DNA from: Mesorhizobium sp. M7A.F.Ca.US.006.01.1.1
Lineage (GTDB): Bacteria > Pseudomonadota > Alphaproteobacteria > Rhizobiales > Rhizobiaceae
Direction of reading: 5' to 3'
Length of the DNA stretch: 64,000 nt
NCBI RefSeq assembly: GCF_003997935.1
Contig: NZ_RZQL01000002.1
Location: 1 to 64,000 of the forward strand
A program made the position numbers and the translations under genes. The notes beneath the pieces were generated by a model that did no database searches, was not told the DNA's origin, and saw only the letters and a list, made by a program, of their open reading frames with translations. Positions 1 through 64,000 of this stretch are shown piece by piece; the first letter of the stretch is position 1, and each line of letters starts with the position of its first letter.

Positions 1-591
1 CTCTCCGACCGAGGCGACGTAGCGGCCAAAGACGGCCCGCGACAGAAGCAGCCACACCAAAGCGGTCAGCAGGACCCAGAACAGCACCGGCGTCGGAACC
101 GACAGGAATTTCGTGTTGTAGAGGTCGTTGAACAGCTTCGGCACGTCGCCGGGCGGGTTGCCGCTCGACAGGAACTGCACCAGCCCGACCAGGATGATGC
201 TGACAGCCAGCGTGACGATGACCGCCGACACCCGCCGGTTGCCGATCATGAAGCCGTTGAACAGGCCGATGACGAGGCCCGTGGCGAGCGCCAGCACGAC
301 GAAGAAAGGCATCGACGCGCCGGGGAAAGTGCCCGACGAGATGAAATAGTTGATGAGCAGGATGATGCCGCCGCCGGAGAGGTCGATCGACTTCACCCGC
401 ATGACGACGAGCTGCCCCAGCACCAGGATGCCGAGCGGGACGATCTGCCTGACGAAGATACCCATGATGTTGAGGTTGAGCATGTTCGGCCGCGCAATCC
501 ACAGCGTCGCCAGCAGCACGAGGAAGACAAAATAGGACGGCGGTATGCGCAGCAGGCGCCGGGCGATCGGATTTGCGAGAACGGCAGCCAT
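1..591 (-). CDS. CUT2 (ribose-type) ABC transporter permease, 3' end cut by window
   Basis: Inner-membrane permease of the RbsC/BPD_transp_2 family, which forms the sugar channel together with the next permease. The start is ATG at 591, and the frame stays open to the window edge, giving about 197 residues of a family that is usually about 320. Hydrophobic segments alternate with short loops, and the family pattern LGQLVVMRVKSIDLSGG is present near residue 60. The start lies 3 bases after the stop of the upstream permease, so the two are surely co-transcribed and translationally coupled. Two different permeases suggest a heterodimeric channel. The sugar cannot be read from the sequence. Confidence 0.85.
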   Translation of the reverse strand, partial: MAAVLANPIARRLLRIPPSYFVFLVLLATLWIARPNMLNLNIMGIFVRQIVPLGILVLGQLVVMRVKSIDLSGGGIILLINYFISSGTFPGASMPFFVVLALATGLVIGLFNGFMIGNRRVSAVIVTLAVSIILVGLVQFLSSGNPPGDVPKLFNDLYNTKFLSVPTPVLFWVLLTALVWLLLSRAVFGRYVASVGE

Positions 592-594
592 CTT

Positions 595-1557
595 TCAGAG
601 CCCCATCTTCTTGCGGGATTGCAGCCCGACCACCGCCAGCAGGATGCCGCCCTTGATCGCCGTCTGGACGAAGGGCGAGACGTTGGCGAGGTTCATGCCA
701 TTGGCCAGCAGCGCCATCACCAGCGCGCCGATCACCGTGCCGTGCAGGCTGCCTATGCCGCCGGAAAGCTGGGTACCTCCAAGGGCGACGGCAGTGACGG
801 TGTCGAGTTCGAACAGCAGCCCGACATTCGGATCGCCCGACACGATACGCCCGGCCAGGAAGACACCGGCAACGGCTGCGAAACAGGAACAGACGACATA
901 GGCGAGGATGATGTTGCGACGGTCGGCTACGCCGAAATTGCGGGCAGCACTCTCGGCGCCGGAAGCGATGCCGCCGCCGATCGCAAACAGATGCAGCCCG
1001 TACCGGGACCCGTAGAGCAGTTTCCACGCTGCCAGGATCACGATGATGCCCCAGAAAACCGGATAAGGAATGCCCAGCAAACTGCCCGAAACGGCATCGA
1101 TGACGATCTCCGGCACCGTGCCGCCGGAGACGGGCCGCAGGATGCGCGTGATGCCGAGCACGATGTACTGCGTCGACAGCGTCGCGATGATCGGATGGAC
1201 GTTGAAGCGGGTGATCGCCAGGCCGTTGATCAGCCCGATCAGTGCCGCCAGCACGAAGACCGCCGGGATCAACACGATCGCCGGCTGGTCGAGCGCCAGC
1301 ACCGCGGTGGTGAAGCTGATGACCGAGCCGACCGATAGATCGAGCCCGCCGATGAGCACGACGACGAGTTGTCCGATCGCCGCGATGATCAGCGGCATCG
1401 CCTGGGCCACCAGGTTGAAGAGGTTTTCGGCCGTGGCGAACTGCGTCGTCTCGACGGTCAGCCACAGCGAAATGAGCAAGGCGACCAGCAGTGGCAGGCC
1501 CCACAGGCCTTGCCGTGTGTTCCGGCCACTCAGGATGTTGAAAAGCGAACGATGCAT
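595..1557 (-). CDS. CUT2 (ribose-type) ABC transporter permease
   Basis: A complete RbsC-family inner-membrane permease of 320 residues, the normal family length. It has about nine hydrophobic segments. The characteristic LIGGLDLSVGSVISF motif (about residues 68-82) and the ALGGTQLSGGIGSLHGT loop (about residues 257-273) are typical of CUT2 permeases. The gene follows the double ATPase by 8 bases and precedes the second permease by 3 bases. It therefore belongs to the operon binding protein-ATPase-permease-permease. The family assignment is secure, the substrate is not. Confidence 0.92.
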   Translation of the reverse strand: MHRSLFNILSGRNTRQGLWGLPLLVALLISLWLTVETTQFATAENLFNLVAQAMPLIIAAIGQLVVVLIGGLDLSVGSVISFTTAVLALDQPAIVLIPAVFVLAALIGLINGLAITRFNVHPIIATLSTQYIVLGITRILRPVSGGTVPEIVIDAVSGSLLGIPYPVFWGIIVILAAWKLLYGSRYGLHLFAIGGGIASGAESAARNFGVADRRNIILAYVVCSCFAAVAGVFLAGRIVSGDPNVGLLFELDTVTAVALGGTQLSGGIGSLHGTVIGALVMALLANGMNLANVSPFVQTAIKGGILLAVVGLQSRKKMGL

Positions 1558-1565
1558 GGAGGCCC

Positions 1566-3077
1566 CTAATGCTGGCGCGTGGAGCCGCCCATCAGGGCCG
1601 CGTCGAGGATCTTGTGTTCGCTCGCCTGCGCTGCCGGCATTTCGGCCACGATGGTGTCGTGATGCACGACGTAGATGCGGTCGCAGAGCCCGATCAATTC
1701 GATCGTCTCGCGCGACAGCACCAGCACGGCGCCGCCCTTGGCGGTAAAGTCCCGCAGCAGATGGTAGATCTCGGACTTGGCGCCGATGTCGACGCCGCGC
1801 GTCGGCTCCTCCACCAGCAGAAGATCGAGGTCGGCGGCAAGGTAACGGCCGAGCAGGACCTTTTGCTGGTTGCCACCCGACAGCGAACCGACCGCAGCCG
1901 ATGGCCCCGCCGCCTTTATGTTCATGACCTCCATCATGCGGGCGATGACGTTTCGATACGGCCGCGCCGGAGCAAGTTCAGGGCGCCTCGAATGCAATCC
2001 GATGGCGATGTTGTGGGCGATCGGCAGAGCGAGGAAGAGCCCCTCCTCCTTGCGGTCCTCGGGAACGAAGCCGACCTTCAGCTGCTGCAAATGGCGAACG
2101 CCCGATGATGCCGAGAGCGGCATCTTCAGCGCCTTGCCGTTGATGGAAATCGTCCCGGCGAAGGGATGATAGCGGCCGATCAGCGATCTCAGGAAGCGCT
2201 GCTGGCCCTGCCCCTCCAGCCCGGCCAGGGCAACGATCTCGCCCTTGTGCAAAGTCAGCGACAGCGGCTGCGATGTCTCGGTAATCCTGAGGTTCTCGAC
2301 GCGCAGGATCTCGTCGCCTTTGTCATCCGTGCGATCGGGAAAAAGGTCCTGGAGTTCGCGTCCGACCATCATGGTGATGAGGTCGTCGGTGGTGATCTCG
2401 GACACCATTCTTGTGCCGACCAGTGCGCCGTCCTTAAGCACCGTCACCGTGTCGCACAGCTCGAATATCTCCTCCATGCGATGAGAGATGTAGACGATGG
2501 CCTTTCCCTTATCGCGCAGCCGGCGGATGTTGCGGTTGAGCACATCGACATCGGCCGCGTTGAGCGCCGCCGTCGGCTCGTCGAGGATGAGCACGCTGGC
2601 GTCGGCATGGATGCAATGCGCGATCTCGACAAATTGCCGCTCGGCTATGGTCAGGTTGGAAACGAGTTGCGACGGGTCAAGCGTGAGGCCGAGTTCGCCA
2701 AGCGCCCTGGCGGTCTGGCTTTTCATCGCGCGATAGTCGATCGAGCCGAACCGGGTCGTCGGCTCCCGGCCGAGGAACATGTTCTCGGCGATCGACAGAT
2801 TGGGCAGCAGCGAATGCTCCTGGAAAACGGTCGAAATGCCGGCATCGAGCGCTGCGCGCGGCCATTTCAGATCGAGCTTCTCCCCGTTCATGGAGATCTC
2901 GCCGGAATCGGGCTGATGCACGCCCGCCAGGATCTTCATCAACGTCGATTTGCCGGCGCCGTTCTCGCCCATCAGGGCGTGAACACTGCCCGCCTTGAGA
3001 TCGAGGGAAACGGAATGGAGCGCCTTGCTCCCTCCGAATGCCTTCGAAATGTGGGACATCTCGATAAGATTAGTCAC
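1566..3077 (-). CDS. CUT2 ABC transporter ATP-binding protein with two ABC domains (RbsA/MglA-like)
   Basis: Cytoplasmic ATPase energising sugar uptake. The N-terminal ABC domain has Walker A GENGAGKSTLMK (about residue 40) and Walker B ILDEPTAAL. The C-terminal domain has a degenerate Walker A (GLEGQGQQR), signature LSGGNQQKV and LVEEPTRGVDIGAK, the asymmetry usual for RbsA-type proteins. I chose the GTG at 3077 (protein VTNLIEMSHISKAFGG, 503 residues) because a GAGGG lies just upstream and conserved sequence begins there. An ATG at 3164 is in frame, but its extra 29 residues look unlike the family. The gene lies downstream of the binding protein in the operon. Confidence 0.9.
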   Translation of the reverse strand: MTNLIEMSHISKAFGGSKALHSVSLDLKAGSVHALMGENGAGKSTLMKILAGVHQPDSGEISMNGEKLDLKWPRAALDAGISTVFQEHSLLPNLSIAENMFLGREPTTRFGSIDYRAMKSQTARALGELGLTLDPSQLVSNLTIAERQFVEIAHCIHADASVLILDEPTAALNAADVDVLNRNIRRLRDKGKAIVYISHRMEEIFELCDTVTVLKDGALVGTRMVSEITTDDLITMMVGRELQDLFPDRTDDKGDEILRVENLRITETSQPLSLTLHKGEIVALAGLEGQGQQRFLRSLIGRYHPFAGTISINGKALKMPLSASSGVRHLQQLKVGFVPEDRKEEGLFLALPIAHNIAIGLHSRRPELAPARPYRNVIARMMEVMNIKAAGPSAAVGSLSGGNQQKVLLGRYLAADLDLLLVEEPTRGVDIGAKSEIYHLLRDFTAKGGAVLVLSRETIELIGLCDRIYVVHHDTIVAEMPAAQASEHKILDAALMGGSTRQH

Positions 3078-3115
3078 GAAGCCCTCGAACGAACCGGATT
3101 CAACAGATGGAACGG

Positions 3116-3157
3116 CCTGCGGGGAATGCCTGCGGGGAATGCTTGTCCACTCCCCGC
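3116..3157 (-). promoter_or_regulatory. 13-bp tandem duplication and stem-loop between binding-protein and ATPase genes
   Basis: The 13-bp unit CCTGCGGGGAATG occurs twice in tandem at 3116-3141. The second copy supplies the arm GCGGGGA (3132-3138), which pairs perfectly with TCCCCGC (3151-3157). Stem-loops after the binding-protein gene are common in ABC operons, where they protect the upstream mRNA or reduce readthrough so that the binding protein is made in excess. No T-run follows, so it is not a classical terminator. Confidence 0.45.
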
Positions 3158-3171
3158 CGGCCACGGCGCAG

Positions 3172-4251
3172 TCACTTCTTGCCGTAATATTCCTTGAGCT
3201 TGTCTTCTGGCAGTTCGCTTGGCCACCAGACGTTGGCAGTCAGGTCGTCGCGATAGTATTTTTTGGCCTTGTCCTGGTCCCATCCGTCGGGATTGTAGAC
3301 GTAGCGCTTGTAGAGTTGCTTGCCTTCCAGAAGGGCAACGGCGGCGCGCACGCCGGCAGCGCCCTGGGCGGGGCTGTATTCGGGCGAGATCGACTTGAAT
3401 CCGTCAGTGATCCACTGGCCGAAATAGCCATTGTTGCCCTCGCCCGAAATCGGCGGAATGGGTGTGCCGAACTGCTTGAAGACATCGACGCAGGCGCGCG
3501 TCATGTCGGCGCCGGACGACCAGATGCCGTCGACCTGCGGATTGTTCAGATAGAGCGTCTCGCACAGCTTCTTGGCCTTGTCATACTGCCAGTCGCCATG
3601 CTCCTCGGCAATGATCTGCACATGCGTGCCCTTGAGCGATTCCACGAGGCCGTTGTAGCGGTTGGTGTCTTCCGGATGGCCGGCCAGGCCACGCAGGACC
3701 CAGATCTTGCCGTTGTCGCCGACGGTCTTCACCAGCCAGTCGCCCATGACCTTGCCGAAGTGCTCGGCACCGCCCTGGATTTCGGTGGTGTAGGCGTCGG
3801 AATCGATGCGGCCGGTGTGAAGGATGACCGGGATACCGGCGGCGACCGCCTTGGCGATGCTGGCATTGGCCGATGTGCTGGTCACCGGCTGAACGATGAT
3901 CGCGTCGACATGCTGCGCGATCAGGTCCTCGATATCGGCCACCTGCTTTTTCTGGTCGAAGCCGGCATCGAGCAGGATGAATTTCGAGATGCGCTTGTCC
4001 TTGGCCGCGGCGTTCTCGGCCTCATGCGCCACCTGCACCGTCCAGGTGTTGGCGTTGACGCCGAAATCGCTCATGCCGATGACCCAGGGCGGGTCCTTCT
4101 TGAACGCAGCGGCCGCAGTCATGCGCGTGTCGTCTGGGCGCGGTGCTACGCCGTCCATCAGCTTGACGTCTTCCGCATGCGCCAGCGACGTCACGGCAAG
4201 CGTGGACGCAACGAGCATCCCCAGGCCGACGGTTTTCAGCAATCCTAACAT
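3172..4251 (-). CDS. CUT2 ABC transporter periplasmic sugar-binding protein (RbsB-like)
   Basis: Periplasmic binding protein of peripla_BP_4 type. The start is ATG at 4251, with a strong AAGGAGG Shine-Dalgarno 7-13 bases upstream. Longer in-frame extensions have no signal-like N-terminus. Residues 1-26 form a Sec signal peptide ending in SLAHA. The mature part carries the family pattern of a hinge sugar binder (DLIAQHVDAIIVQPV, GKVMGDWLVKTVGDNGKIWVLRG). The length is 359 residues, within the family range. It is the first gene of the transporter operon and is divergent from the SGNH hydrolase. The ligand is unknown. Confidence 0.9.
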   Translation of the reverse strand: MLGLLKTVGLGMLVASTLAVTSLAHAEDVKLMDGVAPRPDDTRMTAAAAFKKDPPWVIGMSDFGVNANTWTVQVAHEAENAAAKDKRISKFILLDAGFDQKKQVADIEDLIAQHVDAIIVQPVTSTSANASIAKAVAAGIPVILHTGRIDSDAYTTEIQGGAEHFGKVMGDWLVKTVGDNGKIWVLRGLAGHPEDTNRYNGLVESLKGTHVQIIAEEHGDWQYDKAKKLCETLYLNNPQVDGIWSSGADMTRACVDVFKQFGTPIPPISGEGNNGYFGQWITDGFKSISPEYSPAQGAAGVRAAVALLEGKQLYKRYVYNPDGWDQDKAKKYYRDDLTANVWWPSELPEDKLKEYYGKK

Positions 4252-4281
4252 TGAACTCTCCTCCTTGTGGTTGCCCCGGCC

Positions 4282-4320
4282 TACGAATTCGTATGGCCGG
4301 CCGTACGAATGCGTACGGCC
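4282..4320 (-). promoter_or_regulatory. Tandem palindromic operator-like repeats upstream of the binding-protein gene
   Basis: Two 17-bp copies, TACGAATTCGTATGGCC (4282-4298) and TACGAATGCGTACGGCC (4304-4320), differ at two positions and start 22 bp apart, two helical turns. Each contains a full or near-perfect palindrome (TACGAATTCGTA). They lie 31-69 bases upstream of the ATG at 4251. The spacing suggests cooperative binding of a dimeric repressor, possibly the ROK protein encoded at 5293-6396. Confidence 0.55.
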
Positions 4321-4487
4321 ATGAGACGCTCTCCCAATGCATGCTCGTCGTCGCAAACCGACCGATGCACGCAATTCTCCCGCCCCCGAACACATGCGTG
4401 TCGAAGCCCACTTCTGCTGGACGGTGATGACGGTTGAGAACTCCTCCGGGCACTTTAGAAGCACAGCGGATTCGCCCTGTCAATAGT

Positions 4488-4506
4488 TAGTCATGTTGAA
4501 TGACTA
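4488..4506. promoter_or_regulatory. Inverted repeat TAGTCAT-N5-ATGACTA in the divergent intergenic region
   Basis: Perfect 7-bp arms are separated by GTTGA in the 342-bp region between the binding-protein gene (minus) and the SGNH hydrolase gene (plus). Position and symmetry suggest an operator serving one or both divergent units. Apart from this and the tandem sites at 4282-4320, I see nothing else recognisable in 4252-4593. Confidence 0.45.
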
Positions 4507-4593
4507 TTCCTTTGCTTGCCTTTCACCGCTCCGCTATCCATCATGATTGGCGCTCGCCGGCATCGGCGCGCTGTCAGTCCCGGCGGGAAAAAC

Positions 4594-5244
4594 ATGCGAT
4601 CAGTCTTGTGCTACGGCGACTCCAACACGCACGGCCAGATCCCCGGCAGGGGGCCGCTCGAGCGCTATGGACCGGGTGAACGCTGGCCGGGCATATTGCG
4701 TTCTCAGCTAGGCCCCGACTGGTATGTCATCGAGGAGGGGTTGAGCGGCCGCACCACCGTCCACGACGACCCGATCGAGGGCGCACACAAGAACGGCCGA
4801 ACCTATCTTCGTCCTTGCCTGCAGAGCCATGCGACGCTCGACCTCGTCATCATCATGCTCGGCACCAACGACCTCAAGATCCGCTTCAACAAGCCGCCGT
4901 CGGAAGTGGCGATGGGCATCGGCTGCCTCGTCTACGACATCAAGGAGCTGGCGCCTGGGCCAGGCGGCTCGACGCCCGAGATCATGATCGTGGCGCCGCC
5001 GCCGATGCAGGACGACGTCAAGGAATGGAAGTCGATCTTCGCCGGCGCACCGGAGAAATCGCGCCTGCTCGCGCTCGAGTTCGAGGTCCTGGCGGACTCG
5101 CTCGAACTGCACTTTTTCGATGCCGGCTCGGTGGTGTCCTGCAGCGAAGCGGACGGCTTTCACATCGATGCCGACGCGCACAGATTGCTGGGCACCGCAC
5201 TTGCCCGCGCGGTCGATGCCATCGGCTGGAGCCGCTCGACATGA
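4594..5244 (+). CDS. SGNH/GDSL hydrolase family esterase
   Basis: Predicted serine esterase, lipase or acyl-hydrolase of the SGNH fold, 216 residues. Block I is CYGDSNTHG (nucleophile Ser at about residue 9), Block III is MLGTNDLK and Block V is DGFHIDADAH with the Asp-x-x-His pair. The start at 4594 puts Block I at the N-terminus, as in the TesA-like arylesterases. An in-frame ATG at 4516 would add 26 basic residues that do not look like a signal peptide. With no signal it is probably cytoplasmic, perhaps removing acyl groups from the imported sugar. That role is inferred from the neighbouring transporter only. Confidence 0.85.
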   Translation: MRSVLCYGDSNTHGQIPGRGPLERYGPGERWPGILRSQLGPDWYVIEEGLSGRTTVHDDPIEGAHKNGRTYLRPCLQSHATLDLVIIMLGTNDLKIRFNKPPSEVAMGIGCLVYDIKELAPGPGGSTPEIMIVAPPPMQDDVKEWKSIFAGAPEKSRLLALEFEVLADSLELHFFDAGSVVSCSEADGFHIDADAHRLLGTALARAVDAIGWSRST

Positions 5245-5292
5245 GCGACCACAGCGCCGCCAGGCAACGCGCTCTTACCGGCGGGGCGACCC

Positions 5293-6396
5293 TTGCCTGA
5301 CATGAGATTCGCGCCACCCAACCCCTTGCGCATCGCCGATCGTGCGAGCGGGCTGAATGCATTGAGCGTGCGCAGCTACAATGAGCGGCTGGTTCTGTCG
5401 CTGCTGCTTCAGAACGAAGGCATTTCGCGGATGGAAATCGGCGAGAAAACCGGCCTCTCGGCGCAGACGGCCTCGGTGATCGTCCGCTCGCTGGAACAGG
5501 AAGGCCTGGTCTCGCAGGGCGAGGCGCAGCGCGGCCGCGTCGGGCCGCCCACCATCCCGCTTTCGCTGAACCCGGAGGGCGCCTATGCGGTTGGCGTCGG
5601 CTTCAGCCGGCGCCGGATCGACATAGCGCTCATCGACTTCATCGGCACCGTGCGTTTCCACATGCAGTTGCCGGCAGATGAAGCCAATCCCTTTCCGCAA
5701 AGCAGCGAACTGTTCGGCGCGATCAGGCGAGCCATGACCAGCCTGCCGGTCGAGGTGCGCAGCCGGGTTGCCGGCATCGGCCTGGCCGTTCCCGACGATG
5801 TCGACACGATGGCTGCAACCCGCAACGGATCGAGCACCTCGCTGAAGGCCTTGCAGGCCGAGATCGAGGAACAGATCAAGCTGCCGGTTTTCGTGCAGAA
5901 CGACATCACCGCGGCAGCCGGCGGCGAGAGCATGTTCGGCGTCGCAAAGCCGCTCAACGACTATCTGTTCTTCTATCTGGGGGCACGGCTGCAAAGCAGG
6001 CTCATCCTCAACCACCAGATCTACAAGGGAAACTCCAGCGCCAGCTTCGATCACGGCCTGATGCGCCTGGAGAGCGAACTGGCCATGCGCGGGCGCCCGT
6101 CCGAAATCATCTGGAGCAGCAGCCCTGAATGGCCTGACCTGGGCGAGGCCTACAGCGCATGGCTGGGCGAGTGTTCCGACCGCCTGAAAGCATCGATCTC
6201 CGCGCTGACCCAGTTTGTCGAGTTCAGGACGGTCGTCCTGTCCAGCTATGCGCCGCAAAAGATCGCCGAGGCCTTGTGCGACGACATCGGCCGGGAATTC
6301 CCCGGCATCGAGGCACTGCCGGCACGCGTCACCATCAGCCCGAAGGCCGTCGGCGCGGCAAGCCTGCCATTCAGTTCGCGCTTCATGATCCAGTGA
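5293..6396 (+). CDS. ROK family transcriptional regulator (NagC/XylR-like)
   Basis: A 367-residue protein with an N-terminal MarR-like winged helix (about residues 30-80: ISRMEIGEKTGLSAQTASVIVRSLEQEGLV), followed by a degenerate sugar-kinase-like ROK domain (FVQNDITAAAGGESMFG). No cysteine-rich zinc motif is seen in the ROK domain. The start is uncertain: TTG at 5293 has GGGGCG 5 bases upstream, while ATG at 5302 is three codons later. It probably represses the divergent sugar transporter operon in the absence of its sugar. The palindromes at 4282-4320 and 4488-4506 are candidate binding sites. Confidence 0.85.
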   Translation: MPDMRFAPPNPLRIADRASGLNALSVRSYNERLVLSLLLQNEGISRMEIGEKTGLSAQTASVIVRSLEQEGLVSQGEAQRGRVGPPTIPLSLNPEGAYAVGVGFSRRRIDIALIDFIGTVRFHMQLPADEANPFPQSSELFGAIRRAMTSLPVEVRSRVAGIGLAVPDDVDTMAATRNGSSTSLKALQAEIEEQIKLPVFVQNDITAAAGGESMFGVAKPLNDYLFFYLGARLQSRLILNHQIYKGNSSASFDHGLMRLESELAMRGRPSEIIWSSSPEWPDLGEAYSAWLGECSDRLKASISALTQFVEFRTVVLSSYAPQKIAEALCDDIGREFPGIEALPARVTISPKAVGAASLPFSSRFMIQ

Positions 6397-6493
6397 TCGA
6401 GCCGAACGGCGTTGCCGGTCGGCGGATCATGCCCCTCTGCAGGTCCATCGATGATTTTCAGGTGACCAAGCGAATCTGCTTGCCAGGACGCCC

Positions 6494-6514
6494 CACTTAA
6501 TAGCATGTTAAGTG
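6494..6514 (+). promoter_or_regulatory. Operator-like palindrome CACTTAA-N7-TTAAGTG
   Basis: Perfect 7-bp arms lie 17 bases upstream of the ATG of the XRE-cupin regulator. AT-rich symmetric sites at this place are typical of autoregulation by PuuR-like XRE-cupin proteins. No second copy was noticed in the window. Confidence 0.55.
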
Positions 6515-6530
6515 AACCCTGAGACCGCCC

Positions 6531-7223
6531 ATGAAAATCGCTGCGGATCACGCACTCAACGACAATGCCGCGACCAGCGCCGAGGCGCGCCGCTCGACGG
6601 TGTTGGGCGATCGCATCAAGGCCTATCGCACCACACGGCGCCTGACGCTGCGCCAGCTCGGCGACATGATCGGCACCACCGCCAGCTTCCTGAGCCAGCT
6701 CGAGCGCGGCCTTTCGGGAGCCAACACCAGCACGCTGATGCTGATCGCCAATGCGCTCGGCATCAGCCTCGCCGATCTTTTCGACGAATGCGAAGTCTCG
6801 CCGCACGCGGTGTTGACACGCGCCGAGCGGCCGGCGCTGCCGACCAGCGAGGGCTATCGCAAGACGCTGCTGTCGCGGCGGCCGATCCGCGAGATGGAAG
6901 TCTATTGCGGCGAGTTCGCCGTCGGCGGCTCGACCGGCGACGTGCCCTACACGCACGGCAACGCGAGCGAGATGTTCCTCGTGCTGCGCGGACGCGTGCA
7001 ACTGACGCTCGGCGACGAGAGCTTCATCCTCGAAGAGGGCGACAGCATCGAATATTCCACCTCGACGCCGCATCGAACCATCAATGTCGGCGACACGGTG
7101 GCCGAAGTGCTCTGGATCATTGCGCCGCCGACAAGCGGCGCCGTCGACCTCGACCAATATGTAGCCCGGAAAACGCTCGCGCCCGGTCTGCCAAAATCAA
7201 ACAGCGAGCCTTCGGAGGATTAG
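6531..7223 (+). CDS. XRE family transcriptional regulator with C-terminal cupin (PuuR-like)
   Basis: A 230-residue DNA-binding protein. A helix-turn-helix of XRE type (about residues 25-80: LGDRIKAYRTTRRLTLRQLG, then SFLSQLERGLSGANTSTLMLI) is followed by a small-molecule-sensing cupin domain (about residues 140-215: THGNASEMFLVLRGRVQLTLG). This layout is that of PuuR, the putrescine-responsive repressor. It heads an operon with a polyamine-type transporter and an amine oxidase, with only 3 bases to the next gene, so it very likely senses the transported amine and controls its own operon through the palindrome just upstream. Confidence 0.88.
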   Translation: MKIAADHALNDNAATSAEARRSTVLGDRIKAYRTTRRLTLRQLGDMIGTTASFLSQLERGLSGANTSTLMLIANALGISLADLFDECEVSPHAVLTRAERPALPTSEGYRKTLLSRRPIREMEVYCGEFAVGGSTGDVPYTHGNASEMFLVLRGRVQLTLGDESFILEEGDSIEYSTSTPHRTINVGDTVAEVLWIIAPPTSGAVDLDQYVARKTLAPGLPKSNSEPSED

Positions 7224-7226
7224 AAA

Positions 7227-8306
7227 ATGGGAAGCAGATCACGATTGGCAGGATTTGTCGGCGCCGCAGCACTGGTTTTGCTCGCGGCCGCCGCTCACGC
7301 GCAGAACGCACCGCCGGTCGGGACCGTCGTCGACGGGTCGCTGAAGGGAAAGACGCTGACCTTCGTCTCCTATGGCGGCATCTACCAGGACGGCCAGGTC
7401 GCGGCGCTCAAGGAATTCGTCGACAAGAGCGGCGTCAAGCTTTTGAACGACGGACCGACCGAAATCGCCAAGCTTCAGGCGCAGGTCGAATCCGGCAATG
7501 TGACCTGGGATGTCGTCGACACCGATGATTTTCCGCCCTTCGTGCATTGCGGAAAACTGTTCCAGAAACTCGATCTGACCAAGCTCGACATCTCGCACAT
7601 CCCGCCCGGACAGGTCGGCGAGTGCAGCGTGCCGGCGATGAATTACGGCATGGTCCTGATGTACAAGAACGACACGTACAAGGACAATCCGCCGAAGGAC
7701 TGGAAGGATTTCTTCGACACCGCGAAATTCCCCGGCACCCGCGCCATCGACGGCAGCGGCAGCCCGCTCGGCGGCCTGATCGAACAGGCCATCCTGGCCG
7801 ACGGCGGCAAGGTCGACGCCATGACGCCAGCCGATATCGACAAGGGCATCGCCAAGATCAAGGCGATCGGTCCCGACACGATCTTCTGGAAGACCGGCGC
7901 CGAATCCCAGCAGCTCGCCGAATCCGGCGAGGCCGACATGATCATCATGTGGACCGGCCGCGCCATGACGGCGGTCAAGAATGGCGCTGCCTATACGCCG
8001 GTGTGGAAGGACTGGCTGGTCGTCATGGATCAGCTGACCATACCGGTCGGCGCCAAGGACACCGATGCCTCCTACGCGCTGATCAACGCCTATCTCGGCA
8101 AGAGGTCGCAGGAGATCCTGACCGAGCAGACCTCCTACTCGCCGATCAACGACGAGGCACAGCCGAAGGTCGACGCATCTGTCGCCGCCTTTCTGACCAA
8201 CACGCCGGACCACGCCAAGCTCGGCTATCAGCAGAACATCAAGTTCTGGGTCGCCAACTTCGCCGCCGCGTCCGACAAGTGGACGGCGCTGATGGCCGGC
8301 AACTGA
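7227..8306 (+). CDS. ABC transporter substrate-binding protein, spermidine/putrescine type (PotD-like)
   Basis: Periplasmic binding protein of 359 residues with a Sec signal peptide (residues 1-25, ending AAAHA). The mature protein starts with the family pattern TLTFVSYGGIYQDGQVAAL and continues with DVVDTDDF and SYSPIN, as in PotD/PotF-like SBP_bac family members. The ATG is preceded by GGAGG lying in the end of the regulator gene. It supplies the permease pair and ATPase immediately downstream. A polyamine or related amine is the expected ligand, but this cannot be proved from sequence. Confidence 0.88.
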   Translation: MGSRSRLAGFVGAAALVLLAAAAHAQNAPPVGTVVDGSLKGKTLTFVSYGGIYQDGQVAALKEFVDKSGVKLLNDGPTEIAKLQAQVESGNVTWDVVDTDDFPPFVHCGKLFQKLDLTKLDISHIPPGQVGECSVPAMNYGMVLMYKNDTYKDNPPKDWKDFFDTAKFPGTRAIDGSGSPLGGLIEQAILADGGKVDAMTPADIDKGIAKIKAIGPDTIFWKTGAESQQLAESGEADMIIMWTGRAMTAVKNGAAYTPVWKDWLVVMDQLTIPVGAKDTDASYALINAYLGKRSQEILTEQTSYSPINDEAQPKVDASVAAFLTNTPDHAKLGYQQNIKFWVANFAAASDKWTALMAGN

Positions 8307-8330
8307 GCCGGCTAACACTGAGGTGACGGC

Positions 8331-9239
8331 GTGAGCCAGACATCGCATACGCTGGCGGTCGGGGGTGATCATCCCCGGCCGCCAGGTGCCATGCAGGGGC
8401 CGCAGCGGCGCCTGCGCCTTGCCGCCTATCCGTCGCTGCTGGCGATGCCGGCCCTGCTCCTGCTCATCGCGGCGATGGGCTATCCCTTGCTGACCGTCAC
8501 GCTGCGCAGCTTCTCGGACCCGGCCTGGGGCTTGCAGAACTATGTCTGGTTCTTCTCCACGCCGGTGAACGTCACCGTCCTGTGGCGCACCTTTTCCATC
8601 GCAGCATGGGTCACCATCGTCTGCGTCATTGCTGCCTACCCCTATGCCTATCTCATGACGGCGGTCGGACCGCGCCTGCGGCTCGTCCTCATCCTGTGCG
8701 TGCTGGTGCCGTTCTGGGTCAGCGGCGTGGTGCGCACACTGGCCTGGGTAATCCTGCTGCAGGATTCCGGCATCATCAATTCCGTGATCAGGCTGCTCGG
8801 CTTTGACGGCGCCAAGCTGATCCGCACGCAGACCGGCGTGGTCATCGGCATGGCGCAGGTGCTGCTGCCGTTCATGATCCTGCCGCTCTATTCGGTCATG
8901 CGCGGCATCGATCTGCGCCTCGTGCAGGCGGCGCGCAGCCTTGGTGCGCGTCCGGCACGCGCCTTCCTGCAGATCTATCTGCCGCTGTCACTGCCCGGCG
9001 TTTTCGCCGGCGCCATCATCGTCTTCATCCTGTCGCTCGGCTTCTACATCACGCCGGCCCTGCTCGGCGGCCCGCGCAGCACCATGCTGTCGACGCTGGT
9101 GCAGAGCCAGGTGCTCAGCCTGCTCAACTGGGGCCGCGGCGGCGCCATGGGCGTCGTGCTGCTGGTCGCGACCTTCGTGCTGCTGGCACTCGCCGCCCCG
9201 CTGATGCGCCAGCGCCACAAGCAGGCGTCCAGATCATGA
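8331..9239 (+). CDS. ABC transporter permease, PotB-like
   Basis: Inner-membrane permease of the binding-protein-dependent transport family, 302 residues, six or so hydrophobic segments. The EAA-like loop VQAARSLGARPARAFLQIYLP lies near residue 200, the contact site for the ATPase. It starts with GTG at 8331 with GAGGTG upstream. Its stop overlaps the ATG of the next permease by 4 bases, so translation is coupled. It belongs to the polyamine-type transporter. Confidence 0.9.
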   Translation: MSQTSHTLAVGGDHPRPPGAMQGPQRRLRLAAYPSLLAMPALLLLIAAMGYPLLTVTLRSFSDPAWGLQNYVWFFSTPVNVTVLWRTFSIAAWVTIVCVIAAYPYAYLMTAVGPRLRLVLILCVLVPFWVSGVVRTLAWVILLQDSGIINSVIRLLGFDGAKLIRTQTGVVIGMAQVLLPFMILPLYSVMRGIDLRLVQAARSLGARPARAFLQIYLPLSLPGVFAGAIIVFILSLGFYITPALLGGPRSTMLSTLVQSQVLSLLNWGRGGAMGVVLLVATFVLLALAAPLMRQRHKQASRS

Positions 9240-10024
9240 GGCAAGCACCGTTCCGCATTCTGCTCGGCCTGTTTTGCCTGCTGGTCGCCGTCTGGCTGGT
9301 GATGCCGACGCTGGTCATCGTCCCGATGTCGTTCAACGAGAAGAAGTCGCTCGCTTTCCCGCCGTCCGGCTTCTCCTGGCAGTGGTACGAGAATTTCTTC
9401 ACCAACCCTGACTGGCTGTCGAGCTTCTTCAATTCGCTGAGGGTCGCGGGCCTCGTCGCCGTTGCCGCCACGCTGATCGGCACGCTGGCGTCGCTTGGCC
9501 TCAGCCGCATGAAACAGTCCGGCGCCGGCCTGCTGCGCGCCATCCTGATCACGCCGATGATCGTGCCCGGCGTGGTGCTGGCAATCGGCATCTATGCCGT
9601 CTATCTCGACTACCAGCTCGTCGGCACCACCACCGGCTTCGTCATCGCGCACACGATGCTGGCGATCCCCTTCGTCATCATCGCCGTGTCGGCAAGCCTC
9701 GAAGTCTTCGACGTGCGGCTGGAGACGGCGGCGGTCAGCCTCGGCGCCAACCGCTTCACCACGTTCCGCACCGTGACCTTGCCGCTGATCGCGCCCGGTA
9801 TCCTGTCGGGGCTTTTGTTTGCTTTCGTCACCTCCTTCGATGAGATCATCGTCGCGCTGTTCATCACCAGCCCCTACCTGAAGACCTTGCCGGTGCAGAT
9901 CTTCACCAGCATCACCCGCGACGCCGATCCGACGGTGACGGCGGTCGGAACCATCATCTTCATTGCCACGACGCTGATCATCAGCGCCGGGCTGATCATC
10001 AGCTCGAAATCGACGAGGAGTTGA
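9236..10024 (+). CDS. ABC transporter permease, PotC-like
   Basis: Second inner-membrane permease, 262 residues. It has the N-terminal membrane helix, the periplasmic motif IVPMSFNEKKSLAFPP typical of PotC, and an EAA loop LETAAVSLGANRFTTFRTVTLP near residue 162. It starts inside the last codons of the PotB-like gene (ATGA overlap) and ends 1 base before the ATPase gene. The pair forms the membrane channel of the polyamine-type importer. Confidence 0.9.
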   Translation: MRQAPFRILLGLFCLLVAVWLVMPTLVIVPMSFNEKKSLAFPPSGFSWQWYENFFTNPDWLSSFFNSLRVAGLVAVAATLIGTLASLGLSRMKQSGAGLLRAILITPMIVPGVVLAIGIYAVYLDYQLVGTTTGFVIAHTMLAIPFVIIAVSASLEVFDVRLETAAVSLGANRFTTFRTVTLPLIAPGILSGLLFAFVTSFDEIIVALFITSPYLKTLPVQIFTSITRDADPTVTAVGTIIFIATTLIISAGLIISSKSTRS

Positions 10025-10025
10025 G

Positions 10026-11135
10026 ATGACTGCGAGGGAACGTGGCGCGGCCATCGACATCAAGGGGGCAACCAAGCGTTACGGCAATTTTACAGCGCTC
10101 GACGATGTCAGCCTGCATATCGAGCCCGGCGAGTTCATGACGCTGCTTGGGCCTAGCGGCTCGGGCAAGACCACCACGCTCAACGTCGTTGCGGGCTTCA
10201 CAGACCTCACATCAGGCGATCTTGCCGTCGGCGGCAAGAGCATCGTCGCGCTGCCGGCGCACAAGCGCAACATCGGCGTCGTCTTCCAGCATTACGCGCT
10301 GTTTCCGCACATGACGGTCGGCAAGAACGTCGCCTACCCCCTCACCTTGCGCGGCATGGACAAGCAGGCGCGCGACCGCCTCGTCGTGCGCGCGCTGGAC
10401 ATGGTCAAGATGGCCGACTTCGCGCATCGCTATCCATCGGAGCTCTCCGGCGGCCAGCAGCAGCGCGTGGCGCTGGCGCGCGCCATCGTCTTCGATCCGC
10501 CGCTGCTGTTGATGGATGAGCCGCTCGGCGCGCTCGACAAGAAACTGCGCGAATGGCTGCAGCTGGAGATCAAGCGGATCCACCGCGAACTCGGCACCAC
10601 TTTCGTCTATGTGACGCACGACCAGGAAGAAGCGCTGGTCCTGTCCGACCGCATCGCCGTGTTCAACCAGGGGCGCATCGAACAGGTCGGAACTGGCCGC
10701 CAGCTCTATGACGAGCCGACGACCTTGTTCGTGGCCAAGTTCATCGGCGAATCGACCAGTTTGCGTGGTACCGCCCAGACGTCCGGAAACGAGACCAGCC
10801 TGACGATCGCCGGCCAGAAGATCGTGGCCAACGGCAAGCTCGCCAGCGGCCGCAAACCGGTGGTCCTGCTGCGGCCGGAAAAGCTCTCGCTTGCCGGCAC
10901 CAACACGCCACCCGCTGCCGGGCGGAACAGCCTCACCGGTGAGGTCAGCGAGGCGATCTATCTGGGGTCGGGTTCAAAATACCAGGTGACGCTTCGAGAC
11001 GGCTCGGTCGCCATCGTGCGCTCGTCGCTGGAAGCCACACCGTTCTCGATTGGTGACACGGTCGATCTGCGCTGGTCGGTCGTCGATGGAAAACTTCTTG
11101 CCGACGACGACCGCGCCGACATGACGATGACCTGA
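10026..11135 (+). CDS. ABC transporter ATP-binding protein, PotA-like
   Basis: Cytoplasmic ATPase of 369 residues. Walker A is GPSGSGKTT (about residue 43), the Q-loop is VFQHYALFPHM, the signature is LSGGQQQRVALARAI and Walker B is LLLMDEPLGALD, followed by the H-loop YVTHDQEEAL. After about residue 240 comes a TOBE-type domain, as in PotA/FbpC proteins, that may sense substrate or regulate the complex. It completes the PotDBCA-like set. Confidence 0.92.
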   Translation: MTARERGAAIDIKGATKRYGNFTALDDVSLHIEPGEFMTLLGPSGSGKTTTLNVVAGFTDLTSGDLAVGGKSIVALPAHKRNIGVVFQHYALFPHMTVGKNVAYPLTLRGMDKQARDRLVVRALDMVKMADFAHRYPSELSGGQQQRVALARAIVFDPPLLLMDEPLGALDKKLREWLQLEIKRIHRELGTTFVYVTHDQEEALVLSDRIAVFNQGRIEQVGTGRQLYDEPTTLFVAKFIGESTSLRGTAQTSGNETSLTIAGQKIVANGKLASGRKPVVLLRPEKLSLAGTNTPPAAGRNSLTGEVSEAIYLGSGSKYQVTLRDGSVAIVRSSLEATPFSIGDTVDLRWSVVDGKLLADDDRADMTMT

Positions 11136-11164
11136 TCGCTCTTTTCCCCGCAGGATTTTTAGAC

Positions 11165-12547
11165 ATGGACGCCAAAGTCAACGGCAACGTCTCCTTCTGG
11201 TATGCCGACATCGGCCTGCCGGCCTATCGCGCGCCACTCCCGGGCGACCTCGAAGCCGATGTCTGCGTCGTCGGCGCCGGCTACACCGGCCTATGGACGG
11301 CCTACTATCTCAAGAAGGCCGATCCTTCGATCCGCATCGCCATCGTAGAGAGGGAGTTCGCCGGCTTCGGTGCGTCGGGCCGCAATGGCGGTTGGCTGTC
11401 CGGCGGCTTCAGCTGGTCGCGCGAGAAATATTTGCGGACCTCGACGCGTGGCGCTGTCATCGACATGGAAACCGCCATGCACGGCACGGTCGACGAAGTG
11501 ATCAAGGTGACCGAGGCCGAAGGCATCGATGCCGACATCCGCCGCGTCGACAATCTGACGGTCGCCACCAACCCGCCGCAACTCGAGCGGATCAAGGCCG
11601 CCTATGCCGATGCGATCGGCTGGAGCGTGCCGCAGGATCGCGTCAGCCTGATCGGCCAGGAAGAGACCAAGGCCCGCATCAACATCAAAAATGTGCTTGG
11701 CGGTTATATCCACCACGGCACCGCGCGTGTGCAGCCGGCCAAGCTGGTGCGCGGCCTGTCCGAAGCCGTCGAGCGGCTTGGCGTGCCGATCTATGAACAG
11801 ACCACCGTGACCGGTATCGAGAAGGGCAAGGTCACGACGAACCGCGGCACCGTGCGCGCGCCCATTATCATCCGCGCCACCGAAGGGTTCACGGCCGGCA
11901 TCCCAGGCAATGAGCGGCTCTGGCTGCCGCTCAACAGCGCGCAGATCATCACCGAACCGCTGCCGCAATCACTGTGGGACGAGATCGGCTGGGAGGGCCA
12001 TGAGCTTCTGGGCGACGCCGCGCACGCCTATTGCTATGCGCAGCGCACAAGGGAAGGCCGCATCACCATGGGCGGACGCGGCGTACCCTATCGCTACGGC
12101 TCGCAAACGGATGTACGCGGCCAGACGCAGCAGGCGACGATCGAAAGCCTGCACGCGATCCTCACCCGGCTTCTGCCGCAGACAGCCAGACTTCGCATCG
12201 ACCACGCCTGGTGCGGCGTGCTGGGCGTGCCGCGCGACTGGTGCACGACATCAGGCCTCGACCTTGAAACCGGCATCGGCTGGGCCGGCGGTTATGTCGG
12301 GCTCGGCGTCTCGAGCTCCAACCTTTCAGGCCGCACGCTGCGCGACCTCATCCTGCGCCGCGACACCGAACTGACCCGCCTGCCCTGGGTCAACCGTCAG
12401 GTCAGCAAATGGGAGCCCGAGCCGATGCGCTGGCTTGGTGTCCACTCGATGTATCAGCTCTATCGCGTCGCCGACGAGCGCGAGGAAGCCGGCCTCCAGC
12501 ATACGTCAAAACTGGCCGCAATCGCCGACCGCATTACAGGACATTGA
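11165..12547 (+). CDS. FAD-dependent amine oxidoreductase (PuuB/DadA-like)
   Basis: A 460-residue flavoprotein of the D-amino-acid-oxidase fold. The Rossmann FAD motif is VCVVGAGYTGLWTAYYL (residues about 36-52), followed by GRNGGWLSGG, which is characteristic of gamma-glutamylputrescine oxidases and related enzymes. A second FAD-contact region lies near the C-terminus (GWAGGYVGLGVSSSN). In an operon with a polyamine-type importer, it most likely oxidises the imported amine or its gamma-glutamyl derivative to an aldehyde and ammonia. No glutamylputrescine synthetase is next to it, so the PuuB role is an inference. Confidence 0.85.
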   Translation: MDAKVNGNVSFWYADIGLPAYRAPLPGDLEADVCVVGAGYTGLWTAYYLKKADPSIRIAIVEREFAGFGASGRNGGWLSGGFSWSREKYLRTSTRGAVIDMETAMHGTVDEVIKVTEAEGIDADIRRVDNLTVATNPPQLERIKAAYADAIGWSVPQDRVSLIGQEETKARINIKNVLGGYIHHGTARVQPAKLVRGLSEAVERLGVPIYEQTTVTGIEKGKVTTNRGTVRAPIIIRATEGFTAGIPGNERLWLPLNSAQIITEPLPQSLWDEIGWEGHELLGDAAHAYCYAQRTREGRITMGGRGVPYRYGSQTDVRGQTQQATIESLHAILTRLLPQTARLRIDHAWCGVLGVPRDWCTTSGLDLETGIGWAGGYVGLGVSSSNLSGRTLRDLILRRDTELTRLPWVNRQVSKWEPEPMRWLGVHSMYQLYRVADEREEAGLQHTSKLAAIADRITGH

Positions 12548-12556
12548 GAGATTTCC

Positions 12557-12913
12557 ATGACCTACTTCCAGACCTTCGCCCATCTCGCCTCGATCGACCT
12601 CGGCGAGCTCGAGCCCAAGCCGACCTCGATCAGCGGCGATCAGCTCGAAGCGTCGAAGACGCTGTGGACCTCGCCTGACGGCACACTGGAAGTCGGCGTC
12701 TGGGAGTGCACGCCGGGCCGCTTCACCGCATCGCGCGAGAGCAATTCCGAGACCTGCCACATCGTGTCGGGCCGGGTCTCGCTACATGGTCCCGATGGCC
12801 GCAGCGAGGACGTCGGTCCGGGCGAAATGCTGGTGCTGCCGAAAGGCTGGAAAGGCGAATGGACGATCCACGAGAAGACGCGGAAGCTCTATATCCTGCA
12901 CTTCGAGGCGTGA
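12557..12913 (+). CDS. Small cupin domain protein (DUF861-like)
   Basis: A 118-residue single-cupin protein. Motif 1 resembles GRFTASRESNSETCHIVSGRVSLHG (residues about 54-78) and motif 2 is VGPGEMLVLPKGWKGEWTI (about residues 90-108), with the tryptophan-rich end typical of the DUF861 cupins that accompany amine and ureide oxidation genes. It follows the oxidase by 9 bases and closes the operon. It may protect or process a reactive product, but I cannot assign a reaction. Confidence 0.75.
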   Translation: MTYFQTFAHLASIDLGELEPKPTSISGDQLEASKTLWTSPDGTLEVGVWECTPGRFTASRESNSETCHIVSGRVSLHGPDGRSEDVGPGEMLVLPKGWKGEWTIHEKTRKLYILHFEA

Positions 12914-12930
12914 GCTGGCTGGAACAGGTG

Positions 12931-13197
12931 CTACTCGTCGTCTGAACGATTGCCCTCGGCGACAACAGGCTTGCCTTCTATCGCCTGCCGCAAGGCGTCG
13001 TTGATGCGGTCCTGCCAGCCGGGTCCATCCTCCTGGAAGTGGTCCAGCACGGCGCGGTCGATCCGGATCGAAACAAGCTCCCTGACGCCTGGAGCGGCGG
13101 AGGGCTCACGAACCGGGGCAACAGGCTTCTTCACCGGCTTGAAAGCCGCTTCGGCGGCCGCCATCGGATTTGTCGGTCGGCGCGGAGGATTTGCCAT
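12931..13197 (-). CDS. BrnA antitoxin-like protein without visible BrnT
   Basis: A short protein of 88 residues from ATG at 13197 (MANPPRRPTN). The C-terminal part, LVSIRIDRAVLDHFQEDGPGWQDRINDALR, matches the ribbon-helix-helix-type pattern of BrnA antitoxins (beta strand, then WQxRINxAL). The first half is alanine, proline and lysine rich. BrnA genes normally sit behind a brnT toxin of about 90 codons. None is visible here, since nasA lies directly upstream and a convergent cupin gene downstream. It may be an orphan DNA-binding protein. A longer ATG start at 13260 seems unlikely. Confidence 0.65.
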   Translation of the reverse strand: MANPPRRPTNPMAAAEAAFKPVKKPVAPVREPSAAPGVRELVSIRIDRAVLDHFQEDGPGWQDRINDALRQAIEGKPVVAEGNRSDDE

Positions 13198-13298
13198 TGG
13201 ATGACCCTGACTGAACACGATTCGCGCGCGACGCAGCACGCTTGCGCCACCATAGCCCAACCAGCGCCGTCGCGCAGGCCCCTTTGGTCAGGGGGCGA

Positions 13299-16145
13299 TC
13301 ACTCGGCTGCTTGGAGACTCTGTGCGTTGATGATGACCCTGATCTCGGCGCGGCAGGAGCCGCAATTCGTGCCGGCATGCAGGGCCGCGCCGATTGCCGC
13401 AACGCTGGCGCAGCCGCGGCGTACCGCTTCCGCGATCTGGTTGGCGCCGACGCCGAAGCAGGAGCAGACGATGGCGCCGCGATCGACGTCGATCCCGCCC
13501 GGCCGCCCGGCCACGATCGCCAGCCTGCTGCGCCGATCGACATGATCGGCACTCAACTGTTCCGCCGCCCAGCCGCGCGACACGGCGACCGGACCGGGCG
13601 CGACGAACAAAGCCCCAGACAGTTGATCGCCGTCGAAGGCGGCGATGCGATGCTGGCCGGCGTTGTGGTCATGATAGGCTGATATTTCGGCACCCGATGA
13701 CGCGCCGAACAGTGATCCGGCAAAGCCGGCCCAGTCGATGTCGTCATCGGCAAAGGCAAGCTCGACCCGCCAGCCGTCCTTGCATTTGGCCGCGGCCCAA
13801 TAGGCTGCGGCATCAGGCGCCGGCCTCTGCCGCGTCACCGCAAAGCCAAAGGCCCTTGCCGCGAATTTCTCGATGCGGGCGGCAACATGTTTCAGCGCCG
13901 GCTGGCCGGAAATGGGATCGGTCAGCGGCGCGGTCAGTGTGTCGAGCCGGCCCCTTGCCGAGAACTGGTCGGTCCAGTGCATCGGTGCAAACAGGCTGCC
14001 TTGGCGCTGGCGCGCCGTCACCAGCGCGCGCACCAGCACATCACCGCGCGGGCTGGAAACGCGTGCGATGTCGGCGTCGCCGATGCCGAAGCGCTGCGCA
14101 TCCGCCGGGTGGATTTCGACAAAGGGCTCGGCGATGTGCTGCGAAAGCCGCGGGCTTTTGCCGGTTCGCGTCATGGTGTGCCAATGGTCGCGGATGCGGC
14201 CGGTGTTGAGGATCAGCGGGTAGTCGGGACTGGTGCGGACTTCCGTGGTCGGGCGGATGGCAATGAAGCGCGCCTTGCGATCGGGTGTGTAGAAGTTGCC
14301 GTCGGCGAAGAAGCGGGTGGTGCTACTTTCTGGTTTAAGTTCAGCTTGAACACCCCCCTCTGTCCTGCCGGACATCTCCCCCGCAAGGGGGGAGATTGGC
14401 AGCTTTGATGGCCGCACATCTCCGGCATCGTTGGTAGTTGGCGAAGGCCGTGGTGGCAGCCAATCTCCCCCCTTGCGGGGGAGATGGCCGGCAGGACAGA
14501 GGGGGGTGCCTTGGCTCGGCGCCGGCCATTGGAACGGCTCCAGCGCCTCATACCCCTCCGCATCAACTCCGGCATAAACACCAATGTCGAAATCCCGCAC
14601 ACCATCATTCTCGAACCCCGACAAAGCGGCGTGCTCAGCAAAAATCTCCCCCGGCGTGGCGTGCGAAAACGCCTCGCCGAACCCCATCCGCTTGCCGACC
14701 TCGGCAATGATCCGCCAGTCGGGCAGCACCTCGCCAGGCAGCTCCAAAAAAGCCCGCTGGCGCGACACCCGGCGTTCGGAATTGGTGACGGTGCCATCCT
14801 TCTCGCCCCAGGCGGCGGCGGGCAGCCGGACATGGGCGTGGCGGACGGTGTCGGTCTGGGCCAAGACGTCCGACACCACGACGAACGGGCACGCCTTGAT
14901 CGCCGCTTCGACGGCATCGGCGTCCGGCATCGAATCGACCGGGTTGGTGGCCATGATCCACAGCGCCTTGATGCGCCCGTCGGCCAGCGCCTGGAACATC
15001 TCGACCGCCTTCAGGCCGGTTTTTTCGGCCACAGTCGGCGCGTTCCAGAAGCGCTGCACACGGTCGCGATGGTCGGGATTTTCGATCTCCATATGCGCGG
15101 CCAGCATGTTGGCCATGCCGCCGACCTCGCGCCCGCCCATGGCGTTGGGCTGGCCGGTCACCGAAAACGGCCCTGCGCCTGGTTTGCCGATGCGGCCTGT
15201 GGCCAAATGGCAGTTGATGATGGCGTTGACCTTGTCGGTGCCCGACGACGACTGGTTCACCCCCTGGCTGTAGACCGTCACCGTCTTGGAGGTCGCGGCG
15301 AACAGGCTGTAGAAGCGGCCAAGTTCGTCCTCGCTCAGGCCCGTGGCGGCGGCGACGCCGGCCAAGTAGAGCGCCGAGGCGGCGAAAAGCGCCTGCCCGA
15401 AGCCGGTCGTGTGCGTCGTGACATAGGCGCGGTCGAGCGCGTTGTGCTGGCCGAGATAAGCGAGCAGCCCTGTGAACAGGGCGACGTCGCCATCGGGCGC
15501 GATCGCTAGGTGCATGTCGGCGATGTCAGCAGTCATGGTGCGGCGCGGATCGACCAGCACGATCTTCATCTCCGGCCGCTTTTCCCGGGCAGCCGCGATG
15601 CGCTGGTAGAGCACCGGATGGCACCAGGCGAGGTTGGAGCCGACCAGCACGATCAGGTCGGCAAGCTCCAGATCCTCATAGGTTCCCGGCACGGTGTCGG
15701 AGCCGAAGGCGCGGCGGTGGCCGGCAACGGACGATGCCATGCAAAGGCGCGAATTGGTGTCGATGTTGGCCGAGCCGACAAAGCCTTTCATCAGCTTGTT
15801 GGCGACGTAATAGTCCTCGGTCAGCAACTGGCCAGAGACATAGAAGGCAACCGCATCCGGGCCATGCTCGGCGATGGTTTGCGAGAAAGTCGAGGCGACG
15901 AGGTCGAGCGCCTCGTCCCAGCCGGCGCGGCGGCCGTGGATCTCCGGATGAAGCAGCCTGCCGTCGAGATCGACGGTCTCGGCCAATGCCGAGCCCTTGG
16001 AGCAGAGCCGGCCGAAATTGGCCGGGTGGTCGGGGTCACCGCGGACGGACACTTGCCCGTCCGCGGCGACCTTCGCCAGCACGCCGCAGCCCACCCCGCA
16101 ATAGGGGCAGGTGGTCCTCACCTCGCGCGCTTCCTCAATCTCCAT
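13299..16145 (-). CDS. nasA: Assimilatory nitrate reductase catalytic subunit NasA
   Basis: Cytoplasmic molybdopterin enzyme reducing nitrate to nitrite, 948 residues. The N-terminus has the [4Fe-4S] ligands Cys13, Cys16, Cys20 and Cys48. Mo-bis-MGD binding regions follow, and the C-terminus carries a BFD-like [2Fe-2S] module (CSCFGVGANQIAEAV, then NCGSC). It is about 50 residues longer than expected because a palindromic repeat element has been translated in frame as residues about 546-599, between the catalytic part and the molydopterin-dinucleotide-binding domain. It is the last gene of the nitrate operon, 3 bases after nirD. Confidence 0.93.
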   Translation of the reverse strand: MEIEEAREVRTTCPYCGVGCGVLAKVAADGQVSVRGDPDHPANFGRLCSKGSALAETVDLDGRLLHPEIHGRRAGWDEALDLVASTFSQTIAEHGPDAVAFYVSGQLLTEDYYVANKLMKGFVGSANIDTNSRLCMASSVAGHRRAFGSDTVPGTYEDLELADLIVLVGSNLAWCHPVLYQRIAAAREKRPEMKIVLVDPRRTMTADIADMHLAIAPDGDVALFTGLLAYLGQHNALDRAYVTTHTTGFGQALFAASALYLAGVAAATGLSEDELGRFYSLFAATSKTVTVYSQGVNQSSSGTDKVNAIINCHLATGRIGKPGAGPFSVTGQPNAMGGREVGGMANMLAAHMEIENPDHRDRVQRFWNAPTVAEKTGLKAVEMFQALADGRIKALWIMATNPVDSMPDADAVEAAIKACPFVVVSDVLAQTDTVRHAHVRLPAAAWGEKDGTVTNSERRVSRQRAFLELPGEVLPDWRIIAEVGKRMGFGEAFSHATPGEIFAEHAALSGFENDGVRDFDIGVYAGVDAEGYEALEPFQWPAPSQGTPLCPAGHLPRKGGDWLPPRPSPTTNDAGDVRPSKLPISPLAGEMSGRTEGGVQAELKPESSTTRFFADGNFYTPDRKARFIAIRPTTEVRTSPDYPLILNTGRIRDHWHTMTRTGKSPRLSQHIAEPFVEIHPADAQRFGIGDADIARVSSPRGDVLVRALVTARQRQGSLFAPMHWTDQFSARGRLDTLTAPLTDPISGQPALKHVAARIEKFAARAFGFAVTRQRPAPDAAAYWAAAKCKDGWRVELAFADDDIDWAGFAGSLFGASSGAEISAYHDHNAGQHRIAAFDGDQLSGALFVAPGPVAVSRGWAAEQLSADHVDRRSRLAIVAGRPGGIDVDRGAIVCSCFGVGANQIAEAVRRGCASVAAIGAALHAGTNCGSCRAEIRVIINAQSLQAAE
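14351..14508. repeat. Large inverted-repeat element inserted in frame inside nasA
   Basis: Two 50-bp arms (14351-14400 and 14459-14508) are reverse complements with one mismatch and are separated by 58 bases. Each arm itself contains the smaller palindrome CTCCCCCGCAAGGGGGGAG. The translated stretch (about residues 546-599 of NasA) is rich in Pro and Gly (ISPLAGEMSGRTEGG on one side, PLCPAGHLPRKGGDW on the other) and has no counterpart in NasA enzymes I know. The element keeps the reading frame open. Such G/C-rich palindromes are normally intergenic in Mesorhizobium-type genomes. Confidence 0.8.
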
Positions 16146-16148
16146 GGT

Positions 16149-16478
16149 TCAGGCCGCGCGGCTGGCCAGCGCTTCCAGCGCAATGAATAGACGCTCGCCC
16201 TCGACCCGCACCGGAATGGTGCGCACCGCGCCCTCATCGGCGCCGAGCGCTTTGCCCGTCTCCAGCGAAATCACCCAATTGTGCAAGGGACAGGTCACCG
16301 CCGTGCCGTGCACGATGCCCTGGCTGAGCGGTCCGCCCTTGTGCGGGCAATGGTCGTCGATGGCGTAGACCTGATCGTCGGCGGTGCGGAAGACGGCGAT
16401 CTTGCCTTCCGGGGTGGCGACGCAGCGCGCGCCGCGGCGCGGGATGTCGGAGATGGAGCCGATTGCTATCCAGTTCAT
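16149..16478 (-). CDS. nirD: Nitrite reductase small subunit NirD (Rieske type)
   Basis: Small cytoplasmic subunit of NADH-dependent assimilatory nitrite reductase, 109 residues. It has a complete Rieske [2Fe-2S] signature, CPHKGG (about residue 45) and CPLHNW (about residue 65). The enterobacterial NirD lacks these ligands, so this version probably carries a real cluster. I chose ATG at 16478 because GGAG lies 8 bases upstream. A GTG at 16487 overlapping the nirB stop is the alternative. It lies between nirB and nasA in the operon. Confidence 0.9.
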   Translation of the reverse strand: MNWIAIGSISDIPRRGARCVATPEGKIAVFRTADDQVYAIDDHCPHKGGPLSQGIVHGTAVTCPLHNWVISLETGKALGADEGAVRTIPVRVEGERLFIALEALASRAA

Positions 16479-16483
16479 TGCGA

Positions 16484-18934
16484 TCACTCCGCCGCCTGCG
16501 CAAACCCGACCGAGGCCATCGGCCGGAATTCGTGCTTGTCCTTGCCGGAAACGCGTTCAGACCACGGGTCGACCTGGGCGAATTTCTGGCTGAAGACGAA
16601 GCGGTCGTAATAGGCCTTGCGCTTCTCGCCATCGTCCATGATCTGGCGCTTGATTTCGGGGATGCCGATGCGCTTGGCCCATTTGTAGATGCGCTCGAGA
16701 TAGCGGCCCTGCTCGCGGTACATCTGCGTCAGCGCCACGATGTGCTCCAGCGCCTCGTCCTCGGTCCTGACCAGGCCGAGCACCTCGGTGCCCTTGATGT
16801 CGAGGCCGGCCGCCCCGGCGAAATGGATCTCATAGCCGGAGTCGACGCAGATGACGCCGACATCCTTGCAGGTCGCCTCGGCGCAGTTGCGCGGACAGCC
16901 CGACACCGCCATCTTGACCTTGGCCGGCGTCCACGAACCCCACATGAATTTTTCGATGCGGACGCCAAACCCCGTCGAATCCTGCGTGCCGAAGCGGCAC
17001 CAGTCCGAGCCGACGCAGGTCTTCACCGTGCGCAGGCCCTTGGCATAGGCGTGGCCGGAGACGAAGCCGGCCTGGCCGAGATCGGCCCATACCGCCGGCA
17101 GGTCTTCCTTACGGATGCCGAGCATGTCGATGCGCTGGCCGCCGGTGACCTTGACCATCGGGATCTCGAACTTGTCGACGACGTCGGCGATGGCGCGCAG
17201 CTCCGCGGCATTGGTGACGCCGCCCCACATGCGTGGCACCACCGAATAGGTGCCATCCTTCTGGATGTTGGCGTGTACGCGCTCGTTGATGAAGCGCGAC
17301 TGGTAGTCGTCGGCATAGTCGTCCGGCCAGTCGCAGACGAGATAGTAGTTGAGCGCCGGCCGGCATTTGGCGCAGCCGCAGGAGGTCGTCCACTCCAGTT
17401 CCTGCATGACGGCGGGAATGGTCTTCAGGCTCTTGGCGATGATCAGCCGGCGCACCTCATCATGGCCGAGCGTCGTGCAGCCGCACATCGGCTGCACCGC
17501 CGCCGGATTGTACTTGTCGCCGATGGTCAGCACCATCAGCTTCTCGACCAACCCGGTGCAGGAGCCGCAGGAGGCCGACGCCTTGGTGTGGGCGCGCACA
17601 GCGTCGAGCGAGGTCAGCCCCTTGGCCGTGATCGCGCCAGTGATCTTTCCCTTGCAAACGCCGTTGCAGCCGCAGATTTCCGCATCATCCGGCAAGGCTG
17701 CAACGGCCGCCATAGGGTCCAGCGGGGCACCCCCCTGGTAGGACTGGCCGAAGATGAGCGTGTCGCGCATCTCGGAAATGTCGGTCTGCTTCTTCTTGAG
17801 ATCGTTGAACCAGGCGCCATCGGCCGTCTCGCCATAGAGCACGGTGCCGATAATGCGGTCGTCCTTCAGCACCAGGCGCTTGTAGACGCCGGCGGCAGCG
17901 TCGCGCAGCACGATCTCCTGGCGGTCCTCGCCCTCGGCGAAATCGCCGAGCGAGAACAGGTCGATGCCGGTGACCTTTAGCTTGGTTGGCGTGTCCATAT
18001 GGACGAAGGCCGCCGCTTCGTTGCCGGCAAGCTGGCTGGCGGTGACGCGTGCCATCTCGTAGAGCGGTGCCACCAGACCATAGACCTGGCCGTTGACCTC
18101 GGCACATTCGCCGAGCGCGTAGATGTCGGGATCGTTGCTGCGCATGCCGGCGTCGACGACGATGCCCCTGTTGACGGCGATGCCGGCCTGTTTCGCCAGC
18201 GCCGAATTCGGCCTGATGCCGACGGCCATCACCACGAGCGTTGCTGGGATAATGGTGCCGTCAGCAAGCTCCACCTGCCCGACCTTGCCGTTGCCTGTGA
18301 TCGCCTGTGTGTTGGCCTTGGTGATGACCTTGATGCCGCGCTGTTCCACCGCACGCTGCAAGAGATAGCCGGCGGCCGGATCGAGCTGGCGCTCCATGAG
18401 CGTCGGCATGACATGCAGCACGGTGACGTCCATGCCTTGCGCGTTCAGCCCCGCCGCCGCCTCCAGTCCGAGCAGGCCGCCGCCGATGACCACCGCCTTG
18501 GCGCGCGACTGGGCGGCGAGCATCATGGCCTGCACGTCGTCGAGATCACGATAGGTCAGCACGCCCGGCAGATCATGGCCGGGCACCGGAATGATGAACG
18601 GCACCGAGCCGGTGGCGATGACGAGCTTGTCGTAGGGCTCGGTGACGCCATGATCGGAGGTGACGGTCTTCGCCGTCCGGTCGATGGCGACGATCTTGTG
18701 GCCCTTGTATAGGGTGATGTTGTTGGCGATGTACCAGCCGTCGCCGTGGATGATGATCTCCTCATAGGCCTTCTCGCCCGACAGCACCGGCGACAGCATG
18801 ATGCGGTCGTAATTGACGCGCGGCTCGGCGTTGAAGATGGTGACGGTGTAGCGGCCTGGCGCCTGTTCCAGCAGGTGCTCCAGCATGCGCCCGGGGGCCA
18901 TGCCGTTGCCGATGATGACAAGTCTTTCGCTCAT
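16484..18934 (-). CDS. nirB: Nitrite reductase [NAD(P)H] large subunit NirB
   Basis: Cytoplasmic siroheme enzyme reducing nitrite to ammonia, 816 residues. In order: FAD/NAD(P)H-binding domains (VIIGNGMAPGRMLEHLL at the N-terminus and VVIGGGLLGLEAAAGL near residue 147), two BFD-like [2Fe-2S] modules (CGCNGVCKGKI and SCGSC, then CGCTTLG and SCGCAKC), a ferredoxin-nitrite-reductase half domain, and the siroheme/[4Fe-4S] ligand pattern CVGSDWCRFG, then SGCPRNCAEATCKDVG. Length is normal for the family. It lies between the nitrate transporter ATPase (4-base gap) and nirD. Confidence 0.95.
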   Translation of the reverse strand: MSERLVIIGNGMAPGRMLEHLLEQAPGRYTVTIFNAEPRVNYDRIMLSPVLSGEKAYEEIIIHGDGWYIANNITLYKGHKIVAIDRTAKTVTSDHGVTEPYDKLVIATGSVPFIIPVPGHDLPGVLTYRDLDDVQAMMLAAQSRAKAVVIGGGLLGLEAAAGLNAQGMDVTVLHVMPTLMERQLDPAAGYLLQRAVEQRGIKVITKANTQAITGNGKVGQVELADGTIIPATLVVMAVGIRPNSALAKQAGIAVNRGIVVDAGMRSNDPDIYALGECAEVNGQVYGLVAPLYEMARVTASQLAGNEAAAFVHMDTPTKLKVTGIDLFSLGDFAEGEDRQEIVLRDAAAGVYKRLVLKDDRIIGTVLYGETADGAWFNDLKKKQTDISEMRDTLIFGQSYQGGAPLDPMAAVAALPDDAEICGCNGVCKGKITGAITAKGLTSLDAVRAHTKASASCGSCTGLVEKLMVLTIGDKYNPAAVQPMCGCTTLGHDEVRRLIIAKSLKTIPAVMQELEWTTSCGCAKCRPALNYYLVCDWPDDYADDYQSRFINERVHANIQKDGTYSVVPRMWGGVTNAAELRAIADVVDKFEIPMVKVTGGQRIDMLGIRKEDLPAVWADLGQAGFVSGHAYAKGLRTVKTCVGSDWCRFGTQDSTGFGVRIEKFMWGSWTPAKVKMAVSGCPRNCAEATCKDVGVICVDSGYEIHFAGAAGLDIKGTEVLGLVRTEDEALEHIVALTQMYREQGRYLERIYKWAKRIGIPEIKRQIMDDGEKRKAYYDRFVFSQKFAQVDPWSERVSGKDKHEFRPMASVGFAQAAE

Positions 18935-18938
18935 GGTG

Positions 18939-19736
18939 CTACTCCGCGGCTTCGACGAAGCGGTGGCGTTCGTAGAGGAACTTCAGCACCGCCTCGCGGC
19001 AGCGCAGGAAGGTCCGGTCGGACGAGAGTTCGACGCGCCGGCGCGGCCGCGCCAGCGGCACGGCAAGCACTTCGCCGATGGTCGCCGCCGGGCCATTGGT
19101 CATCATGACGATGCGGTCGGACAGCAGCACCGCCTCGTCGACATCGTGGGTGATCATGATCGTCGTCGAGCCGAGCCTGGAGTGGATGTCCATCACCGCA
19201 TCCTGCAGATGGGCGCGCGTCAGCGCATCGAGCGCGCCGAACGGCTCGTCGAGCAGCAGTATCTTCGGCTCCATGGCCAGTGCTCGGGCGATCCCGACGC
19301 GCTGCTTCATGCCGCCCGATATTTCTGCCGGGCGTTTATCCTTGGCATGCGCCATCTGCACGAGGTCGAGATTGCGCATGATCCAGTCATGCCGCTCGGC
19401 CTTGCTCTTCGAACGACCGAAGACCTTCGACACCGCCAGATTGATGTTTTCGTAGACGGTCAGCCACGGCAAAAGGCTGTGGTTCTGGAACACCACGGCG
19501 CGTTCCGGTCCGGGGCTGTCGACCTCCTTGTCCTCGAGCAGCACGGCGCCGGCGGACACTTTGGTCAGCCCGGCGATCAGATTGAGCAGGGTCGACTTGC
19601 CGCAGCCGGAATGGCCGATGATGGAGACGAATTCGCCCTTGTCGATGGTCAATCGGATGTCCTTCAACACCTCGCTGACCTGGGCACCACGGGCAAAGGA
19701 TTTGTCGATATGATCGAGTTTCAGATAGGCCGTCAT
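18939..19736 (-). CDS. nrtD: Nitrate ABC transporter ATP-binding protein NrtD/NasD
   Basis: Cytoplasmic ATPase of the nitrate/taurine/sulfonate importer family, 265 residues. Walker A is GHSGCGKSTLLN (about residue 43), signature ISGGMKQRVGIARAL, Walker B ILLLDEPFGALD, H-loop MITHDVDEAV. The start is ATG at 19736 (MTAYLKLDHIDKSF) with GGAGAGGG upstream. A 23-residue extension from 19805 would overlap nrtB and is not family-like. Co-transcribed with nrtA and nrtB upstream and nirB downstream. Confidence 0.92.
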   Translation of the reverse strand: MTAYLKLDHIDKSFARGAQVSEVLKDIRLTIDKGEFVSIIGHSGCGKSTLLNLIAGLTKVSAGAVLLEDKEVDSPGPERAVVFQNHSLLPWLTVYENINLAVSKVFGRSKSKAERHDWIMRNLDLVQMAHAKDKRPAEISGGMKQRVGIARALAMEPKILLLDEPFGALDALTRAHLQDAVMDIHSRLGSTTIMITHDVDEAVLLSDRIVMMTNGPAATIGEVLAVPLARPRRRVELSSDRTFLRCREAVLKFLYERHRFVEAAE

Positions 19737-19746
19737 TGCCCTCTCC

Positions 19747-20637
19747 TCACTTTGCCGTTGTGCCGCGGGTGACGAAGGCGCCGACCGCCGCGACCAGCCG
19801 GTCAAGGCAGAAGCCGGTGACGCCGATATAGGCGAGCGCGACGATGATGTCGGGCAGCCGCGACGAGTTCCACGCGTCCCAGATGAAGAAGCCGATGCCG
19901 ACGCCGCCGGTCAGCATTTCGGCGGCGACGATGGCGAGCCAGGACAGGCCTATGCCGATCCTCAGGCCGGTGAAGATGTAAGGCGCGGCGGCCGGCACCA
20001 TGATCTTGACGAAGAATTCGAACTGGTTGAGCCGCAGGATGCGCGACACGTTGCGGTAATCCTCGGGAATGTTGCGCACGCCGACCGCGGTGTTGATGAT
20101 GATTGGCCAGATCGACGTGATGAAGATGACGAAGATCGCCGACGGGCTGGAATCGCGGAACGCCGCCAGCGACAGCGGCAGCCAGGCCAGGGGTGGCACC
20201 GTGCGCAGGATCTGGAACACCGGGTCGAGGCCGCGCATCGCCCATATCGACTGGCCGACCAGCGCGCCGAGAGCGACGCCGACGATCGCAGCCAGGCCGA
20301 AACCGATGGCGACACGCTGCAGCGAGATCAGCACCCGCCAGGCGAGCCCGATATCCTGCGGGCCATTGTCGAAGAACGGATGTGCGATCAGATCGTAGGC
20401 CTCGTTCCACACCTGGGTGGGCGGCGGCAGGCTCGATGTCGGCGACGAACAGGCGATCTGCCAGACGACCAACATCAGCGCGATGACGATGATGGGCGGC
20501 ACCAGCGCGCTCGCCAGTTTGCCGGCGATGGCGAGCGGATCGAAGCGACGCCGCGCCCTGGCGGTAAAGGCGATGACCGCTGCCGGCTTGGCGGGAAAGG
20601 CCTTCACCTTGGTGTCCTCGATAGTCTGGATCGACAT
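19747..20637 (-). CDS. nrtB: Nitrate ABC transporter permease NrtB
   Basis: Inner-membrane permease of 296 residues. A cytoplasmic N-terminal tail is followed by about six hydrophobic segments. The NrtB-specific stretch VWNEAYDLIAHPFFDNGPQD lies near residue 85, and the EAA loop (IPEDYRNVSRILRLNQFEFF) near residue 197. It lies 10 bases before nrtD and 70 bases after nrtA. Together with NrtA and NrtD it forms the high-affinity nitrate importer. Confidence 0.93.
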   Translation of the reverse strand: MSIQTIEDTKVKAFPAKPAAVIAFTARARRRFDPLAIAGKLASALVPPIIVIALMLVVWQIACSSPTSSLPPPTQVWNEAYDLIAHPFFDNGPQDIGLAWRVLISLQRVAIGFGLAAIVGVALGALVGQSIWAMRGLDPVFQILRTVPPLAWLPLSLAAFRDSSPSAIFVIFITSIWPIIINTAVGVRNIPEDYRNVSRILRLNQFEFFVKIMVPAAAPYIFTGLRIGIGLSWLAIVAAEMLTGGVGIGFFIWDAWNSSRLPDIIVALAYIGVTGFCLDRLVAAVGAFVTRGTTAK

Positions 20638-20707
20638 GTCTGGGGAAAACTCCGTGGGGCAGATAATTCGAGCGACAAACGGCGCAATGCGCCGTTTGCG
20701 CAGGGGT

Positions 20708-22024
20708 TCAAGCCGACGCCTTGATCTTCAGGCTGTCGAGATAGGCGGACGGGTTGGCCGGATCGAAGATCTTGCCGTCGAAGAAGGTCTCGACACCACG
20801 CGACGATGAGGCCGGAACGTCGGCTGCCGCGACACCGAGATCCTTGGCCGCCTCGCGCCACAGATCCTCGCGGTTGACCTGATCGACCAGCGCCTTGATG
20901 TCGGTGGTCGGCGCGAATTTGCCCCAGCGGATGTTCTCGGCAAGGAACCACGCATCGTGGCTCTTGAACGGATAGGAGACGCCGCTCTTCCAGAACTTCA
21001 TGTAGAGATCGGTGCCGTTGGCGACGCGGCCATTGCCGTAATTGATGTCGCCCTTGAGGCGGCCGATGATGTCGGCGACTGGCACGTTCATCCATTGCCG
21101 CTTGCCGATGATGGCGGCCATCTCGTCCTTGTTCTCAGCAGCCTCGCACCATTGCTGCGCTTCCATGACGGCCATCAGGATCGCCTTGGTGGCATTCGGG
21201 TGTTTCTCGATGAATTCGGCGCGCAGGCCGAGCGCCTTTTCCGGATGGCCCTTCCACAATTCGCCTGTCGTGGCGGCGGTGAAGCCGACGCCCTGGTGGA
21301 CGAGCTGCTCATTCCACGGCTCGCCGACGCAGAACACGTCCATGTTGCCGACCTTCATGTTGGCCACCATCTGCGGCGGCGGCACGACGATGGTCGAGAC
21401 ATCCTTGTCGGGGTCGATGCCACCGGCTGCCAGCCAGTAGCGCAGCCACAGATCATGCGTTCCGCCCGGGAAGGTCATGGCAGCCTTGATTTCCTTGCCG
21501 GCCGCCTTCTTGGCGGCGAAGGCGTCTTTCAGCTTCGAGGCATCGAGGCCGACACCGGTGCCGGCATATTCCTGGGCGACCGAAATGCCCTGGCAGTCGT
21601 AGTTGAGCCGCGCCACGATCGCCATCGGCATCGGCTGGTTGTTCTGCGTCACCTTGCCGGTGTGCATGAGGTAAGGCAGCGGTGTCAGTATATGGGCGCC
21701 GTCGATGCCGTTGGCCGCGCCGCCGAGCATCAGATTGTCGCGTGTCGCACCCCAGGAGGCCTGCTTGAGCACCTCGACATCGGGCATGCCGAACTTGGCG
21801 AACAGCCCCTTCTCCTTCGCGATCATCAGCGGTGCCGCATCGGTGAGCGCGATGAAGCCGAGCTTGGCGCCGGTGACCTCCGGAGTGGCGGTGGCGGCAT
21901 AGGCGCCGGAAGGGAAGAGCTTGCGGGCCGCCACGAAAAGGCCGGCCGTCATCGCGCTGCTGACCAGAAAATCGCGGCGCGTCATGTCCTTGAGGGTCGT
22001 TCCAGTCCTGATCCGTTTCGTCAT
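20708..22024 (-). CDS. nrtA: Nitrate ABC transporter substrate-binding protein NrtA (Tat-exported)
   Basis: Periplasmic nitrate-binding protein of 438 residues. The start is ATG at 22024 with CCGGAG 6 bases upstream. The N-terminus has a twin-arginine signal (MTRRDFLVSSAMTAGLFVAA). The mature part shows the NrtA/CmpA patterns LGFIALTDAAPLMIAKEKGLF, GTHDLWLRYWLAAGGIDPDKD and NMDVFCVGEPWNEQLV. It is the first gene after the regulated leader and is paralogous to the sensor NasS encoded upstream. Confidence 0.94.
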   Translation of the reverse strand: MTKRIRTGTTLKDMTRRDFLVSSAMTAGLFVAARKLFPSGAYAATATPEVTGAKLGFIALTDAAPLMIAKEKGLFAKFGMPDVEVLKQASWGATRDNLMLGGAANGIDGAHILTPLPYLMHTGKVTQNNQPMPMAIVARLNYDCQGISVAQEYAGTGVGLDASKLKDAFAAKKAAGKEIKAAMTFPGGTHDLWLRYWLAAGGIDPDKDVSTIVVPPPQMVANMKVGNMDVFCVGEPWNEQLVHQGVGFTAATTGELWKGHPEKALGLRAEFIEKHPNATKAILMAVMEAQQWCEAAENKDEMAAIIGKRQWMNVPVADIIGRLKGDINYGNGRVANGTDLYMKFWKSGVSYPFKSHDAWFLAENIRWGKFAPTTDIKALVDQVNREDLWREAAKDLGVAAADVPASSSRGVETFFDGKIFDPANPSAYLDSLKIKASA

Positions 22025-22080
22025 CGTCATCTCCGGTTGGGCGCGGCTTGGGATCCGCGTCGTCGATTGCGTGTTGATCA

Positions 22081-22147
22081 AAACAAAAAAGCCGCCAGCC
22101 AGGTCTTCGCGTCCGGGTGACCGGGAGCGCGCATTGACCTGAGCGGC
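22081..22147 (-). terminator. Intrinsic terminator in the nrtA leader
   Basis: On the minus strand an arm GCCGCTCAGGTC (plus 22136-22147) pairs with GACCTGGCTGGCGGC (plus 22091-22105), with a nested CCGG-TCAC-CCGG hairpin inside, and is followed at once by TTTTTTGTTT (plus 22081-22090). It lies 57 bases before the nrtA start codon, so the whole nitrate operon must be read through it. This is the classical target of NasT-type antitermination. Confidence 0.8.
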
Positions 22148-22159
22148 AGCTTTGCCTGT

Positions 22160-22179
22160 GGCGCCCGCCATTGGACGCC
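22160..22179 (-). promoter_or_regulatory. ANTAR-type hexaloop hairpin (NasT RNA target)
   Basis: On the minus strand GGCGTCC and GGGCGCC form a seven-pair stem closing the hexaloop AAUGGC. A at loop position 1 and G at position 4 are the residues required for recognition by ANTAR-domain proteins such as NasT. It ends 12 bases before the 5' arm of the terminator at 22081-22147. The usual first hairpin of the two-hairpin ANTAR motif is not clear: CCC-TTCAC-GGG just upstream has a five-base loop. Confidence 0.65.
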
Positions 22180-22214
22180 TGTTCCGTGACCCGTGAAGGG
22201 CCTGTTTATTTTAA

Positions 22215-22230
22215 AGCAGGAACCGTGCCA
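22215..22230 (-). promoter_or_regulatory. Sigma-54 promoter of the nrtA-nasA operon
   Basis: The minus strand reads TGGCACGGTTCCTGCT, matching TGGCAC-N5-TTGCW with one mismatch and the correct GG-N10-GC spacing. Transcription would begin near 22204, placing the ANTAR hairpin and terminator inside a leader of about 180 bases. An NtrC-type site lies about 110 bp upstream. Confidence 0.75.
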
Positions 22231-22338
22231 GTTTCGAGAAAGATAAAAAGATCAATAAAATCAGCAACCACCGCTGATCGTAGGCGCGTTGGACGATATC
22301 CCGCACAGGCTATAGATTGTTCACTAGAGCAATTGCGC

Positions 22339-22353
22339 GCACAATTTTTGTGC
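22339..22353. promoter_or_regulatory. NtrC-type enhancer site GCAC-N7-GTGC
   Basis: GCACAATTTTTGTGC is a 15-bp symmetric site of the GCAC-N7-GTGC form known for NtrC. It overlaps a second symmetric element, TTGTGC-AAT-GCACAA (22348-22362). It sits about 110 bp upstream of the sigma-54 promoter, the usual enhancer distance, between the end of nasS and nrtA. Confidence 0.65.
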
Positions 22354-22379
22354 AATGCACAAGAATGGCGCGGAAATGA

Positions 22380-23687
22380 TCATGCTTCCGCGCGAACCGA
22401 TTTCTGGCCGGTAATGTACGCGTCGATCTCGTCCGGATCGAAGATCTGGCCGTCGAAGAACCCATCCGGGCCGAGCACAAGGCCGGCGCCTGTCGCGCCA
22501 ACCGCGGTGGCAACTTGGAGCGCACCCTCAACTTTCGAATTGGCGCCGGGAAGCGCCACGCCAAGCGGCTTCAGCGCCGAACGGTAGAGGTCGGGCCGGT
22601 AGCAGTCGCGAGCGATGGCAAGGTTTTCAGGCGTGTGCGCCACGTGCCCCCAGCGCACCATCTGCGTGTAGAACCACAGCGCATGGCTCTTCCACGGAAA
22701 GTTCGCCGCCTTGTCGAAGGGGAGGAAGAAGTCGTCGATGGTCCGCTCCGCGCCGCCGCCCAGTCGGAGATGGCCGGTCAGGATCGGCATCTGCACGGCC
22801 GGCGGCAGACCGAGGAAGCCGGCCTGCGCCATCACTCCGGCCAATTCGCCATGGTTGGCCGGATCCTGGCACCAGCGCGCCGAGTGATGCAGCGCGCGCA
22901 GCAGCGCCGCCAACGCCTCGGGGTTTTCGTCTGCCCAGGCTTTGCGCACGCCGATCACCTTCTCCGGGCTGTTGCGCCATATCCGCGCCTTGACGGTGAC
23001 GATATGCCCGGTGCCGGCGGCAACCGCAGCACTGTTCCAGGGTTCGCCTACGCAGTAGCCATCGATGCGGCCGGTGGCCAGCGCATCCGCCATGAAGGGT
23101 GGCGGCACGATGACGATCTCGATTTCGCGCGTCGGATCGATGCCGCAGGCGGCGAGCCAGTAGCGCAGTTCGTAATTGTGCCCGGAATGCGGATGCACGA
23201 CGGCAAAGCGCAGCGGGTCGCGGCCGGCCGCAGCGCGCTCGCGGATGAGCGCACGCAAAGCGACACCGGCGCGCGCCGGGTCGCGGCCGGCCGCAGCGCG
23301 CTCGCGGATGAGCGCACGCAAAGCGACACCGGCGCGCGCCGGGTCGAGGTCGGCCTTGGCGCCATGCGCTGCCATGCCCGCCCAAACGGCGTTGGAGATG
23401 GTGACGCAATTGCCACCGAGGCCGAGCGAGAACGGCACGATGGTTTCCGAGGCGAGCGGCGTCAGCCCGAGATTGCAGGCGAGCGGCATCGGACCCAGCA
23501 TATGTGCAAGATGGAAGTGACCGATGGCGATGCGGTCGCGGATGTTGGCCCAGGACGTCTCGCGGTGCAGGGTGAGGTCGATGCCTTCCCGTGCCGCGAA
23601 GCCAAGCTCGCCGGCCGCGACCAGCACGGCGCTGTCGAAAAGCGGCATGAATCCGGAGGTGATCTGGTGCTCGGCAGCCATGCTCAT
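22380..23687 (-). CDS. nasS: Nitrate/nitrite sensor protein NasS
   Basis: Cytoplasmic nitrate-sensing paralogue of NrtA/CmpA, 435 residues, without a signal peptide. It shares the binder motifs GHNYELRYWLAACGIDPT, RIDGYCVGEPWNSAAV and FPWKSHALWFYTQMVRWGH. In known systems NasS holds NasT inactive until nitrate or nitrite binds. It overlaps the nasT stop by 4 bases. Residues about 116-157 contain a perfect 21-residue tandem duplication (DPARAGVALRALIRERAAAGR twice in succession, with a partial third start DPLRF) produced by a 63-bp DNA duplication. Confidence 0.9.
   Translation of the reverse strand: MSMAAEHQITSGFMPLFDSAVLVAAGELGFAAREGIDLTLHRETSWANIRDRIAIGHFHLAHMLGPMPLACNLGLTPLASETIVPFSLGLGGNCVTISNAVWAGMAAHGAKADLDPARAGVALRALIRERAAAGRDPARAGVALRALIRERAAAGRDPLRFAVVHPHSGHNYELRYWLAACGIDPTREIEIVIVPPPFMADALATGRIDGYCVGEPWNSAAVAAGTGHIVTVKARIWRNSPEKVIGVRKAWADENPEALAALLRALHHSARWCQDPANHGELAGVMAQAGFLGLPPAVQMPILTGHLRLGGGAERTIDDFFLPFDKAANFPWKSHALWFYTQMVRWGHVAHTPENLAIARDCYRPDLYRSALKPLGVALPGANSKVEGALQVATAVGATGAGLVLGPDGFFDGQIFDPDEIDAYITGQKSVRAEA
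23215..23340. repeat. Perfect 63-bp tandem duplication inside nasS
   Basis: The segment 23215-23277 is repeated without a single difference at 23278-23340, and the following six bases GGGTCG begin a third copy. Because 63 is a multiple of three the frame is kept and 21 residues are added. Complete identity in a GC-rich sequence points to a very recent event or to an unstable region. Confidence 0.95.
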
Positions 23688-24286
23688 TCGTCCTCCGGCG
23701 GTCCCAGCAGCCCCGCGGCAGTCACCAGGCTCTGGGCGATGTCGCCGATCTTGCGGTTCTGGTTCATCGCCGTCTTGCGCAGCAGCGTGTAGGCGGCCTC
23801 TTCGGAGAGGCCGCGCGATTTCATCAGGATGCCCTTGGCGCGGTCGATCACCTTGCGGCTCTCGAGCTCGCCGCGAACCTCTTCCAGTTCGCGCGCCATG
23901 CGCGAAAAGGCATTGAAGCGGCTGACCGCCATGTCGAGGATCGGCTTGACGCGCTCTTGCCGCAGACCGTCGACGACATACGCCGAAACACCGGCATCGA
24001 CCGCCGCCTCGATCGAGGCCTGGTCGGAGCGGTCGACGAACATGGCGATCGGCCGTTTTACGGCACGCGAAAGCTGGAACATGTTTTCCAGCATGTCGCG
24101 GTTCGGGTTTTCGAGATCGATGACGATGACATCGGGCTCGATCTCTGCGATCCGCCGCGCAATGCCGGTCACGTCATGAATGACCGTGACCCGCTCATGC
24201 CCGGCCTCGCGCAACCCCGCCTCGATGATCGCGGCGCGGATGCGGTTTTCATCGATCACCAGGACGGCGAGTGCGGTTCGAACCAT
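23684..24286 (-). CDS. nasT: ANTAR-domain antiterminator NasT
   Basis: RNA-binding response-regulator-like antiterminator, 200 residues. A receiver domain (residues about 1-120, VIVIDLENPNRDM around the predicted phospho-acceptor Asp) is followed by a coiled-coil and C-terminal ANTAR domain (VIDRAKGILMKSRGLSEEAAYTLLRKTAM, about residues 148-176). The start is ATG at 24286 (MVRTALAVLVIDEN). The longer frame to 24499 does not extend the receiver fold. It is expected to bind the leader hairpin at 22160-22179 when released by NasS, and is the first gene of the nitrate locus. Confidence 0.92.
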   Translation of the reverse strand: MVRTALAVLVIDENRIRAAIIEAGLREAGHERVTVIHDVTGIARRIAEIEPDVIVIDLENPNRDMLENMFQLSRAVKRPIAMFVDRSDQASIEAAVDAGVSAYVVDGLRQERVKPILDMAVSRFNAFSRMARELEEVRGELESRKVIDRAKGILMKSRGLSEEAAYTLLRKTAMNQNRKIGDIAQSLVTAAGLLGPPEDE

Positions 24287-24368
24287 GCCTGCATTGTGAC
24301 CAAGCGAAGGAATTGTGCAATGCGGTATGGTTGAGCAACCCGATATTCGCTGACCGCGCCGCAGGCGC

Positions 24369-26438
24369 CTAATCCGCCGCCAGCGCCGTGACCTCGCGGC
24401 GGAAGGGCAGTGCGTCGCCGATATCGGCTTCGTCCAGCTCGCGGGCGAAGCGGTGGCCGGCGTAGGTTGCCCAGGCGATCGGACCCGGCGCCTCGGCATC
24501 GCCGATGATTTTGATCGAGCGGATGCCGCTATCGGCCCATTGATCTCGCCGCGCCTTCAGTTCGCACCAGACGCCATCGTCCTGTTGGCGCGACGTCACG
24601 AGCACGACGGCGTCCGCGGCGAAGTCGCATTGGCTGCCCGTATAGGCGCACGCCGTGGCGACACCGCCCGGCACGATGCGCGTCACGGTCCGGTTCAGCA
24701 CGATCTCGACGCCGAGCTCGGCCAGCCGGCGGTGGATGGCGCCCTGCTCCAGCGTGTTGCGGGTCCAGTCGGACACATAGGCCGACGGCGTCACCAGCGT
24801 CACCTTCGTGCCCTGGCGCGCCATCAGCTCGGCCAGGACACCGCCCATGTAATAGTGGTCGTCGTCGAACAGCACGACGCTGCCGGTCGGCACATTGCCG
24901 CCCATCAGATCGTCCGGCGTGTAGACCGGCATGGCCGGGTCCACCGGCATCGGCACGACATGCGCGCGCGCCACGCCGTCGCGGAGCCAAGTCGAGCCGG
25001 TGGCGATGGCAATGTTTTGAAAGCCGAAGGCCAGGATGTCGTCGGCCGACAATCGGCTTTCGAAATAGACGTCGACATTGTGCATCTGGCTGATCTGGTA
25101 CTGGCGATAGTCGCGCACCCGCCCCCATGCCGAGAGACCGGGCAAGCGGCACTCGCGCGCCACCCGGCCGCCAAGCTCGGTGCCGGCTTCGGCGATGGCC
25201 ACCTGATAGCCGCGCAGGCCGAGCGCACGCGCCGCCTCCAACCCTGCAGGGCCGGCGCCGACGATCAGCACGCTGTCGCTGTCGCCCTTGGCCTGCATGC
25301 GTTCGGGATGCCAGCCCTTGCGCCACTCCTCCATGAAGGTCGGGTTCTGCGTGCAGCGCGAGATCGACATGGTCATGTCGCCGGTGATGCAGATGTTGCA
25401 GCCGATGCATTCGCGAATGTCCTCGATACGCCCCTCCTCCACCTTCTTCGGCAGGAAGGGATCCGCAATCGACGGGCGCGCGCAGCCGATGAAATCGAGC
25501 GTACCGGACTTGATCATCTTCACCATCACGTCCGGCGAGGTGAAACGACCGACGCCGACCACCGGCTTCGAGGTCAGCTTCTTGATGCCGGACACAAGGC
25601 TCTCCTGCGCGCCCTCCTCCTTGAACCGCGACGGCCCCGAACAATCCTCCCAGGCGCCATGCGCCAGATCCCAGAGGTCAGGCAGGTCCGCATGCATCTC
25701 GATCATGTCGCGCACTTCGGAATTGGCGAAGCCGAGTTCGCCGATCATCTCGTCCAGCGACAGCCGCAGCGTCAGGCCGCACGTGTCGCCGATGGCGTCC
25801 CTGCCCTCTTCGATCAGCTCGCGCATCAGCCGCGAGCGGTTCTCCAGCGAGCCGCCATATTCGTCGCTGCGCTGGTTGGTGGCGGTGGACAGGAAGTGCT
25901 GGATGATGCCGAAGCCATGCGCGCCGTAGAGGCACACCAGATCGAAGCCCGCGAGCCTCGCCCGTTTGAAGGCATTGCGGTGCCAGCGGCGCAGGTCGCG
26001 TATATCCTGCTTGTCCATGGCGCGCGCCTGCACCGGATCGTTGGTGAAGGTGCGAATGGGCAGGGCCGACGGTCCGCGCGGCACTTCCTTGGTGTAGAGG
26101 TTAGGTCCGTTGATGCCTGAATAGGCCAGTTGGATGCCGGCCAGCGCGCCATGCTGATGCATAGCCTTGGCCATCTTCGCCAGTGCCGGGATATCGGCAT
26201 CGTCCCACAGCCTGAGCTCGATGAAGGGCGTGATCTCCGATGTATGGTGCATCTCGGTCTGCTCGGTGAAGATGACACCCCAGCCGCCTTCCGACTTGAT
26301 GCGGCGCATCTCGGCCGCGGCCGAAGGGTCGCGATAGCCGCCGCCATTGCAATGCGGCACCTGATAGAAGCGGTTCTTGGCGGTCACCGGACCGATCTTC
26401 ACAGGCTCGAACAGAATGTCATAGCGCGGATCGCGCAT
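24369..26438 (-). CDS. 6-S-cysteinyl-FMN / 4Fe-4S amine dehydrogenase, histamine dehydrogenase-like
   Basis: A 689-residue enzyme of the trimethylamine dehydrogenase family: N-terminal FMN TIM barrel, [4Fe-4S] motif CIGCNIC...C, then an ADP/FAD-binding domain (VLIVGAGPAGLEAARALG). From ATG at 26438 (SD AGGAAGG) the numbering matches TMADH exactly: Cys30 (PHC, covalent FMN) is present, and the YGAH active-site pair is kept. Gln60 replaces the bowl Tyr60, and Asp stands where TMADH has Trp355 (four residues after the third cluster Cys). Gln and Asp at these places are what I recall for histamine dehydrogenase, so an amine other than trimethylamine is expected. Divergent from the M20 gene. Confidence 0.85.
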   Translation of the reverse strand: MRDPRYDILFEPVKIGPVTAKNRFYQVPHCNGGGYRDPSAAAEMRRIKSEGGWGVIFTEQTEMHHTSEITPFIELRLWDDADIPALAKMAKAMHQHGALAGIQLAYSGINGPNLYTKEVPRGPSALPIRTFTNDPVQARAMDKQDIRDLRRWHRNAFKRARLAGFDLVCLYGAHGFGIIQHFLSTATNQRSDEYGGSLENRSRLMRELIEEGRDAIGDTCGLTLRLSLDEMIGELGFANSEVRDMIEMHADLPDLWDLAHGAWEDCSGPSRFKEEGAQESLVSGIKKLTSKPVVGVGRFTSPDVMVKMIKSGTLDFIGCARPSIADPFLPKKVEEGRIEDIRECIGCNICITGDMTMSISRCTQNPTFMEEWRKGWHPERMQAKGDSDSVLIVGAGPAGLEAARALGLRGYQVAIAEAGTELGGRVARECRLPGLSAWGRVRDYRQYQISQMHNVDVYFESRLSADDILAFGFQNIAIATGSTWLRDGVARAHVVPMPVDPAMPVYTPDDLMGGNVPTGSVVLFDDDHYYMGGVLAELMARQGTKVTLVTPSAYVSDWTRNTLEQGAIHRRLAELGVEIVLNRTVTRIVPGGVATACAYTGSQCDFAADAVVLVTSRQQDDGVWCELKARRDQWADSGIRSIKIIGDAEAPGPIAWATYAGHRFARELDEADIGDALPFRREVTALAAD

Positions 26439-26585
26439 GGAATTTGCCTTCCTGCCAGTGTCGCCTTGCCACATGCTCGATCATGGTTTCGAGCCGTGGC
26501 GCAAGTCGGCCGGCCAGTGGGTGATGCCGTGAGACCATTCATAAGTTGCAGCGGGCGCCGGAAAACAACAGATTTCTTCTGTGCC

Positions 26586-26604
26586 GATTAGGCCGCGCCT
26601 AATC
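26586..26604. promoter_or_regulatory. LysR-type operator GATTAGGC-N3-GCCTAATC
   Basis: Perfect 8-bp arms lie in the 274-bp divergent region between the amine dehydrogenase and the M20 deacylase. Its core TTAGG-N5-CCTAA also fits the T-N11-A rule for LysR regulators. The same core recurs at 37739-37753 upstream of the ABC binding-protein gene. A further perfect small repeat, ACAGA-N5-TCTGT, lies at 26569-26583. Confidence 0.6.
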
Positions 26605-26712
26605 GCGTTCACCCGGATTAGCATCCGCTGAATTTCGGCTGAGCCAAATGCGACTTCAAGGCCACCGCTGCGCGATGTTAGATAGCGCCACGGCCAATGA
26701 GACACAAGACGC

Positions 26713-27879
26713 ATGGACAGCATCCAGATCCTTGAAAAGCTGCTCGCATTCCCGACGGTGAGCCGCGACTCGAACCTCGCCCTCATCGGCTACGTGGCGG
26801 AGCCGCTGGACGCGCATGGCATTGCTTGCCAGATCATCCACAGCGAGGACGGCCACAAAGCCAATTTGTTTGCCACCATCGGACCGACTGATGCTTCCGG
26901 CATCATGCTGTCCGGTCACACCGACGTCGTTCCGGTCGACGGCCAGGCCTGGACGCTGCCGCCCTTCGAGATGACCAACCGCGACGGCAAGCTTTACGGA
27001 CGCGGCGCGGCCGACATGAAGGGCTTCGTCGCCTGCGCGCTCGCCGCGTGCCTCAAGGCCGCGAAAATGACGCTGAAGACGCCGCTGCACCTGGCACTCT
27101 CCTACGACGAGGAGATCGGCTGCATCGGCGTGCGCAGCCTGATCGACACGCTGCGAGCGGCCCCGCATCGGCCGTTGCTATGCATCGTCGGCGAGCCGAC
27201 CGATATGCAGGTGGCGACGGGGCACAAGGGGAAGCTTGCCGCACGCGCGCTTTGCAAGGGGCGCGAGGGCCATTCGGCGCTGGCCCCGCTGGCGCTCAAC
27301 GCCATCCATCTCGGCTGCGATTTCGTCGCCGCCTTGCGCCGCGAACAGGACCGGCTGGTGCGCGATGGCGCCCGCGACGGCGACGGCGACTACGACATTG
27401 CCTACACGACCGTCCATGTCGGCAAGATCAACGCCGGCGTGGCGCTGAACATCGTCCCGAACCTTTGCCAGGTCGACTTCGAAATCCGCAATGTCGCGGC
27501 CGACGATCCGCACGAGATTCTCGACCGCCTGCGCGAGGAGGCTGCTCGTATTGCTTTCGAAGCCTCGACCATCGCGCCCGAGGCGGCAATCGACATCGAC
27601 ATCACCAACACCTATCCAGGCTTGGACACGCCAGCCAGTTCGCAAGTTGTCGCCTTCGTCAAATCGCTGACCGGCGCCAACAACACCATCAAGGTCGCCT
27701 TCGGCACGGAAGGCGGCCTGTTCAGCCGCGATCTCGGCACGCCTACGGTCGTGTGCGGACCGGGATCGATGGCGCAGGGACACAAGCCGGACGAATTCGT
27801 CAGCGTCGAGCAGATGCGCCGCTGCGACGCCATGCTGGAAAAATTGCTGCAACGGCTTGCCGACCAGCAGCTGGCTTAA
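26713..27879 (+). CDS. argE: M20 family deacylase, acetylornithine deacetylase-like (ArgE)
   Basis: Zinc-dependent cytoplasmic amidase of 388 residues. Metal-binding motifs: SGHTDVVPVDGQ (His, about residue 75), GRGAADMKGF (bridging Asp), YDEEIGCIG (catalytic Glu and ligand), GEPTDMQVATGHKG, and a C-terminal GSMAQGHKPDEFV. This pattern is that of ArgE, which frees ornithine from N-acetylornithine. In this neighbourhood of amine catabolism genes it could instead act on another N-acyl amino acid such as N-formylaspartate. It is the only plus-strand gene in this block, so it may be independent. Confidence 0.82.
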   Translation: MDSIQILEKLLAFPTVSRDSNLALIGYVAEPLDAHGIACQIIHSEDGHKANLFATIGPTDASGIMLSGHTDVVPVDGQAWTLPPFEMTNRDGKLYGRGAADMKGFVACALAACLKAAKMTLKTPLHLALSYDEEIGCIGVRSLIDTLRAAPHRPLLCIVGEPTDMQVATGHKGKLAARALCKGREGHSALAPLALNAIHLGCDFVAALRREQDRLVRDGARDGDGDYDIAYTTVHVGKINAGVALNIVPNLCQVDFEIRNVAADDPHEILDRLREEAARIAFEASTIAPEAAIDIDITNTYPGLDTPASSQVVAFVKSLTGANNTIKVAFGTEGGLFSRDLGTPTVVCGPGSMAQGHKPDEFVSVEQMRRCDAMLEKLLQRLADQQLA

Positions 27880-27886
27880 CCGGGCG

Positions 27887-28843
27887 CTACTTCTGTGGAA
27901 GCGCTGCCTGGCCGACGGCCCGCTCGGCGCCGAACACACCTTGCTCGACGACAAAATGCCGGCAGTGGTCGATGAACGCCTGGGCGGTTTGCGTGCGGTG
28001 TTCGGAATTGGGCAAGGCGACGCCCATGGTCAGCGGCCGCAGATCACCATCCAGCGGCACGAACACCAGCGGCTTGCCGTCCGGCGCCAGCGTGTTGAGC
28101 GGCCGCATATTGGCGATGCCGTAGCCGAAGCCGTTGGCCACCATGGAGCGCATGACCGCGATATCGCCGGTGCGCTCGGCAATGTTGGGCCGTATTCCCC
28201 GCTGGTGGAATGCCGACAGGAAATATTCGCGGCTGTACGGCAAGTCGAGCAGCACCATCGGCTCGTCGGCCAGCTCTTCCGTCGTGATCGACGCCTTGGC
28301 CGCGAAGCGATGCCCAGCCGGCAGCATGACATAGGCCGGCACCAGCATCAGCGGCTCGAAGGTCATGTCCTGCGACAGTTCGAGATCGTAGGTCAAGGCA
28401 AGGTCGATTTCGCCGCGCTGCAGCATCTCGAGCAATTGCCCCTGATTGCGCTCGAACTGGCGCACGCGCACATCGGGATAAGCGCGCTCGAACCGCATGC
28501 GCAGCGCCGGCAGCACGATCTGCGCAAAGGTCAGCAGGCATCCCACCGCCAGCGGGCCGCGCACCTTCTCGGCAAAATCGCCGGCGACGTCATGCAAGGC
28601 GTCGGCATCGTTGAGCAGCCGCGCGGCTTCCTTCAGGAAGATGCGGCCGCCGGCGGTGAGCGAGAGGCCGTGCGAATGCTTGCGGACAAAAAGCTGGACA
28701 CCGAACTCGGTTTCCAACTGCGCGATCGAGGCCGAAATCGAGGGCGGCGAGACATTGACCTGTTCGGCCGCCTTGGCGATGGAGCCGGCTTCGCCCACGG
28801 CGACGAAATATTCCAACTGTCTGAGCGTGAAGCGTAGCGGCAT
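27887..28843 (-). CDS. LysR family transcriptional regulator
   Basis: A 318-residue LysR protein. The winged helix-turn-helix is at residues 1-60 (LRQLEYFVAVGEAGSIAKAAEQVNVSPPSISASIAQLE), followed by a periplasmic-binder-like effector domain starting near residue 90. It lies 7 bases from the convergent M20 gene and downstream of an aldehyde dehydrogenase. The TTAGG-N5-CCTAA palindromes at 26588-26602 and 37739-37753 fit LysR boxes and make this protein the best candidate regulator of the amine dehydrogenase and the ABC operon. Confidence 0.88.
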   Translation of the reverse strand: MPLRFTLRQLEYFVAVGEAGSIAKAAEQVNVSPPSISASIAQLETEFGVQLFVRKHSHGLSLTAGGRIFLKEAARLLNDADALHDVAGDFAEKVRGPLAVGCLLTFAQIVLPALRMRFERAYPDVRVRQFERNQGQLLEMLQRGEIDLALTYDLELSQDMTFEPLMLVPAYVMLPAGHRFAAKASITTEELADEPMVLLDLPYSREYFLSAFHQRGIRPNIAERTGDIAVMRSMVANGFGYGIANMRPLNTLAPDGKPLVFVPLDGDLRPLTMGVALPNSEHRTQTAQAFIDHCRHFVVEQGVFGAERAVGQAALPQK

Positions 28844-28884
28844 GGCTGGCTATGTTGCCGGTTTGAGGGCTTCGATCAAGCTTA

Positions 28885-28985
28885 ATGCATGTCGCGCAAA
28901 AGTGGCCCCGGTTTTGCGCAAACGACATGCATGGAGCAAAGGCCTAAAGCGCATCGCTTGAATCCGTTCAATCGCGACGCGCTTA
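28885..28985. repeat. Rhizobial-type intergenic palindromic repeat
   Basis: Two neighbouring inverted repeats fill the gap between LysR and the aldehyde dehydrogenase. The first has arms ATGCATGTCG (28885-28894) and CGACATGCAT (28923-28932), with further pairing inside (CGCAAAA and TTTTGCG). The second runs from AAGCGC (28947) to GCGCTT (28984). I recognise this two-hairpin composition from the dispersed repeats of Rhizobium and Mesorhizobium genomes. No second copy is visible in this window. Confidence 0.7.
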
Positions 28986-28993
28986 TGCGCCCA

Positions 28994-30484
28994 TCAGTAT
29001 CTAATCCATGTCGTTTTGAGCGCGGTGTACTTGTCGAGCGCATGCAGCGACAGGTCGCGGCCGAAGCCCGATTGCTTGAAGCCGCCGAACGGCGTCATCA
29101 GGCTCAGCGCATCGACCGTGTTGACGGAAACCGTGCCGGCATGCAGCCGGCCGGCGACGCGGTGCGCGCGCGACAGGCTGTCGGTCCACAGCGATGCGGC
29201 GAGCCCGTATGGGCTGTCATTGGCGATGCGGATCGCGTCGGCCTCGTCGTCGAAGGCGATGACCGAAAGCACCGGCCCGAAGATCTCGTCGCGAGCGATC
29301 GGATCGGCGGGCGCGACATCGTCGAAGATGGTTGGCTGGACAAAGCTGCCACGCCCGTTGACCGTCACCAGATCGCCACCCGCAACCAGGCGCGCGGTCT
29401 TCTTGCCGGCCTCGACGAAGCGCATGACATTGGCCGCGTGGCGGCTATCGACCATGGCGCCCATTTTCGAAGCCGGATCGAGCGGATCGCCAGGCTGCGT
29501 GACCGCCGCACGTTGCACCAGTTTCTCCACCAAGGCGTCCTTGATGCCGCGCTGGACGAGCAGGCGTGAATTGGCGGAACAGACCTCGCCCTGGTTGAAG
29601 AAGATGCCGAAGGCCGCCATATCGGCCGCCGCATCGAGATCCCTGCAGTCGGCAAAGACGAGGTTGGGGCTCTTGCCCCCGGTTTCCAGCCAGACCTGCT
29701 TCATGTTCGATTGGCCGGAGTACTGCAGGAACAGCTTGCCCACGGCAGTCGAACCGGTGAAGGCGAGACAATCCACATCCATGTGGCGGCCAAGCGCCTG
29801 GCCGGCGGTTTCGCCAAGGCCGGGCACGACATTGAGCACGCCGGCAGGCAGGCCCGCTTCAACAGCCAGTTCCGCCAGGAGCAGGGCCGACAGAGGCGAC
29901 TGCTCGGCGGGTTTCAGCACCACCGAATTGCCCGCCGCCAGCGCCGGCGCGCACTTCCAGGTCGCCATGTCGAGCGGGAAGTTCCACGGCACCACTGCGC
30001 CGACCACGCCAAGCGGCTCGCGCCGCACCAGCACCAGATCGCCTTCGCCGGTCGGCGCCACCTCGCCATAGATCTTGTCTATGGCCTCGCCATACCATTG
30101 GAAGATCGCCGCCGAGCCGGGGACGTCGACCGAGGCTGCATCCCTGACGAGTTTGCCCATGTCGAGCGATTCAAGCAGGGCCAGTTCATGCAGGTTTTCG
30201 CGCAGCAACTGCGCCAGCCGCAGCAACACCTCCTTGCGGTGCGCCGGGCTGGTGCGCGACCAGACGCCGGCGTTGAAGCTGCGCCTAGCCGCGGCAACCG
30301 CCAGATCGATGTCTTCCTCGCCACAAGACGCCACCTCGGCCAGCACGTCACCGGTCGCCGGATTGACGCTGGCAAAGGTCCGGCCCGAACGCGCCGCGAC
30401 CGTCTTGCCGTCGATGAACGCCTTGTCACGAAAACGGATCGCGGACGCCTTGCCGATCCAGTCCTTGTGGCTGAGTTCGCTCAT
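28994..30484 (-). CDS. Aldehyde dehydrogenase, PuuC-like
   Basis: NAD(P)-dependent aldehyde dehydrogenase of 496 residues, closely resembling PuuC (gamma-glutamyl-gamma-aminobutyraldehyde dehydrogenase). Motifs: PWNFPLDMATWK (about residue 167), cofactor loop FTGSTAVGK, catalytic Glu in LETGGKSPNLVF, nucleophile Cys in NQGEVCSANSR, and the ending PFGGFKQSGFGRD. It likely oxidises the aldehyde made by an amine-oxidising neighbour. If the dehydrogenase at 24369-26438 acts on histamine, imidazole acetaldehyde is a candidate. It follows the DUF1028 gene by 21 bases. Confidence 0.9.
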   Translation of the reverse strand: MSELSHKDWIGKASAIRFRDKAFIDGKTVAARSGRTFASVNPATGDVLAEVASCGEEDIDLAVAAARRSFNAGVWSRTSPAHRKEVLLRLAQLLRENLHELALLESLDMGKLVRDAASVDVPGSAAIFQWYGEAIDKIYGEVAPTGEGDLVLVRREPLGVVGAVVPWNFPLDMATWKCAPALAAGNSVVLKPAEQSPLSALLLAELAVEAGLPAGVLNVVPGLGETAGQALGRHMDVDCLAFTGSTAVGKLFLQYSGQSNMKQVWLETGGKSPNLVFADCRDLDAAADMAAFGIFFNQGEVCSANSRLLVQRGIKDALVEKLVQRAAVTQPGDPLDPASKMGAMVDSRHAANVMRFVEAGKKTARLVAGGDLVTVNGRGSFVQPTIFDDVAPADPIARDEIFGPVLSVIAFDDEADAIRIANDSPYGLAASLWTDSLSRAHRVAGRLHAGTVSVNTVDALSLMTPFGGFKQSGFGRDLSLHALDKYTALKTTWIRY

Positions 30485-30505
30485 CGCAGGTGACCCCTGT
30501 CTTGA

Positions 30506-31180
30506 CTATTCGTCGCCCGGCACGCCGTAGCTCGGCGCATCGGAAGGGTTTATGGCGCGGGTCACGTAGGCATCGAGCTGTGGCTTATAGAGTTCCCACA
30601 GCGCCGCCAGTTGCTCGATAGGGCAATCGTCGGTCCAGTCGCAGCGCAGGTCGGCCACCGGCCACGCCACCTCACGCACCAGCTTCATGCCGGCGGAATG
30701 GACAGGACCGGCTTCTCCGCCGGCTTTCAGCGCGGCGCGCATGGTCGCGATGAGGCGGTCGGCGAGATGCCCCTCGGACGCCAGGAAGGCCTCGACCATG
30801 GCCTGTGGCACGCCGTCATGGGCCAGCATGTTGCCGCCGCAGGCGACATTTTCCGCACGCGCCTCCGCCCAGATGCCAAGCGCCCTGGGTCCTGAATGGA
30901 TCGCGGTCGATCCAGCGGCGTCGACAGCCAGCACCTGCCGGTATTCGGGATAGGCACCGGTGCGCTTCAATATGGCAATCGCCTCTGCCGCCGACGCGCC
31001 CCGCGCCAGCAATTCGAGGCCTCGCAGCCCAAGCGTCGGGTCGGTGACGTTCTGGCTGGCAATGGCGCCGACGCCAGCCTGCGCATAGGCGCAGCGCGCC
31101 GCGACAGCAGGCGATGAGGAGGACACCGCGACCCCGAACATGCCGGTCCGGCTGCACCGCGCTACTATGGAAAAGGTCAT
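30506..31180 (-). CDS. DUF1028 family protein
   Basis: A 224-residue protein starting MTFSIVARCSRTGMFGVAVSSS, the typical DUF1028 beginning (an Ntn-hydrolase-like fold has been suggested for the family). Further family features are GVGAIASQNVTDPTLG (about residues 38-53), the small-residue-rich centre, and a C-terminal WELYKPQLDAYVTRAINP. The start at 31180 lies 5 bases after the stop of the Rid-family gene. The long frame to 31381 only reads the Rid gene out of frame. DUF1028 genes often stand beside Rid and amino-acid deacylase genes, as here. The reaction is unknown. Confidence 0.8.
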   Translation of the reverse strand: MTFSIVARCSRTGMFGVAVSSSSPAVAARCAYAQAGVGAIASQNVTDPTLGLRGLELLARGASAAEAIAILKRTGAYPEYRQVLAVDAAGSTAIHSGPRALGIWAEARAENVACGGNMLAHDGVPQAMVEAFLASEGHLADRLIATMRAALKAGGEAGPVHSAGMKLVREVAWPVADLRCDWTDDCPIEQLAALWELYKPQLDAYVTRAINPSDAPSYGVPGDE

Positions 31181-31185
31181 CGCTA

Positions 31186-31602
31186 TTAATCCGGGATAAC
31201 GGCGGTGCCGTCGATCTCGACCAGCCAGTCCGGCCGCGCCAGGGCCTGCACGACAAGGCCGGTCGAAACGGGATGCACGCCTTTGATGTACTCGCCCATG
31301 GTGCGGTAGACCGCCTCGCGATGGCGTACATCGGTGATGTAGACCACCACCTTGACCAGGTGCTCCATGGTGCCGCCGCACTCCTCGATCAGCTGGCGGA
31401 TGTTCTGCATCACCTTGTGCGTCTGCTCGACTGGATCATGGCTGTCGATGTTCTTGGCCGTGTCGAGGTCCTGCGGGCACTGGCCGCGCAGATAGACGGT
31501 CCTGCCGCCCCGCGTAACGACCGCCTGGCAGAGATCATTGTCGAGCTTCTGCTCGGGATAGGTGTCCTTGGTGTTGAACTTGCGAATTCTTGTATGCGCC
31601 AT
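31186..31602 (-). CDS. Rid (YjgF/YER057c/UK114) family protein lacking the catalytic Arg
   Basis: A 138-residue protein of the Rid superfamily starting at ATG 31602 with GGAG 7 bases upstream. It has GRTVYLRGQCPQDLD (about residue 35) and HKVMQNIRQLIEECGGTMEHLVKVVVYITD, the conserved core. At the position of the PAR(S/T) motif, whose Arg binds the substrate carboxylate in true RidA enamine deaminases, this protein has PVST. It is therefore probably not a standard 2-aminoacrylate deaminase but a member of another Rid subfamily. It is followed by the DUF1028 gene. Confidence 0.85.
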   Translation of the reverse strand: MAHTRIRKFNTKDTYPEQKLDNDLCQAVVTRGGRTVYLRGQCPQDLDTAKNIDSHDPVEQTHKVMQNIRQLIEECGGTMEHLVKVVVYITDVRHREAVYRTMGEYIKGVHPVSTGLVVQALARPDWLVEIDGTAVIPD

Positions 31603-31657
31603 CTTGGTCTCCGTCGGATCAGGCTCGAGGTCGGGACATCCGTTTGAGGTGCCGTGT

Positions 31658-32932
31658 CTATGCCACCTTGGTCTCGCGCTTTGCGGACTCATGGTAGGCT
31701 AGGTACTTGCGCTGCGTGGAAATATGGTCGGCCACATGCTGGGCGTCGTGCCAGACGCCCCAGATGAAGCTCGACCCCCTGCGCGATTGCCAAGGCAGGC
31801 CAAGAAAATAGATCCCGGGCTCGGTCGACACACCGCGCTGATGCTTCGGCTTGCCCTTTTCGTCGAACACATCGACCTTCAGCCAGTTGTAATCAACGGT
31901 GAATCCCGTCGCCCAGATGATCGAACCTATCCCGGCTTCAGACAGGTTCAGAGCGAGAATGGGATCGGTCATGCATTGCGGGTCCGGCCCAATCTTGCGG
32001 GCCTCAGGCTCCGGGGGAAGGTCGAGGCCGTTGCGGGCGACATAGGCATCTGCCTCGTCCAGAACCGACATGTAATTCGCATCGCCGCACGCGATATTCT
32101 TGGCCAGATCGGGCGCGAAGGTCATGACACCGTGCCTGTAGGATTCGGTCCGGCCAACCAGCGTCATCCCTCGCGCGGCAAGGCGCCGGAAGTCGATCGT
32201 CTGGCCGCCACGCGCGCCGCTCACCGCGATGGTGACATGTTCGGTGCCGGGCGCCGGCGCCTGCGCGTCCCACTTGCCCAAAACCCCCAGCCACCAGCAG
32301 AAGTCACGCTCGCGATAGGCCCGCGGCGGCCGGTCGTGCGGCCCGACCGAGAGATAGACGCGCCGTCCCGCACGTTGGAGTTCGTCGGCGATCTGCACCC
32401 CCGAAGACCCGGAGCCGACCACCAGCACCGCCCCTTCGGGCAGTTGGCCGGGATTGCGATAGGCGCTGGAATGGATCTGCATAGGCCCGGCATCCCAGGG
32501 AACGACGGCCGGGATGACCGGATGCTGGAAAGCGCCGGTGGCGGCAACCACGCTCCTGGCTTCGATCTGGCCATCCGAGGTTTCGACCCGGAAGCCGGGA
32601 CGGCCGACAAGCCTTTGCACATTCCTGACCTCCACGCCGCAGCGGATGGGCGCCGCGATCATGTCGGCGTAAGCGACAAAATAGTCGGCGACCTTCTCCT
32701 TGCCGATAAAGGCATCCGGACCGGCATTGGGAAATTCCATGCCGGGAAAACGGTCATGCCAGGCGGGACCATTGGCGACCAGCGAGTCCCATCTTTCGGT
32801 GCGCCAGCGTTCGGCGATACGGTCCCTCTCGAGGACGAGATGAGGCACGCCGCACTTGCTCAGATGCTCGCTCATCGCCAACCCCGCCTGGCCGCCGCCA
32901 ACAACAAGCGTGTCTACTGTTTCGACTGGCAT
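31658..32932 (-). CDS. Flavin-dependent monooxygenase (CzcO/FMO-like)
   Basis: A 424-residue FAD/NADPH protein. The FAD Rossmann motif is TLVVGGGQAGLAMSEHLS (residues 8-25), with the typical ERWRTERWDSLVANGPAWHDRFPG stretch around residues 42-65. The FMO-type MQIHSSAYRN and the NADPH motif VLVVGSGSSGVQIADEL follow (about residues 150-172). Such enzymes oxygenate amines or carbonyl compounds. With an amine dehydrogenase and an aldehyde dehydrogenase nearby it could hydroxylate a ring intermediate, but no substrate can be assigned. Confidence 0.82.
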   Translation of the reverse strand: MPVETVDTLVVGGGQAGLAMSEHLSKCGVPHLVLERDRIAERWRTERWDSLVANGPAWHDRFPGMEFPNAGPDAFIGKEKVADYFVAYADMIAAPIRCGVEVRNVQRLVGRPGFRVETSDGQIEARSVVAATGAFQHPVIPAVVPWDAGPMQIHSSAYRNPGQLPEGAVLVVGSGSSGVQIADELQRAGRRVYLSVGPHDRPPRAYRERDFCWWLGVLGKWDAQAPAPGTEHVTIAVSGARGGQTIDFRRLAARGMTLVGRTESYRHGVMTFAPDLAKNIACGDANYMSVLDEADAYVARNGLDLPPEPEARKIGPDPQCMTDPILALNLSEAGIGSIIWATGFTVDYNWLKVDVFDEKGKPKHQRGVSTEPGIYFLGLPWQSRRGSSFIWGVWHDAQHVADHISTQRKYLAYHESAKRETKVA

Positions 32933-33086
32933 TTCAGCGGCCCTTTCTGGCTCTCCCCGAGAGTTTCTGCGGATGCGGCGGAGGTCTGATCATTGGTTTA
33001 GTGGAGGGACCGGACAGCGAAAATTACGATTTCATGTGGCAGTGGTTAGCTTGTCCCTAAATGCCGAATAGGCCGCGCGCAGACGG

Positions 33087-34685
33087 TTACGCCAGTATTG
33101 CCATAGCCGCCTTTTCGCCGATCATCATGGATGGCGCATTGGTGTTGCCACCGATCAATGTCGGCATGACGGAGGCATCAGCGACGCGCAGATTGTCGAA
33201 GCCGCGCACCTTGAGGCCGGCGGGATCAACCACCGCCATGGCGTCGTTGCCCATCCTGGCCGTGCCAACCGGATGATAGACGGTGAGAGCCTCGGCACGC
33301 AGATAGGCGAGAATCTCGTCGTCGGTGTTCACGTCGGGGCCAGGCAGGATTTCCGGTCCGCGGATGCCGCCGAAAACCGGCGAAGCAAGGATCGAACGCG
33401 CGACCTTTATGCCCTCGACGAGGGTCAGTGCATCCTGTTCGTCACTGAAGAAGCGATGGTCTATGAGCATATTGCGGCGGGTGCCGTCGCGCTGAAGTGT
33501 GATTTCGCCGACGCTGCCTGGTCTCAACACACAGGTGTGCACGGCATAGCCGTGGCCATATTCGACGAGCCGACCGCGATGGCTGCGATAGCCCGGCACG
33601 AAGTGGAACTGAATGTCGGGTATGCTCCCGGCATACTTCGTCCTGGCAAAGCCGCCGGCTTCGACATAATTGGTCGTCAGCATGCCTTTGCGCCGGGCGA
33701 AATACTGGAACGGCGCCGCCAGCATCGCCGGAAGATTGGCGAGCGAAACGCCGAGCGTCTTGCGGCTGTTCGATCGCACCGTGATCATGCCATCGACATG
33801 GTCGCGCAAGTTCTTGCCGACGCCCGGCAGGTTCGCGACCGGCTCAATCCCCGCTGCTTTCAGCTCCCCGGCCGGGCCGACGCCGGAAGCAAGCAGAATG
33901 CGCGGCGATCCGATCGCACCCGCGCTGAGGACCACCTCGGCTCGACATCCTAACCGTTGGGTTGCGCCGTCCCTGATCATGTTGACGCCGGTGACGCGCC
34001 GGCGTTCAATCGCCAGATCAAGAACCTCGACGCCCGACAGTATCCGCAGATTCGAGCGGCCGAGAACCGGCCGGACAAAGGCGCTGTAGGCCGAGAAGCG
34101 CTCGCCTCTGTCCTGGGTGACGTTGTAGATGCCGAGGCCGAGTTGGCCACCGGCATTGAAGTCGCGGTTCTCGGGCAGGCCTACGCCTCTGCCTGCCTCA
34201 ACCCACAGCCTGGATACGACGCTGGGATCGCGCGGATTGTCGACCAGCAATTCGCCGTCGAATCCATGATAGGCGGGGCTCTGCAACAGGCAGTTCCGCT
34301 CCAATTTCTTGAAGACCGGCAGGACATCAGCATAGGACCACCCGGCGCAGCCAAGCGCTGCCCATTCGTCGTAGTCCTGCGCGGCGCCACGAATATAGAC
34401 CATCGAGTTGATCGAACTCGACCCGCCGAGAAGCTTACCCCGGTTGACCGGTATGCGGCGGTTGTCGAGCAGCGGCTGCGGCACGCCCTTGTAGCCGTAG
34501 TCGAAGTTCGGATTGCCGTAGAGCGAGAGAATGCCGGCCGGCACGCGCACCCGGGTGCGGTCGTCGCTGCCGCCGGCCTCGATCAGGCAGACGCGGTTGT
34601 CAGGATTGGCGCTCAGCCGGTTGGCCAGGACACAACCAGCCGAGCCCGCTCCGATGACGATATAGTCGAATTCCGCGATGCTCAT
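33087..34685 (-). CDS. GMC family FAD-dependent alcohol/choline dehydrogenase-like oxidoreductase
   Basis: A 532-residue GMC oxidoreductase. It has N-terminal FAD-binding DYIVIGAGSAGCVLANRLS, GKLLGGSSSINSMVYIRG (about residues 82-99), GMC signature 2 (LSAGAIGSPRILLASGVGP, about residue 256) and the C-terminal catalytic HPVGTARMG...NTNAPSMMIGEKAA. It oxidises a primary alcohol to an aldehyde, with electrons passed to oxygen or quinone. Choline dehydrogenase is the best-known relative, but betB and betI partners are absent. It follows the ABC ATPase by 77 bases on the same strand. Confidence 0.88.
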   Translation of the reverse strand: MSIAEFDYIVIGAGSAGCVLANRLSANPDNRVCLIEAGGSDDRTRVRVPAGILSLYGNPNFDYGYKGVPQPLLDNRRIPVNRGKLLGGSSSINSMVYIRGAAQDYDEWAALGCAGWSYADVLPVFKKLERNCLLQSPAYHGFDGELLVDNPRDPSVVSRLWVEAGRGVGLPENRDFNAGGQLGLGIYNVTQDRGERFSAYSAFVRPVLGRSNLRILSGVEVLDLAIERRRVTGVNMIRDGATQRLGCRAEVVLSAGAIGSPRILLASGVGPAGELKAAGIEPVANLPGVGKNLRDHVDGMITVRSNSRKTLGVSLANLPAMLAAPFQYFARRKGMLTTNYVEAGGFARTKYAGSIPDIQFHFVPGYRSHRGRLVEYGHGYAVHTCVLRPGSVGEITLQRDGTRRNMLIDHRFFSDEQDALTLVEGIKVARSILASPVFGGIRGPEILPGPDVNTDDEILAYLRAEALTVYHPVGTARMGNDAMAVVDPAGLKVRGFDNLRVADASVMPTLIGGNTNAPSMMIGEKAAMAILA

Positions 34686-34762
34686 GCCATTCCTGTTTCG
34701 TGATCCACCCCGAAGACCGCCGATGTCTTCCCAAAGCCGAGGTCACTTTTGGGCGACATGCA

Positions 34763-35566
34763 TCAGTGCTCGTCGTCTTCGTCGTTCTTCAAGAGCTCGA
34801 GGATTTCGCGCTTCATGGCGATGAAGTTCGGCTCCATGACCAGATCCATGCTGCGCGGGCGCGGGAGGCCTACGCGGATTTCCTTCTTGATCTGACCGGG
34901 CCGGCCGGACATGACGAGAACCCTGTCCGCCAGCAGGATCGCCTCGTCGATGTCATGGGTAACGAACAGGACCGTCTTCTTGGAATGATCCCAGATCCTC
35001 AGCAGAAGCTTCTGCATTGAGTGACGGGTTTGGCTGTCGAGCGCTCCAAAAGGCTCATCCATCAGCAGCACTTCCGGATCATTGGCGAGCGCACGGGCAA
35101 TCGCCACGCGCTGCTTCATGCCGCCCGACAGCTGCGACGGGTAATGGTTGGCGAACTTTGCCAGACCGACCTCGTGGAGAAAATGCTCGACAATGGCCCT
35201 GCGCTCGGCTGGCGCGATGCCCTTCCGCTTCGGGCCATATTCGACGTTCTGCGCCACCGTTAGCCAGGGAAACAGCGTATAGGCCTGAAACACCATGCCG
35301 CGATCTGGGCCCGGCTCGGTAACTGGCTTGCCGCCGACAGAGATCATGCCGCCGGTTCGCTCCTCGAGGCCGGCTATGAGATAGAGCAGGCTCGACTTGC
35401 CGCAGCCGGATGGGCCGACGATCACGCAGAACTCGTTGGGCACGACATGAAACGAGATGCCGTCCAGCGCCAGCACAGCGTCGTCGCCCTTGCCGTAGCG
35501 CAGGACCACATTGTCGATGCCGATGTCGGAGTTTTTTGGTTTCGTAGCGAGTGTCAGGGCGTCCAT
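34763..35566 (-). CDS. ABC transporter ATP-binding protein, nitrate/sulfonate/taurine type
   Basis: Cytoplasmic ATPase of the SsuB/TauB/NrtD group, 267 residues from ATG 35566 with AGGAG upstream. Walker A is GPSGCGKSSLLYLIAG, Q-loop FQAYTLFPWL, signature LSGGMKQRVAIARAL, Walker B VLLMDEPFGALD, H-loop FVTHDIDEAI. It ends in an acidic tail (KNDEDDEH). It is the third gene of the binding protein-permease-ATPase operon 37567 to 34763 and precedes the GMC oxidoreductase. Confidence 0.9.
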   Translation of the reverse strand: MDALTLATKPKNSDIGIDNVVLRYGKGDDAVLALDGISFHVVPNEFCVIVGPSGCGKSSLLYLIAGLEERTGGMISVGGKPVTEPGPDRGMVFQAYTLFPWLTVAQNVEYGPKRKGIAPAERRAIVEHFLHEVGLAKFANHYPSQLSGGMKQRVAIARALANDPEVLLMDEPFGALDSQTRHSMQKLLLRIWDHSKKTVLFVTHDIDEAILLADRVLVMSGRPGQIKKEIRVGLPRPRSMDLVMEPNFIAMKREILELLKNDEDDEH

Positions 35567-35579
35567 GTCAGCGAACTCC

Positions 35580-36446
35580 TCAATTGGCCCAGGGGGCGAC
35601 GAGGCGGCGGATGCCCCGGAACAATTGGTCGGTGCAAAGACCAAGGATGCCGATCATGGCGATGGCCATGAAGATCACGTCGACCTGGAAGCCACGCATG
35701 GCCTTGAGCGAGATGTAGCCAAGTCCGCTGCGGGCGGCGACGAGTTCGGCCACGACGAGATAGGTCCAGGCCCAGCCCATGGTGACGCGCAGCACATCCA
35801 GCACGTTCGGAAGCGTGGCCGGAAAGACGATGTGGAAGACCGTGTCGCCTCGTTTCGTGCCGAGCGTATAGGCTGCGTTGACCAAGTCGCGCTGAACGCC
35901 GCGGGCGCTGTCGGCGATCATGACCAGCTGCTGGAAGAAGACGCCGAAGACGATGACGGCAACGCGCTGCTCGATGCCGATGCCGATCCACAGGATGAAA
36001 AGCGGCACGAAGGACGTCACCGGAAGATAGCGGATGAAATTGACCAACGGTTCGAGAACGGCCTGGACGATGCGGTAGGTGCCCATCGTCAATCCGAGCG
36101 GCACCGCAACGATGCTCGAAAGGACGAAGCCGATCAACACCACCTGGACGCTGGCGAAAACATGCTCCCACAGCGACCCGTCAAGCGCCATGCTGATGGT
36201 GGTGGACAACACGGATTCGGGGCGAGGGAGGAACATTTCCTTGACCGCACCGGAATAGGTCAGCGCGAACCAGCCGCCGATGACGGCGATCCAGACCATG
36301 AAGCCGAGCGTGATGGAGAGAGCGCGCGGCACAGCCCGAAACGGTGTGGCGATGACTTTCAGGACGGATCGACCGGCCTGACCTTCTTCCACTCTCGCGG
36401 TCACGCCATTGCTGACCAGAGAGCTCGTGTTCGGTGCTAGTGTCAC
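35580..36446 (-). CDS. ABC transporter permease, nitrate/sulfonate/taurine type
   Basis: A 288-residue inner-membrane permease of the TauC/SsuC group with a cytoplasmic N-terminal tail and about six hydrophobic segments. The EAA loop is VNAAYTLGTKRGDTVFHIVFP (about residue 190). The start is GTG at 36446 with AGGG upstream. It follows the binding-protein gene after a 131-bp gap filled largely by short tandem repeats, and precedes the ATPase by 13 bases. Confidence 0.88.
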   Translation of the reverse strand: MTLAPNTSSLVSNGVTARVEEGQAGRSVLKVIATPFRAVPRALSITLGFMVWIAVIGGWFALTYSGAVKEMFLPRPESVLSTTISMALDGSLWEHVFASVQVVLIGFVLSSIVAVPLGLTMGTYRIVQAVLEPLVNFIRYLPVTSFVPLFILWIGIGIEQRVAVIVFGVFFQQLVMIADSARGVQRDLVNAAYTLGTKRGDTVFHIVFPATLPNVLDVLRVTMGWAWTYLVVAELVAARSGLGYISLKAMRGFQVDVIFMAIAMIGILGLCTDQLFRGIRRLVAPWAN

Positions 36447-36503
36447 GGGATACCCTTTTGGGCCGCTTGGACCGGAGGCGCGAGGTCCGCCTCCGGTTCA
36501 GCC

Positions 36504-36592
36504 AAATCACTTTGCAAGGTCAAATTACTTCGCAGGCCAAGTTACTTTGCAAGGCCAAACTACTTTCCAAGGCCAAGCTATTTCCCAAGGAA
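36504..36592. repeat. Degenerate 18-bp tandem repeats between binding-protein and permease genes
   Basis: About five successive units of the form AA-(A/G)-(T/C)-TACTTTGCAAGGCC are seen (unit lengths 18, 17, 18, 18 and a partial), differing at a few positions each. The last unit runs into the stop codon of the binding-protein gene (36578-36580). The unit is AT-richer than the surroundings. The repeats could act as an mRNA spacer or be a slippage-prone region altering transporter gene expression. Confidence 0.75.
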
Positions 36593-37567
36593 GGACGTCT
36601 CGACGAGGTCGTCGTACTTGACGTCCATCTTGAGCTTGCCGAAGCCGCCCCAGATATCGCCGCCTAGTTTGATCAGCTTGCCGGCTTCGCCAGTCTCGCC
36701 ACCGGCGAAGAATTCGGCATTGCGCTGCTTGCCGTAGAAGTTCACACCAGCGGCCGAGGAAGCGAAGTCCTTCGGATCCTTCAGCCAGCCGCCGACGCCT
36801 TTGGCCATGACCTCATACGCCTTCTCAGGATTCTCCTTGATGAACTCGTTGGCCTTGTAGAGGCCCTTCACCAGCGCCTCGACATCTCCGGGGTTCTTCG
36901 TGATGTAGTCGCAGTTGAGCGCCACCACATCGACGATCAAGCCGGGCGTCTTGGAGGAGTCGATCAGCACCTGTCCCTTGTTTTCCTTCTTGGCCAGCGT
37001 CAGATGCGGTTCCCAGGTGACGGCGACGGGAATGCGGTCGGCCATGAAGGCGGCGGCGGCATCGTCCGCCGTCATGTTGGTGATCTTCACATCGGCCTGG
37101 GTGAGACCGGCCTGCTTGAGCAGGATATTGAACCAGAACTGCGACACTGACCCCTCGTTCAGCGCAACGTCCATGCCCTTGAGGTCGGCGATGGTCTTGA
37201 CTCCACTGGGCGCGAGCACGCCATCGCCGCCATGGCTGTCATCCAGCGCATAGACCGACTTGAAGCAGACATCCTTCGAACGATACTTCATGATCTCGTC
37301 GACGGTCGAGGCGCTGCCGTCGAGCTCGCCGGCGGCAACAGCCGCCATATACAGTGATGCTTCCTCGATGATTTCGAGCGAGACATCGAGTCCACCTTCC
37401 TTGAAGTAGCCCATGTCACGGGCAAGGAAGAGCGGCCCGTATCCGACCCAGGTCGTCATGCCCAGTTTCAAGCTGCCAGCTTCGGCGTGGAGGCTCACCG
37501 ATATGGCGCTGAGCGCAATGCCGGCCACAAGCGCGGCCCGGCGAAACTTCGAGATTATTGTCGTCAT
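36578..37567 (-). CDS. ABC transporter substrate-binding protein, NMT1/TauA type
   Basis: A 329-residue periplasmic protein with a Sec signal (residues 1-30, ending LHAEAG). The mature start LKLGMTTWVGYGPLFLARDMGYFKEGGLDV is the hallmark of the nitrate/sulfonate/pyrimidine-precursor binders, and ELDGSASTVDEIMKY and PVAVTWEPHL also fit. ATG at 37567 has AGGGGA at good spacing. A GTG one codon earlier is too close to it. The ligand is not deducible. The LysR-type palindrome at 37739-37753 lies upstream. Confidence 0.87.
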   Translation of the reverse strand: MTTIISKFRRAALVAGIALSAISVSLHAEAGSLKLGMTTWVGYGPLFLARDMGYFKEGGLDVSLEIIEEASLYMAAVAAGELDGSASTVDEIMKYRSKDVCFKSVYALDDSHGGDGVLAPSGVKTIADLKGMDVALNEGSVSQFWFNILLKQAGLTQADVKITNMTADDAAAAFMADRIPVAVTWEPHLTLAKKENKGQVLIDSSKTPGLIVDVVALNCDYITKNPGDVEALVKGLYKANEFIKENPEKAYEVMAKGVGGWLKDPKDFASSAAGVNFYGKQRNAEFFAGGETGEAGKLIKLGGDIWGGFGKLKMDVKYDDLVETSFLGK

Positions 37568-37735
37568 CACGTTCCCCTGTTTTTCTGAAGTCGGGCGTTA
37601 TCCCGGCCCGAACGAAACCCGCTCCGGATGCATCGCCGAAGCCTGTCGCCTGACGTTCTTTTCTTGTTTTCTTTCAGCCGATAGCGGAGCAAAGCACGTT
37701 GGGTGCGCTGCACAAATTATGATTTTCAGTCGTTC

Positions 37736-37755
37736 GGCTTAGGCTGGACCTAACC
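37736..37755. promoter_or_regulatory. LysR-type operator GGCTTAGG-N5-CCTAACC
   Basis: The core TTAGG-N5-CCTAA (37739-37753) is identical to the core of the palindrome at 26588-26602. It lies about 170 bp upstream of the ABC binding-protein start codon. It satisfies T-N11-A. The rest of 37568-37735 shows AT-rich sequence but no other motif I can name. Confidence 0.55.
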
Positions 37756-37856
37756 AGACCGCGTTGCGTTTGCGCCATCGCGATCTCGCCATCAGCAAGC
37801 TGCGCCATTTCTTCCTCGCTCGGCCTGGGAGCACCGCGGATCTATTCCCAGACTCC

Positions 37857-38104
37857 AGCCTTAGACCGCGCCAGCGATCATGGACCCGATATCTGCGGGG
37901 CAACTCCGGGAAAAGCGTATGGCGGCCTTCCGTCGGTTGGCCGGGCGCCAGATCGAGCGTCCGTCGGTCGGAGCCTTCGCCGTCATAACCGCTCTCGACG
38001 TTGACGAACGCGATGACCATGTCAGCGCCGGCGGTGCCCTGCTCGGCTTGCGCGAGCAGCGCCTCGCGCTCCTCGGCGATCCCGCTCGTCCCCGGAACAT
38101 TGCT
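37857..38104 (-). pseudogene. Relics of a GH3 beta-glucosidase-like gene and of an ABC permease end
   Basis: Directly after the stop of the permease at 38105 the minus strand encodes, in one frame, EEREALLAQAEQ, ADMVIAFVNVES and DGEGSDRRTLDLAPGQ (about 38080-37945). These resemble the C-terminal domain of family 3 glycosidases (the EGEG-DR-L-L-P pattern), but there is no start and the similarity stops. Next, 37857-37896 is a nearly identical copy (about 36 of 41 positions) of the permease 3' end at 38107-38147 (DIGSMIAGAV versus QISGSMTAGAV). This looks like deletion scars left after loss of genes from a larger sugar operon. Confidence 0.5.
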
Positions 38105-38932
38105 TTAGCCTTTGACCGCTCCAGCGGTCATGGATCCCGATATCTGCCTATACATCACAATCCCCAGCAAGGCCGGCGGCAAGGCGCCCAGCATCATGAC
38201 GGCGGAAGCGGTTCCCCATTTTACGCCACCGCCGCTCGCGGCGAAGAAGAACGACGCGCCGACCGTCATCGGCACGGCACGGCTGGTTGTCAGCATGAGG
38301 CCGAAGAGGAATTCGTTCCAGGCGGTGATGAAGCCGAAGATGAAGGTTGTGACCAGCGCTGGTCGGATCACCGGCCGGACGATCATCATCATCACCTGCA
38401 AGGAACTTGCGCCATCGACTTTCGCCGCCTCGTCGAGTTCGACCGGTACATCTGAAATCGCGTTCACCAAGATGACGAGCGCAAGCGGCGCGTTGACGAT
38501 GGTCAGGATGAGCCCGAGCCCGATCCGCGTATCGAGCAGGCCCAGCCACTGGTACATCATGTAAAGCGGGATCGCGAAGATGATCAGCGGCACGGCGCGA
38601 AGATTGATGACGATCGGCAGGACCAAGCGCTTTCCCGCCTCGCTGCGCGCGATCGCATAGGCAGCCGGGAACGCGAGCACGATCGCAAGGCCGGTTCCAA
38701 TCAGCGCCGCCACGGTGCTGTTCAGCAGATAGGCATAGATGTTGAAGCGGCTGGTCTGCGTCAGGACCTCCAGATAGTTGTCGAGCGTCGGCTGGCTGAT
38801 CCACAAACCGGGGTTCGTCGAAAGCTCGCGCTGGCTTTTGAGCGATGTGATCAGCGTCACGATAATGGGGAAATTCATCGCCAGCACGGCGATGGCAAAA
38901 ACGATCCAGCGCAGTGCCCTGACCATCGTCAA
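38105..38932 (-). CDS. CUT1 carbohydrate ABC transporter permease, MalG-like
   Basis: A 275-residue inner-membrane permease with six hydrophobic segments. The EAA loop is LDEAAKVDGASSLQVMMMIVRPVIRPAL (about residues 187-214), and the protein ends with QISGSMTAGAVKG, the usual MalG-type terminus. Its ATG overlaps the stop of the MalF-like gene by 4 bases. It works with the MalF-like permease and the family 1 binding protein upstream. No ATPase gene is present in this operon, so a shared MsmK/UgpC-type ATPase from elsewhere is likely used, or it was lost with the downstream genes. Confidence 0.9.
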   Translation of the reverse strand: MTMVRALRWIVFAIAVLAMNFPIIVTLITSLKSQRELSTNPGLWISQPTLDNYLEVLTQTSRFNIYAYLLNSTVAALIGTGLAIVLAFPAAYAIARSEAGKRLVLPIVINLRAVPLIIFAIPLYMMYQWLGLLDTRIGLGLILTIVNAPLALVILVNAISDVPVELDEAAKVDGASSLQVMMMIVRPVIRPALVTTFIFGFITAWNEFLFGLMLTTSRAVPMTVGASFFFAASGGGVKWGTASAVMMLGALPPALLGIVMYRQISGSMTAGAVKG

Positions 38933-39795
38933 AGCTTCCTGCGGCCGGCAAGCCGATTAAGGCCTTGGAGAACGATGAACGACGCCAGGAACAGGACAAC
39001 CGAAGCGGCGACCGCCTTGCCGATAGCCCCTTCCTTGAAGAAGGCCTGGTAGATGTAGATCGACAAGGACGTCGTTGAACCGCCAGCGCCACTGCCGGTC
39101 AGTGCGTAGACATTGTCGAACACCCGGAAACCGTCGATGAAACGGATGAAAAACGCGATGACCAGCGTCGGCTTCATCAATGGCAGGTCGATCCACCGAA
39201 CGATCTCGAACGGTGATGCGCCATCGAGCGAGGAGGCTTCGCGCACGTCGAGCGGTATGGCCGAATAGGCCATGTAGAAGAGCAGGAAGGCGAAAGGCGT
39301 CCATTGCAGCGTTTCCACGACGACAAGCGTGCGGAAGGCATTGTTGATGTCGAGGAAGGCCGGGCTGTCGCCGAACCATTCGAAGAGATAGTAGGGGACG
39401 GGGCCCGCGAATTCATGCAGCACCAGCCGGTACATGAGACCGACCATGGCCGGGGCGACCATCAGCGGCAGCATCAACGGTGCCATCAGGACTGGTCGCC
39501 TGCTCAGAAGCGGCGCCAGGAAGATGGCAAGGAAAAGACCGACCAGACATTCCGCCGATGCGGTAAGAATACCGAAGCGCAGAGAGAACCAGGCCGAACT
39601 CCAGAATTCGCGGTCGTTCAACACCGCGACATAGTTGGCGAAACCACTCAACACCGGACTGCGCAGCGTCTCGAATGTGACGGTCGAAACGGAGTAGATC
39701 AGATTGACGATCGCCGGAAAGCCGAGAAACAGCAACAGGAAGCCGACCAGCGGCGTCAGATACATCCTGCCTTCGGCACGTGTCACAAGGGCCAT
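38929..39795 (-). CDS. CUT1 carbohydrate ABC transporter permease, MalF-like
   Basis: A 288-residue inner-membrane permease. The start is ATG at 39795 (MALVTRAEGRMYLTPLVGF), since upstream in-frame sequence to 39972 is not hydrophobic or family-like. The EAA loop VREASSLDGASPFEIVRWIDLPLMKP lies near residue 190. The binding-protein gene ends 55 bases upstream. It pairs with the MalG-like permease to move a sugar delivered by the binding protein at 39851-41176. Confidence 0.9.
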   Translation of the reverse strand: MALVTRAEGRMYLTPLVGFLLLFLGFPAIVNLIYSVSTVTFETLRSPVLSGFANYVAVLNDREFWSSAWFSLRFGILTASAECLVGLFLAIFLAPLLSRRPVLMAPLMLPLMVAPAMVGLMYRLVLHEFAGPVPYYLFEWFGDSPAFLDINNAFRTLVVVETLQWTPFAFLLFYMAYSAIPLDVREASSLDGASPFEIVRWIDLPLMKPTLVIAFFIRFIDGFRVFDNVYALTGSGAGGSTTSLSIYIYQAFFKEGAIGKAVAASVVLFLASFIVLQGLNRLAGRRKL

Positions 39796-39850
39796 GTCGA
39801 TCCGCCAAACGCGCCGGACACCGAGCCTCGACCCGGCGTCCGGCCAATGA

Positions 39851-41176
39851 TCATTTCTTGAGAAGGTCCTGCATGCCCGCCTTGGTGTGGGCGAGCGCAT
39901 CCTCGAGGCTCTGCTGGCCGGACCAGTAGCCGGTGAACTCCTTTGCCTGCAGCTCATAGACCGGGAGCGCACTCGCGGACGTCGCTCCGGTCATGACATA
40001 GCCGTACTTGCTGGCGTATTCGCCGAGCTTGACGAGGTCGGGACGTTCCTTCGCAACCTTGGCCACGACATCGGAAGACAATGCCGGCGAACCGCCGCTG
40101 CGCGCATAGAGCAAGGCCGCATCCTCGGTGGCGAGCCACTTCAGGAATTTGACGGCACCTTCCTTGTTCTTGGCGTTCTTGTTGAGGCCCAAGCCAAGGC
40201 CGTGGATATGATCAGCGCGTCCGTCGGGACCTGCCGGTGGCGCGACGATCCCGGTCACCTCGGCGACGGCCGGGGATTTTTCGGTGCTGGTCAGATCCGC
40301 CGCCGCGGCATTCCACTGCAGCGCCGTCGCGGCCTGGCCGGATGCGAAGGCCGCGTTGGTTTCCGCATATTCGTAGCTCAGCGAATCCTTGGGCGAAGAA
40401 CCGGCATCATACAGCTTCTTGTAGAGTTCGAGGCCGGTCTTGTAGGCATCGGAATCCACCGTGACATTGCCATCCTTGTCCATCCAGTCGCCGCCGTAGG
40501 AGCGCGGCAGGGACTGGAAGACCATCATGTTGAACAGCAGGTTCTTCATCTGCAGGACCGTGCCGTAGCGCACCGGGCTGTCGGGGTTCACCTGCTTGGT
40601 GAAATAGAGGGCGGTGGCCGCCCAGTCGTCCCAGGTCCAGCTGTCCGGATCTTTCGGCTGCAGCGGCTTGCCGAGATATTTCTGGGCGATTTCACCATAG
40701 GTCTTCTTGGCGGCGTCATCCCTGATCAACGCGTCGACGAGATCCTTGCGGTAGTACATGAAGTGCAACGAAAGGTCTGTCGGCACGCCGTATTGCTTGC
40801 CGTCGAACTGCATCGTCTTGAGAACGGATTCGCCGAAAACCTTGACCGCGTCCGCGCCAAGATCGACCGGCTCCATATAGGGCGCGTAGCGACCGAGCGA
40901 GTAGGTGGCGACGAGGTTCACGTCGAAGGCACTGGATCCGGCCGCCATGTCGGCCTGCAGCTTGTCGTAAAAGCCTTCGCGGTTGAAGAACAGCAGCTCC
41001 ACCTTGTCGGCATCGCTTGCCTGCTTGTTGTAGGTTTCCACGGTTGCCCGCAGTGCGGTTTCCTCGGAGCCGCCAGGCCAGCCGAGCACGGTCACGGTTG
41101 CGTTGGCAAAGGTCGGCAAAGCCGTCCCCGCAAGGAGGGTGGCCATAAGCGCAAAAGACGTCCTGCTCAATTTCAT
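39851..41176 (-). CDS. CUT1 ABC transporter sugar-binding protein (SBP family 1)
   Basis: A 441-residue periplasmic protein with Sec signal MKLSRTSFALMATLLAGTAL (cleavage near NA-TV, residue 27). The start is ATG at 41176 with AAGGGA upstream. Family 1 traits are VTVLGWPGGSEETALRATVETYNKQ, AFDVNLVATYSLGRY, QFDGKQYGVPTDLSLHFMYYRKDL and a C-terminal ASALPVYELQAKEFT. The gene lies between the NanE-NanK fusion (52 bases) and the permease pair, so an amino sugar such as a sialic acid or N-acetylmannosamine is a reasonable ligand. Confidence 0.88.
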   Translation of the reverse strand: MKLSRTSFALMATLLAGTALPTFANATVTVLGWPGGSEETALRATVETYNKQASDADKVELLFFNREGFYDKLQADMAAGSSAFDVNLVATYSLGRYAPYMEPVDLGADAVKVFGESVLKTMQFDGKQYGVPTDLSLHFMYYRKDLVDALIRDDAAKKTYGEIAQKYLGKPLQPKDPDSWTWDDWAATALYFTKQVNPDSPVRYGTVLQMKNLLFNMMVFQSLPRSYGGDWMDKDGNVTVDSDAYKTGLELYKKLYDAGSSPKDSLSYEYAETNAAFASGQAATALQWNAAAADLTSTEKSPAVAEVTGIVAPPAGPDGRADHIHGLGLGLNKNAKNKEGAVKFLKWLATEDAALLYARSGGSPALSSDVVAKVAKERPDLVKLGEYASKYGYVMTGATSASALPVYELQAKEFTGYWSGQQSLEDALAHTKAGMQDLLKK

Positions 41177-41228
41177 GATCGTTCCCTTCTTTTTTGATGA
41201 TTTTTGCATGGCATGACCGGGGGCGCCG

Positions 41229-42746
41229 TTACCTTGCCCATTCGGCAAGATCGGCAACACCGATGACGCCGGCGTGGCCTGCGAGCTTTGCCGGTACGAG
41301 ATCGGGGGAAAGGCGCGGTGGAACGTCGCTCAGATGCGCGCGCACCCGGTCGAGATAACCCTCGGCAAGACCGATACTGCCGCCGATGACGATCGATTTC
41401 GGATCGAACATCATCTGAATGTCCCGGCACAGCGTCGCGACCCGCGAGGCGCTCTGCGAGACGATGGCGCCGGCCCAGGCCTCGCCCTTCATCGCACGCC
41501 CGAACACATCGGCGGCATCGGCCTTGAAGCCGGCCTTGAGGGCTTGCGTAGCGATCCAGCGGCCGGAGGTGCCGTCTTCGAGCGGAGCTCGGTCTTCAGA
41601 CAGACCACGGATCAGACCGAAGTGACCGGCAAGACCGGACAGCAATCGGCCGTTGCAAACGATGCCGCCGCCAATTCCGGTCGAGATGGTCAAAAAGACG
41701 ATGTCGCGACCTTGCCCGGCGCCGAATTTGTATTCGCCCCAGGCAGCTGCCTGGGCATCGTTGAGCGCACAGGCCGGTTTGCCGAAAACAGCGGATGCCC
41801 TTTCGACCAGCGGATAGTCATCGGGAATGCCAAGCGTCGCCGGATTCAACGCCGACCAGCGCCCATCCTCTACCAATCCGGTCACCGCAATGCCGATACG
41901 ACTGAAGCGGCTCGACCAGGCCGACGTGCTTTGCACAAGAGATGCCAGCCAGGCGTCGGGTCCAGCCTCTCGCGCGGTCGGCACGATCATGTCCTCGATC
42001 ACCTTGCCGCCGCTGACCAGCGCGGCCATGGTCTTGGTTCCCCCGATGTCGATGCCGAGCACGGTTTGCGCGCCTCTTGCCGCATAGGCCTCGGAAATCG
42101 CCTGGTGGAACCACGAGGTGACGTGCTCGGTACGAGTGATCGCCGAGCCGACAACCACGGCACAGGCGCCGGCGCGTGCAGCGGCAGCCGCCTGATCCGG
42201 CGATCGGATACGCCCTTCGGCGATGACGTAGGGGGTCAGGGTTCGCATTTGAGCGATGAGGGCGATGTCCGGATCCTCCGGCTCCGGCCCGCCGACATAG
42301 CCGGAAAGCGTCGTGCCGACGAAATCGACACCCGCGGCAAGAGCCCGGCGCGCATCGTCAAGGCAAGAGCAATCGGCCATGGTCAGCTTGTTCCTGGCCT
42401 TGACGGCTTTCACAAGCGCATCGACAGGAACGGGACGGACGCGGTCCGTCGCGTCGAAAGCGATGATATCGGCGCCCGCCTCGGCCAGGGCTTCGACATC
42501 GGCCAGATAGGGTGTGATGCGCACGGGGCTGTCGGTGAGATCGCGCTTGACGATACCGATGATTGGCACGCGGACGGCCAGGCGGGCGGCCGCGACATAG
42601 GACACGGATTCGATGCGCAGGGCCTTGGCTCCGGCTTCAACAGCGGCCCTAGCAAAGCCGGTCACGAATTGCGCACTGTCCATCGGGCCGCCGGGAACCG
42701 GCTGGCAGGACACGATGAGACTGTTGGCAATGTCTTGTCGCTGCAC
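41229..42746 (-). CDS. Fused N-acetylmannosamine-6-P epimerase / ROK N-acetylmannosamine kinase (NanE-NanK)
   Basis: A bifunctional 505-residue protein from GTG 42746 with GGGAG upstream. Residues about 1-225 are NanE-like (SLIVSCQPVPGGPMD, VPIIGIVKRDL, IAFDATDR, FVGTTLSGY, VIAEGRIRSPDQA). Residues about 230-505 are a ROK kinase (VLGIDIGGTKTMAALV, ISTGIGGGIVCNGRLLSGLAGH). Together they would convert ManNAc to ManNAc-6-P and then GlcNAc-6-P. The ROK zinc motif (CxCGxxGC) after the GH motif is absent: here the sequence is APLEDGTSGRW. No NanA lyase gene is adjacent. Confidence 0.85.
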   Translation of the reverse strand: MQRQDIANSLIVSCQPVPGGPMDSAQFVTGFARAAVEAGAKALRIESVSYVAAARLAVRVPIIGIVKRDLTDSPVRITPYLADVEALAEAGADIIAFDATDRVRPVPVDALVKAVKARNKLTMADCSCLDDARRALAAGVDFVGTTLSGYVGGPEPEDPDIALIAQMRTLTPYVIAEGRIRSPDQAAAAARAGACAVVVGSAITRTEHVTSWFHQAISEAYAARGAQTVLGIDIGGTKTMAALVSGGKVIEDMIVPTAREAGPDAWLASLVQSTSAWSSRFSRIGIAVTGLVEDGRWSALNPATLGIPDDYPLVERASAVFGKPACALNDAQAAAWGEYKFGAGQGRDIVFLTISTGIGGGIVCNGRLLSGLAGHFGLIRGLSEDRAPLEDGTSGRWIATQALKAGFKADAADVFGRAMKGEAWAGAIVSQSASRVATLCRDIQMMFDPKSIVIGGSIGLAEGYLDRVRAHLSDVPPRLSPDLVPAKLAGHAGVIGVADLAEWAR

Positions 42747-42782
42747 GTCGGCACTCCCCTGTCGCCATCACGATAGATGGAA

Positions 42783-42816
42783 AATACCAGATTACAACCA
42801 GTTCATAACTGGTATT
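42783..42816. promoter_or_regulatory. Operator-like nested palindromes with ACTGGT half-sites
   Basis: Between the NanE-NanK gene and the GntR gene stand AATACCAG (42783-42790) and CTGGTATT (42809-42816), with a perfect inner palindrome ACCAGT-N5-ACTGGT (42797-42813). The same half-site ACTGGTAT reappears inside ATACTGGTAT at 43620-43629, upstream of the GntR gene. These are the probable binding sites of the GntR/UTRA regulator. Confidence 0.6.
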
Positions 42817-43564
42817 ACCTTTGCAGCTCGAAGACAAAATCGTAGACGTCGCCCTTGTATCGTGTCTCGCAGTATTCGACGATCTGTCCGTCGGCGAGAA
42901 AGCAGCGGCGCTCGGTCATCAGCAATGGTGCGCCCGCCTCGCAATGAAGGTGCTTTGCATCCTCCAGCGATGCGCCGCGCGAGCGCATGCGCTGGATTGC
43001 CCTCTGAGGCAGGAAGCCGCGTGCATCAAGCGCTTCATAAAGGGAATCCTGAACCATCTCGGGCGAAGGAAGGAAGCGAACCGGCACGGCCGAGACCTCG
43101 ACGGCGATTGGCGCGCCATCGGCCGTCCGCACACGACGCATGCGAACCACATTGGTATTGCCCGCAATACCCAAGGCCATCATTTCGGCTGGGGATGGAC
43201 GGATTATCTGCTTGGAAAGCCATAGACATCCGGGGTTCAGGCCGCGCGCCAGGATATCCTCCGAAAAGCTCGTCAGCGTCGAAAGCGATTTTTCGACCCG
43301 CGACCCGATCTCGGTTTTGGAACCATGCCGGCGATTGAGCTGCCCTTCCTCTTCGAGCAACGCCAGAGCTTTTCTCACGGTGACACGCGAGATCGACAGG
43401 GCTTCCGCCAAAACCCGCTCGCCCGGCAGAACCGCGCCGGCTTTCAATGCATTGGAGCGGATCGCTGCCTCGATCGCCGATTTCAACCGTCTGTAAAGCG
43501 GCACATCGGACGCTGCCGCTTCCATTTCCCGACTGACAAGCCCGATCAGGTTCACGGTTGTCAT
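42815..43564 (-). CDS. GntR family transcriptional regulator with UTRA domain (NagR-like)
   Basis: A 249-residue regulator. The winged helix is at residues about 20-90 (PLYRRLKSAIEAAIRSNALKAG, then SISRVTVRKALALLEEEGQL), followed by a UTRA effector domain that in relatives binds phosphorylated amino sugars. The start at ATG 43564 has GGAGG 8 bases upstream. A frame to 43645 is less likely. It lies directly upstream of the amino-sugar operon on the same strand and probably represses it and itself through the ACTGGTAT sites. Confidence 0.9.
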   Translation of the reverse strand: MTTVNLIGLVSREMEAAASDVPLYRRLKSAIEAAIRSNALKAGAVLPGERVLAEALSISRVTVRKALALLEEEGQLNRRHGSKTEIGSRVEKSLSTLTSFSEDILARGLNPGCLWLSKQIIRPSPAEMMALGIAGNTNVVRMRRVRTADGAPIAVEVSAVPVRFLPSPEMVQDSLYEALDARGFLPQRAIQRMRSRGASLEDAKHLHCEAGAPLLMTERRCFLADGQIVEYCETRYKGDVYDFVFELQR

Positions 43565-43619
43565 TGGCTTTCCTCCCGCGCGAGAAGCACCCAGGATCAA
43601 AACATTCCTGACTGGACCT

Positions 43620-43629
43620 ATACTGGTAT
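43620..43629. promoter_or_regulatory. ATACTGGTAT palindrome upstream of the GntR gene
   Basis: A perfect ATAC-TG-GTAT palindrome, 56 bases upstream of the GntR start codon. It shares ACTGGTAT with the operator at 42783-42816, suggesting autoregulation. Confidence 0.45.
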
Positions 43630-43695
43630 CATCAAGCCGGTGCAAACGGCCCGTGGGACGATGCTTCGTCCGCGCCCTCAGCGCACTAAGATCCC

Positions 43696-44481
43696 TTAGC
43701 GAACCCGCGGTGACAGCTTCATGGAGATGCGATCGCAGGCAGCACGCAGGACCTCCAGAGTAAAGGCATGGCGGCTTTCACGCGTATGGCGATTGATATA
43801 GGCGACGATAATGGAGGCGACGGCGCTGCCGTCCGGTCCGATGACCGGACAGCAGATATCGGTGATGCCGACGAAGTCGCGGCTTTCGCGCATCCAGTAG
43901 CCGTCCGCGCGGATGATCCGAAGCTGCTTTTCCAGCGCGTCACGATCCAGCGGCGCCGGGGAGTGCGCCTCACTTTCATCGATCATCCGCGCCGCGACCT
44001 TTGGCGGTTGGAAGGCAAGTATCACATGGCCGGAGGTCGCGTCGGTAGCCAGGCGGCCGTAGCCGAGGCGCAGCGTGAACGCCATGTCCTCGCCGCCGGG
44101 AACGGCCGCGGTCACGACGGTCAAGCCATGATTGAAGACGACCAGGTGCGGCGACTGATTTGAGTCCCCGGCAATCCGCGTCAGTTCGGGCATGGCGGCG
44201 GACATGAGATCCTGAGCGCTCGGCGTGTGCAGCCCCAGCTTGAAAAGCTTGTCGGTCAACGAATAGGCGTCGGTCTCGGCGTTGCGCTCGATATATTGAC
44301 GCTCCTGCAGCGCGATCAGCATCCGGAATATCTCATTCTTCGAACGCCCAAGGCCTTCCGCGATCTCCTTCATCGTCAAGGGCGCCCGCGCCTCCGCCAG
44401 CAGCTCCAGGACATCCAGACCCTTGGTCAGCGCCGGGGCCGAATAGGTCGGTTTGCTACTCTCTTTTGCGTCATCTGCCAT
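43696..44481 (-). CDS. IclR family transcriptional regulator
   Basis: A 261-residue IclR protein from ATG 44481. The winged helix is at residues about 18-80 (ALTKGLDVLELLAEARAPLTMKEIAEGLGRSKNEIFRMLIALQ). The C-terminal effector domain ends with VASIIVAYINRHTRESRHAFTLEVLRAACDRIS. It is divergent from the deacylase gene, with the palindrome GTTTTATAT-N16-ATATAAAAC between them. A matching site lies in front of the GMC gene at the far end of the cluster, so it probably controls the whole 44591-56881 region. Confidence 0.9.
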   Translation of the reverse strand: MADDAKESSKPTYSAPALTKGLDVLELLAEARAPLTMKEIAEGLGRSKNEIFRMLIALQERQYIERNAETDAYSLTDKLFKLGLHTPSAQDLMSAAMPELTRIAGDSNQSPHLVVFNHGLTVVTAAVPGGEDMAFTLRLGYGRLATDATSGHVILAFQPPKVAARMIDESEAHSPAPLDRDALEKQLRIIRADGYWMRESRDFVGITDICCPVIGPDGSAVASIIVAYINRHTRESRHAFTLEVLRAACDRISMKLSPRVR

Positions 44482-44538
44482 TCGAAGAATCCCCGGTGGT
44501 CCACGCACGATAGAGAGAAGAAATCGGAATTGCCATTG

Positions 44539-44572
44539 GTTTTATATCCAAACTTGACACCATATATAAAAC
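44539..44572. promoter_or_regulatory. IclR operator GTTTTATAT-N16-ATATAAAAC
   Basis: Perfect 9-bp arms lie between the divergent IclR and deacylase genes, 18 bases before the ATG at 44591. The same half-site and the same 16-base spacing recur at 57039-57072. AT-rich symmetric sites overlapping divergent promoters are typical for IclR autoregulation. Confidence 0.7.
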
Positions 44573-44590
44573 TGACATGATGGCGGGACA

Positions 44591-45679
44591 ATGAATTTCG
44601 AGGCCGACCCGATGACCGTCCAGAGACCTGCAAACACTGTGCGCGCGACCATCACGCCCCGGAACAACAGTGTTTACACGTCCGTCGATTTCGATCGCGA
44701 GGGCAAGCAGATGGGCTTCTTCCATGTGCCCCAATCGCCGCACGACGATGCTTGGGGCACGGTCCGCGTTCCGCTCGCCGTCATCAAGAACGGCGACGGT
44801 CCGACGGTCCTGATCGAGGGCGGCAACCACGGCGACGAATATGAGGGGCCGATCGCGCTCGGCGAGCTTCTGCGCGAGATCGATCCACAGGATATTGCCG
44901 GACGCATCATCGCGATCCCGGCCATCAACATTCGGGCTGTCGAGGCCGGCACCCGCACCTCCCCGGTCGACGGGTTGAATTTCAACCGCAGTTTTCCGGG
45001 CGATTTCAACGGCACGCTGACAAGCCAGATCGCGGCCTTTGTGCATGACATCCTGTTTCCGAAGGCCGACTACTTCCTGGATCTCCACTCCGGCGGTTCG
45101 TCCCTGATGATCCTGCCGAGCGCGATCATCGAGCCCTCCCCGACCGCGCAGGGGCATCGCAAGAACATCAAGGCGACGCTCGCCTTCGGGGCACCGACCG
45201 TTGTCATGGTCGACAATCTCGGTGAAACCCGGACCTCGACCGCGTCCGCCAACCACCAGGGGCTGATCGTCATCGGCAGTGAGATGGCCGGCGGCGGCCT
45301 TGTCAGTCAGGATGCGCTGGCCATCTGCCGCAGGGGCATCCGCAATGTGCTGAAACATGCAGGCGTCCTGAAGGGCGCGCCTGACATTGCCCCTGGCGCC
45401 AACGCACGCGTGCTCAAGGTGCCTGGAAGCGAAGGCTATCTCCTTTCCGAGGAGGACGGCGTCTTCGAGCCTTTGAGCCCGCTCGGCAGTGCCGTCAGCA
45501 AGGGCGACCTTGCCGGACGCATTCACTTCCTCCATACGCCGTCACGCGCGCCCATCGATCTCCTTCACCCCATCGACGGCATCGTTTTCGCCAAGCGTCA
45601 GCCCGGCCGCGTGCGTCCGGGGAATTGCTGCTTCGTGCTTGCCAACGAATATCCGGAGGCACTGACCGATGGGCCATGA
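44591..45679 (+). CDS. Succinylglutamate desuccinylase/aspartoacylase family deacylase (DoeB-like)
   Basis: A zinc-dependent carboxypeptidase-like deacylase of 362 residues. Metal ligands are in GGNHGDEYEGP (His and Glu, about residues 77-80) and FLDLHSGG (His, about residue 162). SPVDGLNFNRSFPGD and the C-terminal RPGNCCFVLANEYP match DoeB/EutE, the N-acetyl-diaminobutyrate deacetylase of ectoine breakdown. It should release an acyl group from an N-acyl amino acid. Its stop lies 11 bases inside the next gene, a PLP dehydratase, the same pairing as in hydroxyectoine utilisation (EutE/EutB), but no ectoine hydrolase is near. Confidence 0.85.
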   Translation: MNFEADPMTVQRPANTVRATITPRNNSVYTSVDFDREGKQMGFFHVPQSPHDDAWGTVRVPLAVIKNGDGPTVLIEGGNHGDEYEGPIALGELLREIDPQDIAGRIIAIPAINIRAVEAGTRTSPVDGLNFNRSFPGDFNGTLTSQIAAFVHDILFPKADYFLDLHSGGSSLMILPSAIIEPSPTAQGHRKNIKATLAFGAPTVVMVDNLGETRTSTASANHQGLIVIGSEMAGGGLVSQDALAICRRGIRNVLKHAGVLKGAPDIAPGANARVLKVPGSEGYLLSEEDGVFEPLSPLGSAVSKGDLAGRIHFLHTPSRAPIDLLHPIDGIVFAKRQPGRVRPGNCCFVLANEYPEALTDGP

Positions 45680-46607
45680 GGATATCATGGCGGCTGCCCG
45701 GCGCATTGCCCCCTTCATACGGCGCACCCCGGTCGTCAAGCTCGACCATGCCACGGGCGCAAACCTTCAAAATGATGTCTATTTGAAACTCGAATGCCTC
45801 CAGGTGAGCGGTTCCTTCAAGATCCGGGGCGCCACGAACCGGGTGAAGACGCTCGAGCCGAGCCGGATCGAAAATGGACTGGTCGCCGCATCCGGCGGCA
45901 ATCATGGCCTGGCCACCGCCTATGTGGCTGCCCAGGCCGGCGTTCCCGCCACCATCTACCTGCCGAACAATGCAAGCCCGCTGAAGGCGGAAAAGCTGCG
46001 CAAATGGGGCGCTGTCGTTCGCTTCGCAGGCAATGTCTGGGATGAAGCGCATGAGGCGGCATTGGCCGAGGCAAAGGCGAACGGCGCCTTCTACATGCAT
46101 CCCTTCGCCGATGCGCAGATCGTGTCCGGCCAGGGAACCGTGGCGCTGGAGATGGCCGACCAGATTCCCGATGCGGACATCTACATCGTGGCGATCGGCG
46201 GTGGCGGCCTCATCAGCGGCATGTCCGAAGTCCTGAAGCACGTCAAACCCGACGCCAGGATCATTGGTGTCGAGCCGACCGGTTCACCGACCCTTCACGC
46301 CTCCCTGGCTGCCAGCCGTGTCGTTCGCTTGCCCGAGATAACGACGAAGGTGGCGACCATGGCCTGCGGCCGCACGGACGAAAGCATCTACGAGATCGTC
46401 GCCAAGCACGTCGACGACATCGTCCTCGTCGAGGATGCGGACATGCAGAAGGCCGCTGAATTGCTCTGGTTCGAATTCGGCATCGCCGCCGACCTCAGCG
46501 GCGCGGCATCGCTGGCCGCGTTGATGAGCGGAGCTTTCAAGCCACCGCGCGGCGCCCGCATCGCCGGGCTTGTCTGCGGCGCCGGTGTCGAAGGCCTGAA
46601 CGGCTGA
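45669..46607 (+). CDS. PLP-dependent threonine/serine dehydratase-like enzyme (EutB-like)
   Basis: A 312-residue fold-type II PLP enzyme. The PLP lysine is in SGSFKIRGATNR (about residue 45), the phosphate/substrate loop is ASGGNHGLA (about residues 75-83), and the glycine-rich phosphate-binding turn is IGGGGLISG (about residue 176). No C-terminal ACT regulatory domain is present, so it is of the short catabolic type. Dehydration of a hydroxy-amino acid gives an enamine, the natural substrate of Rid proteins such as the one at 54831-55295. It overlaps the deacylase gene by 11 bases. Confidence 0.85.
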   Translation: MGHEDIMAAARRIAPFIRRTPVVKLDHATGANLQNDVYLKLECLQVSGSFKIRGATNRVKTLEPSRIENGLVAASGGNHGLATAYVAAQAGVPATIYLPNNASPLKAEKLRKWGAVVRFAGNVWDEAHEAALAEAKANGAFYMHPFADAQIVSGQGTVALEMADQIPDADIYIVAIGGGGLISGMSEVLKHVKPDARIIGVEPTGSPTLHASLAASRVVRLPEITTKVATMACGRTDESIYEIVAKHVDDIVLVEDADMQKAAELLWFEFGIAADLSGAASLAALMSGAFKPPRGARIAGLVCGAGVEGLNG

Positions 46608-46765
46608 GGTTGAGAAAGGCCGGTCCACGCAGGACGCGGCCCGACATGGATACGGCACGAGTGCCGCGGAATACCGCCGGAATGCCTGTCGCTGGGACGG
46701 TCGTCGTGCGGAACATGAAAAAGAGGCGAAGAATCGTCCTGTCGCAACAAGAGGAGAACTGAAAC

Positions 46766-47785
46766 ATGCGCATTTCCCTGAAAGCATCCATTGCCCTGCT
46801 TGCACTCGCCATCGCAACGCCCTCGCTTGCCGCGGAAAAAGTTCTGGGGCTTGCGGCAATCGACCTGCAGAACTCCTTCTTCGTCCGCATGAAGGAAGCA
46901 GGCGACGTGGCTGCCGCCGACTATGGGGTGAAATCCACCTGGCAGAGCGCCGAGGGCAGCCTGGAAAAACAGGTCAGCATCATCGAGAATTTCATCAATC
47001 AGGGCGTCAGCGCGATTCTGATCGATCCGATCGACAAGAACGCGGTCATTCCGGTCATCCAGAAAGCCACCGCCGCCGGCATTCCGGTGATCACCATGGG
47101 CAACAAGGTCGAGGCCGGCTCGAACTATTCGACGCTCTATCCGGACTACGACAACATGTCGATGGTTGCCCGCGCGCTCGGCAAGTCGCTTGGCGGCAAG
47201 GGCGAAGTCGCCCTGCTTGTCGGTTCGCGTGGCAACTTCGTGTCCGACACGCGCGAAAAAGGCTTTGTCGAAACCCTGAAAAAGGAATTTCCGGACATCA
47301 AGGTCGTCGGCATCGAGCCGACCGGCTGGGACGCAGCCAAGGCAACCAATGCCGCCCAGACATGGCTCACCACCTATCCGGACCTGAAGGCCATCGGCTG
47401 CATCTCCGACAGCCTTTGCCTGGCAGCCGATTCCGTTGCCAGTTCGATGGGAACCCAGCTGCTGTATGGTGGCTATGACGGCGATGCCGAGATGAAGCCG
47501 CTGATCGACGACGGCAAGATGGTGATGGACGTGCTGACCGGTGCCTATCGTGTCGGCTACTGGAACATCGCTGTTGCCGCTCGCCTGGCCAACGGCGAAA
47601 AGCTGCCGCAGGATCTCTACATGCCGACCTATTTCGTGACCTCGGATGCGACGGCGGCGAAGCTCAAGGCGGATGGCCTCACCTTCGAATACATCAACAC
47701 CGACAAGGAGGCGGTGGAAGCCAAGAACTATACCGAACAACTCGGTCCCAAGGTTCCGGCGACCGCCATGACCCTGGCAAAGTAA
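46766..47785 (+). CDS. CUT2 ABC transporter sugar-binding protein (RbsB-like)
   Basis: A 339-residue periplasmic binder with Sec signal MRISLKASIALLALAIATPSLAA. The RbsB pattern follows: VLGLAAIDLQNSFFVRMKEAGD, EKQVSIIENFINQGVSAILIDPIDKNAVIPVI, EVALLVGSRGNFVSDTREKGF and YGGYDGDAEMKPLIDDGKMVMDV. AGAGGAGAA precedes the ATG. The 158-bp gap before it holds a small palindrome CGGCAC-GA-GTGCCG (46653-46666). It is followed by a strong stem-loop at 47805-47828. It delivers substrate to the fused permease-ATPase and the permease at 51490. Confidence 0.9.
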   Translation: MRISLKASIALLALAIATPSLAAEKVLGLAAIDLQNSFFVRMKEAGDVAAADYGVKSTWQSAEGSLEKQVSIIENFINQGVSAILIDPIDKNAVIPVIQKATAAGIPVITMGNKVEAGSNYSTLYPDYDNMSMVARALGKSLGGKGEVALLVGSRGNFVSDTREKGFVETLKKEFPDIKVVGIEPTGWDAAKATNAAQTWLTTYPDLKAIGCISDSLCLAADSVASSMGTQLLYGGYDGDAEMKPLIDDGKMVMDVLTGAYRVGYWNIAVAARLANGEKLPQDLYMPTYFVTSDATAAKLKADGLTFEYINTDKEAVEAKNYTEQLGPKVPATAMTLAK

Positions 47786-47804
47786 CAGCCTAAAGCGGCT
47801 CAAG

Positions 47805-47828
47805 CGCCGGATGACATGTCATCCGGCG
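47805..47828 (+). terminator. Stem-loop (partial terminator/attenuator) after the binding-protein gene
   Basis: A perfect 24-bp palindrome with 12-bp arms (CGCCGGATGACA and its complement) lies 20 bases after the stop, followed by TCCCCTTTTCC. In RNA it gives a stem of about ten pairs with a four-base loop. It probably lowers transcription into the large fusion gene or protects the binding-protein mRNA. Confidence 0.65.
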
Positions 47829-47901
47829 TCCCCTTTTCCTGACGATCGCCGTCGCCGCTTCCGTGGTGACCGCGCATGATGCTCGATAAGAGGACCGACC
47901 C

Positions 47902-50445
47902 ATGTTCCAGTCCTGGACCTCTCCGCTACTGCGGCGCAACGAACCGGTTCTCATCGCGGTGCTGCTGGTCGCCATCGCCGTCTTCGGCTGGATCGATCCG
48001 CGTTTTCTGTCGACCGGCAATCTTGTCAGCATCGCGCAGCAGAGTGCGGTCATCGCCCTCATCTCTTTTGCCATGACGGCCGTGATCATCGCGCGCGGCA
48101 TCGATATTTCCGTCGGCAGCAACCTCGCCTGTTCCGGCATCGCCGCGGGCCTTGCCTATACGGCAACCGGCTCGGCGAGCTTGAGCCTTCTCGCCGCGAT
48201 CGGTGGCGGTGCCGCGATCGGTCTGCTCAATGGAACGCTGATCGGCTTTGCCGGCATCTCCCCCTTCATCGCAACGCTCGCCACCATGGCGTTTGCGCGC
48301 GGCCTGGCGCTCAGTCTCTCCGGCGCATCCAGCATCGCGGTCGCCGATCCGGTCCTGCTTTTCGCGGGACGCGAGACGATCGGCCTGCTGCCGGTCTCCG
48401 TCATCATCGCCGCCATCTGCTTGGGCCTCTGGTGGTTCGTGCTCAATCGCACGGTGTACGGGCGCTGGATCTATGCGATCGGCGGCAATGCGGGAGCAGC
48501 GCGGGCCTCTCTGGTTCCGGTCGACCTCGTGCGCATCTCCGTCTACCTGATTGCCGGTGCGACAGCCGGGCTCGGCGCGATCCTCACCATCGGCCGCCTT
48601 GGTTCGGCACAGCCGCTTGCCGGCACCGGCCTTGAATTTACAGCCATTACAGCCGCGATCATCGGCGGCACGAAACTGTCCGGCGGCCAGGGCTCGATCT
48701 GGGGAACGGCGATCGGGGCGCTGCTGCTGGGCGTCATCAACACCGGCCTGTCCTTCCTGCAGGTGCCGCAGATCCTGATCTATTTCGTGACCGCGAGCCT
48801 CATTCTGGTGGCCGTTCTCACCAGCCAGCCGGAGAGTGTCGCCGCCCTGTTCAAGGCCGGCGGCCGCAAGTCCAGCCCGTCGCCCCGCAGCACCGCCGCA
48901 ACATCGGTCGGCAAACACAGAATCGCCTTGCGCGGGCTTGGCAAGTCTTTTCCGGGCGTCAAGGCGCTCGACGGTGTCAGCTTTGCCGTCTCGGCCGGCG
49001 AGGTGGTGGGACTTGCCGGCGAGAACGGGGCCGGGAAATCGACGCTGGTGAAGTGCATTTCCGGTCTGCATCGCCCGGACGAGGGTGAGATCGTCATCGA
49101 CGGCAACGCAGTCCAGTTCCACTCCCCCAGCGACGCCAAGGGCATCAGCGTCATCCATCAGCATTTCAGCCTTTCGCCGGACCTGACGGTGGCGGAGAAT
49201 CTCTTCATCGGCCGCGAACCGCACACCCGCCTGGGATTTCTCGACCGGGCCCGGATGCGGCGTGATGCGAAAACCATCATGGACGAGCTGTCGCTCGATA
49301 TCGACATTGGCGCTGAGCTGCGAACGCTTTCCGTCGGGCACCGGCAGATGGTGGAAATTGCCCGTGCCGTTCTGTCCGATGCCTGGTTCTTCATCATGGA
49401 CGAGCCGACCAGCGCGCTCTCCAACCGCGAGCGCGACCAGCTCTACGACCTGATCGACAGGCTGAGAGCTCGCGGCGCCGGCATCCTCTACATCTCGCAC
49501 AAGATGGAAGAGATCTTCAGCCAGTGCGACCGCGTCGTCGTTCTGCGTGACGGACGCTTCATCGGCGAGCGCCAGACCCGCCAGACCAACGAGGCCGAGA
49601 TCGTCTCCATGATGGTCGGGCGCGATGTCGGCGACATCTTCCCCTATCTCGAAGCGCAAGTCGGCGAAACCGCGATCGAGATCAGCAACATCTCCGATGG
49701 CAAACTCTTGAAGTCGGCCACGCTCAGCGTGTGCAGGGGCGAAATCGTCGCGCTCGCCGGCCTGATGGGCAGCGGCCGCTCCGAAGTGCTCAGGTTGATT
49801 GCCGGCCTCGAACCCATGCATGGCGGCACGCTCAGAATTTTCGGCGGGCAGCAGACCGGCGGCGACACCAAGGCCGCCAATCGCGCCGGCATCGTCTACA
49901 TACCGGAAGATCGGCACCTGGAAGGCTTCGTCGGCACGATGTCGATCAGGGATAACCTGTCCCTCGCCTGGATTCGCGACAACAGTCACTTCGGCCTGCT
50001 GAGACCTCGCCGCATCCTGGCTCTCGCGCGCGATCTCATCGGCTCACTTGGCGTGCGGCCGGCCCAGCCCGACAAGATGACCATCGAGCTTTCGGGCGGC
50101 AATCAACAGAAGGTCGTCATCGGCAAATGGCTTGCCACCAAGCCGAAGATCATCCTGCTCGACGAGCCGACACGCGGCGTCGACGTCGGCGCAAAGTCCG
50201 AACTCCATCACCTGATCGCAAGATTGAAGGCCGAAGGCGCGGCGATCCTCATGGTGTCGAGCGAGTTGCCCGAGGTCCTCGGCGTGGCCGACCGCATCGT
50301 CGTCATGCGCGAAGGCCACTCTGTCGGCACGCTGGCGCGTGGGGCAACGGAAGAAGACGTGATGACGCTGGCCTTCGGTGATCGCACGATCACACCACCA
50401 GCCTGCGCACCCCGGCCAGCATCCAACCTTGCACCATGCCTGTAA
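47902..50445 (+). CDS. Natural fusion of CUT2 permease and double ABC ATPase
   Basis: One 847-residue frame joins two transporter subunits normally made separately. Residues about 1-315 are an RbsC-type permease (MTAVIIARGIDISVGSNLACSG, GGTKLSGGQGSIWGT). A linker rich in Ser, Pro and Arg (about 316-338) follows. Residues about 339-847 are an RbsA-type protein with two ABC domains: GENGAGKSTLVK, DEPTSAL; then LAGLMGSGRSE, LSGGNQQKVV, LLDEPTRGVDVGAKSE. All motifs are intact and no stop or frameshift separates the halves. The N-terminus has RBS AAGAGG. A separate permease is encoded at 51490-52464. Confidence 0.92.
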   Translation: MFQSWTSPLLRRNEPVLIAVLLVAIAVFGWIDPRFLSTGNLVSIAQQSAVIALISFAMTAVIIARGIDISVGSNLACSGIAAGLAYTATGSASLSLLAAIGGGAAIGLLNGTLIGFAGISPFIATLATMAFARGLALSLSGASSIAVADPVLLFAGRETIGLLPVSVIIAAICLGLWWFVLNRTVYGRWIYAIGGNAGAARASLVPVDLVRISVYLIAGATAGLGAILTIGRLGSAQPLAGTGLEFTAITAAIIGGTKLSGGQGSIWGTAIGALLLGVINTGLSFLQVPQILIYFVTASLILVAVLTSQPESVAALFKAGGRKSSPSPRSTAATSVGKHRIALRGLGKSFPGVKALDGVSFAVSAGEVVGLAGENGAGKSTLVKCISGLHRPDEGEIVIDGNAVQFHSPSDAKGISVIHQHFSLSPDLTVAENLFIGREPHTRLGFLDRARMRRDAKTIMDELSLDIDIGAELRTLSVGHRQMVEIARAVLSDAWFFIMDEPTSALSNRERDQLYDLIDRLRARGAGILYISHKMEEIFSQCDRVVVLRDGRFIGERQTRQTNEAEIVSMMVGRDVGDIFPYLEAQVGETAIEISNISDGKLLKSATLSVCRGEIVALAGLMGSGRSEVLRLIAGLEPMHGGTLRIFGGQQTGGDTKAANRAGIVYIPEDRHLEGFVGTMSIRDNLSLAWIRDNSHFGLLRPRRILALARDLIGSLGVRPAQPDKMTIELSGGNQQKVVIGKWLATKPKIILLDEPTRGVDVGAKSELHHLIARLKAEGAAILMVSSELPEVLGVADRIVVMREGHSVGTLARGATEEDVMTLAFGDRTITPPACAPRPASNLAPCL

Positions 50446-50456
50446 GGAGAAACTCT

Positions 50457-51476
50457 TTGAGCAAGTTGAAGATCGCCATCGTCGGTGCCGGCTACATGGG
50501 CCTCCTGCATGCGCAGGTGGTTGCCGCCAGCCCTGTCGCGGAACTGTCGGCATTCGTTGATCCGAACGCTGCCTCGGGAAGCCAGGCCGCGTCCGATTTC
50601 GGCGTCCGGCATTTTACCGATGCCGCAGCCGCGCTGACTGCCAATGCCGCCGACGCCTACATCGTGGCGGCACCCGACACGCTGCATGAAGACGTCTGCC
50701 GCACGCTGCTCGATGCCGGCAAGCCGGTGCTGCTCGAAAAACCGATGGCTCATGATCTATCCGCTGCCAAGGCGATTGCGAAAGCAGCGGAGAGAAACGG
50801 CGCGCGTCTGTTGGTCGGCCACATCCTGCGGTTCGACCCGCGCTATTGCGAGGCCGCGGCAGCGGTGAAATCCGGGCGGATCGGCGAGCCGATCCACGGC
50901 AGCAGCGGCCGTTTCACCAATCGCGAAGTCGGTCTTCGCATGAACGGAAACTCGAGCGTCTGCTTTTACCTCGGCGTGCATGACGTGGATGCGCTGCAAT
51001 GGATCTCGGGTTCGGACATCATCGCCGTCTACTCCCGCCCGGTCGCCAAGCTCATGCCTTCGCTCGGGGTTCGATCCGAAGACGCGATCTTCTCCACCGT
51101 CGAGCTGTCGAACGGAATGAGCGGACAGCTCTACTTCGGCTGGACGCTGCCACCGACCGTTCCGACCGGCATCTGGGCACGCACGGAAATTATCGGCACC
51201 GAAGGCATGATCGACCTCGACGTGCGCGACCACGGTCTACGCATCCTGTCGCGTGGACAGTGGTCGCAACCCGACGCCCTGCACTGGCCAACCGTCAATG
51301 GCCGTATCACCGGGGATCTCTTCGAGGAGGTCCACCATTTCATTTCGGCGGTTCGCGACGACACCGCTTTCGTGATGCCGCTCGACGACGCCCTGCGCGC
51401 CGTCGCCGTCAACGATGCAATCCTGCGCAGCGTCAAATCAGGCCTGCGCGAACCGGTCGAAGCCTGGCACATCTAA
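50457..51476 (+). CDS. Gfo/Idh/MocA family NAD(P)-dependent oxidoreductase
   Basis: A 339-residue sugar- or polyol-dehydrogenase-type protein. The N-terminal Rossmann motif is KLKIAIVGAGYMGLLHAQVV, the family motif EKPMAHDLSAAKAI lies near residue 98 (Lys of the EKP motif), and the C-terminal half is the Gfo/Idh beta-sheet domain (FYLGVHDVDALQWI). I chose TTG at 50457 because AGGAGA lies 7 bases upstream. An ATG at 50436 overlaps the fusion gene. It probably oxidises or epimerises the imported compound. Confidence 0.87.
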   Translation: MSKLKIAIVGAGYMGLLHAQVVAASPVAELSAFVDPNAASGSQAASDFGVRHFTDAAAALTANAADAYIVAAPDTLHEDVCRTLLDAGKPVLLEKPMAHDLSAAKAIAKAAERNGARLLVGHILRFDPRYCEAAAAVKSGRIGEPIHGSSGRFTNREVGLRMNGNSSVCFYLGVHDVDALQWISGSDIIAVYSRPVAKLMPSLGVRSEDAIFSTVELSNGMSGQLYFGWTLPPTVPTGIWARTEIIGTEGMIDLDVRDHGLRILSRGQWSQPDALHWPTVNGRITGDLFEEVHHFISAVRDDTAFVMPLDDALRAVAVNDAILRSVKSGLREPVEAWHI

Positions 51477-51489
51477 TGAGAGAATCCTC

Positions 51490-52464
51490 ATGACCCGCCA
51501 ACAGAACATCTGGTGCAGGCGCTTTCTCGATCTCTCGCCGTTGATCCTGCTGGTCATCCTGCTGGCGATCTTCGCGCTCATCGACGCCCGCATCGTTTCA
51601 ACCGCCAGCCTCATCAACATCGTCGCTCAGGCGACCCCGATCGCTATCCTGGCGCTTGGCGCGCTGATCGTTCTGTTGACGGCAGGCATCGACCTGTCCG
51701 CCGGCGTCGGCGTCGCCTTCTGTGCCGTCTTCGTCGCCAGCCTGATCGACGGCGGCGCCAGCCTGCCGCTTGCCTTGCTCGTCGGCTTTGCCGTGATGGT
51801 GGTGATCGGCCTCGCGAACGGCGCCGTTATCGCACTGTTGAAGATACCGCCCTTCGTGACGACACTGGCCACAATGGTCGCGCTGCAGGGCGCAACGCTT
51901 GCCGTTGCCTCCAAAGGCGTCCTGATGCTGAAGGATCCGACGCTTCGCGCGGTCGGCATCGAGCGGAGCTTCGGCATTCCCAATGTCATCTTCGCAACGC
52001 TGCTGATCGTCGCCGTAGCAGCAATCCTGATGCGGCACAGCCGTTTCGGGCTGCGTACCTATGCGCTCGGGTCGGATGCCGGGGCCGCGGAACTTGCCGG
52101 TATCCCGGTGACGAAACACACGATCCTCGTCTATTGCGCCTCCAGTATCTTCGTCTTCCTGACGGCTGTGATCATGATCAGCCGGGTGCCTGTCGTGACG
52201 CCCAATATCGGCGGTACCTCGCTGCTTCTGGACGCGATCGCCGCTGCCGTGCTTGGCGGCACCAGTATTTTCGGCGCACGGGGAACGGTGTGGGGCGCGG
52301 TCGTCGGCGCCCTGATCGTCAGCCTGCTGACGACCGCGCTTCGGGTGTTCGGCACGGATCCCTCCAGCCTCGAACTCTACAAGGGGGCAATCATCATGGT
52401 CGCGCTGCTCGCCGATTCCGGCATGACCTACGCCAAGGCCCGGCTTGTCGAGGCAGCACGATGA
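51490..52464 (+). CDS. CUT2 ABC transporter permease (RbsC-like)
   Basis: A 324-residue inner-membrane permease from ATG 51490. It shows LIVLLTAGIDLSAGVGVAFC (about residue 60) and AVLGGTSIFGARGTVWGAVVGAL (about residue 262), the CUT2 signatures. It would pair with the permease half of the 847-residue fusion to form an asymmetric channel. Its stop overlaps the start of the creatininase-family gene by 4 bases. Confidence 0.9.
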   Translation: MTRQQNIWCRRFLDLSPLILLVILLAIFALIDARIVSTASLINIVAQATPIAILALGALIVLLTAGIDLSAGVGVAFCAVFVASLIDGGASLPLALLVGFAVMVVIGLANGAVIALLKIPPFVTTLATMVALQGATLAVASKGVLMLKDPTLRAVGIERSFGIPNVIFATLLIVAVAAILMRHSRFGLRTYALGSDAGAAELAGIPVTKHTILVYCASSIFVFLTAVIMISRVPVVTPNIGGTSLLLDAIAAAVLGGTSIFGARGTVWGAVVGALIVSLLTTALRVFGTDPSSLELYKGAIIMVALLADSGMTYAKARLVEAAR

Positions 52465-53267
52465 GCGAGCCAGCTCCGGCCTTGCCGATCCCGCCTGGGT
52501 CCAGCTTTGCGCTGATGACCTCGCCGGATACGGAAAGACACGCGACAGCCGGCGTGCATAAACCCGTCGTCATTCTGCCGCTCGGCGCTGTCGAGCAACA
52601 TGGCCCGCATCTGCCGCTCGGCGTCGATTGCTGGCTTGCGGAAGCGGTTGCGCTCGCCGCGGCGGAAGGACAGGCCTCCATCCGTGTCGCCGAACCTTTC
52701 GCCTATGGCTCGTCCGAGCATCATCGTTCCTTCTCCGGCACGATGAGCCTCAGCCCGCAGACCTTCATCGCCATTCTGGTCGATCTCTGCACCTGCCTTG
52801 CCGAAGACGGCTTCCTGCCGGTCATGCTGAACGGTCATGGTGGAAACCGCGCCGCGATCCAAGTGGCGATCACCACCCTTGGCCAGCGTGGCATCGTCAC
52901 CGCGGGTTTCTCATATTTCGATCTCATCGCCGACATAGCGGCGGAGGCCCTGCCCGATGCCGCCACGGGCACCGGTCACGCTTGCGCGCTTGAAACGTCG
53001 TTGATGATGCATGTGCTTGGCGACAGCGTTCGCCGCGATCTCATCCCGCCAGGCGGCACCCCGCCATCCTGGCCGGATCCTCACCTCTACGCCGCCCCGG
53101 CCGTCACCGTCTGGCGCCGTTTCGAAGCCATCCGCGACAACGGCGTCATCGGCACGCCATCGCAGGCGAGCGCGGAGGCCGGCAGCAGACTTTTCATCGC
53201 AGCCGTGGAACGCAGCCGCGCCGCCATTTTGAACATCCAATCCGAATTCGGCCAAAGGAACGCATGA
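52461..53267 (+). CDS. Creatininase family amidohydrolase
   Basis: A 268-residue metal-dependent hydrolase of the creatininase/MftE/ArfB group. The ligand motif LPLGAVEQHGPHLPLGVDCWLAE (Glu, His, Asp; about residues 39-61) is complete, and EHHRSFSGTMSLS and NGHGGNRAAIQ also fit. The family hydrolyses cyclic or linear amide bonds (creatinine, formamide of flavin precursors, mycofactocin peptide). Here it may open a lactam or cleave an amide of the imported substrate. It overlaps the permease and the aldehyde dehydrogenase genes by 4 bases each, so it is firmly part of the operon. Confidence 0.9.
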   Translation: MSEPAPALPIPPGSSFALMTSPDTERHATAGVHKPVVILPLGAVEQHGPHLPLGVDCWLAEAVALAAAEGQASIRVAEPFAYGSSEHHRSFSGTMSLSPQTFIAILVDLCTCLAEDGFLPVMLNGHGGNRAAIQVAITTLGQRGIVTAGFSYFDLIADIAAEALPDAATGTGHACALETSLMMHVLGDSVRRDLIPPGGTPPSWPDPHLYAAPAVTVWRRFEAIRDNGVIGTPSQASAEAGSRLFIAAVERSRAAILNIQSEFGQRNA

Positions 53268-54793
53268 TGACAGTCCATTTCAAATCTTCTCTCGAAGGCC
53301 CCAACCTGCGCGGCATGGCGATCGTCTCGGAGCCCGAAGCAGCCGCCCGAATCGGCATCAACCGCATCGGCGGCGAGTGGATTGCCGGCAGCTCGGGCAA
53401 ATTCCTGAAAATCGACAGTCCTTCGACGGGCGAGCATCTCGGCTATCTCTCCCTTTCCACCCGCGCCGATGTCGGTCGCGCGGTGAAAGCCGCCGAAGAC
53501 GCACGCGAGACCATGCGCAAGATGGGAACCTTCGCGCGCGCTCAGCTGTGCATGCGCATCGCCGACGCGATCGACAGGCGCGCCGAGGAGCTTGCGCGCC
53601 TGCTTTGCCTGGAACAGGGCAAGCCCTTCCACAGCGAGGCAAAGGCCGAAGCGTCGGCGGCAGCTCTCGGTTTCCGCAATGCGGCAGAGCAGATGAAGTG
53701 GCTGGAGACGGCGGCGTTTCCGCTTGCCGATGCCAACAAGCGCGCCTTCAGCTTCCTGCAGCCGAAGGGCGTCTTTGCCATCATCACGCCCTGGAATTTC
53801 CCGCTCGCCCTGCCCTGCCTCTATTATCTCGGACCGGCCATCGCAACGGGCAACACCGTCGTCTGGGTGCCGGCGCCGACGACGTCGCTGATTGCCACGG
53901 CACTTGTCGAATGCTTCATCGAGGCGGGCCTGCCGGACGGCGTCATCAATCTCGTTCTGGGTGACGGTGCGGAGGTGGGTGACGAGGCGGTCGTTCATCC
54001 GGGCACCCATGCCATCGGCTTCACCGGCAGTTCCGCCACCGGCGCGACGATCGCCCGGCGTGGCGCGGGCAAGCCGCTTCTGCTCGAAATGGGCGGCAAC
54101 GGCCCGACCATCGTGCTGGCCGATGCCGACATCGACATGGCCGCCGCCCAGGTGGGGGCCGGCTGCTTCGCCAATGCCGGGCAGATCTGCACGGCCACCG
54201 AACGCGTGCTGGTGCATAAATCCGTCCATGACCGTTTCATCGAAGGTCTCGTGAAAGCGGCCGCGAAGGTGAAAATGGGCGACCCTTTCGATCCCGCGAC
54301 GACGATGGGCCCGATCAACAATGCGGTGGCCGTCGACAAAGTGCTCAGCCACATCGCGGACGCCCGCGCGCGTGGCGCCGAGATCGTCACCGGCGGCAAT
54401 GTGGCAGCGGGTTTTGCAACCAATCTCTATTTCGAGCCGTCGATCGTCACAGCACTGACCAGGGAAAGCCTGCTCAATGTCGAGGAATCCTTCGGGCCGA
54501 TCGCACCCGTGTTGAGCTTCGAGACCGACGAGGAGGCGATGGAACTTGCCGCGTCCAGCCCCTACGGCCTGTCGGCCGCGGTCTTCACCAGCACCATCAA
54601 GAACGCCTTTGCCTTTGCTGAAAGCCTGAAGGTCGGTATCGTCAACATCAACGAGATGAGCTGCTATTGGGAGCCGCACATCCCTGCCGGCGGCGCCGCC
54701 GGGACGCAGAGCGGCCTCGGTCGCACCGGGGGTCGGCACACGTTGATGGAAATGTGCGACCTGAAGACGATTACCATGGATATCACCCGCTGA
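53264..54793 (+). CDS. NAD(P)-dependent aldehyde dehydrogenase
   Basis: A 509-residue aldehyde dehydrogenase. Motifs are TPWNFPLALPCLYYLGPA (about residue 173), cofactor loop GFTGSSATG, catalytic Glu in LEMGGNGPTIVLADAD, nucleophile Cys in NAGQICTATERV, and the final SGLGRTGGRHTL. The protein has an extra N-terminal stretch of about 30 residues before the usual start of the fold. It is the last gene of the plus-strand operon and overlaps the creatininase-family gene by 4 bases. The substrate is probably an aldehyde produced by the GMC or Gfo/Idh enzymes of the cluster. Confidence 0.9.
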   Translation: MMTVHFKSSLEGPNLRGMAIVSEPEAAARIGINRIGGEWIAGSSGKFLKIDSPSTGEHLGYLSLSTRADVGRAVKAAEDARETMRKMGTFARAQLCMRIADAIDRRAEELARLLCLEQGKPFHSEAKAEASAAALGFRNAAEQMKWLETAAFPLADANKRAFSFLQPKGVFAIITPWNFPLALPCLYYLGPAIATGNTVVWVPAPTTSLIATALVECFIEAGLPDGVINLVLGDGAEVGDEAVVHPGTHAIGFTGSSATGATIARRGAGKPLLLEMGGNGPTIVLADADIDMAAAQVGAGCFANAGQICTATERVLVHKSVHDRFIEGLVKAAAKVKMGDPFDPATTMGPINNAVAVDKVLSHIADARARGAEIVTGGNVAAGFATNLYFEPSIVTALTRESLLNVEESFGPIAPVLSFETDEEAMELAASSPYGLSAAVFTSTIKNAFAFAESLKVGIVNINEMSCYWEPHIPAGGAAGTQSGLGRTGGRHTLMEMCDLKTITMDITR

Positions 54794-54830
54794 CATCCAC
54801 GGCCCGCGCGGGCCTGTCCTCGCGAGTGGT

Positions 54831-55295
54831 TTACTCGCGAGGCAGCACTCTCAGGATGGCTTCCACCTCGACCGTCATGCCGTTCGGCAGCGAGTCCATG
54901 CCGACAGCTGAACGGGAATGCCGGCCCTTGTCGCCGAGGACGGCGACGAAGATGTCCGAGCAGCCGTTGATGACCTTGGGATGATCGGCGAAGTCGGGCA
55001 CCGCATTGACCATGCCGAGCACCTTGATCACCTCGACCCTGTTGAGATCGCCGACGATACGGGCCGCGACACCGAGAAGCTGCAGGCCGACGAGCCGTGC
55101 ATGCTCGTAGGCATCTTCCCAGGTCACGTCCCTGCCGACCTTGCCGGTGTACCATGTGCCATCCGGACGGCTCGGTCCCTGCCCTGCGAGAAAAAGCAGG
55201 TCGTCGCACATCTTGGCCGGAATGTAGTTGCCGGCAGGAATGGGTGTCGGCGGCAAGGTGAGTCCCAGATCCTTTAGCCGCTGGTAAGCCTCCAT
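54831..55295 (-). CDS. RidA family enamine/imine deaminase (Arg retained)
   Basis: A 154-residue Rid-family protein, with the extended N-terminus of the RutC-like group (MEAYQRLKDLGLTLPP). Core motifs are DLLFLAGQGPSRPDG, VGLQLLGVAARIVGDLNRVEVIKVLG and HSRSAVGMDSLPNGMTVEVEAI, where the Arg expected to bind the substrate carboxylate is kept. It thus may hydrolyse the enamine released by the PLP dehydratase of this cluster. It lies 23 bases behind the GMC oxidoreductase on the same strand and ends 37 bases from the convergent aldehyde dehydrogenase. Confidence 0.85.
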   Translation of the reverse strand: MEAYQRLKDLGLTLPPTPIPAGNYIPAKMCDDLLFLAGQGPSRPDGTWYTGKVGRDVTWEDAYEHARLVGLQLLGVAARIVGDLNRVEVIKVLGMVNAVPDFADHPKVINGCSDIFVAVLGDKGRHSRSAVGMDSLPNGMTVEVEAILRVLPRE

Positions 55296-55318
55296 ATCGT
55301 CTTTCCTCTCTGGGGCTG

Positions 55319-56881
55319 TCAGATGGACCGGCGCAGCCTGTCAGCCATTTTCTCGCCAATCATGATCGAGGTGAGGTTGGTGTTTGCCTGGCAATCGAGC
55401 GGCATGATCGACGCATCGATTACCCGCAATCCTTCAAAACCGTAGACCCGGCATTCCGGATCGACCACGGCCTCGCCGGGCCTCCCCATGCAACAGCCAC
55501 CGATCCCATGCTGTGCGTCGGAAGACTGCGCCAGCAGGAAATTGTCGACCTCTTCGTCGCTTGCCGTTTCGAGCCATGACAAGGGCAGATCGGAATCCCC
55601 CAGCAGAACGCGCTCGGCGATCGCCTGGATCGGCGCCTGCCGGGCAATCTCGCCAAGGTGGCGATAGGCGATACGCATGCGCTGAAGATCCATTGGATCG
55701 TCCAGCATGTTCTCTTCCACGATCGGCTGGTCGAAGGGATTGGCGGAACGCAGCTGCACGGTGCCCCGGCTCTTGGCCTCCATCAGGATCAGATTGACCA
55801 TGGCCTCGCCGAACTGGGCGCTGTCGGACTCCACCCCGATACCGCCATGGTTCATGGCGACGTAGAGAATGTCGTCGCGCTCGGCACCCGGCACGCCGGA
55901 ACTCATCCGCACACAGCAGTTGGTATGCCGCGCGTCGACATCGGTCGCCTTGAATTCCGGCTTCAGCTTCAGTTCGATACGGCAATAAGGATGGTCGAAG
56001 AAACCTTCGCCGACCGGCAGGTCGGCAAGCACCTCGATGTCCTTTCGATTCAAGAGAGCCGCCGGACCGATGCCCGAGCGCTGCAGGATGACCGGAGAGT
56101 GGATGGCGCCGGCCGAGAGGATGACCAGCGGCGCCTCGAATTTGCGAACCTGACCGGCCACGATGGCCAAAACGCCGATCGCTTTCTTGCCATCGAAAAG
56201 CACCTTGTCCACTGTCGCCTGCCCGATGATGGTGAGGTTCGGCCGGTCGCGGGCAGCTTCCAGATAGCCGTCATTGACCGACACGCGCTTGCCGGCTCGA
56301 CTGTTGATCGGATAGGTGCAAGCCCCTTCGGCATCCGGAGCATTGAGATCGTCATGCCAGGGATGGCCGAGAGCCATCGCGCTTTGGCGCATGGCCTTGT
56401 CGACGCTCCCCCAGCTTTCGACAGGCGCGCGGTAGATCGGAATCGGGCCATCGCTGCCGTGAAAATTGGCCGCGATCGGGTCATCCTCCAGGCGGCAGAA
56501 GAAGGGCAGCACGTCGGCTCCCGACCAGCCCTTGCATCCGATTTCCTCCCAGCGATCGAATGCATGGAGCACGCCGCGAATGGCAATCTGCCCATTGACG
56601 GCCGTCGAACCGCCAAGCCCCTTGCCGCGCCAGTAGACCCGGTGTTCCTGCCGCTTCGTGCGACGAGCCATCAGGTCGGGATACATGTATTGTTGCTGAA
56701 AATGATCGGGAAGCAGCAGGTTGAAGGGATTTGGACTCGCCATTTCGGCCGGTTGCTCGCCGCTCCGGTAGTCCGGCCCCGCTTCCAGTAAAAGCACGGT
56801 CGTGGCCGCATCTTCGGTTAGCCGGGCGGCAAGAACAGCCCCGGCTGCGCCGGCTCCGACAACGATGACATCAAAGGGCAT
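55319..56881 (-). CDS. GMC family FAD-dependent oxidoreductase
   Basis: A 520-residue GMC flavoprotein from ATG 56881 with GGGAG upstream. It has FDVIVVGAGAAGAVLAARLT at the N-terminus, GKGLGGSTAVNGQIAIRG (about residues 84-101), GMC signature 2 LSAGAIHSPVILQRSGIGP and a C-terminal HGIGGCCMG...NTNLTSIMIGEKMA. The usual catalytic His region is present as QHGIGG. It oxidises an alcohol group. It forms an operon with the RidA gene, behind an IclR-type operator matching that of the main cluster. Confidence 0.87.
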   Translation of the reverse strand: MPFDVIVVGAGAAGAVLAARLTEDAATTVLLLEAGPDYRSGEQPAEMASPNPFNLLLPDHFQQQYMYPDLMARRTKRQEHRVYWRGKGLGGSTAVNGQIAIRGVLHAFDRWEEIGCKGWSGADVLPFFCRLEDDPIAANFHGSDGPIPIYRAPVESWGSVDKAMRQSAMALGHPWHDDLNAPDAEGACTYPINSRAGKRVSVNDGYLEAARDRPNLTIIGQATVDKVLFDGKKAIGVLAIVAGQVRKFEAPLVILSAGAIHSPVILQRSGIGPAALLNRKDIEVLADLPVGEGFFDHPYCRIELKLKPEFKATDVDARHTNCCVRMSSGVPGAERDDILYVAMNHGGIGVESDSAQFGEAMVNLILMEAKSRGTVQLRSANPFDQPIVEENMLDDPMDLQRMRIAYRHLGEIARQAPIQAIAERVLLGDSDLPLSWLETASDEEVDNFLLAQSSDAQHGIGGCCMGRPGEAVVDPECRVYGFEGLRVIDASIMPLDCQANTNLTSIMIGEKMADRLRRSI

Positions 56882-57038
56882 GCCGCACTCCCTGGATCCG
56901 ACCAATGCACGGCTTACTCGACCGCAACATCATGTTGATTTCATTTGCACGATCATCTTCCGGCATTCAGGCTCGGCGACGGGCGCCGGAACCGACCACC
57001 TTAGCCGCCGTTGCACGACTGCAAGATCATCATGATTT

Positions 57039-57072
57039 GTTTTATATGTAAATATGATTTTGTATATGAACC
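57039..57072 (-). promoter_or_regulatory. Second IclR-type operator GTTTTATAT-N16-ATATGAACC
   Basis: The left arm GTTTTATAT is identical to that at 44539-44547, the 16-base spacing is the same, and the right arm ATATGAACC matches ATATAAAAC at six of nine positions. It lies 158 bases upstream of the GMC start. Nothing else is recognisable in the 406-bp gap 56882-57287. Confidence 0.6.
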
Positions 57073-57287
57073 TATCGAAGTGTTCCTTTTCACCATCTCC
57101 GTCCCCCTGCCAGCGGTTCTCACACCGTCATCGTCCATCGCCTTTTGATAGCGATCGGCTCTCGACAAAAGCGGTGTTTGACGTGCTGCCCTTCCACGTC
57201 GCCCCCAGGGAACAACTGCTTCCATGGAAAGTTAGTCCATGGCTACACCCCCGGTGAGCTTTCACGACAATCCAAGGGAGACAAATC

Positions 57288-57806
57288 ATGGCGACTGCAA
57301 AAAGAGCGACGACAAAAGGACTGGAGGCTTTGTTCCTCGATGGGCTGAAGGACATTTACTACGCTGAAAAGAAGATACTCAAAGCCTTGCCGAAGATGGC
57401 AAAGGGCGCCGAATCCGAGGAGGTGGCCGCAGCCTTTGAGAAACATCGCATGGAAACCGAGGGCCAGGTCGATCGGCTCGAGCAAGTGTTCGAACTTATG
57501 GACAAACCGGCCCGCGGCAAGACCTGTCCGGCGATCGACGGCATTCTTGAGGAAGGGTCGGAAATCCTCGACGAATACAAGGGTGAACCCGCGCTGGATG
57601 CAGGGCTGGTCGCCGCGGCACAGGCCGTCGAACATTATGAAATCGCGCGCTATGGCACGTTGGTCGCGTGGGCTGAACAGCTTGGCAAGAGCGACGTGGT
57701 CAAGCTCCTCAACGAGACATTGAAAGAGGAGGTCGCGACGGACGAAGCGCTTTCCGGGCTGGGCGAAGGCGGTGTCAATGAGCGCGCCCTGGAGCAAGCT
57801 GCCTAA
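57288..57806 (+). CDS. yciF: DUF892 ferritin-like protein (YciF-like)
   Basis: A 172-residue protein of the YciE/YciF family, predicted four-helix ferritin-like bundle. It starts MATAKRATTKGLEALFLDGLKDIYYAEKKILKALPKM, with further helices at FEKHRMETEGQVDRLEQVFE, AAAQAVEHYEIARYGTLVAWAE and LLNETLKEEVATDEAL. Potential metal ligands are the Glu and His residues in these helices. GGGAG precedes the ATG. Family members respond to osmotic and general stress in enterobacteria, where yciF lies next to a KGG protein gene, as it does here in convergent orientation. Confidence 0.88.
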   Translation: MATAKRATTKGLEALFLDGLKDIYYAEKKILKALPKMAKGAESEEVAAAFEKHRMETEGQVDRLEQVFELMDKPARGKTCPAIDGILEEGSEILDEYKGEPALDAGLVAAAQAVEHYEIARYGTLVAWAEQLGKSDVVKLLNETLKEEVATDEALSGLGEGGVNERALEQAA

Positions 57807-57841
57807 CTGGGCGTCCTGACTGGGCGTCCTGACTGGGCGTC
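57806..57841. repeat. Three 13-bp tandem repeats after the yciF-like gene
   Basis: ACTGGGCGTCCTG occurs at 57806-57818 and 57819-57831, followed by a ten-base partial copy at 57832-57841. The first copy starts at the last base of the stop codon. Perfect copies suggest slippage. Their 3' end runs into the terminator stem. Confidence 0.85.
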
Positions 57842-57871
57842 GCCCCGGCGCCAAGCCGCCGGGGCGACTTT
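57839..57871 (+). terminator. Strong terminator hairpin downstream of the yciF-like gene
   Basis: A 12-bp perfect stem GTCGCCCCGGCG / CGCCGGGGCGAC with loop CCAAGC, followed by TTTCG. It lies 33 bases after the stop. The T-tract is short but the stem is very stable. Confidence 0.75.
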
Positions 57872-57890
57872 CGCGACTTGCCGCGGCGTC

Positions 57891-57918
57891 GACCCACCCC
57901 GACACTTCGGGGTGGGTC
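57891..57918 (-). terminator. Second perfect hairpin, probably ending the KGG-protein transcript
   Basis: GACCCACCCCGA and TCGGGGTGGGTC form a perfect 12-bp stem with loop CACT. It starts 19 bases beyond the stop of the minus-strand KGG gene. No T-run is seen on either strand, so its terminator role is inferred from position between convergent genes. Confidence 0.5.
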
Positions 57919-57936
57919 TGCTGAAATCACCCGCGA

Positions 57937-58134
57937 TCAGCGGTTTTTGTGGCTTTGTTCGCCAGCTTTCACGTGCTGTTCGTGGGTTCCACCACGCATG
58001 CCGGATCCATCGCCCTGCTGCCGTTGACCGCCACCAGCTGCCTGCTGTTGCTGACGGTTTTTATTGTCGTCGTTCTTGTGGCTCTGCTGGCCTGCCTTTA
58101 CGTGCTGTTCGTGGCTACCACCTTGATTGGGCAT
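57937..58134 (-). CDS. Small KGG-type stress protein with duplicated GGSHEQHVKAGQQSHKN motif
   Basis: A 65-residue, very hydrophilic protein. It consists of two nearly identical ends, GGSHEQHVKAGQQSHKN (residues 5-21) and GGTHEQHVKAGEQSHKN (residues 48-64), joined by a Gln/Gly/Asn-rich middle. This resembles the KGG/con-10-like general stress proteins. AAGGAG lies 8 bases before the ATG, supporting a real gene. It is convergent with the yciF-like gene, an association also seen for yciG-yciF in enterobacteria. Probably a disordered stress protectant. Confidence 0.8.
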   Translation of the reverse strand: MPNQGGSHEQHVKAGQQSHKNDDNKNRQQQQAAGGGQRQQGDGSGMRGGTHEQHVKAGEQSHKNR

Positions 58135-58378
58135 TCTTCTTCTCCTTCACAATCCACGAGGCGACAACCGCCTCCCTTGCCTAAGAAGAGTCAGGCGCGA
58201 ACGTTCCCTCACGTAATATTTTGTGAAGGACCCTGGTCAGACAAAGCCTGCAATGGATGCCAACCTCGGAGAGCAAACGCAAATCAAGAAGGCTATTCCT
58301 GGAAGTCGACAGCAAGGCGCTTGTCTTGCCTTCCCCAGGATGTCCTCAATCACGCTACTTGTCCGTTGCGTCTACGCA

Positions 58379-59284
58379 TCAGCCGTCGAGTCGTTTCGGC
58401 AATTCGGAGACGAGCGCATCTATTGCCAGCCGTGACCGTAGCGGCAAATATCGGGTCGCCGGCCAGACAGCATAGCATTCCATCGACGCACTTGGGCGAT
58501 CAGCCCACAGTGCAATGAGGGAGCCGGCAAGCAACTTGTCACGGACAAGCCAACAAGGGAGCCAAGCCAAGCCCATGCCAGCAACCGCGGCGTTCGCGAT
58601 CGCCTCGAGATCATCGAACCGAAGCCGCGACGTGACCGAGACCTCGACGAGTGCGCCGCTCGTGTCAGGGAGTTGCCAGTCCTGTCCATGATCGGCGCGC
58701 CAATACAGCAACGTGTCATGATCTGCCAAATCCTCGATGACCTCAGGCGCGCCGTGAGCGGCAAGGTAGGCGGGAGCGGCGCAGAGGACCTTTGGCTGGC
58801 TGGTGAGGCGACGCGCTTGCAATCCGGCGCCATTGCCCAGAGCCCCGTTTCGAACCCCGAGATCGATACCCTCCGCGATCAGATCTACCCGCCTGTCGCT
58901 AAAACTCAGATCGAGTTCGAGCCGAGGGTGTTCGCGAGCAAAAGCAAGGAGAATGGGGGCTATGCAATAGCGGCCGAACAGCACCGGCATCGACACGCGC
59001 AACCTGCCGATGACGTCGCGCCTTCCCGATTCGAGAAGTGACTCGCCAGCCCGAAGCTCACCGATCGCACGCAGGCACCGCTCATAGTACTGCTGGCCGT
59101 CCTCCGTCAGATTTTGTGTGCGTGTCGTTCGATTGAAGAGGCGGACACCAAGGCGATCTTCCAGTCGTGCAATGGATTTCCCGACGGCAGAGCGAGTGAG
59201 CGAAAGCCGTTCAGCAGCCTTCGCGAAACCGCCAGCCTCAACGGCTTCGACGAAGACTTGCACCCCGTCAAATCTGTCGCGCAT
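58379..59284 (-). CDS. LysR family transcriptional regulator
   Basis: A 301-residue LysR protein from ATG 59284 (MRDRFDGVQVFVEAVEAGGF). The helix-turn-helix is at residues about 20-40 (FAKAAERLSLTRSAVGKSIARLEDRLG). The effector domain begins near residue 88 (GRLRVSMPVLFGRYCIAPIL), of the type often found beside short-chain and zinc dehydrogenases. It is divergent from the 59467-62716 genes, across 182 bp, and likely regulates them. The 244 bp between its end and the KGG gene hold nothing I can identify. Confidence 0.88.
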   Translation of the reverse strand: MRDRFDGVQVFVEAVEAGGFAKAAERLSLTRSAVGKSIARLEDRLGVRLFNRTTRTQNLTEDGQQYYERCLRAIGELRAGESLLESGRRDVIGRLRVSMPVLFGRYCIAPILLAFAREHPRLELDLSFSDRRVDLIAEGIDLGVRNGALGNGAGLQARRLTSQPKVLCAAPAYLAAHGAPEVIEDLADHDTLLYWRADHGQDWQLPDTSGALVEVSVTSRLRFDDLEAIANAAVAGMGLAWLPCWLVRDKLLAGSLIALWADRPSASMECYAVWPATRYLPLRSRLAIDALVSELPKRLDG

Positions 59285-59466
59285 TGAGCAATGCCGCCTC
59301 AAGACGATTGTAGAGCGGTGGGAACCAAAAACGGGAAGAACTGTCGCCACTGCTGACACTCATTCTACGCTAGGAACAAACCCACGCAAACGATTTTTGG
59401 ATAGTCGCGCCCGTTGCCCGGCGACTTCAGTTCGTTTGATCCGTCTTCCCAACCAGGAGCCCTACC

Positions 59467-59766
59467 ATGAAACTGCTGTGCCTCGACATTCCCCAACCCG
59501 GCGCCACCATGGAACGGTACCAGCCGCATATGGCGGATGAAGTCCGTCACACTTGGCAGGCCTACAAGAGCGGCATCGTGCGCGACATCTATTTCCGCCA
59601 GGACCGTCCGGGCGTGGCCATCATAGCCGAATGCGACTCGATCGAAGCCGCCAGGCAGGCTCTGCGCGAATTTCCGCTGGCCAAGGCCGGACTCATTGAC
59701 TGGGACGTTATTCCGCTTGGTCCTTTCCTCAATTGGGAAGCGCTGTTCGCGTCCGCGAACGCCTGA
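59467..59766 (+). CDS. Small dimeric alpha/beta-barrel protein (muconolactone isomerase-like fold)
   Basis: A 99-residue protein starting MKLLCLDIPQPGATMERYQPH. One ferredoxin-like alpha/beta unit can be traced: a first strand, a helix to about residue 34, a strand VRDIYFRQDRPGVAIIAE, a helix SIEAARQALREFPLA and a last strand LIDWDVIPLGPF. This matches the muconolactone isomerase/YciI-like group that often accompanies oxidoreductases. AGGAG precedes the ATG. It is the first gene divergent from LysR. No catalytic role can be assigned. Confidence 0.75.
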   Translation: MKLLCLDIPQPGATMERYQPHMADEVRHTWQAYKSGIVRDIYFRQDRPGVAIIAECDSIEAARQALREFPLAKAGLIDWDVIPLGPFLNWEALFASANA

Positions 59767-59864
59767 GACTTCGCGAAATCACTGAGCTGCGCCTGCCGCA
59801 TTCGGCCGCCGCAGCAGCTTTCGTCCGCGCTCGATGGCGCCAGGATCGATAAGGAATACAGACA

Positions 59865-60914
59865 ATGAAAGTGCTGGGCTATTCCGCTCCATCGGCCAGT
59901 GGGGCTCTCGAGCCTTTCGTGTTCGAGCGGCGCGCTGCGCGGCCCGACGATGTCGTGATCGACATCCTCTATTGCGGGGTCTGCCATACGGACCTGCACC
60001 TGGCGCGCAATCACTTTGGCTTCACGAGCTATCCCATCGTTCCCGGCCACGAGATCATCGGAAAGGTTCGACAGGTCGGTGAGAAGGTCAGTCGCTTCAA
60101 GGCCGGTGACATGGTCGGCGTCGGATGCCTTGTCGACTCATGCCAGCATTGCAAACCCTGCCTCAAGGGATGGGAGCAGGACTGCGCCGAAGGCGCGACC
60201 TTTACCTACGCCAGCCGCGACAGGCACGATGGCACCGTCACCCATGGCGGCTACTCCGATTCCATCGTCGTCCGTGATAGATTCGTTCTCGCTCTCCCCG
60301 ATGGACTCGACCCGGCCGGGGCCGCGCCGCTCTTGTGCGCCGGCATCACCACCTGGTCGCCACTCCACCGCTGGAATGTCCGCGAAGGCAGCAAGGTCGC
60401 CGTAGTCGGCCTCGGCGGCCTTGGCCATATGGCGCTGAAGTTGGCAAAGGCGCTCGGCGCCGACGTCACGCTGTTCACCCGGTCAACCGGCAAGGATGAA
60501 GACGCCTTCCGGCTTGGTGCCGATCATGTGGTGCTGTCGAGCGATCCGGCCCAGATGGCGGCTGTCGCCGGCCGCTTCGACATGATCATCGACACCGTTC
60601 CTTACGACCACGACGTCAACCCGTATTTGCCCACGCTTGCGCTGGAGGGCGTGCTTGTCCTGATTGGCTATATGGGGCCGCTGGGCACTTCGGTAAACGC
60701 CGGCGGGGTCGTGCACGGCCGCAAGGCAATCTCGGGATCGTTCATCGGCGGCGTCGCCGAGACCCAGCAGATGCTCGATTTCTGCGGCCAGCACGGCATC
60801 GTCTCCGATGTCGAGATCATTCCAATCCAGCAGATCAATCAAGCCTATGAGCGCATGTTGAAGAGCGATGTGAAGTATCGCTTCGTCATCGACATGGCCT
60901 CGCTGAAATCATGA
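59865..60914 (+). CDS. Zinc-dependent NAD(P)-alcohol dehydrogenase, CAD/YahK-like
   Basis: A 349-residue medium-chain dehydrogenase. The catalytic zinc site is CGVCHTDLHLARNHFG (Cys about residue 37), GHEIIG and a later Cys. The structural zinc is in CLVDSCQHCKPCLKGWEQDC (about residues 88-107). The coenzyme site is VGLGGLGHMALKLAKALGADVTLFTRS, where TRS after the second strand suggests NADP preference, as in the cinnamyl-alcohol dehydrogenase group. It reduces aldehydes or oxidises alcohols. Its stop overlaps the start of the frameshifted DJ-1 gene. Confidence 0.92.
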   Translation: MKVLGYSAPSASGALEPFVFERRAARPDDVVIDILYCGVCHTDLHLARNHFGFTSYPIVPGHEIIGKVRQVGEKVSRFKAGDMVGVGCLVDSCQHCKPCLKGWEQDCAEGATFTYASRDRHDGTVTHGGYSDSIVVRDRFVLALPDGLDPAGAAPLLCAGITTWSPLHRWNVREGSKVAVVGLGGLGHMALKLAKALGADVTLFTRSTGKDEDAFRLGADHVVLSSDPAQMAAVAGRFDMIIDTVPYDHDVNPYLPTLALEGVLVLIGYMGPLGTSVNAGGVVHGRKAISGSFIGGVAETQQMLDFCGQHGIVSDVEIIPIQQINQAYERMLKSDVKYRFVIDMASLKS

Positions 60915-61614
60915 GGACCAGGACAATGCCAGACACTATCAAGCCCATTCTTTGCGTCGTCACCAGTCATCCGATCCGCGGCGACAGCGGCGAACCGACA
61001 GGCTTCGCCATGGTCGAGCTTACGCATCCTCTTGCGGTGTTCCGCGAGGCCGCATTCCGGTCGAGATCGCCTCGATCCGCGGTGGACATCCACCGATCGA
61101 CTTCTTCGACCTCAAGGATCCGGTCAACGACCGCTTCTGGCACGACCAGGAATTCCGCGGCGCGCTCGCCCACTCGCTGATCCTGGGCGAACTCGACCCG
61201 TCACGTTATTCGGCAGTCTTCTTCGCCGGCGGCCACAGCACGATGTGGGACTTCGCCGACAACGCGGCTGTCCAGCGCACGATCCGCGAGATCTACGAAG
61301 CAGGCGGCATTGTGTCCGCCGTCTGCCATGGCCCGGCCGCGCTGGTGAACGCGACGCTCTCCGACGCCAGCTATCTCGTCGCCGGCAAGAAGCTGGCCGC
61401 CTTTACCGACGAGGAGGAAGCGGAGGTCAAGTACACGAAAGTCGTGCCTTATCTGCTAGCGACCGTGCTCAAGGAGCGAGGCGCGCTGCACCAGCCGGCG
61501 CCGAACTGGACGGAAAAGGTTGTGGTCGATGGTCGCCTGATCACAGGCCAGAATCCGGCGTCGGCGCACGGTGTCGGCCAGGCAGTCGTCGACAAGCTGA
61601 CCGCAAAGTCCTGA
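60911..61614 (+). pseudogene. DJ-1/PfpI family gene with a single-base frameshift
   Basis: The frame starting at 60911 encodes PILCVVTSHPIRG, then GFAMVELTHPLAVFREA (to about 61050), the usual Hsp31-like N-terminus. The rest of the protein continues only in another frame from IPVEIASIRGGHPPIDFFD to the stop at 61614, including the nucleophile elbow AVCHGPAALVNA and a C-terminal LITGQNPASAHGVGQAVVD. Restoring one G in GAGGCCGCATT near 61050 would join the two into a normal protein of about 230 residues. The mutation may be real or a sequencing error, since the rest is intact. Confidence 0.8.
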
Positions 61615-61708
61615 GTGACGATATCCGGCGGTTGATCTTAAGGCGGCGTGTTCGGCAGGGCCGCTGTCAAGCCAACGAGTATGGCTGTACGGTTACGAAG
61701 GAGCAGAA

Positions 61709-62716
61709 ATGAAGATCATCGCGATCGAAGAGCATGCCCTTCCCGATGAGGTGCAACATGCGTGGAACACCATTCCCGGCGCCGACGACGGAACACTCGG
61801 GCTCAATCCAGGGATCCTCGGCAGTCGCCTTGCCGATCTCGGCGAACAGCGGCTGGCGCTGATGGACGAAACAGGCGTCGACGTGCAGGTCCTCTCCCTG
61901 ACGACGCCCGGCCTCAACAACCTCGGGCACCACGCCGTCGATCTGGCCCGCCGGGTTAACGATCTCCTGGCTGAAACCGTGGCCTCGAAGCCATCCCGCT
62001 TCCAGGCACTGGCAGTGCTGCCATCCACGAGCCCCGACGCAGCCGCGCAGGAGCTCAAGCGCTGTGTCGACGAGCTCGGCTGCAAGGGCGCCATTCTCTA
62101 TGGACGCGTCCGTGAGAGGAACCTGGACCATGCGATCTTCGAGCCGACATTCGCCTGCGCGGCGGAGCTGGGCGTCCCGCTGCTGATCCATCCCCAGATT
62201 CCGCAAGCGAGCGTTCGCAACGCCTATTATGCGGGATTCAGCACACCGATCGACCTTGCCTTGTCGACCTTTGGTCTTGGATGGCACTACGAAGCCGGCA
62301 TCCAGTTTGTCCGCGTCGTCCTGGCCGGGGTATTCGACCGGCACCCCAACCTCCAGATGATTCTCGGCCACTGGGGCGAAGTGGTGATCTTCTATCTCGA
62401 GCGGCTCGCGATGCTGGATCGGGTGTCGGGGTTGCAGCGGCCCTTTGTCGATTACGTCCGCAACAATCTCTATCTGACCGCCAGCGGCATGTTCAGCCCG
62501 GCCTATCTGCAGCAAGCGATCGGCGCCGTAGGTCCCGACCGCATCCTGTTTTCGACGGATTATCCCTATCAGTATCGCCCAGGAGGCGACGCGCGACGTT
62601 TCATAGAGGATCTGACGCTCGGCAGTGCCGATAAGGCCAGGTTTGCTCATGAAAACTGGGAGCGTTTGACCAGGAATTCGGGCTCGCAACCTGACGCAAT
62701 TCCGTCGGGCGCATAG
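61709..62716 (+). CDS. Amidohydrolase 2 family metal-dependent decarboxylase/hydrolase
   Basis: A 335-residue TIM-barrel protein of the ACMSD/gamma-resorcylate decarboxylase group. The metal motif is IAIEEHALP at the N-terminus, followed by LGVPLLIHPQIP (His, about residue 170), ILGHWGE (His, about residue 220) and FSTDYPYQY (Asp, about residue 280). Such enzymes decarboxylate aromatic or muconate-type acids without oxygen. AAGGAG lies 5 bases before the ATG. It follows the DJ-1 relic by 94 bases in the LysR-divergent gene group. Confidence 0.88.
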   Translation: MKIIAIEEHALPDEVQHAWNTIPGADDGTLGLNPGILGSRLADLGEQRLALMDETGVDVQVLSLTTPGLNNLGHHAVDLARRVNDLLAETVASKPSRFQALAVLPSTSPDAAAQELKRCVDELGCKGAILYGRVRERNLDHAIFEPTFACAAELGVPLLIHPQIPQASVRNAYYAGFSTPIDLALSTFGLGWHYEAGIQFVRVVLAGVFDRHPNLQMILGHWGEVVIFYLERLAMLDRVSGLQRPFVDYVRNNLYLTASGMFSPAYLQQAIGAVGPDRILFSTDYPYQYRPGGDARRFIEDLTLGSADKARFAHENWERLTRNSGSQPDAIPSGA

Positions 62717-62749
62717 CCAAGCTTGCCGGTCATGGCGTGCGCACATCAA

Positions 62750-63161
62750 AAAGCCCGGTCGACGCACCTTTCAATTCATTGGAAGGACGCACGGTCGAAC
62801 CATCCGGCCCTCAATGTGATCATCAACAATGCCGAGGTTCAGCATCGGCGCGACTTCAACAATGATCCGGAGGCCGACACTCTCGACCAGGAGGTGGCAA
62901 TCAACCTCACGGCGCCGATCCATCTGGCCGTCGAACTGCTGCCAACCCTGAGGTGGCACGAGCAGGCCTACATCATCAACGTCAGCTCGGCTTGGCGTTT
63001 TCGCCAATGGCGGATGTTCCCGTCTATTGCGCCACCAAGGCCGCGATCCATTCCTTTACGCTCAGTCTGCGCCATCAATTGAGGAGGTGCTTGTCGGTAT
63101 TTCGGCCGATACGCGCCGGATGGACGAAGCTTTGTTCGAGCGGATGAACAATCGCTCCTGA
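62750..63161 (+). pseudogene. Decayed short-chain dehydrogenase (DltE-like SDR) remnant
   Basis: The cofactor-binding N-terminus is missing. One frame encodes ALNVIINNAEVQ and LDQEVAINLTAPIHLAVELLPTL up to YIINVSS (about 62990). A second frame continues LAFSPMADVPVYCATKAAIHSFTLSLRHQL with the catalytic Tyr and Lys. A third encodes the C-terminal EEVLVGISADTRRMDEALFERMNN ending at 63161. A lost G near 62991 explains the first shift, and an internal deletion of the region between LRHQL and EEVL the second. The gene cannot make a working enzyme. Confidence 0.8.
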
Positions 63162-63275
63162 GCCGCCATGCTATGGGATTGCCGTCGCGGGTTGCGGCAA
63201 TCCGCTCGTGGCCACGTGTCCTCGAGGTTTGTCAGCCATGCCCCCGGGCCGGATACAGACGAGTGAAAGCGCGCG

Positions 63276-64000
63276 CTAGGCTATTGTCCGGACGACACCA
63301 CCGTCGACACGCAAGGAAGCGCCTGTCGTCGCCGACGCCTGCTCTGAGCAGACATAGACGACCAGGTTTGCGACTTCTTCGGTTGTCGCAAAGCGATTGA
63401 GGAGCGATGTCGGGCGCATCGTCTTCAAGAACTGCTGCTCGGCCGCCTGTTGCGTAATGCCTTGCTCTTTTGCGGCCGCCTTCATCCAACCGCTCATGAT
63501 CTCCGAATTCGTCGGACCAGGGAGAACCGAATTGACGGTGACGCCCGTTCCGCCGACCTCCTCGGCCAGTCCCCTCGCGATGGCGAGCTGAGCGGTCTTG
63601 GTCATGGCGTAATCGATCATGTCCTTGGGGATTGCGAGCGCGGACTCGCTGCTGATGAACACGACACGCCCCCAGCCGCGCTTCGCCATGCCCGACGCAT
63701 AGTGGCGGGAAGCGCGGACGCCGCTCATGACGTTGAGCTCGAAGAGGTCAATCCACTCCTTGTCGGCAATATCGAAGAACGGCTTCGGGCGCCCCGTGCC
63801 CACATTGTTGACGAGGATATCCGCATCCGGCGCCCGCGCGAACAGCTCGGCCGCGCCTTCCGGAGTGGCAAGATCGGCGACGACACCGACCAATTCGCTT
63901 TTCGGGAAAAGGGCGCGCAACTCGCGAAGCGTTGCGGCGACCCTGTCCTCGCGGCGACCGTTGATGACGACCGAGGCGCCCGCACGCGCCAACCCTTCGG
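63276..64000 (-). CDS. Short-chain dehydrogenase/reductase, 5' end beyond window
   Basis: NAD(P)-dependent SDR of the classical type; about 241 residues are visible. Seen are the second cofactor strand SVVINGRREDRV, DILVNNVG (about 63810), the catalytic Ser region VVFISSESALAIPKDMIDYAMTKTAQLAIARGLA with Tyr-x-x-x-Lys, and the C-terminal VNSVLPGPTNSE and ASATTGASLRVDGG. The TGxxxGIG motif must lie beyond 64000, so the apparent TTG near 63992 is internal. Convergent with the SDR remnant. The 63162-63275 gap holds nothing recognisable. Confidence 0.88.
   Translation of the reverse strand, partial: EGLARAGASVVINGRREDRVAATLRELRALFPKSELVGVVADLATPEGAAELFARAPDADILVNNVGTGRPKPFFDIADKEWIDLFELNVMSGVRASRHYASGMAKRGWGRVVFISSESALAIPKDMIDYAMTKTAQLAIARGLAEEVGGTGVTVNSVLPGPTNSEIMSGWMKAAAKEQGITQQAAEQQFLKTMRPTSLLNRFATTEEVANLVVYVCSEQASATTGASLRVDGGVVRTIA

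Follow-up and report, generated by a model that had tools for sequence, protein, structure and literature searches.

The gene for the catalytic subunit of the assimilatory nitrate reductase of Mesorhizobium sp. M7A.F.Ca.US.006.01.1.1 contains a palindromic repeat that is read in frame, and its presence in nasA was confirmed. The 158 bp are very probably one copy of a dispersed rhizobial palindromic repeat, located in the NasA linker that joins the catalytic part to the C-terminal cofactor-binding domain and translated as a floppy, near-neutral loop. Translation is inferred, without peptide data. Under the proposed mechanism, the ribosome would translate the element and leave the enzyme with this loop. 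Selection would retain open frames, so that copies persist in length-tolerant loops (out-of-frame genic copies were not counted). Once resident, a palindrome would be refreshed through copying on the hairpin template and through exchange with other copies by recombination, and would frequently be deleted.

The palindrome in nasA and its predicted translation

The window, i.e. the whole stretch of 64,000 nucleotides that was analyzed, harbors the following features at this locus.

13299..16145, minus strand: nasA, assimilatory nitrate reductase catalytic subunit, 948 aa, intact frame (domain matches and PDB matches of the model)
14351..14508, minus strand: palindromic repeat element, residues ~546-599 of NasA (inverted repeat, ORF, family copies in the same genome)
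14456..14508, minus strand: first arm in coding direction, encodes TPLCPAGHLPRKGGDWL (inverted repeat and translation)
14404..14455, minus strand: loop separating both arms (inverted repeat)
14351..14403, minus strand: last arm in coding direction, encodes KLPISPLAGEMSGRTEGG (inverted repeat and translation)

The two arms (14351-14403 and 14456-14508) comprise 53 nt each, are 96% complementary and enclose a 52-nt spacer, 158 bp in total. Inverted repeats were detected with a 12-base seed, extended outward with up to two mismatches, at a distance of at most 300. No inverted repeat in the window is longer than that of the nasA element, which scores 49 matches; in 20 first-order Markov windows, the best one reached at most 17. 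For the coding-strand RNA of the element, a minimum free energy of -132.3 kcal/mol was calculated, versus -65.1 (sd 4.2) in 200 shuffles (z -15.9). Rfam gave no match anywhere in the window at the gathering score.

NasA comprises the domains Molybdop_Fe4S4, Molybdopterin, Molydop_binding and Fer2_BFD (BFD-like [2Fe-2S]), all in one frame, and this frame stays open across the element. By codon arithmetic, residues 546-599 are placed between PF00384 (end 486) and PF01568 (start 644). The initial annotation had put a palindrome of these coordinates between the catalytic and the C-terminal Mo-cofactor-binding regions, with about 53 added residues and a kept frame. The inverted-repeat search, the 948-aa ORF and the domain borders bear this out. 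Only the arms, given as 50 bp with 49 of 50 matching, turned out slightly longer. The frames upstream of nasA are presumably nirD and nirB. Among named genomes, the closest NasA was found in Mesorhizobium.

An AlphaFold2 model of NasA, based on 66 aligned sequences, has a mean pLDDT of 83.2 and an otherwise confident fold. A periplasmic nitrate reductase accounts for its four top PDB matches, with TM-scores (by target) of 0.88-0.89. Residues 551-608 are modeled without secondary structure at a pLDDT below 50. Low confidence at this stretch together with normal fold matches leads to the prediction that the added stretch is a floppy linker and that the enzyme is otherwise normal. The surface loop that had been expected is thus supported by the model alone as an unstructured region, while its surface exposure was not computed.

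All 37 nasA loops analyzed are open and divisible by three in the nasA frame, in comparison to 33 of 124 readings of other loops. The latter represent 62 other family loops on both strands and include copies in other genes. The copies are related, and the contrast is therefore not a clean probability. As far as sequence can tell, the element is read through; peptide, transcript and activity data are lacking. In one nasA allele (L175, genome G029), the element is not in frame and two TGA codons occur in the matching frame that follows, so nasA can be broken at this site. This allele is either broken or a sequencing error.

Distribution in NasA, in the genome and in other genes

NasA loci from named genomes (a set of 80, with L084 unreadable at the loop) yielded the full element in three of 79 cases: L031 from M. 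temperatum, L032 from a Mesorhizobium metagenome bin and L038 from Xaviernesmea oryzae. Two loci (L033, L046) contain a recognisable remnant, and 74 have neither. Within the genus, 127 of 146 Mesorhizobium genomes showed a NasA match at E 1e-150. Some of these matches belong to a second, ~70% identical type, which lacked the element in all seven loci read. Of the closer type, 80 loci were read, and 78 have loops divisible by three without a stop; the out-of-frame L175 and L204 with an assembly gap were excluded. Outside all nasA counts are L174, a second NasA copy, as well as L182 and L190, whose contigs end in the loop.

The element is present in 42 of the 78 usable loci, with identical site, frame and outer orientation in 42/42. 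In the remaining 36 loci, which lack the full element, the loop is short, contains another insert or retains only a remnant (APSQGTPLWPEGGIQAG, APSPGAPLWPPEGDAWARRPEGPV). Deletion is suggested by remnants like APSQGTPLWPEGGIQAG. On the NasA tree, presence requires about 20 parsimony changes, or 22 losses if the root had the element. Shuffled tips required 26.1 steps on average (minimum 17), which leaves only a weak tree signal of presence. Tree and permutation figures rest on genes that recombine. Side-by-side comparison of nasA alleles with and without the element revealed no clear target-site duplication by eye, and the insertion is therefore inferred from the alleles. Judged by the loci compared, the element is not ancestral to NasA.

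An alignment of NasA from related strains had been proposed in the initial annotation, with conservation of the 53 residues in distant genera as the outcome that would refute an insertion. That outcome did not occur in the named genomes, and both filled and unfilled alleles exist in the genus. The insertion reading gained support; the element is, however, not private to this strain.

Two side observations concern the loci left aside. L174 (G082), the second NasA copy with 70% identity, has a loop with a shortened piece resembling the element (RRGEMSGRTKGGAL). Three assemblies (L182, L190, L204) end or show an N run at the nasA loop, hence short-read genomes may undercount copies.

In its own genome, the family occupies 60 places among the loci read, six of them pieces of less than 100 nt. 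One place was entered twice and L010 was omitted as identical to L005, so that the total remains 60; L010 was also left out of the open-frame census. The assembly consists of 562 contigs with 6.49% contamination. The 155-nt elements in L005 (1509-1663, contig C111) and L010 (contig C63) are identical and are followed by different DNA (one side checked), which hints at recent copying provided that no assembly artefact is involved. Family relatives were detected in 178 of 72,556 plasmid records, from Rhizobium, Sinorhizobium, Shinella and others, with 138 of the 178 in Rhizobium or Sinorhizobium. In the 60 of these records that were listed, no gene lies under the best match; some records are unannotated and the gene table is incomplete. 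The phage records searched contained no family relative.

For the genic census, a frame had to be open across the element and to extend by 40 residues or more on both sides. This yielded 28 frames outside nasA, 20 of which were covered by a Pfam scan. Both flanks of the element were assigned to one and the same host protein in five cases: CobN, GlyS, a UvrD/PcrA helicase, pyruvate dehydrogenase E2 (in its linker) and an ABC transporter ATPase. For CobG, a single NCBIfam match above the cut-off (residues 67-413) spans the element at 296-355. At least seven in-frame genic copies, nasA included, are thus counted in this genome. By predicted frames and domain matches, they lie inside several conserved, unrelated genes, and the expectation of further intragenic copies was met. 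Open frames such as those of an FAA hydrolase (L005) and LeuA (L349), in which the element precedes the recognized domain, were excluded from this count. The cobG copy (L260 168-364, contig C320) has 55-nt arms with 100% complementarity. C320 holds both the cobN and the cobG copies, i.e. two filled cobalamin genes. The one-contig genome G038 has filled nasA, cobN and ABC ATPase genes among 30 loci read, and also a filled E2 gene.

Half-units outside nasA were counted in the own genome with a strict pattern that misses diverged ones. Arm positions 9 and 18 pair in 81 of 83 (T-A 50, G-C 18, C-G 13; exceptions T-C and C-C). This indicates a small hairpin in each half-unit, with pairing kept through changes. 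The half-units of the own nasA have one T-A and one T-C. In the GlyS, E2 and UvrD copies, the half-units are oppositely arranged, the inverted repeats reach only 27-29 nt, and the peptides appear in reversed order.

Loop occupancy, turnover and rival explanations

Loops of four host proteins were compared after searches in 146 (GlyS, E2) and 41 (UvrD, CobN) genomes. Only the best-matching loci were read, and the samples are for this reason biased to filled alleles. The best 30 of 146 GlyS loci contained the element in 11 cases, other inserts in two and a short loop in 17. The corresponding numbers for the best 30 of 146 E2 loci were 11 with the element, three with another insert and 16 with the ordinary alanine-proline linker. 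In UvrD (L376-L395, best 20 of 41), five loci have the element, four a second kind of insert and 11 other loops. The element is present in 20/20 of the best 20 of 41 CobN loci, and about 22 of the 41 CobN match spans cross the element region. All 100 stretches read are divisible by three. In other genera of the family, 20 CobN loci were fetched, several of them unreadable; L418 has the element in its loop, L419-L421 have different inserts, and the loop is short in L423-L425, L431, L433 and L434.

The nasA loop also accommodates other DNA. A second kind of insert stands there in, e.g., L181, L198 and L212; chiefly its 22-33 nt end recurs, with 19 matches including itself. A third insert is nested in frame inside the nasA palindrome of L176 (1962-2075) and L205. 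It represents a dispersed repeat with 18 matches in the genome of L176, including itself. The family had been proposed to colonize genes at tolerated loops. Seven in-frame genic copies agree with this, but the same loops hold other inserts too. A wider reading of core-enzyme variation in Rhizobiaceae is somewhat favored: length-tolerant loops would be repeated landing sites for various translated inserts, palindromes included, which are swapped, inverted or deleted in frame with the enzyme working. The inside of the palindrome would be renewed by hairpin copying and recombination, and the loop would change independently of its gene.

Arm statistics are based on 37 of 43 nasA copies (left out: L176, L205, L165, L157, L173, L038), and the divergence table on 32 after removal of five further copies. 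Pairs of copies (496 in total) were sorted into four nasA-divergence bands; within every band, the arms are ~96% identical and the loops 62-67%. Correlation of loop similarity with 12 flanking 150-nt windows gave Mantel values of -0.06 to 0.08, versus 0.39 between the two nasA sides. For the tail following the element, a weak correlation with the loop was obtained (0.12; p about 0.02, 552 pairs). Oriented loops have a similarity of 0.632 among nasA copies, in comparison to 0.595 and 0.613 for other family loops. These data indicate a turnover of the element that is not coupled to its gene; separate insertions at a hot site are still possible.

An inverted palindrome interior occurs in one of 43 nasA copies (L149) and in six of 20 CobN copies (L401, L404, L406, L408, L410, L415). 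For CobN, both strands give 33 forward and 33 inverted readings, and only CobN-coding readings were counted. In five of 43 nasA copies, complementarity reaches 16-19 nt into the gene with at most two mismatches, because one flank became the complement of the other. The direction is left into right in L150, L159 and L163 and right into left in L146 and L149, judged by comparison with the flanks of the remaining copies. Converted flanks are what copying across the hairpin would leave. Both such copying and recombination among copies are inferred, with no donor copy identified.

For arm position 29, where changes are paired (GG 9, TT 26, mixed 2; n=37), no arm-to-arm correction is claimed. Ten steps are needed on each side and 11 jointly; shuffled tips need 9.0 on average, so this position is without tree signal. 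The paired changes are accounted for just as well if the entire interior of the element was swapped.

It is hardly tenable that the 53 residues belong to NasA as a long-standing functional part and were not inserted. A related peptide does occupy the site in 42 of the 78 usable genus loci, but 74 of the 79 readable named-genome loci are without it, the same DNA exists at dozens of other places in the genome, and its presence in the genus is scattered, as the 20 parsimony changes or 22 losses indicate. It is also very improbable that the element remains untranslated, whether by excision from the mRNA or the protein or by ribosomes that pass over it at the strong hairpin. The RNA hairpin is indeed very stable. 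Neither removal nor skipping would need an open frame, however, and open, in-frame loops in 37/37 nasA copies, related as these are, count against both when set beside the 33/124 other readings. Unlikely, too, is a recruitment of the peptide to a role in regulation, partner binding or protection, which would explain its recurrence in the same loops. Site, outer orientation and frame recur, and the first nasA arm has G at position 9 in 36/37 and C at position 18 in 37/37 copies, in contrast to T and A, which are commoner in the other half-units of the own genome (50/83). Arms are, however, also alike in copies without a recognized gene, and arm conservation is thus no evidence for a protein function. 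Presence changes often, the same loops house other inserts in other genomes, and the model gives the stretch no structure.

For the nasA copies, many separate insertions at a hot site, as opposed to one old insertion with turnover, remain a real though doubtful possibility. Loop identity does not track nasA relatedness by the Mantel values above, and nasA loops are barely more alike than other family loops are. Against separate insertions stand the nearly fixed positions 9 and 18 of the first arm, the same outer orientation and frame in 42/42, the existence of deletion remnants, and the tail that weakly tracks the loop.

Relation to known repeats

The best-known in-frame palindromic elements come from two intracellular bacteria of small genome size, Rickettsia and Wolbachia. 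The presence of such translated elements in a tRNA synthetase subunit, pyruvate dehydrogenase, cobalamin enzymes and nitrate reductase of large rhizobial genomes would uncouple the phenomenon from genome decay. The palindromic elements of Rickettsia (RPE; Ogata et al., 2000, 2002) are in-frame translated repeats according to the accessible parts of a paper by Delihas (PMC2229807) and of a second source (PMC10969869), with a Wolbachia counterpart named in the reference list. A 2024 MITE review, as far as its available text goes, regards a similar route of protein evolution as conceivable in other prokaryotes (PMC10969869).

On the same partial sources, RPE and the rhizobial family share palindromes of ~100-150 bp, many copies, locations in frame within conserved genes as well as intergenic ones, and tolerance by the enzyme. 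The likeness to the protein-coding palindromes of Rickettsia, drawn in the initial annotation, holds for stem, copy number, genic frame and empty alleles: a 158-bp long-stem palindrome occurs at 60 places and in seven genes, with alleles lacking the full element in 36 of 78 nasA loci. Differences concern the hosts, here Rhizobiaceae with large genomes (sequences were not compared), the other inserts taken up by rhizobial loops, and the inversion and exchange of the inside of the palindrome.

RIME and Bru-RS are likewise dispersed palindromic repeats of Rhizobiales, and possibly of the same broad kind as the nasA element, an inference without comparison of sequence identity. Both are regarded as intergenic in the portions of the literature at hand (PMC2573895, PMC2267715), unlike the seven genic, in-frame copies found here. 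ERIC and the 107-bp Correia/NEMIS MITEs are small repeats with open frames fused to host genes, as given in the accessible part of the source (PMC2229807). In contrast to these, the nasA element has much longer, near-perfect arms and no target duplication that is clear by eye. In-frame palindromic elements in rhizobia were not found in the open-access literature searched, a weak negative with subscription papers mostly outside, and three arm strings had no match there.

Filled and unfilled alleles across many species make it directly testable whether the element provides new protein sequence or is merely tolerated. GlyS alone was located in every one of the 146 genomes, each of a different species.
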